Shown: positions 1-64,000 of the stretch, in pieces
Position numbering within the stretch: the stretch's first letter is position 1
How the letters are laid out: every line of letters begins with the position of its first letter
Origin: Chitinophagaceae bacterium
GTDB lineage: Bacteria; Bacteroidota; Bacteroidia; Chitinophagales; Chitinophagaceae
DNA: 64,000 bases
Reading direction: 5' to 3'
Assembly (NCBI GenBank): GCA_013140985.1
Contig: JABFRU010000002.1
Span: 124,001 to 188,000 of the forward strand
Made by a program: the position numbers and the translations under genes
Notes under the pieces: generated by a model
Told to the model about the DNA's origin: nothing
Databases searched by the model: none
What the model saw: only the letters and a program-made list of their open reading frames with translations

Positions 1-1325
1 CCGTGCAGGGAACTTTTTCTGTTTCTGTAACTGATGCTGCTTTCAATTTTGCCCCGGTAAGAGAGGAAAATATTTTTACCGGCTTATTGCTTACTGCTGA
101 TATCAAAGGGTATGTACACAATCCTGCTTATTATTTTTCAAGAGACGATGATTCTGCAAAAACAGCGCTGGACCTTGTAATGATGACGAATGGTTGGCGG
201 CGTTTCAAATGGACAGAGCTTTCTCAAAAATTGTCGCAGTCTTATTCATTTAAAAATAATGCTTATATAACGCTGAGCGGAAAGATCACTTTCCAGGATA
301 TGAACAAACCTTTTGCTGATAAGGACCTCTTGTTAATGATCACAAACCTGAATAGAAAAAGAAGCACTCATTTTTTACACACGGATGTTAATGGAAAATT
401 CTTTTTGGATTCACTTATATTTTTTGATAAGAACCGGTTACTCATCTGTGATGTGAGAGGAAAGAAAAGTCAATATATTGATGTATATCCGGATAGTGAT
501 TCATTGCACCGCCATTTTGCATTGCCTGCATTGGCCACCTCCTTCAAAAGAATAATGAATAGTACTCCTTCTCCTGCATGGCAAATGGATTATGATGCTA
601 TTTTAAAAGAAAATGGATTGATGCTCGAAACAGTGACAGTGAAAGCAAAGAGAAGGTCAGCTATGCAGGATCTTGATGACAGGTACACCACAGGTCTTTT
701 TTCAAAAGATGCTACCAGGGCCATTGACCTGGTGAATAGCGAGGAGGCAAATCCTTATCAGAATATTTTTGATTACCTGCAATCAAGGGTCCCTGGCTTA
801 CATATTGCCAAGGATGGATTTGATTACACACTTATTTACAGGCAGTTTTCCAGCGCCAGCTCAATGGGTAATATACCAATGACACTTTTCCTGGATGAAT
901 TTGAAACGGACGCATCTTATATTGCTTCTATTCCTGCCAGCGAGATAGCCTTGGTAAAAGTGTATAGCACATTTGCCGGTGCCGTGGGCAATGCACCGGG
1001 GGGTGCAATGGCTATTTATACCAAAAAAGGAACAGACTATGTGAGCAAAAGTAGCTTTGTCAATCATAGCATCTATAATGGTTATTCTGTCGTCAAAGAA
1101 TTCTATGCGCCTGATTATAGCGTTACCAAAAAAGATGGTAAGACAGATAACAGGATCACATTGGACTGGCGCCCGAACATTTTAATAAATAATATTGATC
1201 CAAAGCTCCCATTTTCATTTTACAATAATGACCGCACAAAAAGTTTCAGGGTAGTAGTGGAAGGAATGACAAATGATGGCAAACTATTGATGATAGAGAA
1301 AATATTCAGTACGAAAGGGTTTTAA
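1..1325 (+). CDS. C-terminal part of a large plug-domain surface protein (5' truncated by window edge)
   Basis: The reading frame is open from the first base, so the true start lies outside the window; about 440 residues remain. The last 200 residues contain a TonB-receptor plug-like stretch (DYLQSRVPGL near residue 258, then a TLFLDE segment and a GGAMAIYTKKG ending) that resembles the plug found at the C-terminus of long Bacteroidota proteins with MG2/carboxypeptidase-like repeats. No beta-barrel follows, so this is not itself a complete TonB-dependent receptor. The N-terminal half visible here has beta-rich repeats. Function is unknown; a role at the outer membrane is inferred from the plug. 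A strong terminator follows immediately. Confidence 0.7.
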   Translation, partial: VQGTFSVSVTDAAFNFAPVREENIFTGLLLTADIKGYVHNPAYYFSRDDDSAKTALDLVMMTNGWRRFKWTELSQKLSQSYSFKNNAYITLSGKITFQDMNKPFADKDLLLMITNLNRKRSTHFLHTDVNGKFFLDSLIFFDKNRLLICDVRGKKSQYIDVYPDSDSLHRHFALPALATSFKRIMNSTPSPAWQMDYDAILKENGLMLETVTVKAKRRSAMQDLDDRYTTGLFSKDATRAIDLVNSEEANPYQNIFDYLQSRVPGLHIAKDGFDYTLIYRQFSSASSMGNIPMTLFLDEFETDASYIASIPASEIALVKVYSTFAGAVGNAPGGAMAIYTKKGTDYVSKSSFVNHSIYNGYSVVKEFYAPDYSVTKKDGKTDNRITLDWRPNILINNIDPKLPFSFYNNDRTKSFRVVVEGMTNDGKLLMIEKIFSTKGF

Positions 1326-1331
1326 AAAGGA

Positions 1332-1374
1332 AGACCCCGGAGTTCTTACGGGAACAGCGGGGTCTCAGGTTTTT
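1332..1374 (+). terminator. Rho-independent terminator after the first gene
   Basis: AGACCCCG (1332-1339) pairs with CGGGGTCT (1358-1365), and an inner GTTC/GAAC pair extends the hairpin. A run of five T follows at 1370-1374. It sits between two convergent genes (stops at 1325 and 1389). Confidence 0.8.
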
Positions 1375-1388
1375 CAACCGTCGAAAAG

Positions 1389-2012
1389 CTATTCTTTAGG
1401 AAAAGCAGGATCTGCTTTCACCTCGTTCATTTGTTGAGTATGGCGGTTGCTGTGTGCACCGATCATAAGGTATAACTGGTAACAGTCTATATATCCAAAC
1501 GGCATTTGCACCACATGGTTCCGCATATCTTCTGTGGATGTTTTCATATACTTAATATGTGCTGTACGGCTTGTTTTAAAATCATCAACAGCTTCGTCCA
1601 GATTTTTATAGGAAATGTTTTTTGGCTGAAATGGTTCAGGCGCCTGTGCTTTTTTTGTCCTGTCTTTTATCATTTCCACCAACTGCTCATCCGTTACTTT
1701 GACCTCAGCTCTTTTTTCAGGGTTGGGAGAAGCTTTCAGGGCATTTTCAAGCATGCTCCATAATCCCTTTTCCGTAGCAGCAATATGATAAAAACATTCT
1801 TTTACAGACCATTTTTCGGGAGCTGCTTTAAAATTCAATTGTTCTTCTGATAAACCTTTGGTTGCCTTCACTGCATCTTTATAGGTTTCCTTCATCAGGC
1901 TAAGTGCATACTTCCTTTCTGGTTTTGAAACACTATAATCAGTGATGGTTCCTGCAAGGCCGGTAATGACCATCAATGTCAGGAATAAGCGACCGGTTGA
2001 TCTTTTTAGCAT
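1389..2012 (-). CDS. DinB-like protein with N-terminal signal/anchor
   Basis: A 207-residue protein of the DinB/YfiT four-helix-bundle superfamily. The metal-binding histidine pattern typical of the family is visible as H76 (in CFYHIAA) and H187/H191 (in GAHSNRHTQQ). Unlike usual cytoplasmic DinB proteins it begins with a hydrophobic segment (about residues 8-22) that looks like a signal peptide or anchor, so it probably acts in the periplasm or at the membrane. Family members are metal-dependent transferases or of unknown function; the substrate cannot be told from sequence. It converges with the preceding gene and stands alone. Confidence 0.8.
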   Translation of the reverse strand: MLKRSTGRLFLTLMVITGLAGTITDYSVSKPERKYALSLMKETYKDAVKATKGLSEEQLNFKAAPEKWSVKECFYHIAATEKGLWSMLENALKASPNPEKRAEVKVTDEQLVEMIKDRTKKAQAPEPFQPKNISYKNLDEAVDDFKTSRTAHIKYMKTSTEDMRNHVVQMPFGYIDCYQLYLMIGAHSNRHTQQMNEVKADPAFPKE

Positions 2013-2150
2013 AATAAAAATTTTATCGTTCTTTAGGGGAAGTCATCCAAAGGGCGGGAAGGGACAGAAAAGTTACAAAAGTTTTAGAAACTACCAAGAA
2101 AGTTTTTGCAGGTAGTGCAGGAAAAACTGTGTGAAACGTAACTTGCCAGT

Positions 2151-3245
2151 ATGAAAATTGCAGAAATCATTTCATTTCTTGAATCAAGGGCCCATCCTTC
2201 CCTGCAGGAGCATTATGATAATGCAGGTTTACTAACAGGTAGTGGAAATTGGGTTTGCAGCGGCATCATCTGTTCATTGGATGCAACAGAACAAGTAGTA
2301 GCAGAAGCAATTCAAAAGAAGTGTAATCTTATTGTAGCTCATCATCCTATCATTTTTGGCGGATTGAAGAAGATCAATGGAAAGAATTATGTGGAGAAGA
2401 CGGTAATTACAGCCATTAAAAATGATATTGCCATCTATGCCATCCACACCAATCTTGATAATGTAATAACAGGAGTGAATGGAAGAATAGCTGAGTTGCT
2501 TGGACTACATACTATTTCAGTTCTTGCTCCCAAAGAGAATTCGCTTAAAAAACTTTTCACTTTTGCACCGGTTCAGAAAACTGAACAAGTTCGTAATGCC
2601 ATTTTTGCCGCAGGTGGTGGACATATCGGAAATTACAGTGAATGCAGTTTTAATGCAGAAGGCACCGGCACTTTTAAAGGAGGAGAAGGAACTGATCCAT
2701 ATGTTGGCGAACCCGGTAAGCAACACCAGGAAAAGGAAATTAAGATCGAAGTGATCTTTCCTTCTTTTCTCGAATCAACCATCATTACTGCCATGAAAGC
2801 CGCTCATCCTTATGAAGAAGTGGCTTATGATGTGATCCAGCTTTCTAATTCCTATAATGGGATCGGCGCAGGTGTGGTCGGTGAGTTACCGGCACCGGAA
2901 GATGAAAAGAAATTTTTGACCCTATTAAAAGAGCGATTTAGAGTGCCAATCATTCGTCACAGTGCTCTTTTAAATAAACAAGTAAAAAAAGTAGCTGTAT
3001 GTGGTGGGGCAGGAAGTTTCCTGATTTCCAAAGCCTTAGCTGCCGGCGTTGACGCTTATATAACTGCCGATATGAAGTATCATGAGTTCTTTGATGCAAA
3101 CGGGCGGATGCTGATCGCCGACATAGGCCATTATGAAAGCGAACAGTTCACAATAGACCTTCTCAAGGAAATTTTAGAGCAAAAATTCCCTACCTTTGCC
3201 GTCCTTAAAACTGAGGTAAAAACCAACCCCGTAAACTATTTTTAA
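2151..3245 (+). CDS. Nif3-like dinuclear metal centre protein (GTP cyclohydrolase 1 type 2 homologue)
   Basis: 364 residues, the length of Nif3 proteins that carry a PII-like domain inserted in the middle. The metal-binding motifs are visible: AHHPIIFGG near residue 64, HTNLDN near 99, and DIGHYESEQF near the C-terminus. Nif3/YbgI proteins form toroidal hexamers with a dinuclear metal site; the physiological reaction is not settled despite the GTP cyclohydrolase label. The start ATG at 2151 directly begins the conserved N-terminus. The zinc-ribbon gene follows in the same direction after 65 bases, an arrangement common in Bacteroidota, so co-transcription is likely. Confidence 0.93.
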   Translation: MKIAEIISFLESRAHPSLQEHYDNAGLLTGSGNWVCSGIICSLDATEQVVAEAIQKKCNLIVAHHPIIFGGLKKINGKNYVEKTVITAIKNDIAIYAIHTNLDNVITGVNGRIAELLGLHTISVLAPKENSLKKLFTFAPVQKTEQVRNAIFAAGGGHIGNYSECSFNAEGTGTFKGGEGTDPYVGEPGKQHQEKEIKIEVIFPSFLESTIITAMKAAHPYEEVAYDVIQLSNSYNGIGAGVVGELPAPEDEKKFLTLLKERFRVPIIRHSALLNKQVKKVAVCGGAGSFLISKALAAGVDAYITADMKYHEFFDANGRMLIADIGHYESEQFTIDLLKEILEQKFPTFAVLKTEVKTNPVNYF

Positions 3246-3283
3246 GAGGTTGGTCAGGAGAAAAAAGTCGGCGTAAAACCAAC

Positions 3284-3304
3284 TTCAAACTTTAAACTTT
3301 AAAC
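3284..3304 (+). repeat. 7-bp tandem array (3 units) before the zinc-ribbon gene
   Basis: Three consecutive 7-bp units, TTCAAAC then TTTAAAC twice, end six bases before the start codon of the next gene. It is a one-armed member of the heptanucleotide arrays found in many other gaps of this window. Confidence 0.6.
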
Positions 3305-3310
3305 TTACTA

Positions 3311-4066
3311 ATGGCACACGTCAAAGAATTTTCCGTAGAAGAAAAACTGACCTCACTACTTACCCTCCAGAAAATTGAAAGCAAGCTGGATGAATTGCAT
3401 ATTCTGAAAGGCGAACTTCCAATGGAAGTGGCTGACCTCGAAGATGAGATACAGGGCCTGCATGCAAGACAACTGAGGATCGAAGAAGAGATCAACGGCG
3501 TTACCGATTTTATTGAGCAACGCAAGAATGCTATCAAGGAAGCGGAAGCATTGGTGAAAAAGTATGAGAAGCAAAGCAGCAACGTAAAGAACAACCGGGA
3601 GTTTGAAGCCATCAACAAAGAAATCGAGATGCAGCAGCTGGAAGTAAAGCTGGCTGAAAAGCATATCAAAGATGCTACGGATGATATTGCTGAAAAAGCA
3701 GTGAATCTTGATAAAGCAAAAAAGAATATTGGCGCTAAAGAGGGAGCATTGGCTACAAAAAAGTCAGAGCTTGAAAAGATCATCGTAGCCAACGAAAAGG
3801 AAGAAAAGCATTTTAATAAGCTGGCTGCTGAGGCCCGTCAGCATGTGGATGGAAGATTACTGGCAAGCTATGAAAAGATCCGTAAAAGCTACCGTAACGG
3901 TTTGGCTGTTGTGCCGGTAGAAAGAGATGCCTGCGGTGGTTGTTTTAATGCGATACCTCCTCAAAAGCAAAGTGAGATCAAGCAACATAAGAAGATCATG
4001 ATCTGTGAGAACTGTGGAAGGATCCTGGTTGATGAAGATTTGAATACTGCAGTCGCAGTGAAATAA
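3311..4066 (+). CDS. Coiled-coil zinc-ribbon protein (COG1579 family)
   Basis: 251 residues: a long helical, charge-rich coiled coil (about residues 10-175) followed by a C4 zinc ribbon with cysteines in CGGCFN and CENCGR near the C-terminus. COG1579 proteins are predicted nucleic-acid-binding proteins; no reaction is established. It is downstream of the Nif3 gene in the same direction and is closed by a strong terminator. The high proportion of E, K and A codons produces long spurious open frames on the opposite strand, which I did not annotate. Confidence 0.9.
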   Translation: MAHVKEFSVEEKLTSLLTLQKIESKLDELHILKGELPMEVADLEDEIQGLHARQLRIEEEINGVTDFIEQRKNAIKEAEALVKKYEKQSSNVKNNREFEAINKEIEMQQLEVKLAEKHIKDATDDIAEKAVNLDKAKKNIGAKEGALATKKSELEKIIVANEKEEKHFNKLAAEARQHVDGRLLASYEKIRKSYRNGLAVVPVERDACGGCFNAIPPQKQSEIKQHKKIMICENCGRILVDEDLNTAVAVK

Positions 4067-4089
4067 TTTTTTTCTTTTTTATTTTTTTT

Positions 4090-4122
4090 CTCCCGTTCAG
4101 TTTTTTGCTGGCGGGAGTTTTT
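4090..4122 (+). terminator. Rho-independent terminator after the Nif3/zinc-ribbon unit
   Basis: CTCCCG (4090-4095) pairs with CGGGAG (4112-4117), with an inner CAG/CTG pair, followed by TTTTT. T-rich sequence also precedes it. It separates convergent genes. Confidence 0.8.
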
Positions 4123-4143
4123 ATTTTTCCCCAAGTAGTACCA

Positions 4144-5127
4144 TTACGCCGACCAATAATATTTTTTTAATTGGTCCATGATACGTTGAACAGTAATAAA
4201 TACATGATTCTTGTCATTCCAATAAACATCAACCATGTAATTATGATACTCAGAAAATTCGGCGATCCCGAATTGCTTGAGTGTATGGTCGGCCCCTTCA
4301 TACTCGTTGACTGACCATCGAGCCGGCTTGAACTCTTTTATTTTTTGCACTATGTCATTAAATAACGTAAGCGATTCTTCCCTGCCTTTTTCCTCATCTA
4401 AAAGCCAATATACAACTGATGCAGATCCCTTGTTTTTCCCATAATCTTCCGACTGAATTTCCGATCTGATCTGCCCATCCAGTATTATGTTGCTTTTCCA
4501 GCGATTATCACCTAGCCCGGCTCCCCTTAATGAACCATCCTCCAGGCCTTTTAATATTTCCATGTATTTTTCTGCATCCGGAAAATGGCAACTAAATGCA
4601 ATTTGTACAACATACTGTCCTGTTCCGCTTTCTTCCACCATCAACGTCACCTGTTTAGTGTAGTAGTTTTCTTTGTCTGTGAACATGAAGTATTTAACGC
4701 CAGGATCACCATCTGATTCACTATCGTCACCTGCCCACCTTATTGTTTGTTTCTGGCCAAAATCTTTCTCCATTGCATACCAATATTTTGGTTGACACTT
4801 TTTAAATTCCTTTAATAACTCATTGTATTTTTGAATGGCTTTGTTTTTTGATTTTGTTTCAAGAAATGCGTACATCAAAAGCCTCATGCCAGGAATATCA
4901 TCAACACCGCTTTCTATTGCGCCTTCAAGGCATATACTGGGGTCGACTTCGTAACGGGAGTCGGTATCCAGAACAAATATGGATTTGTCCAATATCGCTG
5001 CAAAGATTGTTGTAACTGTTTCTGCTGACAGGGTAAGGGTAGATTTGCAGAATGGATTTTTATCCTGTGCAGTCAGCAAAATTGAAGGGCTGACCCAAAA
5101 AACCAAAGCAAGTATTAGGGGTCTCAT
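4144..5127 (-). CDS. Secreted protein of unknown function
   Basis: 327 residues beginning with a clear signal peptide (hydrophobic core followed by a TAQ cleavage-type end around residue 20). The rest is soluble, rich in Trp, Tyr and charged residues, with repeated short segments such as KYWYAMEKDF and PARWSVNEYE that look like an internal duplication of an alpha/beta domain (about residues 45-195 and 225-325). I do not recognise the family. It is divergent from recN and converges with the zinc-ribbon gene, so it is transcribed alone. Confidence 0.75.
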   Translation of the reverse strand: MRPLILALVFWVSPSILLTAQDKNPFCKSTLTLSAETVTTIFAAILDKSIFVLDTDSRYEVDPSICLEGAIESGVDDIPGMRLLMYAFLETKSKNKAIQKYNELLKEFKKCQPKYWYAMEKDFGQKQTIRWAGDDSESDGDPGVKYFMFTDKENYYTKQVTLMVEESGTGQYVVQIAFSCHFPDAEKYMEILKGLEDGSLRGAGLGDNRWKSNIILDGQIRSEIQSEDYGKNKGSASVVYWLLDEEKGREESLTLFNDIVQKIKEFKPARWSVNEYEGADHTLKQFGIAEFSEYHNYMVDVYWNDKNHVFITVQRIMDQLKKYYWSA

Positions 5128-5155
5128 TTTTTATTTAAACCTATACTTCTTCTCC

Positions 5156-5163
5156 TACTTTTG
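5156..5163 (+). promoter_or_regulatory. Predicted promoter -7 element for recN
   Basis: TACTTTTG matches the Bacteroidota -7 consensus TAnnTTTG and lies 26 bases before the recN start. No good TTTG is seen at the expected -33 position (TTTA is nearest), so the assignment is moderate. Confidence 0.5.
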
Positions 5164-5189
5164 CAATACCAACAAGTTGGTAGGTAAAT

Positions 5190-6845
5190 ATGCTCCAAAA
5201 ACTCTCCATACAGAACTACGCCATCATAGATGAACTGGAGATTGATTTTTCCGGCCAGCTCAATGTGATCACCGGTGAAACGGGTGCTGGTAAATCCATC
5301 ATCATCGGTGCATTAGGATTGATATTGGGGGAAAGAGCGGACACAACTGTATTGGTGAATAAGGAAAAGAAATTGGTGGTGGAAGGTTTATTCAGTACTG
5401 ATGGAAGAAAGCAGATCAATGATTTTTTAAAAGGGCAAGAACTTGATGCCGGCAATGAATTGGTTTTGAGAAGAGAAATTGGCATCAATGGTAAATCAAG
5501 AGCTTTTATCAATGATACTCCTGTTACACTGGCTCAACTTACAGAACTAAGCAGCCTCATGGTTGACTTGCATCAGCAATTCGATACACTGGAACTTACG
5601 GCCAATGATTTTCAGTTGCAGGTATTGGATGCATTGGCTGATCATGGAACAAGGAAAGACGAGTATCAAACTATATTCAGGAAATGGCAACAGGTAAAAA
5701 AAGAAACGGAAGAATTGAAGAATCAAAAATCACTGTTTGATAAGGAAGCCGATTACAATCGTTTTCAATATCAGGAACTGGAGGATGCTGGTTTCAAAGA
5801 AAATGAGTTGGAAGAGACCGATACTGAACTGAAATTGCTAAACAACTCAGAAGGCATCAAAGCCGCTTTGAGCAAAGTCTATTTTGAATTAAACGAAAAT
5901 GAGACACCGCTCGTTCAGCAGCTAAAAATCCTTATTAATCAACTCAACGCTTATTCCTCGTTGCATGCTGGTCTTCCTGATCTGCTGCAACGTCTTCAAT
6001 CAGCCCAGGTAGAATTACAGGATATTGCTTCAGAAATAGATCATATCAGCAACCAAATAAATTATGACCCGCAAAAAATTGAACAACTGAATGATCGTTT
6101 ATCAATAGGGTATAAGTTGCAAAAAAAGCATGGCGTGCACTCTACGAATGAATTATTGGTTATTCAAAAACAATTGGAAGAAAAACTACAGGCAGTATTG
6201 AATATTGATGAAGCCATTCAGCAAAAAGAAAAAGAGAAGGACAAACTTTTTGCCGATGCTATGATACTTGCCAGGACGATCTCTGCCGGCAGGAACAAAC
6301 AAATAAAACCATTAGAAGACAAGGTGAATACATTGTTGGTGCAGGTAGGAATGCCAAATGCAAAACTGAAAGTCGAAATAAAAAGTATCGAACTAAATCA
6401 TTCCGGCGCCGATGCGGTTGAATTTTTGTTTGATGCCAACCGAAGCGGACAGTTTCAACCGGTAAGAAAGGTAGCCAGCGGCGGTGAGCTAAGTCGTTTG
6501 ATGCTTTGTATTAAATCACTGGTCGCACAGTCAATTGATCTGCCTACACTCATTTTTGATGAAATTGATACCGGCATCTCCGGCGAAGCGGCACGGCAAG
6601 TTGCTATCATCATGAAAGGCCTTGCCGGAAAAAGACAAATAATCTGCATCACTCATCAGCCACAAATAGCCGGTAAAGCGGATGCACATTTCTTTGTTTA
6701 TAAGGAAATAGTAAGGGACAAAGTGAAAACCAATGTCCGTTTGCTTACAACAGATGAACGAATAACTACTATCGCTAAAATGCTCAGCGGCGAAAAGCCC
6801 ACTGTTGCCGCCATGGAAAATGCGAGAGAGATGCTGATGAATTAA
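5190..6845 (+). CDS. recN: DNA repair protein RecN
   Basis: 551 residues, normal for RecN, an SMC-like ATPase that acts in recombinational repair of double-strand breaks. The N-terminal head has Walker A GETGAGKS at residues 29-36. Two coiled-coil arms follow (about 150-370). The C-terminal head carries the ABC signature ASGGELSRLM near 428-437 and Walker B with the D-loop in LIFDEIDTGISGEA near 452-465. The start chosen gives the conserved N-terminus MLQKLSIQNYAIID. It is a single gene with its own predicted promoter. Confidence 0.97.
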   Translation: MLQKLSIQNYAIIDELEIDFSGQLNVITGETGAGKSIIIGALGLILGERADTTVLVNKEKKLVVEGLFSTDGRKQINDFLKGQELDAGNELVLRREIGINGKSRAFINDTPVTLAQLTELSSLMVDLHQQFDTLELTANDFQLQVLDALADHGTRKDEYQTIFRKWQQVKKETEELKNQKSLFDKEADYNRFQYQELEDAGFKENELEETDTELKLLNNSEGIKAALSKVYFELNENETPLVQQLKILINQLNAYSSLHAGLPDLLQRLQSAQVELQDIASEIDHISNQINYDPQKIEQLNDRLSIGYKLQKKHGVHSTNELLVIQKQLEEKLQAVLNIDEAIQQKEKEKDKLFADAMILARTISAGRNKQIKPLEDKVNTLLVQVGMPNAKLKVEIKSIELNHSGADAVEFLFDANRSGQFQPVRKVASGGELSRLMLCIKSLVAQSIDLPTLIFDEIDTGISGEAARQVAIIMKGLAGKRQIICITHQPQIAGKADAHFFVYKEIVRDKVKTNVRLLTTDERITTIAKMLSGEKPTVAAMENAREMLMN

Positions 6846-6984
6846 CTCTCCGTCAATCGGTTTTGTTCCCGTATTTCTTCTTTTTATTCCGGAAAATGCC
6901 CTCATGTATGAGAAAAAAATGCCATCCCGCATAGTTATTGCATCATTATCAGCGGACGAATCGACAACAACTAAATCCAACTTT

Positions 6985-8649
6985 ATGAAAACACCCAGAC
7001 TCTTTCTGTTTATCCTGTTCTTCTTGTTATTGCAGGCATCCACTAAAGCACAGGTACAATGGTTCCAAAATCAATGTGGTGATAATGAACCACCAAATGG
7101 AACATCCGGTACCTGCGTCAAAAATTTTACTTCCAATTCTTTCGTGGCTTGTTATTTATGGAAAATTGAGAACGAAATTTCGATATGGAAGATCTCCCGC
7201 ACAAATTTTAACGGAACTGAGTTGAAAACTTTGTTTCTGAACGGAGCCTCTTCAATGGTAGAAATGAGAGTTGGCCGCAACAATACGATCTATGTATTGC
7301 AACGTAATTATCCTTTTGGCCTTGACCCCGAGTATAAGCTTTATAAACTCGATGAACATTTGCACATAAAAGCGCAAAAAATTCTTTCCTTTCCCAATGG
7401 ATATAGCGTTTTCAATCTCAACTGTTTTGAACTGGATGATAATAATAATGTTTATCTCGCCGGTGATGGCCAGTATCCTGATCCTGTCAACGAGGGTAGT
7501 TTTTTGCCAGCTTCTTTTGTAATGAAAACAAATAAAAGCCTGTCCACTCAATGGCGCAAGATGAATTATTCGCAAACATCCTATACCCGTTTACATATTG
7601 ATGATGCAGGTAAAGTGACAGTGATCGGGGATTACTATACTTTCTTTCCTGATCTGCATATCAGGAAATTTAGTTCCAGCGGACAACTTATACAATTAAA
7701 AACGATAACGACCGATGCGGGGCGCTACAATTTGTACTCATCGTTTGATGCTGATGATAATTTACTGCTTTATGGAGGTAAAACGATCGGTGATACGGCG
7801 CAAGGCATGTATTTGTATAAACTATCCCGTACTAATTACAATGTGATCTATGAAAAAACGCATTTTGTGGCGTCGGGTTCACAGCTCAATGACCTCAGGG
7901 TTGACAACAATGGAAAAATATTTGCATTGGTCACTCTATATCTCGGTACAGATCAAATAAGCCGTATCAGCAGGATCAACCCCGGTAACGGCAATATTTC
8001 CTGGAATCATTCTATTCCTTACTCGCAGGATAGCTGCAACCTGGTAAAACTGGCGATGGATAATAACGAAAGGTTCTATGCTATCGGTCAGCGGAACAGC
8101 AACAATTATTTTGCAAAGGGGTTTGCTGTACGGATGAAAAAGAATGGCCAATGTGAAGGTAATATCAGCGGACCCGATAGTGTATGCTTTCAGCGGATAC
8201 ACTGGCTCAATGATGGTATCATCGATCAGAGTGAAAGGCTAATATCTATCGGCGGAACTTTTGCTTTTGATACATTGACCTATGAGATGACGGATATAAG
8301 AGCATTTGCCGTACGTTTTGACAACAATAACAATTGTGATAAGCCTGGTACGGAAGAAATGTTTACAGCAGCAGGAAATGGAACAGAAGAAGAAACAGAT
8401 GCTGCTACTAAATTGTCAATATACCCTAACCCCGTACAGGAGAAATTGACGATCTCAAACCTGCAGGCAGCCGGGTATGACAGGATAGCTGTTTATAATA
8501 TGCAGGGGGCATTGCTATTAAAACAATCGGCAAATGGAAATGCAACAAATGTCGATATGACAACATTGTCCAATGGTGTGTACCTGCTGGTGCTTCGTTC
8601 GTCAGCAACGCTGAAGGAAAAGAGCCTGAAGTTTGTGGTAAAAAGATAG
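6985..8649 (+). CDS. Secreted T9SS cargo protein, beta-propeller-like
   Basis: About 554 residues from the ATG at 6985. An in-frame ATG exists 27 codons upstream, but only the inner start places a signal peptide (FLFILFFLLLQAS, ending AQ) at the N-terminus. The body consists of repeated beta segments with DDNNNVYLAG, DADDNLLLYG and DNNGKIFALV motifs, each of the kind found in propeller-type NHL/SBBP repeats. The last 80 residues are a type A T9SS sorting domain (YPNPVQEKLTI ... NGVYLLVL ... FVVKR). Predicted to be exported and attached at the cell surface; substrate unknown. Confidence 0.8.
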   Translation: MKTPRLFLFILFFLLLQASTKAQVQWFQNQCGDNEPPNGTSGTCVKNFTSNSFVACYLWKIENEISIWKISRTNFNGTELKTLFLNGASSMVEMRVGRNNTIYVLQRNYPFGLDPEYKLYKLDEHLHIKAQKILSFPNGYSVFNLNCFELDDNNNVYLAGDGQYPDPVNEGSFLPASFVMKTNKSLSTQWRKMNYSQTSYTRLHIDDAGKVTVIGDYYTFFPDLHIRKFSSSGQLIQLKTITTDAGRYNLYSSFDADDNLLLYGGKTIGDTAQGMYLYKLSRTNYNVIYEKTHFVASGSQLNDLRVDNNGKIFALVTLYLGTDQISRISRINPGNGNISWNHSIPYSQDSCNLVKLAMDNNERFYAIGQRNSNNYFAKGFAVRMKKNGQCEGNISGPDSVCFQRIHWLNDGIIDQSERLISIGGTFAFDTLTYEMTDIRAFAVRFDNNNNCDKPGTEEMFTAAGNGTEEETDAATKLSIYPNPVQEKLTISNLQAAGYDRIAVYNMQGALLLKQSANGNATNVDMTTLSNGVYLLVLRSSATLKEKSLKFVVKR

Positions 8650-8682
8650 ATTGATTAGGTTGTAAATATTTCATGCAGTTGG

Positions 8683-8706
8683 AAAAGGGGTATTGCCCCT
8701 TTTTTT
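8683..8706 (+). terminator. Terminator between convergent genes
   Basis: AAAAGGGG (8683-8690) and CCCCTTTT (8696-8703) form an 8-bp perfect stem with loop TATTG and continue into T residues to 8706. It can serve both strands; the opposite gene's stop codon lies inside its T tract. Confidence 0.85.
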
Positions 8707-10501
8707 ATTGAACAAAATTTTTGATAAAAGCTGCGGGGTTCATCCTTGCTACCTGGTCAAAATCTCTTTCTTCTAATCCTCCCATCATATCCGCCAGCAT
8801 TTGTTTATCGCTTTTAAGATTACGGACAACATAAAAATCTGTTCCATATAGAACTTTTTTTCTCAGCTCATGGTTTTGCAATGTTTGTTTCAGCAATGGA
8901 AGAATAAAAGCATCATTATGCAGGATGAAACTGATGTCAGCATACACATTCCTGTATTGCAGCATCATACTGCTGATAATGGAATACCAGTCGGTGTATT
9001 TCCAGAGCTGCTCCGGTTTTCCATAAGAAACTTCATTTGAATTTTTTTTGTAGAAAAAATCAATTCCCCAATAGGGATTCTGTGATAATTCGTTACTCAG
9101 ATCATAGCGGTCCTGTTCAAAATATCTTTTCCATTCGTCATCGCCGCCGTAATGGCCGAGACAGATCTTCAGATCAGTAAGGCCATTACGAATAGTTGCT
9201 TTTTCATCATCATCATCAGGAGTGAACCCGAAAACTTCTTTCAGTCTTTCATCTTTAGTTTTTTTATAGGCCTGGTTCACTGCCTTTTTCAACCATTCTT
9301 TTTGCAGCAGGCATAAGAAATTCATGGGATGAGTAAAATTGGCGCTGAATTCATCATTTTTTGTTTGTGAAAGAAGTAGTTTATCATACTCGCCGGGGCC
9401 CACTAATTGTTTGAATACAGGATGAAAATCCCATTCCGGTTTTTTTCTTCCCCGGTAATACATCGGCCCTCTTACGCAATGTGTAAGAATGGGCAATTGC
9501 TTTTGCTCAGCATATTTCCAAAGAGGAAGCAGCAATGGGTCAAAAGGATAATAACCCAGTGCCGGGTATATTTTAAAGCCGCTGAATTTTTTGTCTTCTA
9601 TATATTCTTTGATGAAGCAATCTTCCAAAATAACTTTTCCATTCTCACACCTGTAGTTAAAAAAATCAGGTTCGGCAATCATCCTTCTTGGATCAACAAA
9701 TACAAATGGATAGATATGATTGTTTTTCTTCAATGCTGCCAACTTTTCCATTTGCACTCTATAAGGTTCTTTTACTTTTCCCGCCTCCATGTATTCCATA
9801 TCCATCGGAAGGATCACAAAGCCAGAACCATCGGGGTATTGTTTTTCCAGGTCTCCTAACGTTCTTCCCTGGTTTCTATGGAATGTAAACCTGCCAATTG
9901 CCAGGTATCTTTTTATCAAGCCACTGGTTTCTTTTCCGGGTAATTTCTTTAAGATGGAGTATGAATTTTTGAGAATTAGAAAAAGAAAGTTTCTTCCCGA
10001 CCTGAAAAAAATCACCACAGCAAGAATGAGCGCTATCTGCCACACAATATTTTTTGTTTCAAGCAGGATATTATATTTCGCAAGAAAGTTGTGAAGCTTA
10101 TTGATCTGTTCCATCATCCACCCGGTAGCCTTTTGTGCATCCGGGAATATCCAGTGAAAAAGAAAATCTGCCGCCTGCAATGTGAGAAAGAAACCAAGAA
10201 GAGCTAAGAAGGTTGAAAGAATAAAACTTCTTTTCAGAAACATTTTGATCTTGTACCGGGACGTAGCTTTTTTATTGGCAATGCCCCCATGCTTTGTTTT
10301 GCCCGGCCCTTTGCTATACCACCAGCGGAAGGCGCTGAATATCCAATGGAAATTCAGCAGCTTATAAAAGGGGCTGCGGATAACTGTTTTGCCCAAATGG
10401 GCAGGCACATGATCGCCGGTGAAAATATGGGCATGGCAATTGATGATTGGGGGTTTTTCATCAGGGTATGCCGGTCTGTTTTGTATAGCAGGTTGATCCA
10501 T
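8705..10501 (-). CDS. Amidohydrolase-family protein with inserted transmembrane segments
   Basis: About 598 residues from the ATG ending at 10501 (the longer frame adds 10 residues that lack support). It is an amidohydrolase_2-type TIM barrel: HxH in NCHAHIF near residue 22, KIYPALGYYPFDP mid-protein, a metal-binding histidine in LPILTHC, LGHYGGDD, and the late aspartate in YGTDFYVV. Between the HxH strand and the rest are two strongly hydrophobic segments (about residues 93-120 and 152-178), so the enzyme is probably membrane-anchored with the catalytic domain split by the insertion. It lies downstream of another metal-dependent hydrolase gene on the same strand. Substrate unknown. Confidence 0.8.
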   Translation of the reverse strand: MDQPAIQNRPAYPDEKPPIINCHAHIFTGDHVPAHLGKTVIRSPFYKLLNFHWIFSAFRWWYSKGPGKTKHGGIANKKATSRYKIKMFLKRSFILSTFLALLGFFLTLQAADFLFHWIFPDAQKATGWMMEQINKLHNFLAKYNILLETKNIVWQIALILAVVIFFRSGRNFLFLILKNSYSILKKLPGKETSGLIKRYLAIGRFTFHRNQGRTLGDLEKQYPDGSGFVILPMDMEYMEAGKVKEPYRVQMEKLAALKKNNHIYPFVFVDPRRMIAEPDFFNYRCENGKVILEDCFIKEYIEDKKFSGFKIYPALGYYPFDPLLLPLWKYAEQKQLPILTHCVRGPMYYRGRKKPEWDFHPVFKQLVGPGEYDKLLLSQTKNDEFSANFTHPMNFLCLLQKEWLKKAVNQAYKKTKDERLKEVFGFTPDDDDEKATIRNGLTDLKICLGHYGGDDEWKRYFEQDRYDLSNELSQNPYWGIDFFYKKNSNEVSYGKPEQLWKYTDWYSIISSMMLQYRNVYADISFILHNDAFILPLLKQTLQNHELRKKVLYGTDFYVVRNLKSDKQMLADMMGGLEERDFDQVARMNPAAFIKNFVQ

Positions 10502-10515
10502 TGTGTTATTTTTTA

Positions 10516-10599
10516 TTTCCCACAAAGCCACAAAGAATTCTAAGCGTTTAAAATCAATATAAGTATTTTTCTTTGTGTTCTTGGAGTCTTAGTGGGAAA
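10516..10599. repeat. TTTCCCAC-bounded imperfect hairpin repeat, copy 1
   Basis: It starts with TTTCCCACAAAG and ends with the inverted counterpart CTTAGTGGGAAA; the arms match imperfectly over about 25 bases, including the inner CAAAGAA / TTCTTGG parts. It lies between two same-strand genes. Three further copies occur at 30499, 51432 and 60805; copies 1 and 2 share a central AAGTATTTT. Confidence 0.8.
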
Positions 10600-10621
10600 C
10601 ACTTTTGCGATGAGTGCTAAT

Positions 10622-12142
10622 TTAAAACCATGTTCTGAAAAAATTCCAGGCATTGTCATGAAAGATCTTTTGTACTACCTCATCTGCTTTGATCTTATTG
10701 AATGAATGTTTCAGCCGGTCCGGATGATCTTTAAAATAAGTGTAGGCATGCCTTTCCAAATAACCGGCCAGGTCATCATATTCTTCCATGGTCCAGTATG
10801 CATTCAGCGGGTCCACCAGGCCGTCATAATCAGAGCCAATACCCATATTGCCCCATGCGTAGAGACCGTTATCATCCAGCAGTTCTGCAATGTATTGCAC
10901 CTGGTTCCAGACCAATTTACTGCGGTAATGCATGATCTTGTTGCGGAACAATGAATTCTTTACATTTTTGATCGCTTCATCATTCGCTAATCTTCTTTCA
11001 TCTAATTGAATACCGATGATGCCGGCGCTTTGTACCATAGCGATGATCTCATCATCATAAAAATTGATGAGGTTATGATCTTTGAACTTGCCATCCCCGC
11101 CAATTTTATCTTCAAGAGGAGTAATGAACGTATCACCCAGTTCAGGGTATTTTGAAACAGTTTGTCCATAAGCAGGCAGCCCGTTACAAACACCATGACT
11201 CATAAAGATGGGTACCTCGTTATTGTATTTTGTTTTGCGGAGTTCATAAAATCTTTTTCGGGAAAGCGGACTCATGTGCTTTACATCTACCAGTATTCTT
11301 TTTCCCCCGGTTTTATCCAGTAATATATCGAGCACTTCCTCTCCCAGTTTTGTAAACCCGCTGTTAACACCTTTTTCCTGGTCAGTCAGTTTACCGATCT
11401 CTTTTCGTAAACTGCGGGCATGGCCGCAGAGTTCATTGTAAAAATGATGGGCGAATGTTACAAACCAGGGACTATGATCAAGATTCTTTAATGCTTTTGC
11501 ATTCTTTTTTACTTCAGCAGGATCGCATTCTTTTTCCAAACCGCAATTCAATACATGCATACCTTCCACCGCACAGATTATGGACATGATGATCGGTTTG
11601 CTGCTTTTCTGACCCACTTCCGGATCATCATTGGCAGCAATATTCAATTGCAGTTCGGTGAAGTTACGGGGCAGGCGATAAGTGAACCAGTGCCCGTCAA
11701 TTTTAACCGTATTATTCTCGCATTCTTCCATGAATTTCATCTCGTTCATAAAATCTTTCCAGTAATCTTTTAATGCCTGTATGGTATTGATACGGGGAAT
11801 GCCAAAACCGGCGGCAAAATCATTGATAAGGTCAGCAATGATATGGGTGCCCAATTTGTTTTTGAGAAATCCCTGTTCAGTAGCACCCAATCCTGCGGTC
11901 AGCACCATATTTCTTCCATACTGCGCCGATGTAAGATTGGTTTGTGAAAATTTGGTGACGCTGAAAAATATATTGAACAATTTATCACTGAGCGATGGCG
12001 GATCATAATGCCAGAGGCTTGATCTGTTGGAAGGTGAAGTGCTTTGTGGCTCCGGTTTTTTCTTCGCATCCTTATGCGAACGGCCAAAAGGTTTGTACTG
12101 CGGATGACAATGCAGGTCAATAGAGAAATTAGGAAAAGGCAT
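10622..12142 (-). CDS. Membrane dipeptidase (M19)-like metal-dependent hydrolase
   Basis: About 506 residues using the ATG ending at 12142, which puts the first metal motif IDLHCHP immediately after the start; the longer frame adds 19 residues of non-conserved sequence. Residues expected for renal-dipeptidase-like enzymes are present: VEGMH in place of the usual IEGGH, LVDVKHMS, a histidine in IFMSHGV, and GSDYDGL. It is longer than a typical M19 protein (about 350-400). No signal peptide is seen, so it is probably cytoplasmic. The downstream membrane-anchored amidohydrolase is 120 bases away, with a hairpin repeat between. Likely a dipeptidase or related amidohydrolase; substrate not determinable. 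Confidence 0.8.
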   Translation of the reverse strand: MPFPNFSIDLHCHPQYKPFGRSHKDAKKKPEPQSTSPSNRSSLWHYDPPSLSDKLFNIFFSVTKFSQTNLTSAQYGRNMVLTAGLGATEQGFLKNKLGTHIIADLINDFAAGFGIPRINTIQALKDYWKDFMNEMKFMEECENNTVKIDGHWFTYRLPRNFTELQLNIAANDDPEVGQKSSKPIIMSIICAVEGMHVLNCGLEKECDPAEVKKNAKALKNLDHSPWFVTFAHHFYNELCGHARSLRKEIGKLTDQEKGVNSGFTKLGEEVLDILLDKTGGKRILVDVKHMSPLSRKRFYELRKTKYNNEVPIFMSHGVCNGLPAYGQTVSKYPELGDTFITPLEDKIGGDGKFKDHNLINFYDDEIIAMVQSAGIIGIQLDERRLANDEAIKNVKNSLFRNKIMHYRSKLVWNQVQYIAELLDDNGLYAWGNMGIGSDYDGLVDPLNAYWTMEEYDDLAGYLERHAYTYFKDHPDRLKHSFNKIKADEVVQKIFHDNAWNFFRTWF

Positions 12143-12497
12143 AGCAGTTGGTTTAAGGTTTAATAATGATCGCCAAACTATTTGCGAAAAACAATGCACT
12201 AATCAGTACCCGGTTGGTTTCAGGGGTGGGGAAGGAGATATAAATATCGGGTGTTGGGGGGAAAGAAACAATAATTAGCGCCACTATATACTTGCCATTA
12301 AAAATTATTCGACCAGATTTGTATTTTCTAAATAAAAGTTGTTATTTGGAATCTCTTTAAGGCGTCTGTCTGGTAAGCAATTCCTGTACTTTATTGTGAA
12401 GAGTGAAAACACGGTCAATCATTAGGTGATTTGACTATTGTATTATTTGCGCCATTAGCCCAAGTTTGTTGTACTGAAAAAATATTAAAACACTGTT
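12143..12497. other. 355-bp gap between divergent genes
   Basis: The gap separates the M19-like gene and the three-gene cassette, which are divergently transcribed, so promoters for both are expected here. I see no clean TAnnTTTG on either strand; the nearest candidate for the cassette is TATTATTTG at 12441-12449, which has one extra base. No RNA gene or repeat recognised. Confidence 0.5.
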
Positions 12498-14018
12498 ATG
12501 ATAAAACATTTGAAGCTAGTTTTTTTATTCTTCTTTTGGGGATTGTTAACCATACCAATGTTTGCACAAGATCAGGATAAAGATAAAAAGGAGAAAAGTG
12601 CAGCCACTAAAGATGTTGTGGAGTTTGACTTCGATATTGAGGATGGGAAAATAAAAGGATTTGAAGATCTTATACCTTTTGACAAGCAAGTATCTATATT
12701 ATTTACTCATATTCCTGAGAAAGCTAACAAAATTACAGTTACGATTTATGAATTTCGGCCTCGCAAGTCGCCTGTCAAGGTTCAACTTGATAGCATTGCG
12801 ATTTGGGAAAGAACTTCTGCAGAGGAGAAATCTGCGATTGTAACATTGGTAGATAAATTTAAACCCAATAGAGATTATGATTTTAAAATAAAAGTTGGGA
12901 TAGAAAAACCGGCAAACGAGGATGAGAAAAATAAAGCTAGGGAAGTTCTGGGTGAAAGTGGAGATCTGCAAATGGTCTTTAACAAAATGGCCTGGGAATA
13001 TATAGGTAAAGAAATTGACAACCCGGGAAGTATAAGCTATTATGAAGTATTGGAAGCACATAAAAATGACATCATAGGCATTATGAGAAATGAGATCAAA
13101 AGCATTGATGCTTCATTTGAATTAAAAAATCCTGACCCGCTAGTAGTGCTGGAGGAAGTTTCAACTTTTGTTGATGCAGCATTAGATGTTGCCACAAAGA
13201 TTCAACTACAAAATGAAAATGCAACTGCTCTTCTTGCAAACGTAAAAGATACTTCCAAACTTTTCCCGCTTTACAACAGTTATAAAGTGCGAACCGGGAA
13301 TTTGCTTAATAATATCAAAAAAATTAATTGGTACGGTTTGGTTTCTTTAGATGATGCAACGTTTTCGGATGGCTCTTTTAATATTAATATTGAAGGGTTG
13401 GTCACAGAATTTAAAAGTATTTTCACAGAAGCGGACCTTAGTAGTTGGAAGGCTGTAAATGATGCTTTGGCGCAGTCACTTAAAGCAAGAGATGCTTTGA
13501 AAGATTCAGTCATTGAAAAAATTGCGATACATAGTTTATACTATTTCAGCGCCCCTCAAAAAACCTATCCTGCGGACTTCCAGGAAATGTCGAAGATGTA
13601 CATAACACTTGATGTGGGAGTAGCATATGCAGCACGAATGGACAGAGTTTTGACTTATTCAGGAGTTAATATTTATTTCAGGCCAATTAATAAATCGATC
13701 CCGCTAAGCCATTACAAATTCTGGCAAGGGCTTGCTGTAAGAACCTCATTACTGATCGGAATAACAATGAATTCTGTGAATAAGGATAATATAAGGAAAG
13801 GTCTTATCGATGATAAGGCACTTGTAACAGGGTTGGGGTTCAGGCTGGTTCCTTTTCTCAAACTGAATGCCGGCACGATGATCCATTATCGTTTCGATAA
13901 TAATCCATTGCTGACACAGGAAAGGTATTACACTTCTTTTAGCCCATTTGTTTCAGTTTCACTTGATATCGATATTAAATCGCTATTCTCAGGTGTAGGG
14001 AATGCTATTTTTAAATAA
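12498..14018 (+). CDS. Envelope protein of unknown function, first gene of a three-gene cassette
   Basis: 506 residues with a signal peptide (hydrophobic core to about residue 22, ending in MFAQ). A lysine/aspartate-rich linker follows, then a mixed alpha/beta region (about 40-350) with a helical part around 200-330. The last 130 residues alternate aromatic and polar residues (GVNIYFRPIN, WQGLAVRTSLLIG, LGFRLVPFLKLNAG) and end in a strand, which resembles outer-membrane beta-barrel strands. I do not recognise the family. The following two genes start 13 and 374 bases after its end and probably share its transcript. Confidence 0.7.
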   Translation: MIKHLKLVFLFFFWGLLTIPMFAQDQDKDKKEKSAATKDVVEFDFDIEDGKIKGFEDLIPFDKQVSILFTHIPEKANKITVTIYEFRPRKSPVKVQLDSIAIWERTSAEEKSAIVTLVDKFKPNRDYDFKIKVGIEKPANEDEKNKAREVLGESGDLQMVFNKMAWEYIGKEIDNPGSISYYEVLEAHKNDIIGIMRNEIKSIDASFELKNPDPLVVLEEVSTFVDAALDVATKIQLQNENATALLANVKDTSKLFPLYNSYKVRTGNLLNNIKKINWYGLVSLDDATFSDGSFNINIEGLVTEFKSIFTEADLSSWKAVNDALAQSLKARDALKDSVIEKIAIHSLYYFSAPQKTYPADFQEMSKMYITLDVGVAYAARMDRVLTYSGVNIYFRPINKSIPLSHYKFWQGLAVRTSLLIGITMNSVNKDNIRKGLIDDKALVTGLGFRLVPFLKLNAGTMIHYRFDNNPLLTQERYYTSFSPFVSVSLDIDIKSLFSGVGNAIFK

Positions 14019-14031
14019 AAAAACAATAACT

Positions 14032-14385
14032 ATGTCACTAGACGTTTCTGTTCTAAAACCCGATCCGGGTAAAATTAAAAAAGGCGTTACTTCCGTTAAA
14101 TTTACCTATAACGGAATTGTAAGCGGAGTGACGGATAATAAAGTCACACTTGAATTATTCCTGGATCCGGAAGCTCCGATTTTTATTGGAGACGCTGATG
14201 GGAACTTGAATAAGTCAATTGTTTATACTCAAAATTTTCCTTCGGCAATTAAGTCATTGAGTAAAACAATTGCAATTACAGTGACCCAGGTCACTGCTTT
14301 GCGTAGTTGCAGGTTACGTCTTGAAGCCAGAGATTCGAAAGGATTTAGGTCCGCTTGTAATTCTCATATTATAATATTTAAGTAA
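14032..14385 (+). CDS. Small protein of unknown function, second gene of the cassette
   Basis: About 117 residues from the ATG at 14032; a longer frame from 14002 overlaps the upstream gene and is less likely. There is no signal peptide. The sequence is rich in V, T and K with alternating hydrophobic positions (VTSVKFTYNGIVSG, KVTLELFLDP, TIAITVTQVTALRS), suggesting an all-beta Ig-like or lipocalin-like sandwich. No known family recognised. Because its neighbours are an exported protein and a lipoprotein, a cytoplasmic binding partner or a cargo exported by another route are both possible. Confidence 0.6.
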   Translation: MSLDVSVLKPDPGKIKKGVTSVKFTYNGIVSGVTDNKVTLELFLDPEAPIFIGDADGNLNKSIVYTQNFPSAIKSLSKTIAITVTQVTALRSCRLRLEARDSKGFRSACNSHIIIFK

Positions 14386-14392
14386 ACAGACT

Positions 14393-15109
14393 ATGAAAAA
14401 AATATTTGCCTTCGCCTTTGTAGTGAGTATTTTAAGCGGTTGTGATAAAGATGACGAAGTGTACTCATTGGGCAATGCACTCAATGTGCCGGTTCAAAAT
14501 CTTGTCTCCATAAGCAGTATCAGTAAACCACAACTGGAAGCTGATAGTCTTGGGATAACAGTCATAGAAGTCAAGTTGCACCCGGAGGCAGATTCATTTG
14601 CAAAGAATATTTACTTCACTACTTCAAAAGGATTGTTTTTGAACGGCAGGCAGGCAGATTCTGTAAGAGCGAATTCTAACGGAATCGCTACAATAAGTTT
14701 GTTAAGTAATGATTTCGGTACTGCCAACATAAGAGTACAATCAAAACAAATACAGGTAGATGGTATAGTCAATTTTACCCCTTCACTTCCGGATGATATG
14801 CTTATGACTGCAGATAACTACATCGGTGACACATTGCAGTCCTTTACAGTAACAAATAAGCTATTCAGGAACCCGGGAAGAGGTAAGGTTTCAGACCCGG
14901 TTAAAGTATTTTACTCTGTTGTTCCTGATGTGCCAGGTTCTCCTGACCTGGTCTATCCTCCCTTTGCATTTTCATCCGGGAAAGAAACAGCAATAACAAT
15001 TCTTAATCCTCTGAGAGCTTTAGGCAGATATAGAGTGCATGCTAAAACAGTAGCGGCTTCAGCCCCAACAGATACAATAAGGAGATCAATCCTGCTTACG
15101 ATTCAGTGA
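14393..15109 (+). CDS. Lipoprotein with Ig-like folds, third gene of the cassette
   Basis: 238 residues. The N-terminus MKKIFAFAFVVSILSGC is a type II signal peptide with lipobox LSGC at residues 14-17, followed by DKDDE. The body is beta-rich with two Ig-like segments (about 45-130 and 135-235); the first has the TSKGLFLNGRQADSVRANSNGIA pattern seen in Big-type Ig domains. It begins seven bases after the preceding stop. Likely an outer-membrane lipoprotein working with the other two cassette products; role unknown. Confidence 0.75.
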   Translation: MKKIFAFAFVVSILSGCDKDDEVYSLGNALNVPVQNLVSISSISKPQLEADSLGITVIEVKLHPEADSFAKNIYFTTSKGLFLNGRQADSVRANSNGIATISLLSNDFGTANIRVQSKQIQVDGIVNFTPSLPDDMLMTADNYIGDTLQSFTVTNKLFRNPGRGKVSDPVKVFYSVVPDVPGSPDLVYPPFAFSSGKETAITILNPLRALGRYRVHAKTVAASAPTDTIRRSILLTIQ

Positions 15110-15115
15110 TTCTAT

Positions 15116-15619
15116 CTATGCACACATCTCCACCTTAAACGTTAAACTGAAATAGCGGTAAAAATGTCCCTGTCCATTCTCAGAACGGGAATTCCATGCC
15201 TGGCCAAATGAAAAAGGATGCTTGGCATGACTGGCTGCTTCACCAAGACCGATGAGTGCATTATCGCTTTTCAGGCGGAAGCCATAGACCTTGTCTTTTT
15301 GTAATTGTACCGGCTCAAATTCAAAACTGATCCAATGTGCCTGGTCCTTTCTTTCTATAGCCAGCTTGCTTCCGGTGATAGCAGGCCCCCATGTTTTAGA
15401 AGCGGGGTCAAATTCATGAAGAGTTAATTCAACTTCACCTTCCTGGCTGACGGCAGATGAAAATACCTGGATATTATTCAACAGACCTTCGGAAGGACAT
15501 TGAAAAGTTTGCCCGGCGAGGCGGCCATGCGGATCGCTTTGCAAATGACCGACCCAAAGAGTTGTATTATTTTCTGTTTGAGTGAGAACAGGACGACTGT
15601 TGCGTTGGTTAGTTTTCAT
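15116..15619 (-). CDS. Protein of unknown function
   Basis: 167 residues without a signal peptide. The sequence alternates hydrophobic and polar residues (QVFSSAVSQEGEVELTLHEF, AHWISFEFEPVQLQKDKVYGFRLKS), fitting a beta-sandwich of carbohydrate-binding or choice-of-anchor type, but I recognise no family. Its stop is 6 bases from the convergent lipoprotein gene and no terminator hairpin fits in between, so the two transcripts probably overlap. Confidence 0.65.
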   Translation of the reverse strand: MKTNQRNSRPVLTQTENNTTLWVGHLQSDPHGRLAGQTFQCPSEGLLNNIQVFSSAVSQEGEVELTLHEFDPASKTWGPAITGSKLAIERKDQAHWISFEFEPVQLQKDKVYGFRLKSDNALIGLGEAASHAKHPFSFGQAWNSRSENGQGHFYRYFSLTFKVEMCA

Positions 15620-15743
15620 AAGTGCTGTTTTAATATAAGTAAATAGAATACAGGCAGCAGTTTTGGCAGGATATCAGGATAACTTCTACTCACAAGGCTT
15701 TATTGTTTGATACCAGTTAAATATTGGCGGCATGGGTATATTT

Positions 15744-15752
15744 TTATCCACT
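15744..15752 (+). promoter_or_regulatory. DnaA-box-like nonamer (8 of 9)
   Basis: TTATCCACT differs from the DnaA box TTATCCACA at the last base. It lies 286 bases before the dnaB start. Confidence 0.35.
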
Positions 15753-15824
15753 TACTGTGCTAAATCTCCGGGGCTTTTACTAAGGATTTTAATTAAATTG
15801 ACAAAGACCTCAGGCAAATTTTTT

Positions 15825-15833
15825 TGTGGATAA
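15825..15833 (-). promoter_or_regulatory. DnaA-box match (9 of 9)
   Basis: TGTGGATAA is the exact complement of TTATCCACA, 72 bases from the first box and in opposite orientation, with AT-rich sequence between. Possible DnaA control of dnaB or chance. Confidence 0.45.
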
Positions 15834-16037
15834 CCCAAGAAAGTCGGTGCTTAAAAGGTGCAGAAAGAAAAAGTCTTTTGAAAAGAAAATGGAAAGAGTA
15901 GTTCCCTTATTTTCGTTGCACTGACTGACGGAAACATTCCACTGAAGAAAAGAAATTTCTTGACATAAGATTGGAGTTGCGCCTAAGGTCATTGAAGTAA
16001 AAATCAATGAATAACCCTTTATCGCTATTACTGAACA

Positions 16038-17597
16038 ATGGATCTTACTAACCTCAACAAAGACCGCAAACAAAGAAGAAAATCTCCGCTCGACTTAGGG
16101 ACAATGGTGTACGGCAAAGTACCACCACAGGCAAAAGACCTTGAAGAAGCAGTGCTTGGCGCTGTAATGCTGGAAAAAAGTGCATTTGATACTGTTGTAG
16201 AAATACTCAAACCTGAATGTTTTTATGTAGAAGCTCACCAGCGCATATTCAGGGCCATGCAAAGCCTTAGCAATAAAAGCCAGCCAATAGATATTCTAAC
16301 TGTTGCAGAAGAATTGAAGTTCAAAGAAGAACTGGAAATGGTGGGCGGCGCTTATTATGTAACCAAACTCACCAATGCTGTTGTTTCATCGGCCAATATT
16401 GAAGCACATGCAAGAATTATCCTTCAAAAATTCATACAAAGAGAGTTGATCCGCATCAGCGGCGAGATCATTGGTGATGCGTATGAAGATTCAACCGATG
16501 TTTTTGACCTGCTGGATGATGCCGAGACCAAATTATTTGAAATAACGAATAACCACCTCCGGAAAAATTTTGATACACTTGATTCGGTATTGGTAAAGAC
16601 CATTCAGCGCATCGAAGACCTGCGCCATAAGAATGAAGATGTGACAGGGGTACCAAGTGGCTTTGCATCACTTGACCGGGTTACTTACGGATGGCAAAAT
16701 ACCGATCTTATTATTTTGGCTGCAAGACCTGCGGTTGGTAAAACTGCATTTGCACTCAACCTTGCCCGCAATGCTGTTATGCATACCGGCAAGTCAACGC
16801 CGGTAGCTTTGTTCTCATTGGAAATGAGCGCAGGCCAGTTGGTACAAAGGATATTGTCTGCAGAAAGCGAAATATGGCTGGAAAAAATTGCAAGAGGAAA
16901 GTTAGAAGAGCATGAAATGAAGCAACTCTATGCAAGGGGTATTCAGCGTTTGGCGCAGGCACCTTTATTCATTGATGATACTCCGGCCCTCAACATTTTT
17001 GAATTAAGGGCAAAATGCCGCCGTTTAAAAAACAAACATAACATCGGGCTGATCATTATAGATTATTTGCAATTAATGAGTGGGACGGGTGAGAATCGCA
17101 ACTCAAACCGGGAACAGGAGATCAGTAATATTTCGAGGAACCTGAAAGCACTGGCAAAAGAATTAAGTGTTCCCATCATTGCTTTATCACAGTTAAGCCG
17201 TGCAGTGGAAACAAGAAGCGCCGGTAAAGATGGTAACAAGATGCCGCAACTGAGTGACCTCCGGGAATCCGGCGCTATTGAACAGGATGCAGATATGGTG
17301 ATGTTCCTCTATCGCCCGGAATATTATGATATCACTCAAAATGAGATGGGAGAAAGTAACCGGGGAGAAACATTGGTGAGAATAGCCAAGCACCGGAATG
17401 GTTCATTGGAAACAATTAAGCTGAGAGCATTATTACATATCCAGAAATTTACAGAAGATGATGGCAGTTTTGGTACCGGGTTATCCGGCAACTGGAAACC
17501 GGTGAGTGATATTGATGGCGATGGAGGAGCGAGGGTGTTTGTGCAAACCGGCAGCAAGATGAATGATCTGAAGGATGAAGGCGAAATGCCATTCTGA
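16038..17597 (+). CDS. dnaB: Replicative DNA helicase DnaB
   Basis: 519 residues, the usual length plus a short N-terminal extension. The DnaB N-terminal domain occupies about residues 30-135 (KDLEEAVLGAVMLEKSAF ...). The RecA-like C-terminal ATPase begins near 195, with Walker A ARPAVGKTA near 230-238, the LFSLEMSAGQ helicase motif, Walker B IIIDYLQLM near 335, and the SQLSRAVE and LRESGAIEQDAD motifs. No intein interrupts it. It unwinds DNA as a hexamer at the replication fork. The stop codon is the first three bases of a 7-bp repeat array. Confidence 0.97.
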   Translation: MDLTNLNKDRKQRRKSPLDLGTMVYGKVPPQAKDLEEAVLGAVMLEKSAFDTVVEILKPECFYVEAHQRIFRAMQSLSNKSQPIDILTVAEELKFKEELEMVGGAYYVTKLTNAVVSSANIEAHARIILQKFIQRELIRISGEIIGDAYEDSTDVFDLLDDAETKLFEITNNHLRKNFDTLDSVLVKTIQRIEDLRHKNEDVTGVPSGFASLDRVTYGWQNTDLIILAARPAVGKTAFALNLARNAVMHTGKSTPVALFSLEMSAGQLVQRILSAESEIWLEKIARGKLEEHEMKQLYARGIQRLAQAPLFIDDTPALNIFELRAKCRRLKNKHNIGLIIIDYLQLMSGTGENRNSNREQEISNISRNLKALAKELSVPIIALSQLSRAVETRSAGKDGNKMPQLSDLRESGAIEQDADMVMFLYRPEYYDITQNEMGESNRGETLVRIAKHRNGSLETIKLRALLHIQKFTEDDGSFGTGLSGNWKPVSDIDGDGGARVFVQTGSKMNDLKDEGEMPF

Positions 17598-17629
17598 TTT
17601 CAGAATGCAGATTTAAGATTTTAGATTTG
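17595..17629 (+). repeat. 7-bp tandem array starting at the dnaB stop codon
   Basis: Five 7-bp units in register with the TGA stop: TGATTTC, AGAATGC, AGATTTA, AGATTTT, AGATTTG. A GTCTCG...CGGGAC inverted repeat follows at 17629-17647, before the rsmE start. Confidence 0.65.
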
Positions 17630-17657
17630 TCTCGTTTCAAACGGGACATTCTTGTTT

Positions 17658-18368
17658 ATGGCACTTCCTTTTTTTTATATAGCCGGATACGATCCTTTGC
17701 AAAAAGAAGTTGTGCTGGATGAAGATACATCCCGCCATGTAATACAGGTGTTGCGGATGAAAGTGGGGGAACAGCTGAATCTTACAGATGGGAGAGGGGG
17801 TTTACTGACCTGTGAGATCGTTGATGAGCATAAAAAGCATTGTACTGTAACAATAAATTCCAAAAAACAAATTACAAATCCCAAAAGGAAAGTAACCATT
17901 GCTATTTCACTTTTAAAAAATGCCGATCGCTTCGAATGGTTTTTAGAAAAAGCGACGGAGATAGGCGTGAATGAGATCATTCCGCTGATCTGCGAAAGAA
18001 CGGAAAAAGAAAAATTCCGCCATGACCGGATGAATACGATCTGCATCAGCGCTATGCTCCAAAGCCAGCAATGCTGGTTACCTGTTTTACATGAGCCTGT
18101 TGGATTTGAAGATTTGGTTGTGAGGCAATTTGATGATGGAATAAAATTCATTGCTCATTGTGAAGACGCAAATAAAGAATCCCTGGGTCATTTTCAAATC
18201 GGCACATCTTCAGATCGTCTCATCGCTATAGGTCCCGAAGGGGATTTTTCTAAAAAGGAAATTGAACAGGCAACGCAGCAGGGTTTTATACCGGTTAGTT
18301 TAGGCGAAACAAGATTGAGATCCGAAACAGCCGGGGTGGTGGCGGCTACTTTTTTATACAATAAATAA
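17658..18368 (+). CDS. rsmE: 16S rRNA (uracil-1498-N3)-methyltransferase RsmE
   Basis: 236 residues from ATG 17658. The N-terminal PUA-like part (about 1-70; DEDTSRHVIQVLRMKVGEQLNLTDG) is followed by a SPOUT methyltransferase domain with LEKATEIGVNEIIPL near residue 95, IGPEGDFSKKE near 194 and the C-terminal LGETRLRSETAG knot motif. It methylates U1498 in 16S rRNA. A 7-bp repeat array lies in the coding region between the PUA and SPOUT parts, encoding the N-S-K-K-Q-I-T-N-P stretch, a normally variable junction. Confidence 0.95.
   Translation: MALPFFYIAGYDPLQKEVVLDEDTSRHVIQVLRMKVGEQLNLTDGRGGLLTCEIVDEHKKHCTVTINSKKQITNPKRKVTIAISLLKNADRFEWFLEKATEIGVNEIIPLICERTEKEKFRHDRMNTICISAMLQSQQCWLPVLHEPVGFEDLVVRQFDDGIKFIAHCEDANKESLGHFQIGTSSDRLIAIGPEGDFSKKEIEQATQQGFIPVSLGETRLRSETAGVVAATFLYNK
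17856..17883 (+). repeat. 7-bp array inside the rsmE coding region
   Basis: Four units, AATTCCA, AAAAACA, AATTACA and AATCCCA, with conserved A/T/C positions at 7-bp spacing. It codes in frame for a lysine/asparagine-rich linker. Confidence 0.5.
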
Positions 18369-18400
18369 CCTCATACTTGTTTTCGAAAAAAAGAGCACAA

Positions 18401-19621
18401 ATGCTGTGGAAATCAAAATTGCTTTATTATCTCCTTTTTTTTATTGCATGCATTGACGGATATGGCCAGGCTGATTCTTCAAAACAATTATATAAGCGGA
18501 TTCAATATCCACCGGGGCTGCTGAATTCTCATTTCGGTGTCAGCATTGGTTATATTCATTATGGATTTTCATCAAAACAATTGGAACCCGGCTTTTCAGT
18601 TTCATCGGTTGCCATTCCGCCGGCAGGAGTAAGGATTAACCTGATCGGTCACCGGTTCAATAAATATCTTTCGGTCAATATTCATTATATGCGACCGGTT
18701 AATTGGGTGAAGTATAAAAATGTGAATGGCGATAACAAGGAACATTCTGTTTGGATGAATGTTGCCGGACTGACATTACTCTCGCAATTGCCGGTGAGCA
18801 AAAAAATTTCTTTGTATGGAGAAGCAGGCATAGCCATCATTACGAGAAAAGGATTTAAAATAAATAATGTGTGGGCGGTGAAGGACGCTAATTATATTTC
18901 CGGTTTTTTTGAAGGCGGCTTCTATTATCATCTCAATAATAAATGGGATTTGCTGACAAGCCTTAGCTATTCCCCCTCACATAAAAAAGAGGCACAACCT
19001 GCTACTTACTTTTACTCAGCCGGATTCAGATATAATATAAGGCCATTACCAGGAAAGAAACTGGACGAAAATAAAAAAGCAGGTTATAAATTTCCAAGGA
19101 ATACTATCCAGTTGGGAATTGCAACAAACGGATTGGGGTATGGGGCCAATAATTTCGCATACAAAAAAAGCCCGATCCCCTTTTTCTGGGGTGGTATGGC
19201 AGAAGTAAAAAGTGGAATTGCTTTGCATTATCACAGGAATATTTTTCATGCAAAAAAAGTTTTTTCTTTTGACTGGGGCATCAGCGCATCTTTCTGGAAA
19301 AGCAGGATAGAGCAAAATAGTTTCTTCACTTTATCAGCATTTCCCATTCTGCGATTTAATGTGGTACATACCGCCCCTGCTGATTATTATTTTTATTATT
19401 CCATCGCCGGCCCAACATATATCTCAGGAAAAATCATTGATGGAAATAATACGGGCCGTCATTTTACTTTCCAGGATCTGCTGGGTATCGGATCTTTCAT
19501 TGGGAAAAAAAGAAAACTGAATGCTGAAATCAGGATCGGGCATTACAGTAACGGCAATATTTTTCCGTATAACGATGGAGTAAAGATCCCCTTAACCTTT
19601 TGCCTGGGGTATTGCTTTTAA
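18401..19621 (+). CDS. Outer-membrane beta-barrel, PagL-like (acyloxyacyl hydrolase family)
   Basis: About 406 residues from the ATG at 18401, which begins a signal peptide ending near GYGQ. The protein is made of amphipathic strands typical of an outer-membrane barrel. The C-terminal 30 residues, RIGHYSNGNIFPYNDG and a terminal strand, match the active-site region of PagL-type lipid A 3-O-deacylases (His and Ser of the HxSN motif). It is about twice the size of PagL itself; the N-terminal half is probably a second barrel-like or plug part. Deacylation of lipid A is a plausible but unproven role. Its end overlaps the convergent TerC gene by four bases. Confidence 0.65.
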   Translation: MLWKSKLLYYLLFFIACIDGYGQADSSKQLYKRIQYPPGLLNSHFGVSIGYIHYGFSSKQLEPGFSVSSVAIPPAGVRINLIGHRFNKYLSVNIHYMRPVNWVKYKNVNGDNKEHSVWMNVAGLTLLSQLPVSKKISLYGEAGIAIITRKGFKINNVWAVKDANYISGFFEGGFYYHLNNKWDLLTSLSYSPSHKKEAQPATYFYSAGFRYNIRPLPGKKLDENKKAGYKFPRNTIQLGIATNGLGYGANNFAYKKSPIPFFWGGMAEVKSGIALHYHRNIFHAKKVFSFDWGISASFWKSRIEQNSFFTLSAFPILRFNVVHTAPADYYFYYSIAGPTYISGKIIDGNNTGRHFTFQDLLGIGSFIGKKRKLNAEIRIGHYSNGNIFPYNDGVKIPLTFCLGYCF

Positions 19622-20427
19622 TTCTTTTTCTTAGCCGGGTTTTCGTCGTCCTCCAATTGTGGTTCATTCAGCTCTACAACATGAGCTCTTTTCTTTGCAG
19701 CCCTGCTCATCATCACCATGTTGAGCATTTGTACAATAAAAGAGAAGGCCATTCCGAAATATATATAGTTTTTCAGGTGCAGTTGTTCTGCAGCCTCATG
19801 ATCCCAACCCTCGATCACCAGGCTTAATCCTATCATCACCAGGAATGAGAGTGCCAGCATTTTCAGTGTAGGATGTTTGTGAATGAATGAAGAGATTTTT
19901 GGACTGAAGAGGAACATGATGGTCATGGCAATAACAACTGCAGCTATCATGATCTCTACATGTTTGGTCGTTCCTCCTGCGGTAATGATGCTGTCAAATG
20001 AAAAAACCGCATCAATCAAAACGATCTGGCCGATAGCCTGTCCAAATGAAATTGACTTTCTTTTGTTCAAATTGGCATTGGGATCTTCTCCTTCCAGCTT
20101 GTGATGTATCTCCATCACCGATTTGTAGATAAGAAATAATCCCCCGGCCAGCATTACGATACTTGCCAGGTCAAACCCTTTGCTGGCAATGGTGAAAACT
20201 GTTTTCCCTTTTTGATCCAGTAACCAGCCTAATCCCAGCAGCAACAGGCTTCTCATCAAAATACCTGTTATCATCCACAAACGGCGGGCTTTTCCCTGTT
20301 CTTTTTTTCCACGGAGACGATTAAGGATAATGCTGACGAATATTACATTGTCAATGCCGAGTACTACTTCGAGTACAACTAGAATAAAAAAACTGATGAT
20401 ACTTTCTGAAGTAAATAAATGTTCCAT
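19618..20427 (-). CDS. TerC-family integral membrane protein
   Basis: 269 residues with about seven membrane segments and the TerC signature acidic residues inside membranes: VVLEVVLGIDNVIF near 16-30 and IVLIDAVFSFDSIITA near 130-146. Related proteins take part in manganese or calcium export or in metalation of exported proteins; the exact ion cannot be told here. The C-terminus is charged and cytoplasmic. A heptanucleotide array lies just upstream of its start. Confidence 0.9.
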   Translation of the reverse strand: MEHLFTSESIISFFILVVLEVVLGIDNVIFVSIILNRLRGKKEQGKARRLWMITGILMRSLLLLGLGWLLDQKGKTVFTIASKGFDLASIVMLAGGLFLIYKSVMEIHHKLEGEDPNANLNKRKSISFGQAIGQIVLIDAVFSFDSIITAGGTTKHVEIMIAAVVIAMTIMFLFSPKISSFIHKHPTLKMLALSFLVMIGLSLVIEGWDHEAAEQLHLKNYIYFGMAFSFIVQMLNMVMMSRAAKKRAHVVELNEPQLEDDENPAKKKN

Positions 20428-20438
20428 GTTTTATTCAA

Positions 20439-20508
20439 TTGGCAATAGGCAATAAGCAGTTGGCAAATTCAGTTCACTTATTGCCTGTTGTCCATTGCCA
20501 ATTGTCTA
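20439..20508. repeat. Two-armed inverted 7-bp array between terC-like gene and pyrD
   Basis: The left arm (20439-20466, plus strand) has the units TTGGCAA, TAGGCAA, TAAGCAG and TTGGCAA. The right arm (20481-20508, minus strand) has TAGACAA, TTGGCAA, TGGACAA and CAGGCAA. The two arms are reverse complements in unit type, 14 bases apart. The first right-arm unit begins with the TAG stop of pyrD. Confidence 0.8.
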
Positions 20509-21543
20509 TTGTTTATTTAAGGTTTTACAAATTTTCCTTACGATACCCGGACCCTCATAAATAAATCCTGTCCACACCTGCACCAGCGAAGCACCGGCTT
20601 CTAGCTTTTCTTTTGCATCTGTTCCTGAAAAAATTCCACCACTGGCTATTACCGGCAACTGACCATTACTCTTTATGCAAATATATTTCACAATCTCTGT
20701 GCTGCGTTGTTTCAGGGGTAAGCCACTTAAACCTCCGGCATCAATTCTTTGAAGTTTGAGATTTGAGGTTTGAAGTTTGTTCCTGCTTATAGTCGTATTT
20801 GTTGCTACAAGGCCATCCAGTTTTATTTCAAGGGCCAGGTCTATCACATCATCAATTTGTTCTTGCGTAAGATCAGGAGCGATCTTCAGCAATAATGGTT
20901 TTTGTCCGGCCAATGAAGCATTGATCATTTGTAAGTGAGTAAGAATTTTTCGTAACGATTCTTTCTCTTGTAATTCTCTCAAACCGGGTGTATTCGGAGA
21001 ACTTACATTCACAACAAAATAGTCAACACAGGGATGAAGTTCTTTAAAGCAGATATCATAATCCTTCCAGGCATCATCATTCGGGGTCTGTTTGTTCTTA
21101 CCGATATTTCCTCCGATAATAAGTTTTGAACCACTTTTTTTCTCTTTCCATTTTTTTACCCTCTCTGCTATCACTTTTACTCCATCGTTATTAAACCCCA
21201 TCCTGTTGATAAGGGCTTTATCTTTTGGCAACCGGAATAATCTTGGCTTGTTGTTTCCTTTTTGCGGTAAAGGAGTTACCGTTCCTATTTCTACAAAACC
21301 AAAACCCAGGGCTTCTAATTCTCTTAAATATTTTGCATTTTTATCGAAACCGGCGCCAAGACCGACTTTGTTCGAAAATCTCAAATTCCAAATTCCAAAT
21401 TCCAAATTACCCTTTGGTTTGTACAATCCTGCTATCAATTTCCTGAATCCAATCCGGCACAGCAATTTCAAACAGTTCATCGAAAAATAATGGACCCATT
21501 CAGGAGAGAAACAAAATAATATATTTCTGAGCAAGCTGTACAT
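20506..21543 (-). CDS. pyrD: Quinone-dependent dihydroorotate dehydrogenase PyrD
   Basis: 345 residues, class 2 (membrane-associated, quinone-linked) dihydroorotate dehydrogenase of pyrimidine synthesis. Visible motifs: an N-terminal amphipathic segment, KVGLGAGFDKNA near residue 60, EIGTVTPLPQ near 87, NRMGFNNDG near 112, NVSSPNTPGLR near 180 with the catalytic Ser, VATNTT near 247, and the FMN-binding AGGLSGLPL and ASGGI near the end. Two 7-bp arrays are built into the coding sequence, one before the first FMN motif and one before AGGLSG. A lipoprotein gene is 9 bases upstream in the same direction. Confidence 0.96.
   Translation of the reverse strand: MYSLLRNILFCFSPEWVHYFSMNCLKLLCRIGFRKLIAGLYKPKGNLEFGIWNLRFSNKVGLGAGFDKNAKYLRELEALGFGFVEIGTVTPLPQKGNNKPRLFRLPKDKALINRMGFNNDGVKVIAERVKKWKEKKSGSKLIIGGNIGKNKQTPNDDAWKDYDICFKELHPCVDYFVVNVSSPNTPGLRELQEKESLRKILTHLQMINASLAGQKPLLLKIAPDLTQEQIDDVIDLALEIKLDGLVATNTTISRNKLQTSNLKLQRIDAGGLSGLPLKQRSTEIVKYICIKSNGQLPVIASGGIFSGTDAKEKLEAGASLVQVWTGFIYEGPGIVRKICKTLNKQ
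20748..20775 (-). repeat. 7-bp array inside pyrD (first)
   Basis: Four units on the plus strand: TTTGAAG, TTTGAGA, TTTGAGG, TTTGAAG. In frame on the minus strand it encodes K-L-Q-T-S-N-L-K-L-Q, just before the AGGLSG motif. Confidence 0.65.
21382..21409 (-). repeat. 7-bp array inside pyrD (second)
   Basis: Three identical units CAAATTC followed by CAAATTA. Because three units equal 21 bases, the array reads as a 7-residue period in the protein (N-L-E-F-G-I-W-N-L), lying just before the KVGLGAGFDKNA motif. Confidence 0.75.
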
Positions 21544-21552
21544 TGGGAAAAG

Positions 21553-22173
21553 CTATTTGTAAGTAGCCAGTTTGTCCTGTACTTCTTTGCTGAGTATTTT
21601 GTCGAGAAAAGGATCATCTTTTTTATAACTAATAAATGACCAATCTTTGACAATCTCATCTTTTATAGCTATCATAGGCGTTCCCATACGAACTCTTATC
21701 ATCCCGGTTTCTTTATCAATGCCCACATTTCCTTCACCATACTTTTCTGCCATTGATTTTACAATAAGATCATTTTGTTCTTTCTTTTCCATTGAATCGC
21801 CTTCAGAAGACATATCAAAAAGAACAACCATTGAATAATCTATTTTGGCGTAGCTGCCATCCTTAACTGTAAAGACAGGGTGTACTTTATCAATTTTCAG
21901 GTCTTCAAGTTTTACTTTTATTTCCTCGCTTTTAAAAAAATCTTCCATCGCTTCTACCATATCTTCACGGGGAGCCAGGTCAAAAACTTTAGGGTAGATA
22001 TAGTCCATCAACCTGTTAAAGTCCAGTTCTTCATTCAGCTTCATGTATTCGGCAAGGCGCTTTTCGAGTGCGGGATCGATTCCGCCGGTTGTATTTTCTG
22101 TCTTGTCCTTTGAAGAATTACCGCCGCAGGCAATAAAAAGGAAAGCTATAAGTACAAATAATATTTTTTTCAT
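21553..22173 (-). CDS. Lipoprotein of unknown function
   Basis: 206 residues from the ATG ending at 22173; the 14 extra upstream codons in the longer frame would bury the signal peptide. MKKILFVLIAFLFIAC is a lipoprotein signal with lipobox FIAC at residues 13-16. The mature part is charged and contains MKLNEELDFNRLMDYIYPKVFDL, a pattern seen in small NTF2-like or DUF4864-like domains; I cannot assign it further. It lies 9 bases before pyrD on the same strand and probably shares its transcript. Confidence 0.75.
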   Translation of the reverse strand: MKKILFVLIAFLFIACGGNSSKDKTENTTGGIDPALEKRLAEYMKLNEELDFNRLMDYIYPKVFDLAPREDMVEAMEDFFKSEEIKVKLEDLKIDKVHPVFTVKDGSYAKIDYSMVVLFDMSSEGDSMEKKEQNDLIVKSMAEKYGEGNVGIDKETGMIRVRMGTPMIAIKDEIVKDWSFISYKKDDPFLDKILSKEVQDKLATYK

Positions 22174-22244
22174 GGCGTTTTTTTCCAAAGAAACCCTATC
22201 CCTGTATGACCGCAAAAACTTTTTTTCCGGAATGCATTAACAGC

Positions 22245-22252
22245 TAATTTTG
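22245..22252 (+). promoter_or_regulatory. Predicted promoter -7 element for the thiolase gene
   Basis: TAATTTTG matches TAnnTTTG. No good -33 TTTG is seen. It would give a 5' untranslated region of about 130 bases containing a 7-bp-like repeat region. Confidence 0.4.
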
Positions 22253-22280
22253 TTATACAAAAGTTGCATAAACAACTATA

Positions 22281-22380
22281 AAGTTTAACGTTCAATAGTT
22301 TAAGAGTTTAATGTTATCGTGCTATGCGAGGATCACTTGAATAACCCGGAACTCAACCTTAAACCTTCAAACCTTTAAAC
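22281..22380. repeat. Loose two-armed repeat of about 7 bp upstream of the thiolase gene
   Basis: The left part (22281-22314) repeats AGTTTAA-like units; the right part (22352-22380) repeats AACCTTA/AACCTTC-like units, which are close to the reverse complement. Spacing is 7-8 bp, so it is a degenerate member of the array class. Confidence 0.45.
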
Positions 22381-22388
22381 ATAAAAAC

Positions 22389-23564
22389 ATGCAGGAGGCA
22401 TACATTATAGCAGGCTACCGCACCGCAGTTGGTAAAGCCAAACGTGGCGGGTTTCGTTTTTATCGTCCTGATGACTTAGCTGTTGAAGTGATCAAAGGCC
22501 TGATGGCCACAGTTCCCCAACTTGATGCAAAAAGAGTGGATGATGTGATCGTTGGCAATGCAGTGCCGGAAGCGGAGCAGGGTTTACAATTTGGCCGTAT
22601 CATTTCTGCAAGAGCTTTGGGTTTTGATGTGCCGGGTGTAACGGTCAACCGGTATTGCGCCAGCGGACTTGAAACAATTGCAATGGCTACTGCCAAGATC
22701 CGTACAGGCATGGCTGATTGCATCATTGCAGGTGGAACAGAAAGTATGAGTTTGGTTCCGACAGCCGGATGGAAAACAGTTCCATCTTATGCTATTGCCA
22801 AAGATGATCCTGATTATTACCTGAGCATGGGGTTAACAGCAGAAGCCGTAGCAAAAGATTATACTATCAGCCGTGAAGCACAGGATGAATTCTCTTATAA
22901 CTCACATCAAAAAGCTATTACTGCCATCAAAGAAGGGCATTTTAAAAGCGGCATTCTTCCTATCAATGTAGAAGAGGTATATGTTGATGAGAAAGGAAAA
23001 AAACAAAAAAGAAGTTTTACTGTCGATACCGACGAAGGTCCAAGAGCTGACACTTCCATTGAAGCATTGGCAAAATTAAAGCCTGCCTTTGCACAGGGCG
23101 GTGTTGTTACGGCGGGTAATTCATCACAAATATCCGATGGGGCCGCATTTGTAATTGTAATGGGAGAGAAGATGATGAATGAACTGGGATTGAAACCTAT
23201 TGGCCGTTTGGTGAACAGTGCTGTGGCAGGCGTTCATCCAAGGATCATGGGTATTGGTCCTGTGGCTGCCATTCCTAAAGTGCTGAAGCAATCCGGAATG
23301 AATCTTTCCCAAATTGACCTGATAGAATTGAATGAAGCATTTGCCTCCCAGGCATTGGCTGTAATAAGAGAAGCCCGACTTGATCCTGCCAAAGTAAATA
23401 TCAATGGAGGTGCTATTGCATTAGGTCATCCGCTGGGATGTACTGGTTGCAAGCTCACTATCCAAAACCTCAGCGATATGAAGCGTTTGAATAAGAAATA
23501 CGGGATGATAACTGCCTGTGTCGGCGGTGGACAGGGGATTGCCGGCATTATTGAGAATTTATAG
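22389..23564 (+). CDS. Acetyl-CoA C-acyltransferase (thiolase)
   Basis: 391 residues, standard thiolase length. The nucleophilic cysteine is C90 in NRYCASGLE; the conserved NEAFASQAL motif is near 318, the histidine of GHPLG near 346, and the second active cysteine is in ACVGGGQG near 377. It catalyses thiolytic cleavage of 3-ketoacyl-CoA (beta-oxidation) or the reverse condensation. The GHPLG motif continues as CTGCK where ATGAR is more usual, a minor variation. Transcribed alone from the divergent gap. Confidence 0.95.
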   Translation: MQEAYIIAGYRTAVGKAKRGGFRFYRPDDLAVEVIKGLMATVPQLDAKRVDDVIVGNAVPEAEQGLQFGRIISARALGFDVPGVTVNRYCASGLETIAMATAKIRTGMADCIIAGGTESMSLVPTAGWKTVPSYAIAKDDPDYYLSMGLTAEAVAKDYTISREAQDEFSYNSHQKAITAIKEGHFKSGILPINVEEVYVDEKGKKQKRSFTVDTDEGPRADTSIEALAKLKPAFAQGGVVTAGNSSQISDGAAFVIVMGEKMMNELGLKPIGRLVNSAVAGVHPRIMGIGPVAAIPKVLKQSGMNLSQIDLIELNEAFASQALAVIREARLDPAKVNINGGAIALGHPLGCTGCKLTIQNLSDMKRLNKKYGMITACVGGGQGIAGIIENL

Positions 23565-23608
23565 CCAGGATTCGGCCCTTATTTATTGCGTTTAGTTAAA
23601 CGAATATC

Positions 23609-23616
23609 TACCTTTA
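23609..23616 (+). promoter_or_regulatory. Possible promoter for the DUF1800/DUF1501 unit
   Basis: TACCTTTA is one base from TAnnTTTG, with an ATTG 20 bases upstream at the -33 position. A 12-base near-palindrome GTTTAGTTAAAC lies in the spacer. Confidence 0.4.
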
Positions 23617-23683
23617 GAGTCAGTTAAGGCTGATTTACCCCTGTATCACTAAGGTTTTCAGGATCAACTCAAAATTATTGCTT

Positions 23684-25363
23684 ATGGACAGAAGAGATTT
23701 TCTGACGGCAAAACGCAGGAAAAAAGAAACAATTATCGCTTCGCAAACAGAAGCAGAATCCCCCCGCCGCATTACATCAGGTCTCAATCCTTATTCAGGT
23801 CCCTGGACTGAAAATGAGATCATCCATTTATTGAAACGGACCATGTTTGGCGCTAAAAAAGCTGATGTTGATTATTTTAAAACCAGGACAGTTAACCAGG
23901 CCGTGGATGAATTGCTTAACCCCACAGCCCCTCAACCCGGTCCGCCAATAAAAGAATACACTACTTCTACTCAACCGGGTACACCGGACAGCAATATTGC
24001 ACAAGGCACCACCTGGGTGAATGATATCAATAATGATGGAACGGTGCAATCGCAGAGAAGAGCATCTTATAAAAAATGGTGGACAGGTGTTATGATCAAC
24101 CAGGATCGTAGCATCCGGGAAAAATTACAGTTGTTTTGGGTTGACCATTTTGGAAATGAATCGGTGGATATAGGTTTTGGCAACTGGGTTTATATGCAGC
24201 ATAACCTGCTTCGCCAATATGCTCTTGGAAATTTCAAACAGATGGTGGATGCGATCACAAAAGATATTGGAATGCTCCGCTATCTGAACGGATACCTGAA
24301 CCTGGCCTCGGCCCCCGATGAGAACTATGCAAGAGAACTGATGGAGTTGTTCACTTGCGGAAAAGGACCCGGCTCCCAGTTCACAGAAAATGATGTAAAA
24401 GAAGCCGCCAAAGTATTGACCGGCTGGCAGATCAATAATACTAATTACACTTCTTTTTTTAATTCGAACAGGCATTCAACAGTCAATAAAACTTTTTCTG
24501 CCTTCTTTAATAATACAGTCATAACTGGCAGAACAGGGGCAACCGCCGGTCAACTTGAATTGACCGACCTGCTGAACATGATCTTTGCCACACAGGAATG
24601 CGCCAAATTCATTTGCAGGAAATTCTATCGCTTCTTTGTTTATTATACGATCGACTCCGCTACGGAAACAAATGTGATAGAACCGCTGGCTACTATTTTC
24701 CGGAATAATAATTATGATATCAAACCGGTACTATCAGCACTATTTAAAAGTGAGCACTTCTTTGATGTACTCAATCAAAATTGTTACATCAAGAACCCGG
24801 CAGATCATATTATCGGTTCATTGAGGGAAACGAATACGGTCTTTCCTCCATTGACAGACTGGGATACCAACTATGGTATGTGGAATTTCTTTTATGCCAG
24901 TATGGTCACTACCGGGATGAACCTGCATGATCCTCCGAATGTATCCGGCATGCCGGCTTATTACCAGGAACCTGTTTTTCATGAGATATGGATCAACTCA
25001 GATTCATTGCCGAAAAGAAATCAATTCACTGACACGATGGTGAACACCGGGTTTACAAGGAATTCCCAGAGAGTAATATTCAACTTTGTTCCCTATGTAC
25101 AACTGTTCTCAAATCCGGGTAACCCCGATGACCTGATCAATGATGTGCTGAAATATATTTTCCGCAATCAATTGTCATACGAATCAAAAAGAGCAATCAA
25201 GATCCAGATCTTATTGAGCAATCAATTGTATGATTATTACTGGACCAATGCCTGGACAGCTTATATCGCCAGTCCAACTACAGCCAATTTTAATGTAGTG
25301 AATAACCGTTTGAAGCAATTGTTCCAGTATTTTTTTAACCTGTCAGAATACCAGTTAGCATAA
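23684..25363 (+). CDS. DUF1800 domain protein
   Basis: About 559 residues from ATG 23684. It matches the DUF1800 pattern: WTENEIIHLLKRTMFGAKKADV near the start, REKLQLFWVDHFGNE near 145, NYARELMELFTCG near 210, DVKEAAKVLTGW and FICRKFYRFFV in the middle. No classical signal peptide, but MDRRDFL resembles the start of Tat-type or related exported proteins. DUF1800 proteins are almost always followed, as here, by a DUF1501 gene; the pair is thought to be exported together, but the reaction is unknown. Confidence 0.9.
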   Translation: MDRRDFLTAKRRKKETIIASQTEAESPRRITSGLNPYSGPWTENEIIHLLKRTMFGAKKADVDYFKTRTVNQAVDELLNPTAPQPGPPIKEYTTSTQPGTPDSNIAQGTTWVNDINNDGTVQSQRRASYKKWWTGVMINQDRSIREKLQLFWVDHFGNESVDIGFGNWVYMQHNLLRQYALGNFKQMVDAITKDIGMLRYLNGYLNLASAPDENYARELMELFTCGKGPGSQFTENDVKEAAKVLTGWQINNTNYTSFFNSNRHSTVNKTFSAFFNNTVITGRTGATAGQLELTDLLNMIFATQECAKFICRKFYRFFVYYTIDSATETNVIEPLATIFRNNNYDIKPVLSALFKSEHFFDVLNQNCYIKNPADHIIGSLRETNTVFPPLTDWDTNYGMWNFFYASMVTTGMNLHDPPNVSGMPAYYQEPVFHEIWINSDSLPKRNQFTDTMVNTGFTRNSQRVIFNFVPYVQLFSNPGNPDDLINDVLKYIFRNQLSYESKRAIKIQILLSNQLYDYYWTNAWTAYIASPTTANFNVVNNRLKQLFQYFFNLSEYQLA

Positions 25364-25391
25364 CCTCTTTTTTATTTTTAACTGAACAAAA

Positions 25392-26990
25392 ATGAAAAGA
25401 AAAGAATTTTTAAAAAAAGCGATACCGGCCGGCGTCATGCTGCCCGCCATGATAAATGGATATTCTGTAAAAGCCTTTGGTGCAGACTCTCCATTGGTGC
25501 AGGCATTGATGCAGGGCATCACACAAACGGATCATGTATTGGTGATCATTCAACTGGCTGGTGGAAATGATGGATTGAATACAGTGATACCGGTTTCAAG
25601 CTATTCGGATTATTTCAATGCAAGAACAAATATTGCCATTCCGCAAAACAGAATATTGACATTGGGTTCAAGCGGTGCAGGATTGCATCCATCTATGACC
25701 GGTATGCATAATATTTATAACAATGGTATGTTGAAGGTGATACAGGCAGTAGGTTATCCTCAACCCAACTTCTCACACTTCCGGGCAACGGATATATGGA
25801 TGAGTGCATCCAACAGCAACCAGGAGGTCTTTAGCGGATGGGCCGGACGATATTTGAATTATGAATATCCCAATTTTCCAACCGGCTATCCTAATGCTGC
25901 TTCTCCTCATCCATTAGCCATACAAATAGGCTCCACTACCACATTGACCACACAGGGGCCGCAGGTGAATATGGCGATGAGCATCACTAATCCCAATTCT
26001 TTTTATAACCTGCTTACCGGAACAACAGATCCTGTGCCCAACACACCGGCAGGAAAAGAATTAAAATATATCAGGATCGTCAACCAGCAAACGCAGAAGT
26101 ACTCTTCTGTTATTGTTAATGCTGCCACTTCGGTTACACAGCAAGCTCCTTATCCCACCAATAACAGCCTCGCCGATCAACTGAAGATTGTTGCCCGGCT
26201 TATTAAAGGTGGATTGCATACAAGAGTGTATATGGTAAGTTTTGGCGGATTTGATAATCATTCTGTTCAGGTGAATGCAGCGGATACAACAACCGGAACA
26301 CATGCTACTTTATTACAAAGGGTTTCTGATGCGGTAAAGGCATTCCAGGATGACCTGCAATTCCTGCAAGTACAGGACAGGGTGATCGGGATGACCTACA
26401 GTGAATTTGGCCGGAGGATCAAATCCAATTCAAGCACCGGCACCGATCATGGCGCTGCTGCACCGATGTTCTTATTTGGAAGTAAAATAGACAATGGTGT
26501 ATTGGGAAATAATCCAACCATACCAACCAATGTAACGGTGAATGATAATGTACCGATGCAATACGATTTCAGGAGTGTGTATTCAACCATACTGGAAAAA
26601 TGGTTCTGTTTGGATAAAACAGTGGTAGATGGTTTGTATCCGCCGAATATCAATGCGCAGCTGCAATCATTGCCATTATTCAAAAATGGCATCAGCTGTA
26701 ATGCTGTTACGCCACCCCCGCCAACAGATGACAGGATCATTTACAATTCGCCCAACCCATTCAGCAACAGCACAAGGATCACTTTTAAAACAGAAGGCGG
26801 TCATACCCTGATCCAGATCATTGATACATTAGGCCGTGTAATTGTAAACCTGCTTGAAAAAGATTATGCAGTGCCGCTGACCGATTCAGTAATGTTCAAT
26901 TCTGAAGGGTTGCCTACCGGTATCTATTATGCACGCCTGCAAAATGGAGTGATACAAAAAGTAAGGCCAATGCTGAAAGTGAGAGAATAG
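25392..26990 (+). CDS. DUF1501 protein with T9SS sorting domain
   Basis: 532 residues. The N-terminus MKRKEFLKKAIPAGVMLPA is a Tat-like leader without the twin arginine. DUF1501 (sulfatase-like alpha/beta fold) is recognised from LVIIQLAGGNDGLNTVIP near 50, a GLHPSM segment, NFSHFRATDIWMSAS, GGFDNHSVQ near 283 and TYSEFGRRIKSNSS ... DHGAA near 335. The last 85 residues form a type A T9SS sorting domain (NSPNPFSNSTRI ... GLPTGIYYARLQNG). It follows DUF1800 by 28 bases. The TAG stop begins a 7-bp array. Confidence 0.9.
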   Translation: MKRKEFLKKAIPAGVMLPAMINGYSVKAFGADSPLVQALMQGITQTDHVLVIIQLAGGNDGLNTVIPVSSYSDYFNARTNIAIPQNRILTLGSSGAGLHPSMTGMHNIYNNGMLKVIQAVGYPQPNFSHFRATDIWMSASNSNQEVFSGWAGRYLNYEYPNFPTGYPNAASPHPLAIQIGSTTTLTTQGPQVNMAMSITNPNSFYNLLTGTTDPVPNTPAGKELKYIRIVNQQTQKYSSVIVNAATSVTQQAPYPTNNSLADQLKIVARLIKGGLHTRVYMVSFGGFDNHSVQVNAADTTTGTHATLLQRVSDAVKAFQDDLQFLQVQDRVIGMTYSEFGRRIKSNSSTGTDHGAAAPMFLFGSKIDNGVLGNNPTIPTNVTVNDNVPMQYDFRSVYSTILEKWFCLDKTVVDGLYPPNINAQLQSLPLFKNGISCNAVTPPPPTDDRIIYNSPNPFSNSTRITFKTEGGHTLIQIIDTLGRVIVNLLEKDYAVPLTDSVMFNSEGLPTGIYYARLQNGVIQKVRPMLKVRE

Positions 26991-27103
26991 ATAAGAACGA
27001 ATAACTAATAGATAAAAGTGTGGCGTGATTAAAGGAGTAATAAAATCAGTAGTAGATTTCGGATTAAAAGAACTATTAGTTATTCTCTTTTAGTTTTTCA
27101 TTA
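26988..27103. repeat. Two-armed inverted 7-bp array between convergent genes
   Basis: The left arm runs from the TAG stop of the DUF1501 gene (units TAGATAA, GAACGAA, TAACTAA, TAGATAA). The right arm on the minus strand runs from the TAA stop of the next gene (TAATGAA, AAACTAA, AAGAGAA, TAACTAA). A perfect 13-base inverted repeat, GAATAACTAATAG at 26999-27011 and its complement at 27073-27085, links the arms. Confidence 0.75.
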
Positions 27104-27688
27104 ATTACTCACCTGGTGCCCTGCATTCACCCAGTCAACTATTTTTTGTTTATCAGGTGGTGTTAGCATTGCATTGGGGAGCTCGGGCATTTGGGTCGGC
27201 AAATTGTCAACGGCTCTTATTTTTATCCTGTCCCATTGGGCAACAATACTTGCATCAGTATTAAAATTTACATTTCCGCTGTTCCCGGCGCCCAGGTGAC
27301 AGGGGCCGCAATAACCGCCCCCGCCGCCACCACTGATTAATTGTTTAACAGCCGCATATTTCGGCCCATAATTTAAAATAGTGATCTGCGCTGTATCTGT
27401 ACACCCTTTCTGATTCTTCATTGTTATTACATAATTACCGGGGGCAAGATCAGTGAAATACCATGAGCTTTGGTAGCTGCCATTATTCAATTTATATGAG
27501 ATAGTGTCACCTCTTGGTGAAAGGATGCTGATCGTTCCGTTATTGGATGTTCCAATAGATTCGGTATGTGTATGTGTGATATTGAAATTAACGCCTGTGC
27601 AGGGATCGGTATCAGTTACATCGCTTTTACTGCAGGAATAAATAAGAAGGATGACCGTAAGGCAGGTAATTGTCAGTTTTGATCTCAT
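27101..27688 (-). CDS. Lipoprotein with SprB-like repeat and cytochrome-c-type heme motif
   Basis: 195 residues. Type II signal peptide with lipobox IYSC (residues 16-19). Residues about 30-105 match the SprB-repeat pattern (NNGTISI ... YKLNNGSYQSS ... FTDLAPGNYVITMKNQKGCT). A glycine run (120-125) leads into CGPCH at 127-131, a c-type heme-binding CxxCH, and a short C-terminal part with PPDKQKIVDWVNAG typical of class I cytochrome c helices; M157 or M164 could be the axial ligand. Probably an outer-membrane redox lipoprotein. It converges on the DUF1501 gene. Confidence 0.75.
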   Translation of the reverse strand: MRSKLTITCLTVILLIYSCSKSDVTDTDPCTGVNFNITHTHTESIGTSNNGTISILSPRGDTISYKLNNGSYQSSWYFTDLAPGNYVITMKNQKGCTDTAQITILNYGPKYAAVKQLISGGGGGGYCGPCHLGAGNSGNVNFNTDASIVAQWDRIKIRAVDNLPTQMPELPNAMLTPPDKQKIVDWVNAGHQVSN

Positions 27689-27784
27689 AGCGGGGTTTTG
27701 AATTGAGAAAGTCGCCTGGGTTTAAAATGAATGATTCTTTGGACAAGATAAAAAAATAGGGGGAGAAATATTGTAACGATGTTG

Positions 27785-27792
27785 CAAAACTA
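27785..27792 (-). promoter_or_regulatory. Predicted -7 element for the cytochrome-c lipoprotein gene
   Basis: On the minus strand the sequence reads TAGTTTTG, matching TAnnTTTG, about 97 bases before the start codon. No clear -33 element. Confidence 0.4.
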
Positions 27793-27860
27793 ATCATCCT
27801 TCACAACGTATGAAAAGCCAGTTATTATATCAGGTTGCAAAAATGCTTAGATTTACGGTG

Positions 27861-28298
27861 ATGAAGGTACTTTTCAAATTAATACTATTTACCGGTTGTA
27901 TAACATTCATGTCGGCCTGCTCCAAAGGAGGCGGTTCGGGCAATGACGATGGAGGAGTTGTGCATATCCCTTCGCCCAATGATATCACTGCGCCGGTACT
28001 TGATATTTTTTCTCCCACACCCGACCAGGTATTTACCAGCGGAAGCAATATTAATGTAACAGGAAGGATCACCGATGATCTTGGTCTTTACCGGGGCAGC
28101 ATACGTATCACTAATGATGCCAATGGAAATATATTGAAAGAACAGTTATACGAGATACATTATGTGCTCAATTACAACTTCAACATCAATTATACTCCCG
28201 CTGTTACTGTTCCTTCGAATTATACCGTTACTGTCACTTTTGAAGATCATGGTTATAACAGTGCAACAAAAACAGTGAAGATAAAAGTGAACCCCTAA
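27861..28298 (+). CDS. DUF4625-like lipoprotein
   Basis: About 145 residues from ATG 27861, which gives an ideal lipoprotein signal (MKVLFKLILFTGCITFMSAC, lipobox MSAC). Upstream in-frame ATGs at 27810 and 27843 are possible but lengthen the leader. A Gly/Ser/Asp linker is followed by an Ig-like domain (PVLDIFSPTPDQVFTSGSNINVTGRITDDLGLYRGSI ...) like those of DUF4625 proteins. Function unknown; located at the outer membrane by inference. It overlaps the convergent rhodanese gene by four bases. Confidence 0.75.
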   Translation: MKVLFKLILFTGCITFMSACSKGGGSGNDDGGVVHIPSPNDITAPVLDIFSPTPDQVFTSGSNINVTGRITDDLGLYRGSIRITNDANGNILKEQLYEIHYVLNYNFNINYTPAVTVPSNYTVTVTFEDHGYNSATKTVKIKVNP

Positions 28299-28609
28299 AG
28301 GCTTTTGAGAATTTTCAGCACATTCTCCCAGCTTCCGCCATTGTAAACTTCTTTCAATCCATTTTGTTTCATTATTGATGCGGCATTACTGCTCCTTGAG
28401 CCGGAGGCACAACAAAAAATAATTGGTCGTTTCATATTCTTTATCCTTTCTGCATTGGCAGCGATCCTGTCAACGGGGATATTAATAGACTCAGGAACTT
28501 TGCCGCCGTCAAATTCCTGCGGTGTTCTTACATCAATGATGATAGCTCCTTTGCGCAAAGCGTCTTTTATTTTACCACCGCCTGATCCCAAAAAAGAAAA
28601 GAGTCCCAT
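28295..28609 (-). CDS. Single-domain rhodanese-like protein
   Basis: 104 residues, one rhodanese domain. IIDVRTPQEFDGGKVPESINIP (residues 24-45) is the usual entry motif and the catalytic loop is CASGSRS starting at C67. Such proteins transfer sulfane sulfur; the specific partner is unknown. It lies 18 bases downstream of the ABC exporter gene on the same strand and may be co-transcribed with it. Confidence 0.9.
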   Translation of the reverse strand: MGLFSFLGSGGGKIKDALRKGAIIIDVRTPQEFDGGKVPESINIPVDRIAANAERIKNMKRPIIFCCASGSRSSNAASIMKQNGLKEVYNGGSWENVLKILKSL

Positions 28610-28627
28610 AGTTATGCTACGCTGATT

Positions 28628-30463
28628 TTATTTTTTTCTTTCGCCGATCTGCTGCCGCCACATGGCATAATACAATCCTTTTTCTTCCAGTAATGTATTA
28701 TGATTGCCTGTTTCCACTACATCGCCTTTTTCCAGTACATAGATCCGGTCGGCATGCATGATAGTTGAAAGCCGGTGTGCAATTAAAATTGTTACCTGGT
28801 TGCCCAATTGTGAAATATCACGGATGGTGTCAGTAATTTCTTCTTCTGTCAGTGAATCCAACGCCGAAGTAGCCTCATCGAACAATAGCAGTTTTGGTTT
28901 TCTCAATAAAGCTCTCGCAATAGAAAGACGTTGTTTCTCTCCGCCGGATAATTTCAATCCGCCTTCACCTATCATTGTGTCTAATCCCTTTTCTGCTCTT
29001 ACCAACAAATTCTGGCAGGCCGCTTTATTCAATACATCCATAAGATCATCTTCCGTAGCAGATGGATTGACGAATAACAGGTTTTCTTTGATGGTACCGG
29101 AAAATAATTGTGTGTCCTGTGTTACAAAGCCAATTTGATTACGCAGGTCTTCAAAGTCGATACCATTTTCATCGATGCCATTGTATAATATTTTTCCCTC
29201 CTGCGGACGATATAAGCCAACCAGTAATTTCATCAGCGTTGTTTTACCGGAACCCGAAGGGCCAACAAATGCAATGGTCTCACCGGTCTTTACTTTAAAA
29301 CTAATATCATTGATGGCTTTATGTGCAGCCGTTTGGTGCTTGAAAGCAACATGATCAAATTCCAGCGTTTCAATTTTTCCCAAATGTTTTGGATTGACCG
29401 GCTTTGCTTCGGGGGCTTTTTTCATCAGGTTGCCAAAATTTTCCAGCGATGCCTGCGCTTCACGGTAGGAGAGAATGATATTGCCGATCTCCTGCAAGGG
29501 ACCGAAAACAAAGAAAGAAAATATCTGCATCGTTACGATCTGTCCTGCATCCATTTCTCCCTGGTAAACAAAAAGCATCAGCAGGAACAGGATCACCTGG
29601 CGCAGTGTATTGACAAATGTTCCCTGTACAAAACTGATACTGCGTATCCGTTTTACTTTTGTCAGTTCAAGCCCAAGAATTTTAAAAGTGTTTTTATTTA
29701 ACCGGCCTACTTCCTGTTGTGTAAGCCCTAAACTTTTCACCAGCTCAATATTCCGTAACGATTCGGTGGTTGCACCTGCCAGGGCTGTTGTTTGGCCCAC
29801 TATTTTTTTCTGGATCACTTTTACTTTTTTGCTGAGCAGGTTGGAAATGATGGTCAGTAAAAATATACCGCCGAAATAAACCAATGGCAGGCTCCAGTGA
29901 ATGGAGGTGGCATACACCGCCACAAAAATGATCCCTATGATAACAGGGAAAAGGATATTGATAAAGGCGGCAACAAATTTTTCCGTATCTATTCTTACTT
30001 TTTGTAATACACTCAGCGTTTCACCGCTTCTCGCATCTTCAAATTCCTGGTAAGGGAGTTTCATAGCATGTTGAAGGCCTTGTGTAAAAACAGTGGCGCC
30101 GAATTTTTGTGTGATCAGGTTCAAAAAATAATCCTGGAATGCTTTGGCGATACGGCTGATCATAGCCACAGATATGGAAGCAATCAGCAACCACATCACG
30201 CCATAATAATGTTTGTACTCAAGAGATCGTTCAACTACACCGCCTGCTTTTACCTTCACTACTTCTTCGTGTATATCTTTATTCACCCAAAGAAACTGAC
30301 CCCAGTCAAAAGATTCTTTGCCCTGGTGATAGGTAGCCAAATTGACCAGTTTACCAAAAATGATCGGGTCTATCAAAGAGAAACCGATATTGATAGCAGC
30401 AAGAAGTAAAACAAGACCTACAAGCCATTTATAGGGTTTCAGATATTTGAATAATATTTTCAT
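28628..30463 (-). CDS. ABC exporter, fused permease and ATPase
   Basis: 611 residues. The N-terminal 330 residues hold six membrane helices of an ABC type-1 exporter. The nucleotide-binding domain has Walker A GPSGSGKT near 402, Q-loop in QIGFVTQDTQ, signature KLSGGEKQR near 510, Walker B LLLFDEATSALD near 530 and the H-loop in IAHRLST. It likely works as a homodimer. The substrate cannot be told; the similarity is to lipid/multidrug exporters. A hairpin repeat lies just upstream. Confidence 0.93.
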   Translation of the reverse strand: MKILFKYLKPYKWLVGLVLLLAAINIGFSLIDPIIFGKLVNLATYHQGKESFDWGQFLWVNKDIHEEVVKVKAGGVVERSLEYKHYYGVMWLLIASISVAMISRIAKAFQDYFLNLITQKFGATVFTQGLQHAMKLPYQEFEDARSGETLSVLQKVRIDTEKFVAAFINILFPVIIGIIFVAVYATSIHWSLPLVYFGGIFLLTIISNLLSKKVKVIQKKIVGQTTALAGATTESLRNIELVKSLGLTQQEVGRLNKNTFKILGLELTKVKRIRSISFVQGTFVNTLRQVILFLLMLFVYQGEMDAGQIVTMQIFSFFVFGPLQEIGNIILSYREAQASLENFGNLMKKAPEAKPVNPKHLGKIETLEFDHVAFKHQTAAHKAINDISFKVKTGETIAFVGPSGSGKTTLMKLLVGLYRPQEGKILYNGIDENGIDFEDLRNQIGFVTQDTQLFSGTIKENLLFVNPSATEDDLMDVLNKAACQNLLVRAEKGLDTMIGEGGLKLSGGEKQRLSIARALLRKPKLLLFDEATSALDSLTEEEITDTIRDISQLGNQVTILIAHRLSTIMHADRIYVLEKGDVVETGNHNTLLEEKGLYYAMWRQQIGERKK

Positions 30464-30498
30464 ATAAGCAGATAAATAAAGGCATTTGAAAAATTTTA

Positions 30499-30570
30499 TT
30501 TCCCACTAAGGTCACTAAGAATTTACATGGTCATGTAAGTATTTTGTTTTCTTTGTGTCTTTGTGGGAAA
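30499..30570. repeat. TTTCCCAC-bounded imperfect hairpin repeat, copy 2
   Basis: It starts with TTTCCCACTAAGGTCACTAAG and ends with CTTTGTGTCTTTGTGGGAAA, its near reverse complement. The central AAGTATTTT is shared with copy 1. Confidence 0.8.
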
Positions 30571-30652
30571 CATATCAATTAACTAACGTTCAAACATCGT
30601 ACAAGTTCGGAAAAAATGGCAACATGGCAGCAAGTAACTGCCAATCATGGAT

Positions 30653-31216
30653 CTATACCGGGAAATTTTTATTGTTTTTTATTTTTATTGCCTGGTTGAT
30701 ATGCCTGTGTTCATGCTGTACAAGGAATTTGATCGTATTTCTCAAGCTATATGTTACGAATCCTGATACAGGAGAGGTGATATGTGTTTTATCAATATCC
30801 ACCATCCGGCAGTCGTTGATATATTCTATAAATGAATCAAGATGTTTTTGAAACCGTTCCAGTATTTCCGGTTCAATTTTACTTTCTGACGGTAATAATT
30901 TTTTAGGGGCATTCATTTTCTTTTTCACTTTTTCCTGTAACAGGAACACCATCATGCGGCCAAAAAAGCCACCAAAGGGGCTCCAGTTCTCCCAAAAGCT
31001 TTCTTTGAATTCTCCTTCTGCTATTTTTTTGAAAGTGGGGAAGTAAGCACAATCAGAAAGGATAAGATGATCGAGGCATTGGCCAATGCTCCAGTTGTCT
31101 TCACCGGGCTTCCAGTTGAGTTGTTGAGGTGTAATAGTTGAGAATTCCTGTTTTACTTTTTCACCGGCTTCCCTGCCATATTGGATCATTTGCTGTATGA
31201 ATACCGGGTCTTTCAT
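30653..31216 (-). CDS. DinB-family protein
   Basis: 187 residues from the ATG ending at 31216. DinB_2 pattern: WKPGEDNWSIGQCLDHLILSD near residues 35-54 with the first metal histidine H50, and the paired histidines in QHEHRHINQAIK at the C-terminus. No signal peptide, so cytoplasmic, unlike the other DinB-like protein at 1389. Putative metal-dependent transferase, substrate unknown. A TACATTTG promoter element lies 12 bases upstream. Confidence 0.88.
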   Translation of the reverse strand: MKDPVFIQQMIQYGREAGEKVKQEFSTITPQQLNWKPGEDNWSIGQCLDHLILSDCAYFPTFKKIAEGEFKESFWENWSPFGGFFGRMMVFLLQEKVKKKMNAPKKLLPSESKIEPEILERFQKHLDSFIEYINDCRMVDIDKTHITSPVSGFVTYSLRNTIKFLVQHEHRHINQAIKIKNNKNFPV

Positions 31217-31228
31217 TTTTTGTGGGTA

Positions 31229-31236
31229 CAAATGTA
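31229..31236 (-). promoter_or_regulatory. Predicted -7 element close to the DinB start codon
   Basis: The minus strand reads TACATTTG, matching TAnnTTTG, 12 bases before the ATG, implying a very short leader. No clear -33. Confidence 0.4.
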
Positions 31237-31248
31237 AGTAGGGAGTTT

Positions 31249-32799
31249 TTATCCCGCCCAACCTTCCCTGTCCAAACTTCTATATTGAATGGCTTCGGCC
31301 AAATATTCCGGTTTGATATCATCGCTTGCAGAAAGATCGGCAATGGTTCTTGATACTTTTAATATCCTGTCATATGCCCTGGCAGAAAGATTTAATTTTT
31401 CCATAGCAGCTTTCAGCAAATTAGCGCCAACAGTATTGATAACGCAGATCTCCTTCAGCATTTTACTGCTCATTTGTGCATTGCAATAAATACCCGGATG
31501 TGCTGCATATCTTTTTTCCTGCATCTCTCTTGCCTTGATCACTCTTTCACGGATACTGGCAGAATTTTCCTGTGGCTTTATGGCAGACAGTTCACTGAAA
31601 GCAACAGGAGTTACTTCCACATGCAGATCGATCCTGTCAAGCAAGGGCCCGGATATTTTATTCAAATATTTCTGTACTGTTCCGGGAGGACAAGTACATT
31701 CTCTTTCAGGGTGATTATAAAAACCGCAGGGGCATGGATTCATGGAAGCGATCAGCATGAATGATGCGGGAAAATCCACCGCCACTTTGGCTCTTGAGAT
31801 CGTTACTCTTCTTTCTTCCATTGGCTGGCGCATTACTTCCAGCACTGTTCTTTTAAATTCAGGCAATTCATCTAAAAACAAAACGCCATTATGTGCCAGC
31901 GAGATTTCACCCGGCTGCGGTATGCCACCACCACCCACTAATGCCACATCGGAAATAGTATGATGCGGAGAACGGAATGGCCGTTTTGAAACCAATGTTG
32001 AATTCTCCGGAAGCTTGCCGGCTACGGAATGGATCTTTGTTGTTTCTAATGCCTCTTGTAATGAAAGAGGAGGAAGGATAGTAGGCAATCTTTTTGCCAG
32101 CATTGTCTTGCCGGCGCCGGGTGGGCCAATTAAAATAGCATTATGACCACCGGCTGCTGCGATCTCCAATGCTCTTTTAATATTCTCCTGTCCCTTTACA
32201 TCGGTGAAATCAATTTCAAAATCGTATTGCGAATTAAAAAACTCTTCTCTTGTATTTATTACCGTGGGTTGCAAACCTGTTTCATCATTTTCAAAAAAAT
32301 CAATCACTTCTTTTATATGCTCTACGCCAAAGACCTGCAGGTTGTTGACCATGCCGGCTTCTTTTGCATTCATTTTTGGAACGATCAGTCCTTTGAATCC
32401 TTCTTTTCTTGCCTGTATGGCAATGGGTAATGCTCCTTTGATGGAACGTATGTCGCCATTCAATGCTAATTCGCCCATGATGACATAATTAGCCAGTGCA
32501 TCCCTGTTCTCAATTTGTTCTGATGCGCCGAGAATACCTAATGCAATGGGAAGATCAAAAGGAGTTCCGCTTTTTTTAATATCGGCAGGAGCAAGATTGA
32601 CCACTACTTTGGTGCGGGGGACAGAAAAATTATTTGTTTTGAAAGTGCTTTCTATTCTTTGCAGGCTTTCCTTCACAGCATTATCCGGCAGCCCGACGAT
32701 CATCATATCTTTTCCTGACTGGTTCAGCCAGTTTACCTCAATTGTGATAGTAATCGCTTCTACACCATATACTGCGCTGCCAAATGTTTTTACAAGCAT
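31249..32799 (-). CDS. yifB: YifB/ComM-family Mg-chelatase-like AAA ATPase
   Basis: 516 residues, the standard length. The N-terminal Lon-protease-like fold (about 1-170; MLVKTFGSAVYGVEA, GLPDNAVKESLQRIES) is followed by an AAA module with Walker A GPPGAGKTM near 217, Walker B in VLFLDELPEFKR, and a C-terminal Cys-containing zinc-like insertion (CPCGFYNHPERECTCP). Homologues (ComM) are helicases promoting branch migration during natural transformation. The start is supported by the conserved N-terminus. Confidence 0.95.
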   Translation of the reverse strand: MLVKTFGSAVYGVEAITITIEVNWLNQSGKDMMIVGLPDNAVKESLQRIESTFKTNNFSVPRTKVVVNLAPADIKKSGTPFDLPIALGILGASEQIENRDALANYVIMGELALNGDIRSIKGALPIAIQARKEGFKGLIVPKMNAKEAGMVNNLQVFGVEHIKEVIDFFENDETGLQPTVINTREEFFNSQYDFEIDFTDVKGQENIKRALEIAAAGGHNAILIGPPGAGKTMLAKRLPTILPPLSLQEALETTKIHSVAGKLPENSTLVSKRPFRSPHHTISDVALVGGGGIPQPGEISLAHNGVLFLDELPEFKRTVLEVMRQPMEERRVTISRAKVAVDFPASFMLIASMNPCPCGFYNHPERECTCPPGTVQKYLNKISGPLLDRIDLHVEVTPVAFSELSAIKPQENSASIRERVIKAREMQEKRYAAHPGIYCNAQMSSKMLKEICVINTVGANLLKAAMEKLNLSARAYDRILKVSRTIADLSASDDIKPEYLAEAIQYRSLDREGWAG

Positions 32800-32858
32800 G
32801 GTTTAATGGTTATCAACCTGAAGATAAAGAAAATAAAGGAAGGGAATTGTATGCTGAT

Positions 32859-33689
32859 CTATTTGCGGCAGGCGCCGGAGAACACATCATTTTCTACTAT
32901 GAAAAAGAGCATAAATGAATGATCTAACTGGATGAGCCGGTGAGTAAGAACACTGCCATCGTCAAACCCGATACGAAAAACATTATCATCTACTGACCAT
33001 TCACCCGTGTATTTTTCTCCGCTACTTTCAATAGTAGCTTTATGGTTGGACCTGATATTCATTGTATAACTACAGTCAACTTCCCATCGCCCGGTTAATT
33101 CATCGGTATTGATCTCGGGTTTAAACTCTTTCAATACCAGTTTTGTTTTATATTTTTTATTGAGATCGTCCAGGTAGCGGGTAAAGTCGGCCGTGTCACG
33201 GCTTTGAATATGTGACATTTTGTTCAGCATTGTTTGTTGTGCCCTCCTGTTAATCGGGAGCACCGCTTCGCCTTTCAGATCTTTATAAAGACTGAGGGTA
33301 TCATAAAAAGCTGACAGCACAGGTTTTTCGTCCTCAAACATCCGGATGGTGCGGTCAATGATCGTTTTCATTTTTTCGTCCACGCCTTCCTCTTCTTTTA
33401 TATTCTGAAGACTTTTATTCATTTGATCAAGTTCTCTCAGCAACTCGTTTTTCATTTCCACTGCATCGCAGGAAAAACAACCAATGGTTGTAAATTTTTC
33501 TTTGGAACGGTTGATGTATTCATTGACAGCATTCCAGGTGGTTTCGATCTTTTCCCTTTTTTTTCTTGCTTCTTTTTTAGCGTCTTTTTTATCAAAAATA
33601 AAATGAACGATAAGATAGGCTACCACTGTAGTGAGTACGCCAATGATGATGTTCTTCCATATATTCCCGCCCTGGGGTGCGCCGCTCAT
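32859..33689 (-). CDS. Membrane-anchored protein with lipocalin-like C-terminal domain (paralogue A)
   Basis: 276 residues. One transmembrane helix near the N-terminus (NIIIGVLTTVVAYLIVHFIF, about 12-31), then a helical charged region (about 40-185), then a C-terminal beta-domain with GRWEVDCSY and GEWSVDDNVFRIGFDDG, like the small lipocalin-like domains that detect or bind hydrophobic ligands. A single upstream paralogue (33730) shares this order. I do not recognise the family. The pair is 40 bases apart on one strand and probably co-transcribed. Confidence 0.7.
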   Translation of the reverse strand: MSGAPQGGNIWKNIIIGVLTTVVAYLIVHFIFDKKDAKKEARKKREKIETTWNAVNEYINRSKEKFTTIGCFSCDAVEMKNELLRELDQMNKSLQNIKEEEGVDEKMKTIIDRTIRMFEDEKPVLSAFYDTLSLYKDLKGEAVLPINRRAQQTMLNKMSHIQSRDTADFTRYLDDLNKKYKTKLVLKEFKPEINTDELTGRWEVDCSYTMNIRSNHKATIESSGEKYTGEWSVDDNVFRIGFDDGSVLTHRLIQLDHSFMLFFIVENDVFSGACRK

Positions 33690-33729
33690 TGTGAGGTTCG
33701 TTTAGGTGGTATTGAAAGCAATATAAAAA

Positions 33730-34806
33730 TTATTGAGTAATTATCCTGACAAGACTATAATAGATATTTTCATCTTTAACAGATTCAAGAAAAAGAGAAT
33801 TTTCGGATACTTCGGTAACGTTAAATAGCCAATAACCCTTTGTAGAGTTATTGATCGAGCCATCGAGACGTAATTTATTATCCTCTATTTTCCAGGTGCC
33901 GGTAGCTTTTTGACCACCGCCGATCACCCAGGCCATCTTGCCGTTCTTTTCAAAAGTAAAAACAGCACCGTCTGCATTCCAGTTGCCGATGATATCTTTC
34001 TCTTTTATGATAATAACCTGTTCTGTAAGCAGGTTGCCGTTACTGTCAAATTCAATGCTCCGCAGCACATTTACCATAGAATCGGTTGTCTTTATAAACT
34101 TCGGACTCATTTCAATGATCAGGAAATCACTCATCAAAAATTTCTGATCATACCGCTTTGACAACACTTCTGCTATTCCTTTAATATCATTCACAGCCCT
34201 TTCAGACAGGCCTTTTACATGTTCATTGTATCGACTCATTTCATCCGCTGTGGCGGTCACTCTTTCTTTCATGGTCATATCAGCCGTATCGATCTTTTTC
34301 ATGTTGGTATAATAAGCTTCGAGCACCGGCAAAGAGGCTCTTTCGTTTTCCAGCCTTCGCAGCAAAACTTTCTTAAGATCTTTGTCGATATTTTTTTCAT
34401 CGGCCAGGTCGCTTACATCCCTTTGAAATTTTTCTGACTCCGTTCTAAAAGCTTTTAATATGGCATCAAATGAGGTCAGGGAAGAATCTTTCGACAGGGA
34501 CATCACATTGCTGGTATAAATGTTTTCATAACCGACATAAGAATTCCAGGCAGCTGTTGTTTTCTGTTTTACATCTACATCCGGTTTTTTTAAATTCTGG
34601 GTAATTAAAAAAACAATGGTGGATGTGGCAATGGTAACAATGGATCCGATAATGATATTTTTGACACGGGGAGATGAACCGCTATGTGCCGGGGGCGGCG
34701 GAGTATAACCTCCTCCATGAGAAGAACCCGCAGCATGCGGCATACCCGCCGAAGACCTTGATGAAGGAATATCAGTATTATCTTGCCCTCTTGGATTGTC
34801 CGGCAT
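33730..34806 (-). CDS. Membrane-anchored protein with lipocalin-like C-terminal domain (paralogue B)
   Basis: 358 residues from the ATG ending at 34806. It starts with a low-complexity Ser/Gly/Pro stretch (about 1-50), then a transmembrane helix (NIIIGSIVTIATSTIVFLI), a helical region and a C-terminal beta-domain (IIGNWNADGAVFTFEKNGKMAWV ... GTWKIEDNKLRLDG). Shared with paralogue A: the IIIG...T helix start, a following TTxxWN, a D.DLK..L.R..E.E.P.L.A.Y segment and a G.W..D module. The basic N-terminal tail before the helix suggests the beta-domain lies outside the cytoplasm. Function unknown. Confidence 0.7.
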   Translation of the reverse strand: MPDNPRGQDNTDIPSSRSSAGMPHAAGSSHGGGYTPPPPAHSGSSPRVKNIIIGSIVTIATSTIVFLITQNLKKPDVDVKQKTTAAWNSYVGYENIYTSNVMSLSKDSSLTSFDAILKAFRTESEKFQRDVSDLADEKNIDKDLKKVLLRRLENERASLPVLEAYYTNMKKIDTADMTMKERVTATADEMSRYNEHVKGLSERAVNDIKGIAEVLSKRYDQKFLMSDFLIIEMSPKFIKTTDSMVNVLRSIEFDSNGNLLTEQVIIIKEKDIIGNWNADGAVFTFEKNGKMAWVIGGGQKATGTWKIEDNKLRLDGSINNSTKGYWLFNVTEVSENSLFLESVKDENIYYSLVRIITQ

Positions 34807-34867
34807 AATGTGGCTTGAAATTCTAAGATACAATTTTGATTAGAAGCAAGATCATCCTTTCAAAAAA

Positions 34868-36475
34868 TTATTTGAGCTCAGTTACCCTGCCCTCAAATAA
34901 AAGAGAAGCGTAAGGATCAAATTTTACCTGGATCGGTTTGGCTACCAGGGAAACAATAAATGTTTGCTGCTCTTTATCTACAGTTATAACTGGTATTGTC
35001 GCATCAGATGCCCATTGCTGAATATATATTGCAAGCGGGAAGCTAAAGGGTCCGCTTTTCTGTAGTTGTTTAATAGTGACAAGAAGATTTTTTTCTTTGC
35101 TGTCATACTTCCAGCTTATATCCAGCCTGGGAATGTCAGCAGTATGCAACCATTGCTTAAAAAAAGTTTCCAGTTTTTTACCACTTACTTTTTCGAATAC
35201 CACTTGCAGGTCTTTTGTATCCGCATTTTTTCCTTTGTATTGTTCATAGTAAGAACGTACACAACGCTGAAAAACTGAATCACCCAATTCTCTTCGCAGC
35301 ATATGCAGCACCCATGATCCTCTTTGATAACTATTTGCATTGAGCAGTTGCAGGTAGGGTGTTACCGAATCAACAACAGGTTTGGGCGATGTTCTTACAA
35401 AATCAATGACCTGGTCCCGGTCTTCTTTCATTCTTTCATTGAATTTTTCAAAACCCAATCTTGATTCTGCATAAACATGAGTGAGATAAGTGGCAAAACC
35501 TTCGCTGAGCCAAAGATGCGGAAAATTTTTTTCAGTAGCCATATCACCAAACCACTGGTGAACGATCTCGTGTGCCAGTAAATATTCTTCACTTCTTTTA
35601 CCATCTACTGAATTCTCGTGATAAAAAATTGCCCCTGCATTTTCCATGCCACCAAAAATTGTTTTGGATTGTACGTTGGCTAATTTTTTATATGGAAATG
35701 GACCGATATAGTCGATATAATAGGTAAGAATGTCTTTGGCCAGCGCATAATCATAAAAGCCTTTCTTTTTTTCTTCAGGAAAAACCCAGCTATAAACAGG
35801 TATGCAATCCACTGTGCCGGCAAGATTCACTGCAAAATCAGCTACACCGATCACCATTACTTTGGTGGGTAGCGGAACATCTTCTCTATAATGTGTCAGT
35901 TTTTTATTATCAGCCAAATTTGTTTCTTCGATCATGATACCATTGGAAACAACCTGGTAATGCGAAGGCGCTGTTACAATGAATTCAACAGTAGCTTTAT
36001 CCGAAGGATCATCCACACAAGGAATCCAGTGATGTGCCCGGTTAGGCCAGTTGTCCGCAAAGAAAGTCCGGCGACCATATTTGTTTTTGGAAATGATCAG
36101 ACCGTCGGCAGGTATGCCCCTGTAAACAATCGAAACAGAAGCAGTATCTCCTTTTTCCATTGTGCGGGTCATCCCCAAAACAATTTTATCATCTTTTTGA
36201 TGCCCCAATGAAGGAGTTTCGATACCTGGTTTATTCAGGGTAACATTTTCAACAAGCATCCCATTCTTGCTGTTAAAGGCCTTAAGGTCAAAATATATAG
36301 TATCGGTATTTTTTTTAATGACAAAACTGATATCTGCTACTCCTTTAATTGAATCGTCCCGGTCATTCAATTCAATATTGAATTTATAATGCAATACATC
36401 AATATTGCCTTGTCCATAGGATAAAAGGGTGACAGATGAAAACAGCACAACAAAAAAGATCCTCAAGCCTCTCAT
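34868..36475 (-). CDS. M1-family metallopeptidase, secreted
   Basis: 535 residues with a signal peptide ending around residue 21 (SYGQ). The M1 motifs are complete: GGMENAG at 275-281, HEIVHQWFGD with the zinc histidines H302 and H306, and the third ligand E325 in LWLSEGFATY. It is shorter than full M1 aminopeptidases, lacking the large C-terminal helical domain. It should trim N-terminal residues from peptides in the periplasm or at the cell surface. Its first codon shares a base with the stop of the upstream lysyl-oxidase-like gene, so the two are co-transcribed. Confidence 0.93.
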   Translation of the reverse strand: MRGLRIFFVVLFSSVTLLSYGQGNIDVLHYKFNIELNDRDDSIKGVADISFVIKKNTDTIYFDLKAFNSKNGMLVENVTLNKPGIETPSLGHQKDDKIVLGMTRTMEKGDTASVSIVYRGIPADGLIISKNKYGRRTFFADNWPNRAHHWIPCVDDPSDKATVEFIVTAPSHYQVVSNGIMIEETNLADNKKLTHYREDVPLPTKVMVIGVADFAVNLAGTVDCIPVYSWVFPEEKKKGFYDYALAKDILTYYIDYIGPFPYKKLANVQSKTIFGGMENAGAIFYHENSVDGKRSEEYLLAHEIVHQWFGDMATEKNFPHLWLSEGFATYLTHVYAESRLGFEKFNERMKEDRDQVIDFVRTSPKPVVDSVTPYLQLLNANSYQRGSWVLHMLRRELGDSVFQRCVRSYYEQYKGKNADTKDLQVVFEKVSGKKLETFFKQWLHTADIPRLDISWKYDSKEKNLLVTIKQLQKSGPFSFPLAIYIQQWASDATIPVITVDKEQQTFIVSLVAKPIQVKFDPYASLLFEGRVTELK

Positions 36476-38769
36476 TAATTCACCAGTTTTACAGATTTAG
36501 TTTTTCCGCTAATAGTATGCCGGACAGATATCAGGTATAATCCTTTTGCAAATCTTTCCATATACAACGGAATGAAATTGGGCCCCCGATAGACATTTTT
36601 TTCCATTCTGTTTATTACTTGCCCTGCACTGTTCATGACGCTTATTTCTACAGGGGAGTTGTCACTGCTTACGATCCATAACAATGGATGTGAACCCGGA
36701 TGATCCCAAACCTGCACTGAAAACCCATCCTGCAGGATCGTTTCATCCAATACAACATTTACTGCCTTTATATCCTGTGCGGTACAAAATGAATTACTAT
36801 AGGTGTAAATAATAGTATGAGTGCCAACACCGGCCATTCTCGGATAAAAATGATCATTGGTGACACCAGGACCGCTAAACACACCGCCCGTGGGAGTTCC
36901 TGTTAACTTTACTGCCGGGGCTGCATGATTATAAACAGGCTGCAATCCTGATAATACAACAACAGGAGCCGGCTCAACCTTTGCGGTTATTGGTTTTCTT
37001 AGACCATCATTACAGGCAACAGAAGTTACTTCCACATCCCAATTATAAAAGAATGGATATGACCTGTCGCCCTGCGATGAGCCAACAATATTGCCAATAC
37101 TTTTTAATTTGAATGGAAAGCCAATATTGGTGCTGGCAGTAGTACTCATATACAAAGAGGCTACCGGGCTTGAAGAAGAAAGGCCTAACTGGTGATTCAA
37201 TCCTGAAGGCACAAAAAAGTCAAGCGGTACATCTTGTGATCCCGCCACCAATGTTACAGTCTTTTGTTGCAGTAAGTGACCGTACTGATCTCTCAATTGT
37301 ATGATCCTGCTGCCTGCCGATAATGCATCAACTTTCAGTGTTTTTAATTTGAAAGGAAGGAAAGCATTAAAGATGAGGTATTCGCTGCGGGAAGCTGTAT
37401 AGTTACCTGTTCCGCTGAATGAAGTGGAGGCCGGTCCGATATTTCCTGTAATAGCAGATGGCTGATCAACCACATAAAAAGTAGTATTGGTGTTAAGGTT
37501 GCCTGTTTGAAAATTATTTCCAATAAAAACAAGATTGCCTCCAACAGCTGCATCATACCAGTGTGCATTACCGCTTGCATACAGGTCGGCTCTTTCACCG
37601 GCACATATTGTATCGGCTTTTGTAATAGCAGGAAAAGAACTTATCGGGGACTGTGCAATGTCGAGTGTGTCGCTGGTAGTAGTGCCGCAGGGGGTAGTGG
37701 CCCTTACCCAATAACGGCCGGGAGAATTGATGGTTATTTTTTGCGTGGTAGCGCCGGTACTCCATACATAATTACTGGCGCCACTGGCTTCAAGTTGCAG
37801 GGAGCTGGCTTCGCAAACAGTAGCGCCTTGTTTGCTGAAGATATAGGCGTAAGGATTTGTATTCGTTGTTCTTTGTTTTGTCAGGGCTGTCTGTGCAGCC
37901 AGCCAGTTATTGTTCTCATTCATTTCTAAAAAATGATTGTCAGGGTCCACTTGCACCACCACATGATAAGAACCATTACAGGCTTCATAAGGGATCTTTA
38001 CAAAACTTTCATCAAGCCCCTGGTGATAGATATCCACTTTACCAACGCTGATACCTTGTTTGATATCATTACAACTATATCCACCACCTAAACCATAATT
38101 TGGAAAACCGGCATTGTTCAATACATTTCCATTAGCATTCACACAATCCCCTAAACTACCACTACAAGTGGTCAGGTCGATCAAACAAAAACTGACTTTG
38201 ATGCCACTGTTCACCACCGGCCATTGCAACGTATCAACTACGGAAACATCTCTTAAACGTAAAGTATAAAGACCCCAGCCTTCAATATGGATATGTCCAT
38301 GTGCAGGGTGAAAAACCATCCAGCCGGCATCTCTTTCTGTGAACTGAAAGGAATTGCCCACCTTATTATATAATCGTTGTTTGATAAGACGTTTGGGATA
38401 GGAGCCGTCAGGACAAAGAAAACCGGGAGGCGGAAAAAAATTTCGCAGTGTATCTGGTCCGCAAACATAATCATTGGTAGAGATCGTTTCGATCGGCCCC
38501 CAGCCAATATTCGGTGTGGATACATCAATACGAAGCAATCCTTTATTAGGGGTACCGGCAGACTGGGCATATTCTGTCCAGCCGGTAGTGGCATTTAAAC
38601 TTTTTTTACCGGCAATAATATCTGGTAATAAAGTGCAGTTGATTGCACCGGGAGTGGGGCAGGAGCAACCTGCCGGATTGGTAGTACTGCATTGCGCAGC
38701 AATTTTTGTTGAAGAAGAGATGGCAATACAGAAAATGAATAGCTGCAGGGCTCTGAATGAATTATACAT
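36475..38769 (-). CDS. Lysyl-oxidase-like protein with Ig-like region and T9SS sorting domain
   Basis: 764 residues with a signal peptide (to about residue 25). Residues about 50-290 match the lysyl oxidase catalytic domain: copper histidines in HPAHGHIH (H154, H157, H159, H161, the same HxxHxHxH spacing as animal enzymes), the cofactor lysine K191 in GIKVSFC and the cofactor tyrosine Y248 in VDIYHQG, a VDPDNHFLEMNENNN ending. The middle has Ig/PKD-like repeats (TTQKITINSPGRYWVRATT). The C-terminal 80 residues are a T9SS sorting domain (ISVMNSAGQVINRMEK ... KGLYLISV). Predicted to oxidise amines at the cell surface, from the family; substrate unknown. Confidence 0.8.
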   Translation of the reverse strand: MYNSFRALQLFIFCIAISSSTKIAAQCSTTNPAGCSCPTPGAINCTLLPDIIAGKKSLNATTGWTEYAQSAGTPNKGLLRIDVSTPNIGWGPIETISTNDYVCGPDTLRNFFPPPGFLCPDGSYPKRLIKQRLYNKVGNSFQFTERDAGWMVFHPAHGHIHIEGWGLYTLRLRDVSVVDTLQWPVVNSGIKVSFCLIDLTTCSGSLGDCVNANGNVLNNAGFPNYGLGGGYSCNDIKQGISVGKVDIYHQGLDESFVKIPYEACNGSYHVVVQVDPDNHFLEMNENNNWLAAQTALTKQRTTNTNPYAYIFSKQGATVCEASSLQLEASGASNYVWSTGATTQKITINSPGRYWVRATTPCGTTTSDTLDIAQSPISSFPAITKADTICAGERADLYASGNAHWYDAAVGGNLVFIGNNFQTGNLNTNTTFYVVDQPSAITGNIGPASTSFSGTGNYTASRSEYLIFNAFLPFKLKTLKVDALSAGSRIIQLRDQYGHLLQQKTVTLVAGSQDVPLDFFVPSGLNHQLGLSSSSPVASLYMSTTASTNIGFPFKLKSIGNIVGSSQGDRSYPFFYNWDVEVTSVACNDGLRKPITAKVEPAPVVVLSGLQPVYNHAAPAVKLTGTPTGGVFSGPGVTNDHFYPRMAGVGTHTIIYTYSNSFCTAQDIKAVNVVLDETILQDGFSVQVWDHPGSHPLLWIVSSDNSPVEISVMNSAGQVINRMEKNVYRGPNFIPLYMERFAKGLYLISVRHTISGKTKSVKLVN

Positions 38770-38922
38770 AAACAGTTATTGGGTGAGAAAACGATCTTAA
38801 ATGTAAAGCTTTTATTTGTTAGTGTAAAAGTTAGAATTGCCGGTATGTCGGTAAGGCGGGAAGTATTTTTGCAGTAATTCTTCTTACCGTCTTTATGTCT
38901 TCCGGGCAAATAATAAAAAGTC

Positions 38923-40104
38923 TTATTTATATTGAAGTGTTCCGGGATGAAAGGTCTCCCATGAATGCCAGAACTCTTGTGAAGCCTGCACTGGTTTGAG
39001 CAACTGATATGAAGAACCAACGCCAAATACTCTTCCATCATAATCGCACGGCATATTTGTAGTGATATCTCTCAGCCCCGTACTATCAGCTATAAAGCGG
39101 AAAGTTTGTCCATTAATACTTCTGTTCCATACATGGAAAGAAGCATTGTCAGGCTCAATCGCAATTACAATGGGCAGACCCGGAAGTGAATCGTTGATCA
39201 CCCTTTGTTTTACAAGGTCATTCCAGTCATAGGCCTTGGATATATTATTGTATTCAACACCTATCACCCATGATTTGGATTTCCATGAACCACTGTCCCT
39301 TTTTTCCAAGCCACTGTTAAGAATGCCAAGATCAAAACCATTCAGGTGATCATATTGTTTTTGGAAAGCAGGATCGGGTTGTAAAATAAATGAAGAAGGG
39401 TTTCGTCTCAGCCATGCTGATAAACGCATTTGTTGCGAAGGGATTTCTTTTAATGTTTCTCCTTTTAATTTTCCGGCCACAGCTTCGCCGGTAGCCTGCC
39501 GCCACCAGCTTTTTGTTTTTTTGTCTTCAAACATGGCATTGAAATGATCCATGCCTACCAAACGGAAACTTTCTTTTTTACCTTTTACCATCGGGCTGAA
39601 TACTCTTCCCGTCCTGCAAACAGTACAATACGTAACGATCACTTCTTCTCCACCAATGGTATCCTGCACCTGGTGATGATAACCGATGATCTCGATAGGA
39701 TAAGCTTTTGACTGACCGTTTATGGTGACGCCCAATACCAATTTATCCGAAGGGATCTTATTATCTGCAGCCGCAACTAAACTTTTTGTTTTTGGCTGGT
39801 AAAACATTTTATCGGCCAGGAATTTGAAATTGACCATGTAAAAAATACCGGCATACAGGAACATGAAGAAAATGAATACCCCTTTTTGCCACATCTTCCA
39901 ACGCTTAAAAGAATCATACAATGGAAAAATAATAAGTATGACTGCAATGATGCGGATAGCCCAGATGTATTTATTCATGAAATATGCAATGCTTAGCGTA
40001 TTGCTTTGCTGGCTGCCGGGAAATGGCATGATAAAATATACTCTTAGTATCTCGGCAATAAAAAGGAGCAGAACACCGCCAATAAGCAGTAGTTTGTTTT
40101 TCAT
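38923..40104 (-). CDS. DUF3179 protein with N-terminal membrane helices
   Basis: 393 residues. Four hydrophobic helices lie in the first 110 residues; then a DUF3179 domain with KLVLGVTINGQSKAYPI near 125, TYCTVCRTGRVFSP (two cysteines, near 158) and the ATGEAVAG motif near 210. DUF3179 proteins are often membrane-associated; reaction unknown. It is on the same strand as the downstream lysyl-oxidase-like gene, with a gap of 153 bases. A heptanucleotide array is 43 bases upstream. Confidence 0.88.
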   Translation of the reverse strand: MKNKLLLIGGVLLLFIAEILRVYFIMPFPGSQQSNTLSIAYFMNKYIWAIRIIAVILIIFPLYDSFKRWKMWQKGVFIFFMFLYAGIFYMVNFKFLADKMFYQPKTKSLVAAADNKIPSDKLVLGVTINGQSKAYPIEIIGYHHQVQDTIGGEEVIVTYCTVCRTGRVFSPMVKGKKESFRLVGMDHFNAMFEDKKTKSWWRQATGEAVAGKLKGETLKEIPSQQMRLSAWLRRNPSSFILQPDPAFQKQYDHLNGFDLGILNSGLEKRDSGSWKSKSWVIGVEYNNISKAYDWNDLVKQRVINDSLPGLPIVIAIEPDNASFHVWNRSINGQTFRFIADSTGLRDITTNMPCDYDGRVFGVGSSYQLLKPVQASQEFWHSWETFHPGTLQYK

Positions 40105-40147
40105 TGGTGCAAAATGAGGGGGTGAATGTACGAATTCCTGACGTCAA

Positions 40148-40250
40148 TGGTGAATAGTGAATAGTGAATCGTGAATCGTGAATGGCCCCCGCATTTTATA
40201 GAGTCTTATTCACCACTGACCATTCACTATTGACGATTCACCATTCACGA
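40148..40250. repeat. Two-armed inverted 7-bp array between two same-strand genes
   Basis: The left arm (40148-40182, plus strand) has five units of the types TGGTGAA, TAGTGAA and TCGTGAA. The right arm (40209-40250, minus strand) has six units of the same types. The right arm begins directly after the TAG stop of the MutS-like gene. The two arms are reverse complements in unit type, separated by about 26 bases. Confidence 0.85.
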
Positions 40251-41567
40251 CTACAGTTTTTCCAGCATCTCCACCACTTTCTCTCTTCGTAAGATCACAT
40301 AACCGATACGGTCATTGCTGATGCCATCTTTTAGCTGGTAACTGAATTCAAGCTGATCGTCATTGACATTGGTCTCGAAATAGCGGAAACTGATGTTCGG
40401 ATACTTTTTTAATTCTTCCCCGATCTCGTAGAGGTGAGTGGAAAGAATGAACAAGGAGTTTTTAATTTTTATTAGCCCCTTGATAACGGTCAGTGAACAT
40501 TTCATCGCATCCTGCACATTGGTGCCTTTGAACAATTCATCGATCAGCACCAGCCATTTTTTTCCATCATTTATTTTTTCCACTGTATTTTTTACTCGCT
40601 GTACTTCATTGAAAAAATAACTTTCGCCTTTGGCAATGTTATCTTCAACGTTGATATTGCTTAACAATCCATCAAACAAAGTAAGTTTCATGTTCTCTGC
40701 CGGTACGCCCATGCCGATATGTGCCAGGAAAACTGCTGAGCCAATTGATTTTATCAATGTGCTTTTGCCCGCCATATTGGCGCCGGTAAGAAATAAAAAA
40801 TTATGCAGCGGATCCATCTGCACATCATAAGCTATAGGCTGGGGTAATAATATATGGTAGAGTTTTTTTGCATCTACCAATGCTGTATCCTGCTCAATGA
40901 ATTCAGGAAAACTAAGTCCATACGTTTTTACAGCCACAGCCATTGAGTACCATGCATCCAGTTTGCTGAACGTATCTATCAGTTCCAGCGTTTCCCTTTT
41001 GTAACGGCTACGCAGATGAAAGGCATAAAATAAATTTTGCCGTGTAGAGAATTTCTTATGTGGTTCTGTTTCTGATAATTTTTGCAAAGGGGCTTCCTGC
41101 AATACCCGGCCAATACGATCCGTATATAATTTGATGCTGGGTGGAAGTTCGAGACCCTGCAATAATTCATTGATCTGTTTCAGGCCACGATAAAAGTCTG
41201 CAAAGTGACCGACAGAATATTTTACCATGGAATAATCTTCGCTGTGCAGCCATTTGTACAGCATATTGTTGAAGGAAGCAGGGTTTTCATTGATGGGATC
41301 AAGTGAGTAGTCTAAGAACTTGTCCATCATCAGCACAGTACCATTGGTAATACCCGTAGGCCAGTCCTTCACATGCTCCATAAAACTGCGGATGATCTTT
41401 TGTGTACCGATGATCTTTTCAATACTGTCATGCGGCTCACTGAAAAATTTCTTCAGCCATTCTTTACCGCCAACCGTCCGGGTAAAATTGAGCTTATGAA
41501 AAATAGAGAATTCTTCTTCCTGGTGAAAGATCGAAATGTCGTTGAATGATTGTCTGTCTATTTGCAT
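40251..41567 (-). CDS. MutS-related DNA mismatch-repair-like ATPase
   Basis: 438 residues, about half the length of MutS. The N-terminal 230 residues are helical and correspond to the core/lever regions; the C-terminal domain has Walker A GANMAGKST near 258, the NINVEDNIAKGESYFFNEV motif, Walker B VLIDELFKGTN near 345, and STHLYEIGEEL. The mismatch-binding domain I is absent, as is a Smr domain (so not MutS2). In Bacteroidota this is a recognised MutS-like family of unknown repair role. Arrays of 7-bp units flank both ends. Confidence 0.85.
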   Translation of the reverse strand: MQIDRQSFNDISIFHQEEEFSIFHKLNFTRTVGGKEWLKKFFSEPHDSIEKIIGTQKIIRSFMEHVKDWPTGITNGTVLMMDKFLDYSLDPINENPASFNNMLYKWLHSEDYSMVKYSVGHFADFYRGLKQINELLQGLELPPSIKLYTDRIGRVLQEAPLQKLSETEPHKKFSTRQNLFYAFHLRSRYKRETLELIDTFSKLDAWYSMAVAVKTYGLSFPEFIEQDTALVDAKKLYHILLPQPIAYDVQMDPLHNFLFLTGANMAGKSTLIKSIGSAVFLAHIGMGVPAENMKLTLFDGLLSNINVEDNIAKGESYFFNEVQRVKNTVEKINDGKKWLVLIDELFKGTNVQDAMKCSLTVIKGLIKIKNSLFILSTHLYEIGEELKKYPNISFRYFETNVNDDQLEFSYQLKDGISNDRIGYVILRREKVVEMLEKL

Positions 41568-41574
41568 ATTTAGC

Positions 41575-41722
41575 AGATAAAAACTAATAAATAATAATTA
41601 AAAGTGCTTCAAAGTTGTAATTGTCCTCAATTTGGGTACATTTTGCTTTAGGGAAAAATGCTCTGAATTTGATAGTTATCTTCTTCAAACAACTTTTATC
41701 TATTAGTTTTTATCTTTTATCT
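41575..41722. repeat. Two-armed inverted 7-bp array between MutS-like gene and pyrC
   Basis: The left arm (41575-41606, plus) has AGATAAA, AACTAAT, AAATAAT, AATTAAA then AGTG. The right arm (41691-41722, minus) has AGATAAA, AGATAAA, AACTAAT, AGATAAA then AGTT. The pyrC stop TAA is in the first right-arm unit. The vocabulary is the same as at 26988-27103. Confidence 0.8.
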
Positions 41723-43051
41723 AATAAATTTAAGCCGTTGCCCTTTCTGCGACTCATCCCATTTTCCATTTTCATACACCAGGTTGCCGTTCACAAACGT
41801 ATGAGTGACAGATGCAGGAAATTCCATACCATCCAGCGGACTCCAGCCGCATTTATATAAAATATTCTCTTTTGAAACCTTTGTTTGCTTATTGAGATCA
41901 ACTATTACAAGGTCCGCATGATAACCTTCCCGGATAAAGCCCCGGTCTTTTACCTGGAAACAATCGGCCACGGCATGACTCATTTTTTCGGCGATCTTTT
42001 CCAAAGATATTTTGCCCAGTTTGTGATAATACAACATCAATAACAGCGGATGCTGAACAAGTGGTAACCCGGCATGAGCTTTTTCATAAGGCTCATTTTT
42101 TTCTTCCCATGTATGCGGGGCATGGTCCGTGGCGATCACATCAAGACGATCATCAAGCAAGGCTTTCCACAATGCTTCTTTATGATGCGGCGCTTTGATA
42201 GCCGGATTGCATTTGATCTTATTGCCCAATCGTTCATAATCATCACTGGTAAAATGCAAATGATGCACACAAACTTCTGAAGTAATTCTTTTATCCTTCA
42301 GCGGTATCATATTGGTGAACAGCTGCAATTCTTTTTCTGTACTGATATGTAAGATGTGCAGCCTTGATCCATATTTTTTTGCGATCTGGATAGCATATAA
42401 TGATGATTCATAACAGGCGTCCTCATTTCTTATGATTGGATGGTCCGCAGCTGTTGGCTTATAGCTATTAGCTATCAGCTTCTCTAGGTTCTCCCTGATG
42501 ATCTTTTCATCCTCACAGTGTGTGGCGATCAGCAATTCACTTTCCCTGAAAATTTTATCCAGTGTGCCGGGATTATCCACCAGTAAATTGCCGGTAGAAG
42601 CGCCCATGAATATTTTTACACCGCAAACATCTTTACGTTTATCATTTGTCCGCAACACATCATCCGTATTTGTATTGGAAGTGCCCATGAAAAAAGAATA
42701 ATTGGCTGGTGATGTATGAGCAGCGATAGTGTATTTGTCTTCCAGCAATGATTGAGTGAATGCCGGCGGAACCGTATTCGGCATTTCCATAAAACTGGTA
42801 ACACCACCGGCCACCGCTGCTTTTGCTTCCGTAGCGATGGTTGCCTTATGTGTCAGTCCCGGTTCCCGGAAATGCACCTGGTCATCGATACAACCGGGAA
42901 ATAAATATTTACCCTCTCCAATTATTTCGGTTGCATTCGTATCAATAGAAGAAGCGATCTTTTCAATACGACCCCGGTTTATCAACAGGTCGGCCGTTAT
43001 AATGCGGCCCTCGTTGACAACCTGTATTCCCTTAATCAGATATTTTTGCAT
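41717..43051 (-). CDS. pyrC: Dihydroorotase
   Basis: 444 residues, dihydroorotase of pyrimidine synthesis. Metal-binding motif DDQVHFREPG near residue 57 (an unusual Q where H is common between the ligands), the lysine region KIFMGASTGN near 148 (carboxylated Lys in the family), THCEDE near 178, LHISTEKEL near 237 and DVIATDHAPHT near 310. A 7-bp array is coded within a surface loop (residues about 191-199). Its neighbour on the other side is an outer-membrane protein, divergently transcribed. Confidence 0.93.
   Translation of the reverse strand: MQKYLIKGIQVVNEGRIITADLLINRGRIEKIASSIDTNATEIIGEGKYLFPGCIDDQVHFREPGLTHKATIATEAKAAVAGGVTSFMEMPNTVPPAFTQSLLEDKYTIAAHTSPANYSFFMGTSNTNTDDVLRTNDKRKDVCGVKIFMGASTGNLLVDNPGTLDKIFRESELLIATHCEDEKIIRENLEKLIANSYKPTAADHPIIRNEDACYESSLYAIQIAKKYGSRLHILHISTEKELQLFTNMIPLKDKRITSEVCVHHLHFTSDDYERLGNKIKCNPAIKAPHHKEALWKALLDDRLDVIATDHAPHTWEEKNEPYEKAHAGLPLVQHPLLLMLYYHKLGKISLEKIAEKMSHAVADCFQVKDRGFIREGYHADLVIVDLNKQTKVSKENILYKCGWSPLDGMEFPASVTHTFVNGNLVYENGKWDESQKGQRLKFIR
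42453..42480 (-). repeat. 7-bp array inside the pyrC coding region
   Basis: Four units: GTTGGCT, TATAGCT, ATTAGCT, ATCAGCT. Read on the minus strand it encodes K-L-I-A-N-S-Y-K-P-T, in frame. Confidence 0.65.
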
Positions 43052-43119
43052 ATTTTGTTGGCTGAATCCAATGACTCATGCAAATTAAACAAACCCGCCC
43101 CCATCCCCTAAAGGGGAGT

Positions 43120-44799
43120 ATGAAATTTCTTCTATTTTTTATATTATTTGCGCCTTTTTCAACTATGGCTCAATCTACCTACTTGCCACAGGATGATAAA
43201 GCGAATATCCTGATGGAAAGGCTGGAGATCAAAAGCAGAAATGATTCTTTTTTCAATTTTTCCAAAACAAAACCATTTACCCGCCAGCATGTAGTAAGTG
43301 CCGTTAATCATTTCGGGGTGGTTAACACAAGGACGAAATTGTCAAAAGTTGATCAGTATAATATCACCAGCATTAATTACAATAACCCGGAATACGTTTT
43401 CATTGGAGAGCACACAGCCTTATACAGCAAGAAACCGGTGATGAAACGCTTTTATAAAACACCGGCCAATTTATACGAAGTACATATAAAAGATTTTGAT
43501 CTTGTCATCAACCCGGTGATACAGGTTGTTGTTGCAAAAGAAAGTGATAATGACGAAACACTTTATTTAAATACAAGAGGACTTACGTTACGGGGGCAAA
43601 TAGCAAAAAAGATCGGCTTCTATGCTTATCTCACCGATAACCAGCAAAAAGACCCGTTTTATGTAAGGGATTGGGTGAATATGCGAAAAGCTGTTCCGGG
43701 GGCTGGTTTTTACAAACAATTCAAACAGACCGGCTATGATTATTTTGATGCAAGGGGTTATTTCACTTTCAACGTTACCAAATATATCAATGTAGCTTTT
43801 GGGTATGATAAGAATTTTATCGGCAATGGTCATCGCAGTTTATTCTTTAGCAGCTCAGGCAACGCTAATCTTTTTCTGAAATTGAATACCCGTATCTGGA
43901 AGATCAATTACCAGAATTTATTCATGGAAATTCAGAATGCTGACGATAGAGTAGGAGACAGGCTGATCGGTAAAAAATATGCGGCCATGCACCACTTGGA
44001 TGTCCAGGTAAATAAATGGCTGAATATTGGTTTGTTTGAAGGTGTGGTGTTCGGAAGAAAAGACCGGTTTGATTTTGGTTATCTCAATCCAATAATTTTC
44101 TATCGTTCTATCGAACAACAGAACGGGAGTTTTGATAACTCGGTCGCTGGCCTGGATGTAAAAGCAAACATTGCAGGAAAGTTCCAGTTCTATGGTCAAC
44201 TATGTCTGGATGAATTTTTAGTAGGACAGATCACAAAGAACAATGGTTATTGGGGAAATAAATGGGCCATACAGGCCGGTGCAAAATATATTGATGCATT
44301 CGGCATCAGTAATCTTGACTTACAAGTAGAAATGAACCGCATTCGTCCGTTCACTTATTCTCACCGTGACTCTGTTGCCAACTATACGCATTATAATCAG
44401 CCGATGGCACATCCGCTGGGAGCCGGCTTCCAGGAATTCATTGGTATTGCCCGTTATCAGCCTGCGCCAAAATGGTTGATATTGGCTAAGATGATCTATT
44501 ACACACAGGGAAGAGATTCAAATCTTGTAAAGAATTATGGCAGCAATATCTTTTTGCCAAATATTCCGCCGGCCCGGGACAATGATTTTGGATATTTCAT
44601 TGGGAAGAGCGGGGTAAAGACAAATGTTTTCTATGCTTCATTTCTTTTACAGTATGAATTCAAAGAAAATTTGTTTTTAGAGTTACAGGCATTGATGCGG
44701 AAACAGGACCGGAAGACCCCGCCAGTCAGCTCAGTGAATACTTCTGTGGTAAGTTTTGGGGTGAGATGGAATATGCACAGGAGGGAGGTGGATTATTGA
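43120..44799 (+). CDS. Outer-membrane beta-barrel protein, Wzi-like
   Basis: About 559 residues from ATG 43120, preceded by GGGGAG, which is a better start than the upstream ATG because it begins a signal peptide (FLLFFILFAPFSTMAQ). The body has many amphipathic strands with aromatic girdles and ends in a strand (VSFGVRWNM). It includes GYDKNFIGNGHRSLFFSS, close to the NRFIGPGRSL motif of the capsule-assembly Wzi family, so binding of an exported polysaccharide is possible. The family assignment is an inference. Confidence 0.65.
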   Translation: MKFLLFFILFAPFSTMAQSTYLPQDDKANILMERLEIKSRNDSFFNFSKTKPFTRQHVVSAVNHFGVVNTRTKLSKVDQYNITSINYNNPEYVFIGEHTALYSKKPVMKRFYKTPANLYEVHIKDFDLVINPVIQVVVAKESDNDETLYLNTRGLTLRGQIAKKIGFYAYLTDNQQKDPFYVRDWVNMRKAVPGAGFYKQFKQTGYDYFDARGYFTFNVTKYINVAFGYDKNFIGNGHRSLFFSSSGNANLFLKLNTRIWKINYQNLFMEIQNADDRVGDRLIGKKYAAMHHLDVQVNKWLNIGLFEGVVFGRKDRFDFGYLNPIIFYRSIEQQNGSFDNSVAGLDVKANIAGKFQFYGQLCLDEFLVGQITKNNGYWGNKWAIQAGAKYIDAFGISNLDLQVEMNRIRPFTYSHRDSVANYTHYNQPMAHPLGAGFQEFIGIARYQPAPKWLILAKMIYYTQGRDSNLVKNYGSNIFLPNIPPARDNDFGYFIGKSGVKTNVFYASFLLQYEFKENLFLELQALMRKQDRKTPPVSSVNTSVVSFGVRWNMHRREVDY

Positions 44800-44863
44800 G
44801 TGATTTTTTACACAGTTCATGTTATGTGTTCGTGCTTCTCTGTCGCCCAATCAGAAAGCAAAT

Positions 44864-46465
44864 TTATAGAGTGAACTGTTCAATAAAAATGTCATTTATT
44901 TGGCTGATGAAACTTTCGTCGGGAGTTTTGTTGAGAACAGTTTGTCTGTATGAATTATAATATTCTAAAATTCTTTTTTCCGTGTCTAAGTCAACTTGCT
45001 CTAAGTCCAACATCTTTGCTTTGTTAATATCATTCGGCTCAAATTTTTGAAGTCCATTCCCGTATTCTCTTCTATTATCTTCGAAAATTTGTCTTGAAAC
45101 ATCTGTTAAGAGATAAGCAAAAAGTAAGTCTGTTTTAGGAGAAGAAAACATGTTTAAGTAGATACAATGAAAAGTCGTTAGGTTTGATAGTCCAGCTTCG
45201 TTGCGAATAAAACGAAGTCCATTACGATTAAAAACAGATACCCAAATAGGTGATGGCGGTCTATTTTCTAGTGAATACCACGGATTTCTGCATGCAGTCA
45301 GGAATTTTTTATTTACTTCATGTTCTACTCCGATTTCTATATACCGTTTGATATTCTCATCAGATGGATTTTTTGCATTTAAAAGAAATACTGATTTGTC
45401 ATTTGTTTTAAGCTCCTGAAAGTTATCCTTAGTAAAGAAAGGGCTTTTTACATCTGCAGCTTTGCATATACATGGCAAAAGATATTTAGCGTCAATTTTG
45501 TACTGTTGTGCTTTTGACAGACTGAATGTAAAATATTCGTTGGAGCCAGTTGCTATTCCACGAACAACTTTTCCATAGCTGGCAAACGAAACAAGATGTT
45601 TGAATTTAATTGAGTTTTGCTCTTGATAGTATGCTCGCCATTTTATGTCAGCATTAAGGTTTTCAAAATTTACGATTTGAGTGGCTGATAAATGATTTGG
45701 GTAATTTTCTATTAAGCCTTCAATTTTATGCAAATCGCTAAGACTTGTTACATTGCTAAATTGAACAGCTTCTGATTTATTATCATTAGCACAAAGCAAT
45801 ATCGATGCAGTCGTTAAGGCATCGTCAAATACATTTTCTTCAAAATTCACTACAATGATATGGCGTAGTGTTTTACTTTTAATAAGATATGATTTAACTA
45901 ATGTGCCGTAATCAGAATTGAGAAATTCGGATGGAATTATATATGCAGCCCTGCCACCTTTGTTTAGTTGGTATATTGATTTTAAAAGAAATAATGTGTA
46001 CAGGTTTGTAAAACCATTTAGCTTAAAAGATGTTCTTTCTTCAATCTCTTTTAGAATGTTTTTATTATCATAGTCATGAAATTTGAAATAAGGCGGATTG
46101 CAAATAATTCCATCATATTTATTGTCCCAATCATTATACATGTAATCACTATGTTGAAGATTTACATTTTCATGGTCTTCAAAAATATTCTTTGATTTTT
46201 CTAAGATGTTTGTGTCAATCTCGAAGCCCTTAATGTTTAAATCTTCCCTTTGATTTAATAATGCCCTTGAAAAAACACCTAAACCAAAAGCAGGTTCTAA
46301 TACATCTCTTAATTGGTCATTGCCTAATAGCCATTTTGCCATAAGGTCTGCAATAGCAAAAGGAGTGAAAAATTGAGCATATTTTTTCCTATGCTCTATT
46401 GAAGTAAATTTTGAATATTCACTTTCAATATCATTTGAAGCTGTGTACGTTTTTACTGTTGTCAT
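44864..46465 (-). CDS. Type II N6-adenine DNA methyltransferase (gamma class)
   Basis: About 533 residues starting at the ATG ending at 46465. SAM motif I is EPAFGLGVFSRAL near residue 57, and the catalytic NPPY is in IICNPPYFKF near 118, in gamma-class order. The C-terminal half is the target-recognition part. The start codon shares a base with the stop of the endonuclease gene (TGATG), so the two are translationally coupled. The segment is clearly AT-richer than its neighbours (one 60-base sample is 25 percent GC). It protects the host's sites by N6-adenine methylation; sequence specificity unknown. Confidence 0.88.
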   Translation of the reverse strand: MTTVKTYTASNDIESEYSKFTSIEHRKKYAQFFTPFAIADLMAKWLLGNDQLRDVLEPAFGLGVFSRALLNQREDLNIKGFEIDTNILEKSKNIFEDHENVNLQHSDYMYNDWDNKYDGIICNPPYFKFHDYDNKNILKEIEERTSFKLNGFTNLYTLFLLKSIYQLNKGGRAAYIIPSEFLNSDYGTLVKSYLIKSKTLRHIIVVNFEENVFDDALTTASILLCANDNKSEAVQFSNVTSLSDLHKIEGLIENYPNHLSATQIVNFENLNADIKWRAYYQEQNSIKFKHLVSFASYGKVVRGIATGSNEYFTFSLSKAQQYKIDAKYLLPCICKAADVKSPFFTKDNFQELKTNDKSVFLLNAKNPSDENIKRYIEIGVEHEVNKKFLTACRNPWYSLENRPPSPIWVSVFNRNGLRFIRNEAGLSNLTTFHCIYLNMFSSPKTDLLFAYLLTDVSRQIFEDNRREYGNGLQKFEPNDINKAKMLDLEQVDLDTEKRILEYYNSYRQTVLNKTPDESFISQINDIFIEQFTL

Positions 46466-47565
46466 CAAAATTCATTTTCATTTATTCCTAAAGTCGAACG
46501 TAAATTATTTACATCTAAATATGCGGTTCCTCCATTGAACCTGACATGGAAAAGTAGTCTGCCACGTCCTAATTTTCGCGTTACGCTATTATGGTCAGGC
46601 ATATCAACCTTAAATGCTACTTTTTGCCCTTCTTTGTAATCAATTTTTACTGTCCACTTGTTCTGGTTTTTACTATCCTCATCTCCAATAAAATATTTAT
46701 TTCCTTCTAATTCAGGAGTTGAAATTAACTCCAGTATCTTATGAAATGAAATGCCATAAACTTTGTCGAAGAAAACTTGAAAATAATAGTGTGGTACATC
46801 ATAGGTTTCAATCCATTTAAATACAACTTTTAAATCTTCGACTTTGGGTGTAATGCTAAGGAAGTCTCTTTTTTTTAATTCTTTCAAAGCACTATTCATT
46901 TCTTTAATTATGTCGCTTGCGGCTTTGAGTTCTTCTGAACCTCTCCAACCCGGAGCATCTTTAATTTCTAAAACACCGATAGTTTCTGTAGTTATGGCAT
47001 TCAGGCTTTCAATCCATCCTGTTTTTTGACTAAGAATATCCTGATAGTTGTCTAACAAGTTAACTTTGAGTTGAAGAACTCTTTCTGTTAATTCAGCCTT
47101 TCGCTGTTCCATAAACTGGGCATATTCTTCGACTAAAAATGCACTTGACCTAACTTCAATTCCGGCTTTAGCTAAAGGAACTATTTCATCCAATTGCTCT
47201 TTAGAAAAATTACTTATGTTGTATCCCCATGCTTCCGAATAAACGTCTTTAGAAAATAATAAAATATCTGGTCTTTTGCCTATGGTTTCTAATTCATCTT
47301 GATATTGCTCATAAAATTCTTCGAAACCAGGCTCACCAGCAATAATATTTTCAGACTTGCCATACTGAACAGCCACAAATTTAGTTGACAGTGCATTGAT
47401 TGCTTGTAAGATTAGATTTTCAGCCCAATCTCCTTGTTCTCTATTGGTAAGAAATTCTGAAAAAGCCTGTGTAGGAGGTTTGCCTCTTTTCCTTTCAATT
47501 GCCCAATCTATAATGGTTGCTGGAACATGTTGTATTAACTCTCTTATTTCCTCGTAATAACTCAT
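46465..47565 (-). CDS. Type II restriction endonuclease, possibly AccI-type
   Basis: 366 residues upstream of the methyltransferase. RPDILLF (P99-D100) followed by GIEVRSSAFLVEEY (E137) gives a PD-(D/E)xK-like core in which the last lysine may be replaced by R139, and a second candidate is LEIKD (E200, K202). The EVRSSAFLV pattern and length recall the AccI (GTMKAC) restriction endonuclease family; this is recollection, not a search. It is the first gene of a two-gene restriction-modification unit and has no controller protein gene. Low GC content suggests transfer. Confidence 0.7.
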   Translation of the reverse strand: MSYYEEIRELIQHVPATIIDWAIERKRGKPPTQAFSEFLTNREQGDWAENLILQAINALSTKFVAVQYGKSENIIAGEPGFEEFYEQYQDELETIGKRPDILLFSKDVYSEAWGYNISNFSKEQLDEIVPLAKAGIEVRSSAFLVEEYAQFMEQRKAELTERVLQLKVNLLDNYQDILSQKTGWIESLNAITTETIGVLEIKDAPGWRGSEELKAASDIIKEMNSALKELKKRDFLSITPKVEDLKVVFKWIETYDVPHYYFQVFFDKVYGISFHKILELISTPELEGNKYFIGDEDSKNQNKWTVKIDYKEGQKVAFKVDMPDHNSVTRKLGRGRLLFHVRFNGGTAYLDVNNLRSTLGINENEF

Positions 47566-47882
47566 TTATTCTGATGAGTTTAGTGATTGTGCAATATAAA
47601 CTTTTTGTCTTGCTTTATAAGAGCAGATTATTAACGATTTACTCTGTCAATTGTGAATTATAATGATTGAATTTAGTCCGAAAGTCTCTATGTAATATGG
47701 TGTGTCTGCTGCTACAGAGTACTGTTGCCAATAGCATGACGCATAACGGACAGGGCTTTCTGCTCCCGTATTAGCGGGACAAATTGTGCTGATATTCCGG
47801 GATTCGTCAGCCCGAACCGCTGCTGAGTAAAGTTAATGCAGTTAAATTTAGATTATGTTGTTGGCTATATGAGACTTTAAAC
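47566..47882. other. 317-bp gap at the edge of the restriction-modification island
   Basis: The half nearest the endonuclease is AT-rich and must hold its promoter. The part at about 47690-47830 is more GC-rich and contains a small hairpin (TCCCG at 47764-47768 with CGGGA at 47775-47779) and a second near-inverted TTCCGGG / CCCGAA pair. I find no coding frame, no integrase and no clear attachment site. Confidence 0.5.
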
Positions 47883-49883
47883 TTAGAGTTCAATCTGCAC
47901 TCCTCCCATCACATGAAACGGCGCCTGCACCAAATAGATGGGTTTGCCATAAACATTTAGCTGTCCTGAAGTATAGGTTTTTTCATTGGTGATATTCATC
48001 AGGCGCAGGGAGAAGACGACCTTATCTAAATGATATTTTGCAATGAAGTTGAATGTAGCAAAGGAGGGTAGCTCATGATTGTTGCCGAAATCAATAAATG
48101 CTTTGGATTGATAACGGCCCTGTAATACCAGTGTATAATTATTTTGATCATACTGCACTTCACTGAAGGATATCCATCCGGGTGTCAATACAGGATCTGA
48201 ATTTTTGTTGTCTTCGATAATGCGATGCGGTGCATAAGCAAGGCTTTGTAAAAATTGCCAGCCCCTGGGAAATTCATAAACAAATTCCAGTTCAGCACCG
48301 GCACGGATGGCTTTGGCAACATTACTATGCAGCGGTAAACCGGTCGGGCCGATCTGTCCATTGAGGTCAATAGCATTCATGATCTTCATCCGGTAAATGC
48401 TCAGGCTGCCTTCCCATTTTTCTTTTTTAATGCGAACACCTGCTTCAACACTGAAATTCTTTTCAGCAGCCAGGTCATTGAATTGAGCATTGCCATTATT
48501 ATCTTTTGCCAGGTTATCATTGCCCATGAAAATATCATTACGGCCGGGCTCTCTTTTAATATGACCGGCGCTGGCAAATAGATAAATATTTTTGTTGAGC
48601 TGATAACCGGCTCCGGCAAGCGGATTAAAAAAATTCCAGTTGAAATCCTTTAGAGCAACATCACCGGTATAAGAAAATGCGGCAAAGCGATATTGCAGGT
48701 CAGTAAAAAAATAGAATTTATTTTTCCTGAAAATGAATTTGGCAAAAGGACTTAGTTCATTTTTGTCTCCATAGTTTTTATAGAGCAATATATCGCCGGG
48801 CTGATTAACGCCTCTGTGATGTTTACGATACAATGATCCATATAGTCCGGCGCTGATATTGAAATTCTTTCCGGTGATCTTATAGTCCAGTAATAAGCCA
48901 AGGTAATTGGAACGGGTACGGTATTCCAATAAAGAACCCGGTGCAGGGATGTACAGGAAATTATACAGATCGAAACCATACTGGCCATTGGTATAATTAT
49001 AGAACAAGCCTGCATGAAATGACTGATTCTTATTGATACTTGTTTTGATATGCAATTGCTGTAACACCTGCGAAAAATCCCCATCTTCCTTTTCACTGTT
49101 CCCATTGCTTTTGAAATCGGCTTTGGCAGCGCTGTCAGTCACGGCCAGCCATGATAATTCATTTTTATTGATACCCGCAAGCAACAAATAAAGCAATTGT
49201 GTTTTACCGGCATTATGCTGCCATTGAAATAACCCGCTGCCGGACCGATTGTTTGAATGATGTTTGAAACCATCGGTGCTGACGAGATTTATTTTTCCTG
49301 TAAATAAATTCTTTTCATCTCCTTGCTGCGTTTCTCCGTGAAAACGAAAAGTAGAAAAAGAACCAGCCTGCAATTCAAATTCAGTTCTGTTACCAAGACT
49401 GTTCTTTGTATCAAAATCAAGGCTGCCGGCAAATGCCGGGGCGCCATTTTTGCTTAACCCGATTCCTCTTTGTAATTGTACGGACGATGCATGAGAAAGC
49501 AGACCCGAAAAATTAGAAAAGTATGTTCCTGCATCTTCGGGTTCATTCAGCGGTAAACCATTTACAGTAATATTGATGCGGTTCTGGTCAATGCCTCTCA
49601 GCCGGAAATTTGAATAACCGAATTGCGTTCCGTTATCAGTGGTAAAACTGATGCCGGGCATCCGTTGTAAAATAAATGCGGGTTCAGTGCCATGATCTAA
49701 AAGACGGATTGTTTTGGCATTGGCCTGGGAATAACTGACAGGTAGTTGCTTTTGTGCTTCATAAGGAGAACTAAATACAAGTACTCCTTCTATTTCTTTA
49801 GCGGTAGTATCATTTTTTATTTCCTGCGCATAACCAACCACAAAAAAGACCAGGCTGGTAAAAAACAAAACACTCTTTTTCAT
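47883..49883 (-). CDS. TonB-dependent receptor
   Basis: 667 residues from the ATG ending at 49883, which starts the signal peptide (VLFFTSLVFFVVGYAQ). The plug domain is clear (residues about 50-165; ILQRMPGISFTTDNG, FRLRGIDQNRINITVNGLPLNEPEDAG). The rest is a beta-barrel ending in an aromatic strand (PFHVMGGVQIEL). There is no CarboxypepD-like N-terminal extension. It imports a substrate (siderophore, vitamin or other) across the outer membrane using TonB; no SusD or periplasmic partner is adjacent, so the substrate is unknown. Confidence 0.93.
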   Translation of the reverse strand: MKKSVLFFTSLVFFVVGYAQEIKNDTTAKEIEGVLVFSSPYEAQKQLPVSYSQANAKTIRLLDHGTEPAFILQRMPGISFTTDNGTQFGYSNFRLRGIDQNRINITVNGLPLNEPEDAGTYFSNFSGLLSHASSVQLQRGIGLSKNGAPAFAGSLDFDTKNSLGNRTEFELQAGSFSTFRFHGETQQGDEKNLFTGKINLVSTDGFKHHSNNRSGSGLFQWQHNAGKTQLLYLLLAGINKNELSWLAVTDSAAKADFKSNGNSEKEDGDFSQVLQQLHIKTSINKNQSFHAGLFYNYTNGQYGFDLYNFLYIPAPGSLLEYRTRSNYLGLLLDYKITGKNFNISAGLYGSLYRKHHRGVNQPGDILLYKNYGDKNELSPFAKFIFRKNKFYFFTDLQYRFAAFSYTGDVALKDFNWNFFNPLAGAGYQLNKNIYLFASAGHIKREPGRNDIFMGNDNLAKDNNGNAQFNDLAAEKNFSVEAGVRIKKEKWEGSLSIYRMKIMNAIDLNGQIGPTGLPLHSNVAKAIRAGAELEFVYEFPRGWQFLQSLAYAPHRIIEDNKNSDPVLTPGWISFSEVQYDQNNYTLVLQGRYQSKAFIDFGNNHELPSFATFNFIAKYHLDKVVFSLRLMNITNEKTYTSGQLNVYGKPIYLVQAPFHVMGGVQIEL

Positions 49884-50051
49884 AGCTGCACTCAAACCTT
49901 TTATAAATACGGTTGATTAAAGGAGTGCAAATCAAAACGGTTTTTGCGACATAAGGTTGCCGCAAAAGGAAATTTTTTGAAAAATTGACACAGGGATAAC
50001 AGGACATGACGGGTATGTCAATAAAAGAAGCTCAACTATTTCAACCGGCTA

Positions 50052-51311
50052 TTAAAGCCTCACATAAGGTCTCAGCAAATTGATCGTCGCCGGTCCAATT
50101 CCCGGAACATTATCCAACTCTTCAATCGTTGTAAAATTACCGTGGCCGGATCTGTAATCTATAATGGCCTGTCCTTTTGTTTCGCCGATGCCGGGCAATG
50201 TCAACAATTCAGATAATGTTGCAGTGTTGATATTAACCAAAGAAGGTACAAGTTTAGAAGCCTTTTGCCAGTTGCCGTTTGTGTCTGCTTCCAGTATGAT
50301 ATTACCATCCCAGCCGGTAGCATAGATGGCTTTTGAAACTATGAATGAACCAAATGTTTGTTTTTTTGTTCCGGCTTGTACGGTGATGGGGCTTCGGCTT
50401 TCAGTAAGATTGGCCTGCAATCTTTCCAATATTGTTTTGTTAGGATGTCCGTAATCCCATGCGGTCCAACTAAGCTGGCGGTCAGCGCTACCCACTCCCA
50501 TCAATGCCATTTTTGGAGTAACCTTAGATAACAGTTCCTGGCTGCTTCCGTTTTTTGAACCATGATGTCCTACTAAATATATATCAGCATCGAGCATATT
50601 ATTGCTATTATACTTTGCCACTAAATTCTTCTGTGCTTTATCTTCCAGGTCACCGGTAATAAGAAATGAGGAAGATCCATATTCAATTTTTATTACTAAT
50701 GAATGAAAATTCTCGTTATCAAAATCATCATCGGTCCAGCCGGCTGGCTTGGTAGCAGATGTTCCCCATAATATTGTTATTACAGGATCGGTTCCCGGGC
50801 AATCAACAGCATCAATAACAGCATTGGTAAAACCGGTGGCCCCGATCTCATTGGTAACAACCGCTTCAAAACCAATATCATTATCAGCGCTGTCATCCTC
50901 TTCACTAGCCTGTACTGCCCTGTGCAATTTTATTTGTCCATGTCTTCCTGAACCTTGTTCTAAACCATCCGTAACAACATTTTTGATCTTGAAAGAATCA
51001 AGGATATAACCCGCAGCATGAGTATTGGCATGATCTGCATGCGGATGCGTAATGTAAACGCATTGCAATGTATTATGCAGATCGGTTCTCCTGTCAAAAA
51101 AATCCCGGAGATAAGCTTTCAAAGAATCTGTTGAATTGAACTGTGCATTGTTTTCACCACCCAGGTCAATAAGAACAGCAGCACAGGGAAATTCCACCAG
51201 TGTTGCACTCCCCTGGCCGATATTAATGAGATGGATGCGCATTTGCGCCTTAGCAGTAAATAATGAGATAAAGAACAGGAGGATGAAAGAAGAAGTGATT
51301 TTCTTTTTCAT
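50052..51311 (-). CDS. Secreted metallo-beta-lactamase-fold protein fused to helix-hairpin-helix domain
   Basis: 419 residues: signal peptide (to about residue 22), MBL-fold domain (about 25-300) with HxHxDH at 89-94 in THPHADHAN and a later ligand in LVGHHGSKNGS, and a C-terminal ComEA-type double helix-hairpin-helix (about 355-419; NINTATLSELLTLPGIGETKGQAIIDY ... VPGIGPATINLL). The MBL part resembles the one in ComEC and the HhH resembles ComEA, the two proteins that take DNA across the envelope; here they are one exported polypeptide. Nuclease activity or DNA binding is inferred only. Confidence 0.85.
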   Translation of the reverse strand: MKKKITSSFILLFFISLFTAKAQMRIHLINIGQGSATLVEFPCAAVLIDLGGENNAQFNSTDSLKAYLRDFFDRRTDLHNTLQCVYITHPHADHANTHAAGYILDSFKIKNVVTDGLEQGSGRHGQIKLHRAVQASEEDDSADNDIGFEAVVTNEIGATGFTNAVIDAVDCPGTDPVITILWGTSATKPAGWTDDDFDNENFHSLVIKIEYGSSSFLITGDLEDKAQKNLVAKYNSNNMLDADIYLVGHHGSKNGSSQELLSKVTPKMALMGVGSADRQLSWTAWDYGHPNKTILERLQANLTESRSPITVQAGTKKQTFGSFIVSKAIYATGWDGNIILEADTNGNWQKASKLVPSLVNINTATLSELLTLPGIGETKGQAIIDYRSGHGNFTTIEELDNVPGIGPATINLLRPYVRL

Positions 51312-51431
51312 GATAGTTTTGGTTTAATGGTTACAACGGGGAAAGAGTTTGTATGCTAAATATACAAAAGTTTAAAACCAACCAGGGTTGGAGACAGGCT
51401 GTGGGTAGAGCCTCATGTTGAAAATAAAGGC

Positions 51432-51500
51432 TTCCCACAAAAACTACAAAGTGGTTAAGATCAATCTGCCTTTTTGTGTTCTTAGTGACTTTGTGGGAAA
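51432..51500. repeat. TTTCCCAC-bounded hairpin repeat, copy 3
   Basis: It starts TTCCCACAAAAACTACAAAG and ends GTGACTTTGTGGGAAA. The core GGTTAAGATCAAT, the CTGCC and the TTTTTGTG that follow also occur, as their reverse complement, in copy 4. Confidence 0.8.
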
Positions 51501-51522
51501 TAATATTGAAACCGGCAGCTAT

Positions 51523-52272
51523 TTATCCTTCCAGGTGAATAGAAAAGACGATCATTTTCGATTGTATCCTGTCAAATACATTGGAGAATTTGAGATGTTC
51601 ATCCCTTGCATGGATATTGCGAAGACCATTACTGATCTTGATCTCGGGAGAAAAAATAAAACTCTGGAAGAAGAAGTTGAATCCGATACCGAACTCCGGT
51701 CCGAAATCAGAACTTTGGATCTTTATCAATTCTTCTGCTTTTTTTGCACGGGCATTGGAGGCCATGTCAATATCAAATTTAAACCCTGCAAATGCATAGA
51801 CCCTGAAATTTTCAATACGATCACTTTGAAATTTTAACTGAAAGGGAAATGACATAATAACGGATTCAACTTTCTTGGTAACGGCTGTGTCGCCATTGAT
51901 GTCAGGGTATTTTAATTTATAGAAGATCCCCCTTTCGATGAACATCAATTGCGGGTTAAAGCGAAGTTGAAAGCGGTTGGATATACGTCCGGTAGCAGAA
52001 AGGCCTAATGTTAACCCGCCGGAGTTTACCGGTTCGGCAACGAACACACTATCCGTTTCTAAAAATCTGCGATGCAGGTCTGTTTGAAAACGGGCCAGGT
52101 TGATACCGATAGTAATTCCAAAGTAATAGGGTTTATCATCATGGTCAGGTAAATTCAGATCCGGGCTGATGAATTGTGCCCGGGAGGATTGGGAGGACAA
52201 TAGCCCGCCGCCAAGCAAATATGCTGCTGTGATTATTTTTAGAAAGGCTTTCTTCCGGAGTAAATGCAACAT
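51523..52272 (-). CDS. porT: T9SS outer-membrane protein PorT (SprT)
   Basis: 249 residues, the length of PorT, with an N-terminal signal peptide (ending about SSRAQ). Repeated amphipathic strands (PYYFGITIGINLARF, FQLRFNPQLMFIERG, IMSFPFQLKF, FGPEFGIGFNFFF) form a small beta-barrel with a PD/F-rich edge. PorT is required for T9SS assembly. In other Bacteroidota it is immediately downstream of ubiE, as here: its start overlaps the end of ubiE by 34 bases. This links the window's four sorting-domain proteins to a functioning T9SS. Confidence 0.88.
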   Translation of the reverse strand: MLHLLRKKAFLKIITAAYLLGGGLLSSQSSRAQFISPDLNLPDHDDKPYYFGITIGINLARFQTDLHRRFLETDSVFVAEPVNSGGLTLGLSATGRISNRFQLRFNPQLMFIERGIFYKLKYPDINGDTAVTKKVESVIMSFPFQLKFQSDRIENFRVYAFAGFKFDIDMASNARAKKAEELIKIQSSDFGPEFGIGFNFFFQSFIFSPEIKISNGLRNIHARDEHLKFSNVFDRIQSKMIVFSIHLEG

Positions 52273-52991
52273 ATTCCTAAGCTTAACGATTTAAGACCAG
52301 TGTCAGTAAATCCTGTTTGTATTAAAATATCTGTAAATGCGTGGCGATCGGGAAAAGCATTGGCCGATTCACTTAAATATAAATAGGCGTCCTTGTTTTG
52401 TCTGAACCATCGGGCAGCCTGGGGCGCCACAATATTCATGTACAGGTTATATAAGCTTTTAACGGCCCTTCGCCGGGGTTTTGAAAATTCTAGTATGATC
52501 AAACGGCCTCCCGGTTTCAACACTCTCCACATTTCTTTAAGGCCATTTTCAAGGTTTTCAAAGTTCCTCACTCCAAATGCCACCATTACGGCATCAAACG
52601 AACCAGAAGGTTGATTTATTGTTTCTGAATCCCCTGCCTGTAACCGGATGATTGAACCAAAACCTTCTTTTTCAACCTTTTTCCGCCCAAGCTCAAGCAT
52701 TCCTTCTGAAATATCAATACCAACGATTTTTTCCGGGTTTAATATTTTACAAGCCATAATAGCCATATCAGCGGTACCTGTGGCCACATCAAGAATGAGT
52801 TTTGGATCATCTTTTTTTAAAAGCCGTATAGCTTTTTTTCTCCAGCCAATATCCGTCCGGGCAGATAAAAACCGGTTCATGACATCATACTTCGGGGCAA
52901 TACTGTCAAACATTTCTGCTACCTGCTCTTTTTTGCTCTTGCCTGATCGTTTAAAGGGAATAATATGGTCGTGGGGCAATGGGTTTGACAT
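52239..52991 (-). CDS. ubiE: Demethylmenaquinone / ubiquinone methyltransferase UbiE (MenG)
   Basis: 250 residues. SAM motif I ILDVATGTADMAI near 68, the VGIDISEGMLELGRKK motif near 94, and the FGVRNFENLENGLKEM and LKPGGRLIILEFSKP motifs near 135-170 identify the UbiE/COQ5 family. It performs the last C-methylation in menaquinone synthesis. It is the first gene of a ubiE-porT unit. A TACCTTTG promoter element lies six bases before the start codon. Confidence 0.96.
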   Translation of the reverse strand: MSNPLPHDHIIPFKRSGKSKKEQVAEMFDSIAPKYDVMNRFLSARTDIGWRKKAIRLLKKDDPKLILDVATGTADMAIMACKILNPEKIVGIDISEGMLELGRKKVEKEGFGSIIRLQAGDSETINQPSGSFDAVMVAFGVRNFENLENGLKEMWRVLKPGGRLIILEFSKPRRRAVKSLYNLYMNIVAPQAARWFRQNKDAYLYLSESANAFPDRHAFTDILIQTGFTDTGLKSLSLGICCIYSGRKPF

Positions 52992-52997
52992 GGCTCA

Positions 52998-53005
52998 CAA
53001 AGGTA
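52998..53005 (-). promoter_or_regulatory. Predicted -7 element next to the ubiE start (near-leaderless)
   Basis: The minus strand reads TACCTTTG, a perfect TAnnTTTG, then TGAGCC and the ATG. Transcription would begin about 3 bases before the start codon. A partial CTTG lies about 21 bases upstream at the -33 position. Confidence 0.55.
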
Positions 53006-53105
53006 CAAGGTGCTGAGCACAAGGAACAAGATGGATCACTATAAAATGTTATTTCATTACTATCACGCCGCTTGTGCCCTGCACCTTGTACCTTGCGCCT
53101 TTAGT
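53000..53105. repeat. Two-armed inverted 7-bp array between divergent ubiE and ysxC
   Basis: The left arm (53000-53034, plus) has AAGGTAC, AAGGTGC, TGAGCAC, AAGGAAC, AAGATGG. The right arm (53071-53105) read on the minus strand has AAGGCGC, AAGGTAC, AAGGTGC and AGGGCAC. The left arm overlaps the ubiE promoter element. Confidence 0.8.
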
Positions 53106-53109
53106 TATT

Positions 53110-53727
53110 ATGGAGATCATTTCTGCAAACTATATTATCAGCAGCCCGACCTATAAGGATTGCCCGCCACCGGATAAATCAGAGTATGCTTTTATCGGGA
53201 GAAGTAATGTTGGAAAATCATCGCTGATCAATATGCTGACAAATAAAAAAGGGCTGGCAAAAATATCTGCCACACCCGGAAAAACGCAACTTATCAATCA
53301 TTTTGATATCGTCTCTTCCGATAAAAAGAAATGGTACCTCGTTGACCTGCCGGGATATGGTTATGCTACTGTATCACAAAAGGCCCGCAACAACTGGGGA
53401 AATATGATAGAATCCTATATCCGTAAAAGAGAGAACCTTGTTTCTTTGTTTGTGCTCATCGACAGCAGGCATGAGCCTCAACCGATAGATATTGAGTTTA
53501 TTAACTGGCTGGGTGAGTGGCAGATCCCATTTTCAATTGTTTTTACCAAAACAGATAAAAACAAGCCGGCTGCCACCATCCGGAATACCGGCGCCTTTCT
53601 AACAGAGCTTTCGGTAAAATGGGAAGAGCTTCCCCGTCATTTTTTAACCTCGGCCGTTACAAAACAGGGGCGAACCGAAATGCTGGACTATATTAAGGGC
53701 CTGAACCAAAGTAAATCAGGCCGTTAG
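53110..53727 (+). CDS. ysxC: Ribosome biogenesis GTPase YsxC/EngB (YihA)
   Basis: 205 residues from ATG 53110; the longer frame adds 12 codons within the repeat. G1 GRSNVGKSS near 30, G3 DLPGYGYA near 81, G4 FTKTDKN near 148 and G5 TSA near 180 identify the EngB family. It acts in assembly of the large ribosomal subunit. It begins right after the 7-bp array. Confidence 0.95.
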   Translation: MEIISANYIISSPTYKDCPPPDKSEYAFIGRSNVGKSSLINMLTNKKGLAKISATPGKTQLINHFDIVSSDKKKWYLVDLPGYGYATVSQKARNNWGNMIESYIRKRENLVSLFVLIDSRHEPQPIDIEFINWLGEWQIPFSIVFTKTDKNKPAATIRNTGAFLTELSVKWEELPRHFLTSAVTKQGRTEMLDYIKGLNQSKSGR

Positions 53728-53795
53728 ATAAATACCCCTTTTTAGCTATTTGTTATTTGAGTTTTATGCCTATTTTGCGACCAATACGCTTTGTT

Positions 53796-53984
53796 ATGAG
53801 AAGAACTTTATCCGAAAGAAACATTGTGATTGCGTTATTTATCATGGTGCTTGTTACCTTTTCCCTTGCACAGGAGGATACTAAAAAAATGGAAAAAGGA
53901 TTTACCGCTGCTACTGCTTTCGTCTCTTCCCATCTTTTATTGGCTGAGCAAAAGGAAACACCTAAACAATTGCCCACAGAATAA
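53796..53984 (+). CDS. Small secreted protein of unknown function
   Basis: 62 residues from ATG 53796. MRRTLSERNIVIALFIMVLVTFSLAQ is a typical signal peptide, leaving a mature peptide of about 36 residues (EDTKKMEKGFTAATAF ...). No family recognised. Another overlapping frame of similar length at 53830 lacks the signal peptide, so I prefer this one, with moderate confidence. Confidence 0.5.
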   Translation: MRRTLSERNIVIALFIMVLVTFSLAQEDTKKMEKGFTAATAFVSSHLLLAEQKETPKQLPTE

Positions 53985-54029
53985 TTTATTTTATTCAGCC
54001 CTCTTTAAGAACCATTTTCCCCGACGTTT

Positions 54030-54371
54030 ATGAGGAAATTATTATTCTTACCTCTTCTTGTGCTGACTTTAGCCGTTTGTTCGCAAACAAATGATAAGCC
54101 GGAAAAAAAGCATTTTAAGAGGGGTCTTTTGAGCAGGGACAGCTTTGCTGTAAAAATTCAGCGGGTGAAAGACAGTTTGCAAAAAACGCTGGATGATGTT
54201 CAATGGGAACAAAATACACGGAATTTAGAAGATGTAATGAGAACAGTTGAAAAAAGGAAGACGAAAGATAAAAATAAAGCCATTCTCTATATTGTAATAG
54301 GAGCGGGAATGCTTGTCGTTCTTGCAGCAGGTCTTATGCGGAGGAATGCAGGAAACAAGAAACGCATTTAA
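54030..54371 (+). CDS. Small membrane protein of unknown function
   Basis: 113 residues. The N-terminus is hydrophobic and has LAVC (residues 14-17), which could be a lipobox, followed by a charged helical region (about 25-82) and a C-terminal transmembrane helix (ILYIVIGAGMLVVLAAGLM). Ends with a basic tail. The two predicted anchors suggest a small envelope protein. The preceding small gene is 45 bases upstream. Confidence 0.6.
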   Translation: MRKLLFLPLLVLTLAVCSQTNDKPEKKHFKRGLLSRDSFAVKIQRVKDSLQKTLDDVQWEQNTRNLEDVMRTVEKRKTKDKNKAILYIVIGAGMLVVLAAGLMRRNAGNKKRI

Positions 54372-54380
54372 TTCACTGTA

Positions 54381-54854
54381 TCAATTCACCACTTTATTTG
54401 CGCAACTGCTGCTGGCAAAAGCTTCGGGTTTGGCTTTAAAAGCAAAGCCCATTCCTAAAATATATCCCATAGCTTCTTTCAAAGCATCATTACTCTTGAA
54501 GTGCGGGTTGGTGTTAATGTCAGCATGAACTTCCATGTCCACGTCATACACTGTAAAGAGATTGCAGAGTTCGTAAGCGATCTCAATGCTTTTGGCCACT
54601 TCCATCAGCATTCTTTCTTTGATAGTGTATTGCTGTCTTGTTTTTTCGTTGTGAATGAACATAAAGCCCCCGTGTCCTTCCCGCAGGAAGACAATAACAG
54701 TAGCAAATTCAGTTTCTTTTCCTTTTACCTGTGAGTCGGTGCCGATGCAAACTTTGAGGTGAAAGCCCTTTTCTGTTTCTCTTTTGATCGCATTTTCTAC
54801 TGCGTCGAGAATGGGTAATTCGATCGGGTCGCCATTAAATTTTCTCCAGCGCAT
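54381..54854 (-). CDS. RNase H-like YkuK-family protein (DUF458)
   Basis: 157 residues from the ATG ending at 54854; a TTG six codons upstream would extend it into a terminator hairpin and is unlikely. DUF458/YkuK motifs: CIGTDSQVKGKETEF near residues 36-50, MEVHADINTNPHFKS near 109, and the C-terminal GYILGMGFAFKAKPEAFASS. RNase H-like fold, function not established. A terminator hairpin sits immediately upstream of the start codon. Confidence 0.88.
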   Translation of the reverse strand: MRWRKFNGDPIELPILDAVENAIKRETEKGFHLKVCIGTDSQVKGKETEFATVIVFLREGHGGFMFIHNEKTRQQYTIKERMLMEVAKSIEIAYELCNLFTVYDVDMEVHADINTNPHFKSNDALKEAMGYILGMGFAFKAKPEAFASSSCANKVVN

Positions 54855-54888
54855 AAAAAAAGGTTTTCCCAAGATAAGGAAAACCTTT
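54855..54888 (-). terminator. Terminator of the metalloprotease gene, touching the YkuK start
   Basis: AAAGGTTTTCC (54859-54869) pairs with GGAAAACCTTT (54878-54888), an 11-bp stem with an 8-base loop. On the minus strand it is followed by a T tract that ends at the ATG of the YkuK gene. Confidence 0.75.
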
Positions 54889-54940
54889 GATTAACAAAAA
54901 GGGGTACGGATTATTGTTCTGTGATCAGAACATGAAAGAT

Positions 54941-56542
54941 TTATTGTTTAACAAATTTGTCGATCCATTGATCAGCGCCGTTAGTAAAGCGGATCATGTA
55001 CATACCCCCTGTTATTCCCGGCACAATGATGTTGTTAGACCCTGTTTCCAATTTACCTTGCACCAGTCTCTTGCCATTCAGGTCATACAATGAATAATTA
55101 TAATTACTGCCGGGGCTGCTTACTTCAACTGCATTGCTGCTTACAACCGTGTTAATTATTCTTGGTCTCGGATGGCTGCCTGATTTACGCAGCGTAACAA
55201 TATTGGAATAGTATTCCCGGCCATTATCAAATGTTACATGCAAACGATATTGAACAGAGCTGCTGATCGCAGGTCTGTAAGTAAAGGCCCTTAAAGCAGC
55301 AGCCGGTTCTGTTACAGGAGTAAAGTTTCTGCCATCAACAGATATTTCTACTACCTGGCGGGTTACTTCTTCATCAGCTTCTATGAACCAATTGAGCTGG
55401 TGCAGATCGCCATTCAGTTGGCCACGCAGTTCAAGACGATGAAGAGGTAATGCTCCGGCCATAAAATTTCCTTGTAATGAGTAGGAGCCAAGACTTGCAT
55501 AGTTAGGAGCATACACATTACCACGGCCTTCTATTCTCAGATAATATACACCGGGATTAAGCGTAGAATCAATTACAGAGCTGAGCAATGTTCCCGGGTT
55601 GTACACATTTAATTGTGTTTGTGAACTATTATATAATGTAACCTGCAGATCAAGATTGGACCCTGAATTGCCCGTTCCTACATTATAGGGTATAGCACTC
55701 AGCAGAAACCTTCCAACAGCGGGTTGGGTGAACCGGATCATATCCTGGTCAGTATTTCTTTCAACCACACCATTTACATTGAATTGATTGCTTGCAAATG
55801 TTGCAACAGTAGCTGAACCAAAAGAGGCTGCATGATCATCATTGCGATAGCCGAAGCCATTCATCGTTGTTAATATATCCAACTCATTTTGATAATTGGT
55901 GCATCCGTAGGGGTTAGGTCCGTTATGCCATACAGTAAGATTCTGATAATACCCAACACCCATAATAGGAGCCCAGCCTATTTCACCGCTGCCCAGGCCA
56001 TAATTATACTGGGATGTCAGCCCGCAGCTTCCATTGTAAGTAGCCTGGTGATAAAGATTAAGAGTGTGCCCGGCTTCATGTGCAACTGCTTCAGAAATAT
56101 TTTTTGTATTGTAATTCAGTAATGCTGAGAAAACAAAACAGGGAGTGCCATCACCCCATGTAAATGAACCAACGAAGGCAACACCACCTGCAGATCCATA
56201 CCATGAAGATGAGACGGTAACAATTACCCTCATCCGTTGTGTAGCAGGTGCAGCATGATATTGTGCGGAATCAGTGGTTACATTGATATTAAAGGGCCGG
56301 TAATCTTCAGCAACCCGGTTGAATATTTCAGTGATCTTGGTATTATCAAGACCCGATCCACCACAAATGATGGCAGTAGTATCAATATTCCAGCCGGTGT
56401 TCTGTACTGCATGACCATCAAAGTCAAGGAACAAAACTGAGGGTGCTGAAGGGTAGCTACTAAGAACGGGCACCTGGGCTTTCAGGAATGTTGTCACTGA
56501 AAGCATAGTTATCACCAGGACGGTACGTAAATAGTTTTTCAT
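54941..56542 (-). CDS. Secreted zinc metalloprotease with T9SS sorting domain
   Basis: 533 residues with a signal peptide (to about residue 22). The zinc motif HEAGHTLNLYH at 155-165 is a metzincin HExxHxxxxxH. A pre-peptidase-like C-terminal domain follows (about 260-370; YYLRIEGRGNVYAPNYASLGSYSLQ), then a T9SS sorting domain (SLYDLNGKRLVQGKLE ... GGMYMIRFTNG). Predicted surface or secreted protease. The protein's beginning VLFLDFDGHAVQ is the pattern seen in this Bacteroidota protease family. Confidence 0.9.
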   Translation of the reverse strand: MKNYLRTVLVITMLSVTTFLKAQVPVLSSYPSAPSVLFLDFDGHAVQNTGWNIDTTAIICGGSGLDNTKITEIFNRVAEDYRPFNINVTTDSAQYHAAPATQRMRVIVTVSSSWYGSAGGVAFVGSFTWGDGTPCFVFSALLNYNTKNISEAVAHEAGHTLNLYHQATYNGSCGLTSQYNYGLGSGEIGWAPIMGVGYYQNLTVWHNGPNPYGCTNYQNELDILTTMNGFGYRNDDHAASFGSATVATFASNQFNVNGVVERNTDQDMIRFTQPAVGRFLLSAIPYNVGTGNSGSNLDLQVTLYNSSQTQLNVYNPGTLLSSVIDSTLNPGVYYLRIEGRGNVYAPNYASLGSYSLQGNFMAGALPLHRLELRGQLNGDLHQLNWFIEADEEVTRQVVEISVDGRNFTPVTEPAAALRAFTYRPAISSSVQYRLHVTFDNGREYYSNIVTLRKSGSHPRPRIINTVVSSNAVEVSSPGSNYNYSLYDLNGKRLVQGKLETGSNNIIVPGITGGMYMIRFTNGADQWIDKFVKQ

Positions 56543-56609
56543 AACAAAGACGGATTTTTTGGTTTTTTCAATAGGTACAATAAGGATACGGATGTAAAAA
56601 CGGGTCAGC

Positions 56610-57089
56610 TTACTCGTTTACCAGGTCATAAAAATTTTTCTTTATTAATTCGTATTGGCCATTTGTTTGTTGCAAAATATACAGGTCGCCATGTTTAAAG
56701 CTCATGAGTCTTCCGCTGTATGTGGTCGTTCCATCACTTTTAATAACCTTCGACATGGAAAAGGTAGCGCCGGGATAATTGGTGGACTTTACAACGATAC
56801 TTTGCGTATTGCCATTCTCGTTTGAGCCGGATGAAACTAATTTGCCTTCAAACATAACAGTAGTTTTTGCATCAGCCGACAGATCCGTACTTATAATACT
56901 GCCGGTTTGTTTATTTCCCAGGCCGATAAAACTTGCAGGATCGAAAGAGATTTTGGCCGGCAAATGATCAAACAAATGCGGTTTGTTCTTATCCTGTTCA
57001 TTGATGGGGATCTTTTGATCCTGTGCAACAGTACAAAGACTGAAGAGGATCATGCATGCACAAAGCACCGAGGTACGAAGGTTTTTCAT
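56610..57089 (-). CDS. Secreted protein of unknown function
   Basis: 159 residues with a signal peptide (CACMILFSLCTVAQ, to about residue 22). The mature part has beta segments (TTVMFEGKLVSSGSNENGNTQSIVVKSTNY, YSGRLMSFKHGDLYILQQTNG) and no recognised family. Its stop is 67 bases downstream of the metalloprotease start region on the same strand; co-transcription is possible. Confidence 0.65.
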   Translation of the reverse strand: MKNLRTSVLCACMILFSLCTVAQDQKIPINEQDKNKPHLFDHLPAKISFDPASFIGLGNKQTGSIISTDLSADAKTTVMFEGKLVSSGSNENGNTQSIVVKSTNYPGATFSMSKVIKSDGTTTYSGRLMSFKHGDLYILQQTNGQYELIKKNFYDLVNE

Positions 57090-57296
57090 TTCAAACTTTT
57101 TTTAAGTCAAAAGGATATTGTTCAGCAACCTGGATTCGTGGTTGCAGTTTTCAGGGGGGACGGTGATACAAGATTTGTTATTTTTTTTAAAGGTGCAAGA
57201 GATAAAGCCGTAAAAGAAATAAGATCGGGTGCTAGTACTCTGCTATAGTAGTAACTAAGCTAAGAGTGAATGGTAAATCTTCGAAAAAAAGTACTA

Positions 57297-57665
57297 TTAA
57301 TACTGATTTGTACTTAGCATAACTAAGGTGCAGGCGTCTAAGGTTTTTATTTGTTGCTGTTTGGCCAGTCTTGCCAGCTCTTCGTTTTCTGCACCGGGGT
57401 TAAAAATGATCCGCTTTGGCTTTAATGAAAGGATATAATCGTAGTAGTCCCGCTGGTGGGCAGGATTCAGGTACAGTGTAATTGTGTCAATATCATCAAA
57501 GGACTTCTTTTCTTTTTCTATTGTTACATCTCCAACAATGGTATTCTTTCTTCCAACAGCTACCACCGGGTGTCCATACATTCTTAATCGCTGAGCAGCG
57601 AGATAACTATACCGGGATGGATTATCAGAAGCTCCCAGCACCAGTGTCTTTTTCTTTTCATTCAT
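57297..57665 (-). CDS. CoA-binding domain protein
   Basis: 122 residues, one CoA_binding_2 (Rossmann) domain: VLGASDNPSRYSYLAAQRL with the glycine-containing loop at residues 9-27, GHPVVAVGRKN near 31, and IIFNPGAENEELARLA near 85. Family members bind CoA or NAD and are often called predicted CoA-binding proteins. A TAGTTTTG promoter element lies four bases upstream of the start codon. Confidence 0.9.
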   Translation of the reverse strand: MNEKKKTLVLGASDNPSRYSYLAAQRLRMYGHPVVAVGRKNTIVGDVTIEKEKKSFDDIDTITLYLNPAHQRDYYDYILSLKPKRIIFNPGAENEELARLAKQQQIKTLDACTLVMLSTNQY

Positions 57666-57669
57666 ACTG

Positions 57670-57677
57670 CAAAACTA
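57670..57677 (-). promoter_or_regulatory. Predicted -7 element next to the CoA-binding protein start (near-leaderless)
   Basis: The minus strand reads TAGTTTTG, then CAGT and the ATG. The TSS would fall at or within about 1 base of the start codon. No good -33 element. Confidence 0.5.
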
Positions 57678-57689
57678 CAATGATCCGAT

Positions 57690-58673
57690 TCAGAAAAGAT
57701 GATATTGTTTGCGGGGCACCTGTTTAAGAATCGCTGTAAAAGCATTTTTTAATTCAGGATATGTAAACTGGTATCCCGACTCCAATAATTTAGTGGGTAA
57801 TACCCAACGGCTTTTTAATACCAACTCAACTTCGGTGCCAATTAAAAAAGCTCCAAACTTCAGCATCCATTCAAAAGCAGGCAAACCGAATTTATTACCG
57901 GTTACTTCACGCAGCAATTTCATGAATTCTTTATTGGGGACCGGATAGGGAGAAGAACAATTATAAACACCACTCATTTCCTTATGTTCCCATATCCATT
58001 CAATGACCCGGCAGGTGTCTTCAATGTGGATCCAACTATACATTTGTTTGCCGCTTCCCTGTTTACCACCAAGACCGAATTTTAAAAGATTAAAATAAGG
58101 GATCAGCACTCCGCCATGCCCTAATGTAATAGCCATTCTTAAAACAACTTTACGGGTGCCCGGTGTGGATTGTTCAGTAAAAGTTTTCTCCCATTGCTTG
58201 CATACCTGTGTCGAAAAATCATCAAGGAGGTCCAGCGAATATTCATCTTGAGGTTTATCTTCGGCATTACGGTAAATAGTAGCTGATGATGCATTGATCC
58301 AGAGAGATGGGGGATGGGCGCATTGGCTGATGGCATTTCCAAGAGCGGCAGTAGCATTTACACGGCTATCTAATATTTCTTTTTTATTTTTTGGTGTATA
58401 TCGGCAGTTTACTGTTCTTCCGACCAAATTAATCAGAAGATCAGCTCCTTCCAGTTCTTTTACCCACTCACCGGCATTTATGCCGTCCCATTTTACAAAT
58501 CTTGTTTGCCGGAGATCTTCAGCACTAAGGCTGTTATAATCATTGCGGTTTGTTTTTGTATGATGGAGTTGCCTTGTAAGGATGACAAGCTCATTTTCTT
58601 TTCCAAAATACTTTATCATTTCCTGTCCCATAAAACCTGTGCCGCCTGCTATGATGATCTTTTTGTTTTTCAT
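57690..58673 (-). CDS. TIGR01777-family NAD(P)-dependent epimerase (SDR39U1-like)
   Basis: 327 residues from the ATG ending at 58673, where the longer frame adds 16 codons. Glycine-rich motif IIIAGGTGFMGQEMIK near residues 6-21, KEILDSRVNAT near 116, and LVGRTVNCRY near 98, with TIYRNAED and the C-terminal SGYQFTYPELKNA that marks this atypical SDR family. Likely NAD(P)-dependent oxidoreductase or epimerase; substrate unknown. It sits downstream of a small membrane protein and a GbsR-type regulator in one orientation. Confidence 0.9.
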   Translation of the reverse strand: MKNKKIIIAGGTGFMGQEMIKYFGKENELVILTRQLHHTKTNRNDYNSLSAEDLRQTRFVKWDGINAGEWVKELEGADLLINLVGRTVNCRYTPKNKKEILDSRVNATAALGNAISQCAHPPSLWINASSATIYRNAEDKPQDEYSLDLLDDFSTQVCKQWEKTFTEQSTPGTRKVVLRMAITLGHGGVLIPYFNLLKFGLGGKQGSGKQMYSWIHIEDTCRVIEWIWEHKEMSGVYNCSSPYPVPNKEFMKLLREVTGNKFGLPAFEWMLKFGAFLIGTEVELVLKSRWVLPTKLLESGYQFTYPELKNAFTAILKQVPRKQYHLF

Positions 58674-58678
58674 TTTGA

Positions 58679-59122
58679 TTATTTTCTCAAGTAGCCTGAA
58701 AGGTTGAAAATAAAAAGCCAAATAAAAATAATGCTAAAAGAAATAAACATGATATTCATACCTATTTCTCCAATTTTAAAAATGATCTTTTTTGGTATTT
58801 GGTACATAGGATAGTAAGCAAACTGGGTTATTACTTTACCGGTCCAATAAGCAGCGATCAAACCTGTAATAGCAACAGCTAATCCTGTTCGATTTTTTAA
58901 TTCATCTGTGAATAAGATCGAGATCAGACCAAAAGAAAAATTTAACCCCTGAATATATCGACCGTAGGTTTTTGCAATTTCCGGGTTCAAAGGGTTCAAT
59001 TTTTTGATATCATTATACCAGTCAAAGATCACATGCCTGATATATGGATAAATAAGAGCTGTAAAGATTTGACCGATCGCACCGGTGATAATGAGCCAAT
59101 CAGGTATGCTATAATTTTTCAT
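58679..59122 (-). CDS. Small integral membrane protein
   Basis: 147 residues with four hydrophobic helices (about 8-28, 55-72, 78-98, 118-142), basic tail KRK-like at the end. No known motif. It is 5 bases upstream of the epimerase gene, and 77 bases downstream of the regulator, so the three probably form an operon. Confidence 0.75.
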   Translation of the reverse strand: MKNYSIPDWLIITGAIGQIFTALIYPYIRHVIFDWYNDIKKLNPLNPEIAKTYGRYIQGLNFSFGLISILFTDELKNRTGLAVAITGLIAAYWTGKVITQFAYYPMYQIPKKIIFKIGEIGMNIMFISFSIIFIWLFIFNLSGYLRK

Positions 59123-59198
59123 AATTTCATGTTTTCAGAAAATAATGAAAATAAATATTTTAATAAAAGCCGGTTTTACCCGGCTGGTGATCTTGTTC

Positions 59199-59705
59199 TT
59201 ATTTAAACATCTTCATAATAGAACCAACAAACCAGCTTTCTTCCGCCCTGATCATAACATCAAGGGTCTTATCTGCCTGCTTGCCCAATTTTTTTATACT
59301 ACTTACCGTATCTATAAACGTTTTTACATGTTTGTCCCTTTTATCACCTTCTACTTCTTCCAACTGATCCAATAGTTTCATCATCGGTTCAAGTTCTCTT
59401 TTCTTTCTCTCCTTAACGATCTGCTTTATCACTTTCCAGATGTCCTTTTCGGCAGAAAAATATTCTTTTCTTTCACCGGTCAGCAATACTCTTTCCACTA
59501 ATCCCCAATTTATAAGCTCCCGGATATTCATATTGGTATTGCCCCGGCTGATGTTGAGTTCATCCATGATATCATCCTGTGTGAGCGGGTCGGGAGTGAT
59601 CAATAATAAAGCATGGATCTGCGCCATAGTACGGTTGATGCCCCAATGGGTACCAAAAGCTCCCCATGAACTGATGAATTGTTGTTTTGCTTCGGTCAAT
59701 TTCAT
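59199..59705 (-). CDS. GbsR/MarR-type transcriptional regulator
   Basis: 168 residues. Winged helix-turn-helix in residues about 22-90 (ALLLITPDPLTQDDIMDELNISRGNTNMNIRELINWGLVERV), then a helical, charged dimerisation part. The GbsR family regulates osmoprotectant or membrane genes in several bacteria. It lies upstream of the membrane-protein and epimerase genes and has a full promoter directly before the start codon, so it may regulate itself and its neighbours. Confidence 0.9.
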   Translation of the reverse strand: MKLTEAKQQFISSWGAFGTHWGINRTMAQIHALLLITPDPLTQDDIMDELNISRGNTNMNIRELINWGLVERVLLTGERKEYFSAEKDIWKVIKQIVKERKKRELEPMMKLLDQLEEVEGDKRDKHVKTFIDTVSSIKKLGKQADKTLDVMIRAEESWFVGSIMKMFK

Positions 59706-59709
59706 GGCC

Positions 59710-59741
59710 CAAAGTTAGGGCAAGGATTCCGAAGTTTCAAA
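59710..59741 (-). promoter_or_regulatory. Full promoter for the GbsR-type gene (near-leaderless)
   Basis: On the minus strand TTTG (59741-59738), a 20-base spacer, then TAACTTTG (59717-59710) matches the Bacteroidota consensus TTTG-N19-21-TAnnTTTG. GGCC and the ATG follow, so the transcript would start at or next to the ATG. Confidence 0.65.
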
Positions 59742-59773
59742 AAATATTGAAAGTTTAAAAATGTTGACCAGCA

Positions 59774-60679
59774 TTATTGTAGCAGGTCCCTGTAGAGTTT
59801 ATGTTCAGGCTTGCTTAATAACTCATTCATTTCTTTCACCTCGTTATCATACAGGCCGGTGCCATTATGATTGTTCTTATCATAAATATAATTATCACCT
59901 GTCACCAATTGTTTGCTGAAGTTTTTAAGGATCTCCTGGCGGTTATCGTCGTACAGGGATGCCAGGCGGATATTTTCATTGTGAAGGAAGATCAGCATTT
60001 GTTTCAGCCCTTTATTACTGGTAATGTCATTGTAAACAGACCGATGTTTTGCAAGGGCATATTGCAGGTACCAGGAAACAAACAATTCAAATTCTGTAAT
60101 GGAATACCGGTAACTCGCCATGCGACCCAGGTATTCCATCCAGGGTTTAGTGTTTTTCCAGCCATGATCGTCCCTATGGTATTTGAACAGCGCCACATTG
60201 GTATGGTAGGATTGATAATAGGCAGCCATTTCTTCCAGCAAACCTAAAATGCCAAATTGCTGGGTAACGAGATATTTGTCTTTCGAATCAATATAAGTAG
60301 TGTACCGAAATATCTTTTTTTGGAGGGAATCAGGCACAATAGCATTTACCTGGATGGAGGGAAAAGTTTTTATTTTTTTGACAGAAAAAGAGAGTGTGTC
60401 ATTGATGCGAAAGACGATCAGCGAATCATAATAGCTGCTGTGGTTGCTGGTATATGAATGATAACCTTCATGCACCACGGTTGGGATATCATAGACATAT
60501 TCGTTCAATGAATTGCCATTGGCCATACCATTAATAAGGGATTCATCATACTCCTTCAGCACCACATAGTTCCCGGGAAAATATTTTTTACAAAGTTTCA
60601 GGAGTTGCTCTTTTTTACCGGCCGGCCGGTAAAAAAAAAGGAGACAAACAGATATAGTAATGGTGGAACGGAGCGACAT
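59774..60679 (-). CDS. Putative secreted metallopeptidase-like protein
   Basis: 301 residues. A short hydrophobic N-terminus (to about residue 17) could be a signal peptide. HEGYH at residues 70-74 (TVVHEGYHSYTSNH) is a zinc HExxH, and LGLLEEMAAYYQSYH near 155-169 supplies a glutamate as in gluzincin peptidases. Beyond the motif I recognise no family. Probably an exported hydrolase; the metal site is inferred, and activity untested. Confidence 0.6.
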   Translation of the reverse strand: MSLRSTITISVCLLFFYRPAGKKEQLLKLCKKYFPGNYVVLKEYDESLINGMANGNSLNEYVYDIPTVVHEGYHSYTSNHSSYYDSLIVFRINDTLSFSVKKIKTFPSIQVNAIVPDSLQKKIFRYTTYIDSKDKYLVTQQFGILGLLEEMAAYYQSYHTNVALFKYHRDDHGWKNTKPWMEYLGRMASYRYSITEFELFVSWYLQYALAKHRSVYNDITSNKGLKQMLIFLHNENIRLASLYDDNRQEILKNFSKQLVTGDNYIYDKNNHNGTGLYDNEVKEMNELLSKPEHKLYRDLLQ

Positions 60680-60804
60680 AGATATAAAAAATAGTTAGAT
60701 GCTTATCCCTCAACGGCGATCCAGGCACTTTATTATCTCTTATCAGCCAAAGAAGTTTTAAAAACCACCCTTCTGTTTTTAGAAGTGTATCGGTTTCAAT
60801 TTTG

Positions 60805-60880
60805 TTTCCCACAAAGACACTAAGAGCACAAAAAAGGCACATTGATCTTAACTACTTTGTGGTTCTGTGTCTTTGTGGGA
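60805..60880. repeat. TTTCCCAC-bounded hairpin repeat, copy 4
   Basis: It begins TTTCCCACAAAGACACTAAG and ends GTGTCTTTGTGGGA. Its reverse complement contains the core TAGTTAAGATCAAT and the TGTGCC then TTTTTTGTG that nearly match copy 3 in opposite orientation. Confidence 0.8.
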
Positions 60881-60941
60881 CGCCTTTATTTTTCAAAATG
60901 AGACACTACCCTGCTTTTTAAAGAATAAGTATCTTGCTACT

Positions 60942-62789
60942 ATGAAAAAGATATTGTTTTTGCTGCTGTTCATCCTGGCAGGATATGTCAGTAATGCGCA
61001 ATTAAAACCATTTCGTTTTGCGTTTATTTCAGACACCCATATTGGCTCGCCGGATGGGAAAGCAGAAGAAGACCTGAGAAGAACGGTGGAGGATATTAAT
61101 AAGATGACGGATATCTCTTTTGTTGTTTTGACAGGTGATATTACCGAACTCGGTACGGATGATGAGATCAAAAGAGCAAAAGAAATTCTGGATGGCCTGA
61201 AAGTCCCCTGGTATATTATTCCCGGCAATCATGATACAGGATGGAGCGAAAGCGGCGGCCAATCCTTTATAAAAATATTCGGCTACGATAAATTCAGTTT
61301 TGAGTATGAAGGCATCCGTTTTTTGGGATGTGCCTCAGGACCTTATCTGAGAATGAGTGATGGTCATGTGCCCCGTGATGCGGTGAACTGGCTGGATGAA
61401 GAATTAAAAAAGGTAAAGCCACAGCAACCTGTGGTCTTTCTCAACCATTATCCTATCGATCCGGGCCTTGATAATTGGTACGAGGTAACTGATCGTCTTC
61501 GTCATTATAATACATGGGCCATTCTTTGCGGACATGGGCATGCCAACAAAGCCATGAACTTTGAAGATATTCCGGGTGTAATGGGACGTTCCAATTTGAG
61601 GGCAAAAGATTCTATCGGTGGTTATAATCTCGTTGATGTACGATCAGATTCCATGGTCTTTTTTGAAAGAAGGCCGGGAACATCGGTAAAGAGACAATGG
61701 ACAGGTGTAAAGATTGAAACAAGAAAGTACGATATCACAAAGAAGCACAAACGACCGGATTATTCTATTAATGAGCAACATGAAAAACCGGCAAGTATCT
61801 GGAGTTATTCTTCTGATGCAAACGTTATTTCCACTCCCGCAATAATGGAGAATATGGTCTTTTTTGGAAACCAGAACGGAGAAGTGATCTGTGCGAATAC
61901 CGGGAGCAATACGATCAATTGGAAGTATAAAACAGGCGGCGCTATTTTTTCATCACCTGTTATTGCAGGAAGAGGCGTAATTGTTGGTTCAGCCGATGGA
62001 AATATTTATTGCCTGGATATAAGAAATGGAAAACCCAGGTGGAAAAAGCAGGCAAATGCAGCTGTACTGGGTTCCCCGCTGATCCATGGCGATACTGTTT
62101 TCATCGGAGCAAGCGATCACTCATTTCTTGCATTAGATAGCAAAACGGGAAATGTGATCTGGCAGTTTACAGGCCTGGGCGGACCTGTTGTCAGCACCCC
62201 ATTATTATACCAGGGAAAAATAATCTTCGGAGCATGGGATACTAATTTATATGCACTCAATAGCTCAACAGGTTCATTAAAATGGAAATGGAACAACGGC
62301 TCAACCATTCGTAATTACTCCCCGGCCTCATGTATCCCTGTTGCCAGTAATGGAATTGTGTATGTAGTGGCACCCGATCGTTACATTACTGCTATCAATG
62401 CCAATGATGGTAAAACGTTATGGAGAAACAATGATACCAGGGTCAGGGAATCTATCGGTATTTCTGAGGATGGAAAATGGATCTATGGAAAAACAATGCA
62501 GGACACTATTGTTGCTTATGCTGCCAGTCCTGAAAAACAATCAGCAGCCTGGAAAATGCATTGCGGCTTTGGGTATGAACATGTGCCTTCCATGCTGACA
62601 GAAAAAGAGGGGAAATTATTTTTTGGCACCCGCAATGGGGTTGTTTATTGTATTGACCCGGCGAATCAAAAAATAAGTTGGGCGTATAAAATTGATAATT
62701 CAATGGTGAATACCGTAAGGGTTATCAGCAGCAAAGAAATACTTGCTTCCACCATGGATGGTAAGATAGTGTTGCTGCAATACCGGTAA
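60942..62789 (+). CDS. Secreted metallophosphoesterase fused to PQQ-like beta-propeller
   Basis: About 615 residues from ATG 60942, the start of a signal peptide (to about residue 20). Metallophosphoesterase residues: SDTHIG (D31, H33), LTGDI (D66), GNHD (95-98), LNHYP near 170 and GHGHAN near 200. The region about 310-610 is a beta-propeller of PQQ type, with repeats such as GSADGNIYCLDIRNGKPRWK and GASDHSFLALDSKTGNVIWQF. Probably exported and active on phosphate esters; the propeller may bind substrate or a surface partner. Confidence 0.9.
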   Translation: MKKILFLLLFILAGYVSNAQLKPFRFAFISDTHIGSPDGKAEEDLRRTVEDINKMTDISFVVLTGDITELGTDDEIKRAKEILDGLKVPWYIIPGNHDTGWSESGGQSFIKIFGYDKFSFEYEGIRFLGCASGPYLRMSDGHVPRDAVNWLDEELKKVKPQQPVVFLNHYPIDPGLDNWYEVTDRLRHYNTWAILCGHGHANKAMNFEDIPGVMGRSNLRAKDSIGGYNLVDVRSDSMVFFERRPGTSVKRQWTGVKIETRKYDITKKHKRPDYSINEQHEKPASIWSYSSDANVISTPAIMENMVFFGNQNGEVICANTGSNTINWKYKTGGAIFSSPVIAGRGVIVGSADGNIYCLDIRNGKPRWKKQANAAVLGSPLIHGDTVFIGASDHSFLALDSKTGNVIWQFTGLGGPVVSTPLLYQGKIIFGAWDTNLYALNSSTGSLKWKWNNGSTIRNYSPASCIPVASNGIVYVVAPDRYITAINANDGKTLWRNNDTRVRESIGISEDGKWIYGKTMQDTIVAYAASPEKQSAAWKMHCGFGYEHVPSMLTEKEGKLFFGTRNGVVYCIDPANQKISWAYKIDNSMVNTVRVISSKEILASTMDGKIVLLQYR

Positions 62790-62800
62790 CGGTTATTTTT
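62779..62800 (+). terminator. Possible terminator overlapping the phosphoesterase stop codon
   Basis: AATACCG and CGGTTATT form an imperfect stem with loop GTAA, followed by TTATTTTT. The stop codon is in the loop. Convergent gene follows 3 bases after the stop. Confidence 0.4.
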
Positions 62801-62993
62801 CTTCAGGCTTATGCTTTATTGATCTGATCATACTGAAGCAACCGATCGCAATAGCAAGGATCCCGATCAAAGTAAATACTGGAAGTTGTGTTCCATCAAG
62901 GAAAAACATCAGTTTGCTGAACATAAAAAAACTGAAGCCTGTGACCAGGAAAAATGCAGTCCAGGAGAACTGTTTCATTTCATTATCTTCCAT
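62793..62993 (-). CDS. Small membrane protein of unknown function
   Basis: 66 residues with two hydrophobic helices (about 11-30 and 37-54) and a basic C-terminus. The start at 62993 (or the internal ATG five codons later) is followed by the first helix. A TATATTTG promoter element lies upstream. No family recognised. It converges with the phosphoesterase gene. Confidence 0.65.
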   Translation of the reverse strand: MEDNEMKQFSWTAFFLVTGFSFFMFSKLMFFLDGTQLPVFTLIGILAIAIGCFSMIRSIKHKPEEK

Positions 62994-63012
62994 AGGTTAG
63001 TTTTTAGATTAC

Positions 63013-63020
63013 CAAATATA
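63013..63020 (-). promoter_or_regulatory. Predicted -7 element for the small membrane protein
   Basis: The minus strand reads TATATTTG, matching TAnnTTTG, 19 bases before the start codon. No clear -33. Confidence 0.4.
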
Positions 63021-63142
63021 GATTCAAAAATGCGATCAATGGTAGAGGGTACGATGGTCAACTTCTTTTTTTAATAATAAATACTTAGCGGTACGTAAGG
63101 TTAAATAACTGCAAGCAGCCTGCCAGTGAGGGGAATTGTGAA

Positions 63143-63169
63143 TAAAAAAACCACCGTTCGGGTGGTTTT
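63143..63169 (-). terminator. Terminator after the dihydrolipoamide acyltransferase gene
   Basis: On the minus strand AAACCACC pairs with GGTGGTTT around a 5-base loop (63148-63155 with 63161-63168), followed by a run of T's. Confidence 0.85.
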
Positions 63170-63197
63170 GCGTATTTCTGCAAGTGAGAATTACCAT

Positions 63198-64000
63198 TTA
63201 CAACAGCATCATTACCGGGTTCTCTAAGTATTTTTTGAACGTTTGCAGGAAAGCGGCTCCTGTTGCACCATCCACACTTCGGTGATCACAACTCAGTGTT
63301 ATCTTCATCATATTGCTTACGCCAAACCCTTCCGGTTTTTTTACCACCACTTCTTTTATTTTTCCAACGGCCATGATGCAACTATCGGGAGGATTGATGA
63401 TGGCAGTAAATTCATCAATATCCATCATCCCCAGGTTGGAGATAGTAAAAGTGTTGCCGGTAAATTCATTGGGCTGTAATTTTTTACTCTTCGCTTTTCC
63501 CGCCAGTTCCTTTGCTTCACCTGCGATTTGGGGTAGTGATTTTTGATCAGCAAAACGGACCACCGGAACGATCAGTCCATCTTCAATTGCAACGGCAACT
63601 CCGATATGAATATGACTCCAGCGGCGGATCTTATCGCCAAGCCATGAAGCATTTACAGCCGGGTGCTGGCGAAGTGCCAATGCAGCAGCTTTTATGACCA
63701 GGTCATTAAAACTTATTTTAACAGGGCTTACTTCATTCAATTGCGTTCTTGCTGAGATGGCATTGTCCATATTGATCTCCATCGTAAGATAGAAATGCGG
63801 TGCACTGAATTTACTTTCTCCCAAACGTTTGGCAATAACGCCCCGTATTTGTGAATTTGGAATATCAGTATATCCTTCTGCTGCTGTCGCCACATCAAAT
63901 TGTTTGATTGGGATCGTAGTATTGACTTCAGATTCCGAACGCTGAACTCCCGGCTCTTTAAAGCTATCAATATCGGATTTTGTGATCCTTCCTCCATCAC
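63198..64000 (-). CDS. pdhC: Dihydrolipoamide acetyltransferase (E2) of pyruvate dehydrogenase, C-terminal part
   Basis: The gene is cut by the window edge at 64000. The visible frame continues past the GTG near 63893: upstream codons read DGGRITKSDIDSF, the end of an E1/E3-binding peripheral subunit domain, so that GTG is not the real start. The catalytic domain contains RGVIAKRLGESK near its beginning, the FTISNLGMMDIDEFTAIINPP motif, and the active-site DHRSVDGA. It transfers acetyl groups to CoA in the pyruvate dehydrogenase complex; E1 and E3 partners are outside the window. A terminator follows the stop. Confidence 0.92.
   Translation of the reverse strand, partial: DGGRITKSDIDSFKEPGVQRSESEVNTTIPIKQFDVATAAEGYTDIPNSQIRGVIAKRLGESKFSAPHFYLTMEINMDNAISARTQLNEVSPVKISFNDLVIKAAALALRQHPAVNASWLGDKIRRWSHIHIGVAVAIEDGLIVPVVRFADQKSLPQIAGEAKELAGKAKSKKLQPNEFTGNTFTISNLGMMDIDEFTAIINPPDSCIMAVGKIKEVVVKKPEGFGVSNMMKITLSCDHRSVDGATGAAFLQTFKKYLENPVMMLL

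Follow-up and report, generated by a model that had tools for sequence, protein, structure and literature searches.

Between two genes of a Chitinophagaceae bacterium, tandem heptanucleotides form two arrays that face each other in inverted orientation, which raises the question of what such paired arrays are and where they come from. We examined them in a 64,000-nt stretch of the genome, referred to as the window, in further sequence of the same source genome, and in other genomes. Of the arrangement first described for this gap, five and six units 26 bases apart, the paired inverted arrays stood, while the counts were revised to six plus six units separated by 24-25 bases. Both arms are built from units of the type GTSAATN, where S is G or C, and the right arm ends 2 bases from the stop codon of a MutS-like gene (40251-41567). 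Two-armed arrays had also been reported at four further sites of the window; all four were found again, and a sixth two-armed structure was added at 22284-22386 (Table 1). Another class of intergenic palindrome consists of inverted pairs of a 9-base type (CCCACAAAGNCAC), located at 10516-10599 and 60807-60880 of the window and at L031:12779 and L026:18616; many pairs of this type occur in G319, a genome from another genus of the family, where they read CACAGAGA.

Table 1. Repeat arrays located in the 64,000-nt window. The last column gives the best score against the arms of PF05635 elements in the source genome, followed by the value for other genomes.
Feature	Positions	Strand	Basis	Best arm match
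Left arm, six GTSAATN heptamers	40143-40183	+	6 of 6 units exact	27, element of contig 63 (L083); other genomes at most 21
Inter-arm spacer, 24 bases (24-25 by count)	40184-40207		position analysis	
Right arm, six GTSAATN-type heptamers	40208-40248	-	5 of 6 units exact	
Gene-less two-armed element, GRCAATN vocabulary	20436-20504		inverted-repeat search	22, element L223:4384 of contig 63; other genomes at most 20
Gene-less two-armed element, period about 8, GTTTAAGG type	22284-22386		inverted-repeat search	20, element of contig 49 (L289); other genomes at most 11
Gene-less two-armed element, GATAAAA/ACTAATA vocabulary	26985-27099		inverted-repeat search	16, element of contig 43 (L293); other genomes at most 13
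Gene-less two-armed element, GATAAAA vocabulary	41568-41729		inverted-repeat search	30, element of contig 43 (L293); other genomes at most 16
Two-armed element, ACAAGGT/CCTTGTG type	53001-53093		inverted-repeat search	7; other genomes 11
Single heptamer array, AACTTTA	3281-3306		lag-7 segment search	14; other genomes equal
Single heptamer array, AGATTTA	17592-17628		lag-7 segment search	15, L223:7774

The pattern extends well beyond the window. An excess of intergenic identity at lag 7 over shuffled sequence, which had been proposed as a check on the arrays, was present in 464 kb of the source genome including the window (z = 12.4) and, more weakly, in a second sample of 400 kb (z = 5.8). Intergenic sequence of the 464 kb sample also gave z = 7.1 at lag 14, z = 6.5 at lag 8 and z = 15 at lag 3, and its coding sequence had no lag-7 excess. 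Lag-7 segments scoring at least 14 numbered 33 in the same sample, where ten shuffles averaged 0.1; inverted repeats numbered 59, and the two shuffled sets yielded 1 and 4. The original prediction that each gap uses a unit vocabulary of its own had to be abandoned: a genome-wide search for three exact units locates GTSAATN arrays at 35 places (36 when one mismatch is allowed), and nine vocabularies common to at least two arrays take in 33 of the 45 arrays in 864 kb, as grouped by loose clustering. An identical 90-base GTSAAT-array sequence stands at the ends of two contigs (L064, contig 9:68, and L079, contig 55:21514); these copies probably reflect an assembly break in the repeat, and as their flanks are identical the two GTSAATN places may be one.

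In the source genome, two pairs of GTSAATN arms stand about 500 bp apart and each encloses one ORF. Both ORFs belong to the family PF05635 (23S_rRNA_IVP; E-values of 6.7e-28 and 2.4e-29), and hmmscan confirmed this identity for three ORFs in all. A profile search found 16 PF05635 matches in the source genome, 15 of them over the family cut-off, and inverted arms scoring 15 to 34 surround all 16, with a period of 7 or 8 bases in nearly every case; 14 of the 16 domains are free of internal stops. None of these matches lies on contig 1, which contains the window. Since the profile search gave no PF05635 match within the window, the window holds gene-less copies only.

The association of PF05635 genes with arms was then assessed in 39 genomes of the phylum. 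Arms scoring at least 14, mostly tandem 7- or 8-mers, enclose 70 of 89 PF05635 genes, a set consisting mostly of the best-scoring family members, compared with 2 of 89 when the flanks were shuffled and 7 of 189 control genes, whose windows were centered inside genes and therefore have more coding sequence in their flanks. At a score of at least 16 the counts were 61 and 4. The 89 genes were drawn from 310 PF05635 matches, some of which are pieces of one gene, and comprise 29 of 30 and 30 loci from two profile searches, 16 loci of the source genome and 14 others; among the latter, L224 and L286 had been picked for their nearness to GTSAAT arrays and L100 and L102 for the gap next to the MutS-like gene. 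L238, a duplicate of a source-genome gene, was left out, and the duplicates L296, L297 and L298 were not counted. Inverted arms scoring at least 14 were absent from 19 of the 89 genes, including a G018 gene that lies beside a GTSAAT array (score 12). The outer size of the 70 armed elements has a median of 504 bp (interquartile range 466-549 bp). The motif RxxxSxxxNxxE, recorded for the family (PMC3936711), is present in 69 of the 89 genes. The nearest solved structure to the element proteins is 2gsc, XCC0516, and this relative is described as a homopentamer of four-helix bundles (PMC4990558). Within the source genus, nine genomes of up to 2.1 Mb hold 0-2 PF05635 matches and six genomes of 3.6-4.6 Mb hold 6-11. 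PF05635 genes are enclosed by inverted tandem 7- or 8-mer arms; a gene beside arms is no proof that its protein acts on them.

Two further observations bear on the relation between protein and arms. Protein kinship goes with vocabulary: for nearest PF05635 proteins across genomes the arm likeness was 10.18, against 6.98 (sd 0.36) and a maximum of 8.25 in 1000 permutations, with 67 of the 70 armed genes used. The protein of contig 10 and a protein of G280, both within GTSAATN arms, are mutual nearest neighbors (69%); the G280 protein is also the nearest to the PF05635 protein of contig 63 (54%), and the protein of contig 80, with TTAGCNN arms, has its nearest neighbor in G319 (60%) beside the same word. 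Likewise, gene-less arrays match arms from the genome in which they lie. In the source genome 42 of 56 scored at least 14 against own-genome arms (15.2 expected), and in G319 47 of 53 did so (6.7 expected), where the expected counts come from equal-size sets of arms of other genomes with base composition unmatched (G319 has 46% GC) and both arms of an element count separately. The mean score of the source-genome arrays against their own arms was 17.25, compared with 12.15 (sd 0.73) and a maximum of 13.96 in 1000 draws. Four PF05635 genes cover the abundant vocabularies of G319, one of the four lying beside a one-sided array, and ATTYCTN arrays match source-genome arms weakly (12-16).

The window follows the same pattern. 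Five of the six two-armed elements match an arm pair of a full-length element in the source genome with scores of 16-30, in every case higher than the top score from other genomes (Table 1); for the vocabulary of the element at 53001-53093 no partner gene was found. PF05635 matches were present in 15 of the 16 GTSAAT-bearing genomes searched, 4 to 17 in each, and the exception, G131, combined 12 hits to four GTSAAT units with no PF05635 match. Heptamers of the reversed search pattern (TAASTG, like TAACTGA) are plentiful in some Bacteroidota, and this pattern is no clean negative control there because it is itself a known TAACTGA-type heptamer, frequent in some genomes; G154, G313 and G254, which are rich in it, have 15, 9 and 6 PF05635 matches, respectively. 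A universal lexicon across species was rejected, as the sharing of gene-less vocabularies between at least two species was no greater than chance (10 clusters compared with 12.7 with letters permuted; 97 of 125 arrays). Taken together, we think it likely that each pair of heptamer arrays is a copy, lacking the gene, of a small palindromic PF05635 element, that each protein has its own vocabulary, and that the short copies depend on it in trans.

The number and agreement of the units bear on two alternatives. One, which in part goes back to the original prediction, is that replication slippage and local inverted template switching produce the arrays separately at each gap with no protein partner, shared vocabularies being due to chance or composition. 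GTSAATN arrays have four units in 50 of 60 cases, with GT.AAT fixed and the S and N positions variable. Between the two arms of an element the S positions are equal in 32 of 80 comparisons (0.40), compared with 0.53 between elements, and the N positions in 35 of 80, compared with 0.30. As the agreement at S falls below the between-element level, the GTSAATN arms are no simple mirror copies, and mirror-copied arms were not found in the source genome. Local copying is nevertheless visible in G319, where the arms of 27 elements mirror each other in register (identity of 0.85, compared with 0.71 at shifts of 7 and 14). Because the register was picked as the best, cross-locus scores are the fairer control for this mirroring, and they gave 37.4 versus 21.7 for one class. 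At one G319 site a 16-bp non-repeat flank is present again in inverted form on the opposite side, and some G319 arrays exceed 10 units. We retain local copying as a contributor, but because the unit number is mostly four and vocabularies are shared within a genome and track its PF05635 genes, neither slippage nor a purely local generator is supported as the main cause, and as a full explanation we judge this alternative improbable.

The second alternative is that the tandem units have a cellular function as binding sites or non-B structures, with G-quadruplexes or a regulator as candidates. A four-unit preference in G-rich repeats has been tied to quadruplexes (Rehm et al., PMC4692102); here the preference holds for GTSAATN, which is not G-rich, and many vocabularies coexist in one genome, so that a cell function of this kind appears highly improbable. 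The spacers of GTSAATN elements resemble one another (mutual likeness of 5.73, compared with 4.73, sd 0.15, in shuffles; 12 spacers). When a spacer core matrix was run on the first 464 kb, its top two hits beyond the training set adjoined other heptamers (L020:4641 and L028:12846). We do not claim a shared spacer core, since none of the 20 top hits in the second 400 kb lay beside heptamers. At two loci of G319 C1 (about 1021691-1021851 and 1106976-1107194), large non-heptameric palindromes, GTCGCC.GGCGAC and GTGCGAGACC.GGTCTCGCAC, are centered in heptamer arrays as if nested.

We compared the gaps of the window with orthologous gaps in related species, in which the array was missing, had the same vocabulary, or was replaced by another vocabulary. 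Named relatives of the MutS-like gene come from Chitinophagaceae and other Bacteroidota and are mostly metagenome-assembled genomes (MAGs). The gap between the amidohydrolase gene and the MutS-like gene is filled in the window by the element at 41568-41729 with its GATAAAA units. Seven of 26 named loci have GTSAATN in this gap, more have other vocabularies, and others are empty, with labels for these loci (L138 to L163) assigned by eye. On a protein tree of 26 among the 43 named loci (L138 to L163), to which the source genome and three G genomes were added, the seven GTSAATN cases imply seven changes, and well-supported branches force four or more of these. Upstream of the MutS-like gene, where the source genome has the gene-less GATAAAA array, G003 (L100:11730) and G011 (L102:13435) have a full PF05635 element with CAAGA-type arms. 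The gap at 52992-53073 contains differing arrays in G008, G014, G003 and G011 and none in G004. A DUF3179 gene (38923-40104) lies downstream of the MutS-like gene in the source genome only; within 1.5 kb of flank, no DUF3179 match was found near the MutS-like gene in any of eight other relatives.

G319 is far richer in arrays than the source genome (lag-7 z of 36 over 400 kb), and three of its gaps measure about 270, 310 and 350 bp, compared with 25, 68 and 60 bp in its congener G323; neither a target-site duplication nor a clean insertion boundary was found at these three gaps. Nor did the comparisons reveal movement inside a species. Element and vocabulary turn over in orthologous gaps, and exact conservation between distant strains, which would have spoken against the repeats as first described, was not what we saw: the same gap has a differing vocabulary or none in related species. 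These comparisons are also relevant to the proposal that the hairpins arise otherwise and that PF05635 elements insert into their loops as passengers, each preferring one vocabulary. That one orthologous gap contains a gene-less element in some species and a PF05635 element in G003 and G011 is compatible with it, as is the insertion of intervening sequences in hairpin tips of rRNA (PMC4990558). The proposal does not explain where the arms come from or why they turn over together with the genes, and it sits poorly with the narrow size range of the full elements; we regard it as unlikely.

Stable hairpins between genes could also be transcription terminators or mRNA-stabilizing structures kept by selection on RNA. 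The element at 40143-40248 folds at -47.7 kcal/mol on the - strand (z of -6.9) and at -38.2 kcal/mol on the + strand (z of -4.7). Arms lie within 30 bp of the stop codon at 32 of 37 stop sides, and in G319 convergent gaps are enriched among elements (16 of 44, compared with 52 of 328 gene pairs). Against this, arms are also within 30 bp of the gene start at 19 of 38 start sides, and the 33 elements of the unbiased source-genome sample, in 23 tandem, 5 convergent and 5 divergent gaps, follow the baseline of 250, 57 and 57. In tandem gaps the sense strand gave the more stable hairpin in 16 of 33 cases in the source genome and in 10 of 22 in G319. Selection on RNA was accordingly rejected for want of a strand bias of hairpin stability, and we consider a terminator or mRNA-stabilizing role very unlikely.

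Known partner genes of mobile repeats were searched for as well. A reverse transcriptase partner was rejected, as RVT_1 had no match in the source genome (G000) or G319 and was present in three of the 12 genomes searched. Movement of REP/REPIN-like repeats by RAYT (Y1) transposases would share the logic of a gene with its own repeat, and the source genome has five PF01797 (Y1, RAYT-like) matches. Among 30 PF01797 loci, which include two of the five source-genome ones, only L109 has heptamers arrayed in the 500 bp around it, if a run of N in L124 is disregarded, and this disfavors RAYT; several of these genes (L113, L115-L117, L119, L125-L127, L134 and L137) have GC-rich palindromes such as CCCCGGGTTGGCACCCGGGG at their flanks instead, and movement by RAYT proteins is thus extremely unlikely for the heptamer arrays. 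The GC-rich palindromes are a separate REP-like system. It seems that the partner is neither an RVT_1 reverse transcriptase nor a Y1 transposase.

The PF05635-array association is also found on plasmids. A tblastn search with one PF05635 element protein returned 11 plasmid records, ten from cyanobacteria (Nostoc, Calothrix, Aulosira, Geminocystis and Stanieria) and one from Gemmatirosa (Gemmatimonadota). An array of 7- or 8-base units lies no more than 450 bp from each of the 11 PF05635-like genes; seven of the genes have inverted arms scoring at least 15, the other four arrays being without an inverted pair; the set covers 11 of 12 places and includes the near-duplicate pairs L306/L316 and L310/L315. 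In Nostoc edaphicum, for example, the arms are built of AGGGAAC heptamers, and in Gemmatirosa of GGAGGGCA octamers. STRR is the name of the cyanobacterial heptanucleotide repeats, and the likeness to them noted at the outset proved a good lead, as heptamers of the same build lie beside ten of ten PF05635-like genes on cyanobacterial plasmids. The same tblastn search found no match in a phage collection, which leaves carriage by phages unsupported.

These results suggest the following model. A full element of about 500 bp comprises an arm of tandem 7- or 8-mers, one PF05635 gene for a four-helix-bundle protein, and the inverted arm; each protein copy would have a heptamer vocabulary of its own, and short elements in that vocabulary would depend on the protein in trans. 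The protein may bind and coat the tandem units of its own arms, since each arm is a long run of tandem sites (for GTSAATN most often four units, or 28 bases) and the family forms rings. Binding would let the palindrome be copied at the DNA level into short intergenic gaps, as the spread of gene-less copies in trans, the exchange of vocabularies in the same gap and the short empty gaps together suggest. This copying would probably proceed by hairpin-assisted template switching at the replication fork: the lack of RVT_1 and of a link to Y1 points to a DNA route that borrows host replication, of which the mirrored 16-bp flank in G319 would be a trace. The arms would afterwards be reshaped locally by slippage and inverted copying. 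In the best reading, the elements are intergenic selfish elements, kin to the intervening sequences (IVS) of 23S rRNA.

Heptanucleotide repeats are on record from cyanobacteria, Xanthomonas, Geobacter and Beggiatoaceae, and the publications consulted leave open what they do or how they arose; PF05635 proteins are described as widespread and structurally solved but without known function (PMC4990558). If the repeats and PF05635 belong together, the function or origin of the former and the function of the latter become directly testable by binding, and the pairing offers a testable origin for long unexplained bacterial repeats. It would also define a small mobile-like element that needs no recognized transposase, supply many natural pairs of protein and site from which a recognition code could be read, and require for the four-unit preference an explanation other than G-quadruplexes. 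We lean slightly towards the broader proposal that PF05635 proteins are sequence-specific heptamer partners driving selfish palindromes in several phyla, such that the repeats of Bacteroidota, cyanobacteria (STRR) and Gemmatimonadota, and perhaps of Xanthomonas, Geobacter and Beggiatoaceae, belong to a single kind of transposase-free element whose protein-to-heptamer code can be read. A link between PF05635 and heptamer arrays was not found in the open-access literature; as subscription journals and preprints were mostly outside the search, this is no proof of novelty.

Several known systems resemble these elements in part. Intervening sequences of 23S rRNA with an S23p/PF05635 ORF are known from Leptospira, Coxiella and others. 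Like them, the full-length elements have one gene of the PF05635/S23p family between complementary ends able to form a stem-loop. They differ in that gene-less copies, including 40143-40248, are without the PF05635 gene, in that the window elements lie between protein-coding ORFs rather than in helices of rRNA genes, and in their many copies per genome, their tandem heptamer arms and the separate vocabulary of each protein copy. The P6b heptanucleotide hairpins of the cyanobacterial tRNA-Leu intron also have degenerate heptamers in two arms that pair; they lie inside an intron, whereas the elements described here are intergenic, and we know of no protein partner of the P6b hairpins. IVS have been termed parasitic elements (PMC4990558). 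Insertions in the rRNA genes of CPR bacteria can likewise carry PF05635 ORFs, and for LAGLIDADG-bearing sites there it is reported that the insertion at a given site may have an ORF or lack one (PMC11270868).

With STRR-type repeats, compared by build, the arrays share tandem degenerate heptamers in intergenic DNA; STRR proper belong to filamentous cyanobacteria, whereas the window has its relatives among Chitinophagaceae and other Bacteroidota MAGs. Published examples include the heptanucleotides GGGAATC of Xanthomonas and GGGGAYT of Nostoc, the Xanthomonas repeats preferring four units and including 70 and 75 counted convergent pairs (PMC4692102), the TAACTGA repeats of Beggiatoaceae, cyanobacteria and five Bacteroidetes (PMC4679880), and Geobacter heptamer elements, among them a family whose 49 members have four units and a class of 16 members, 15 of which have five (PMC2700814). 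For such repeats their authors proposed quadruplexes or regulators, and the passages that describe them name no PF05635 partner. Avd of diversity-generating retroelements resembles PF05635 (PMC10053308); these retroelements differ from the present case, in which RVT_1 is missing from the source genome and G319. A system that is alike in logic is that of REPINs, inverted intergenic doublets of which each kind lies beside its own single-copy RAYT gene, with gene-less copies elsewhere (PMC3116915). Here too each kind of repeat has its own gene and gene-less copies in the genome, but the partner is a four-helix-bundle protein instead of a Y1 transposase, and the arms are tandem 7- or 8-mers.
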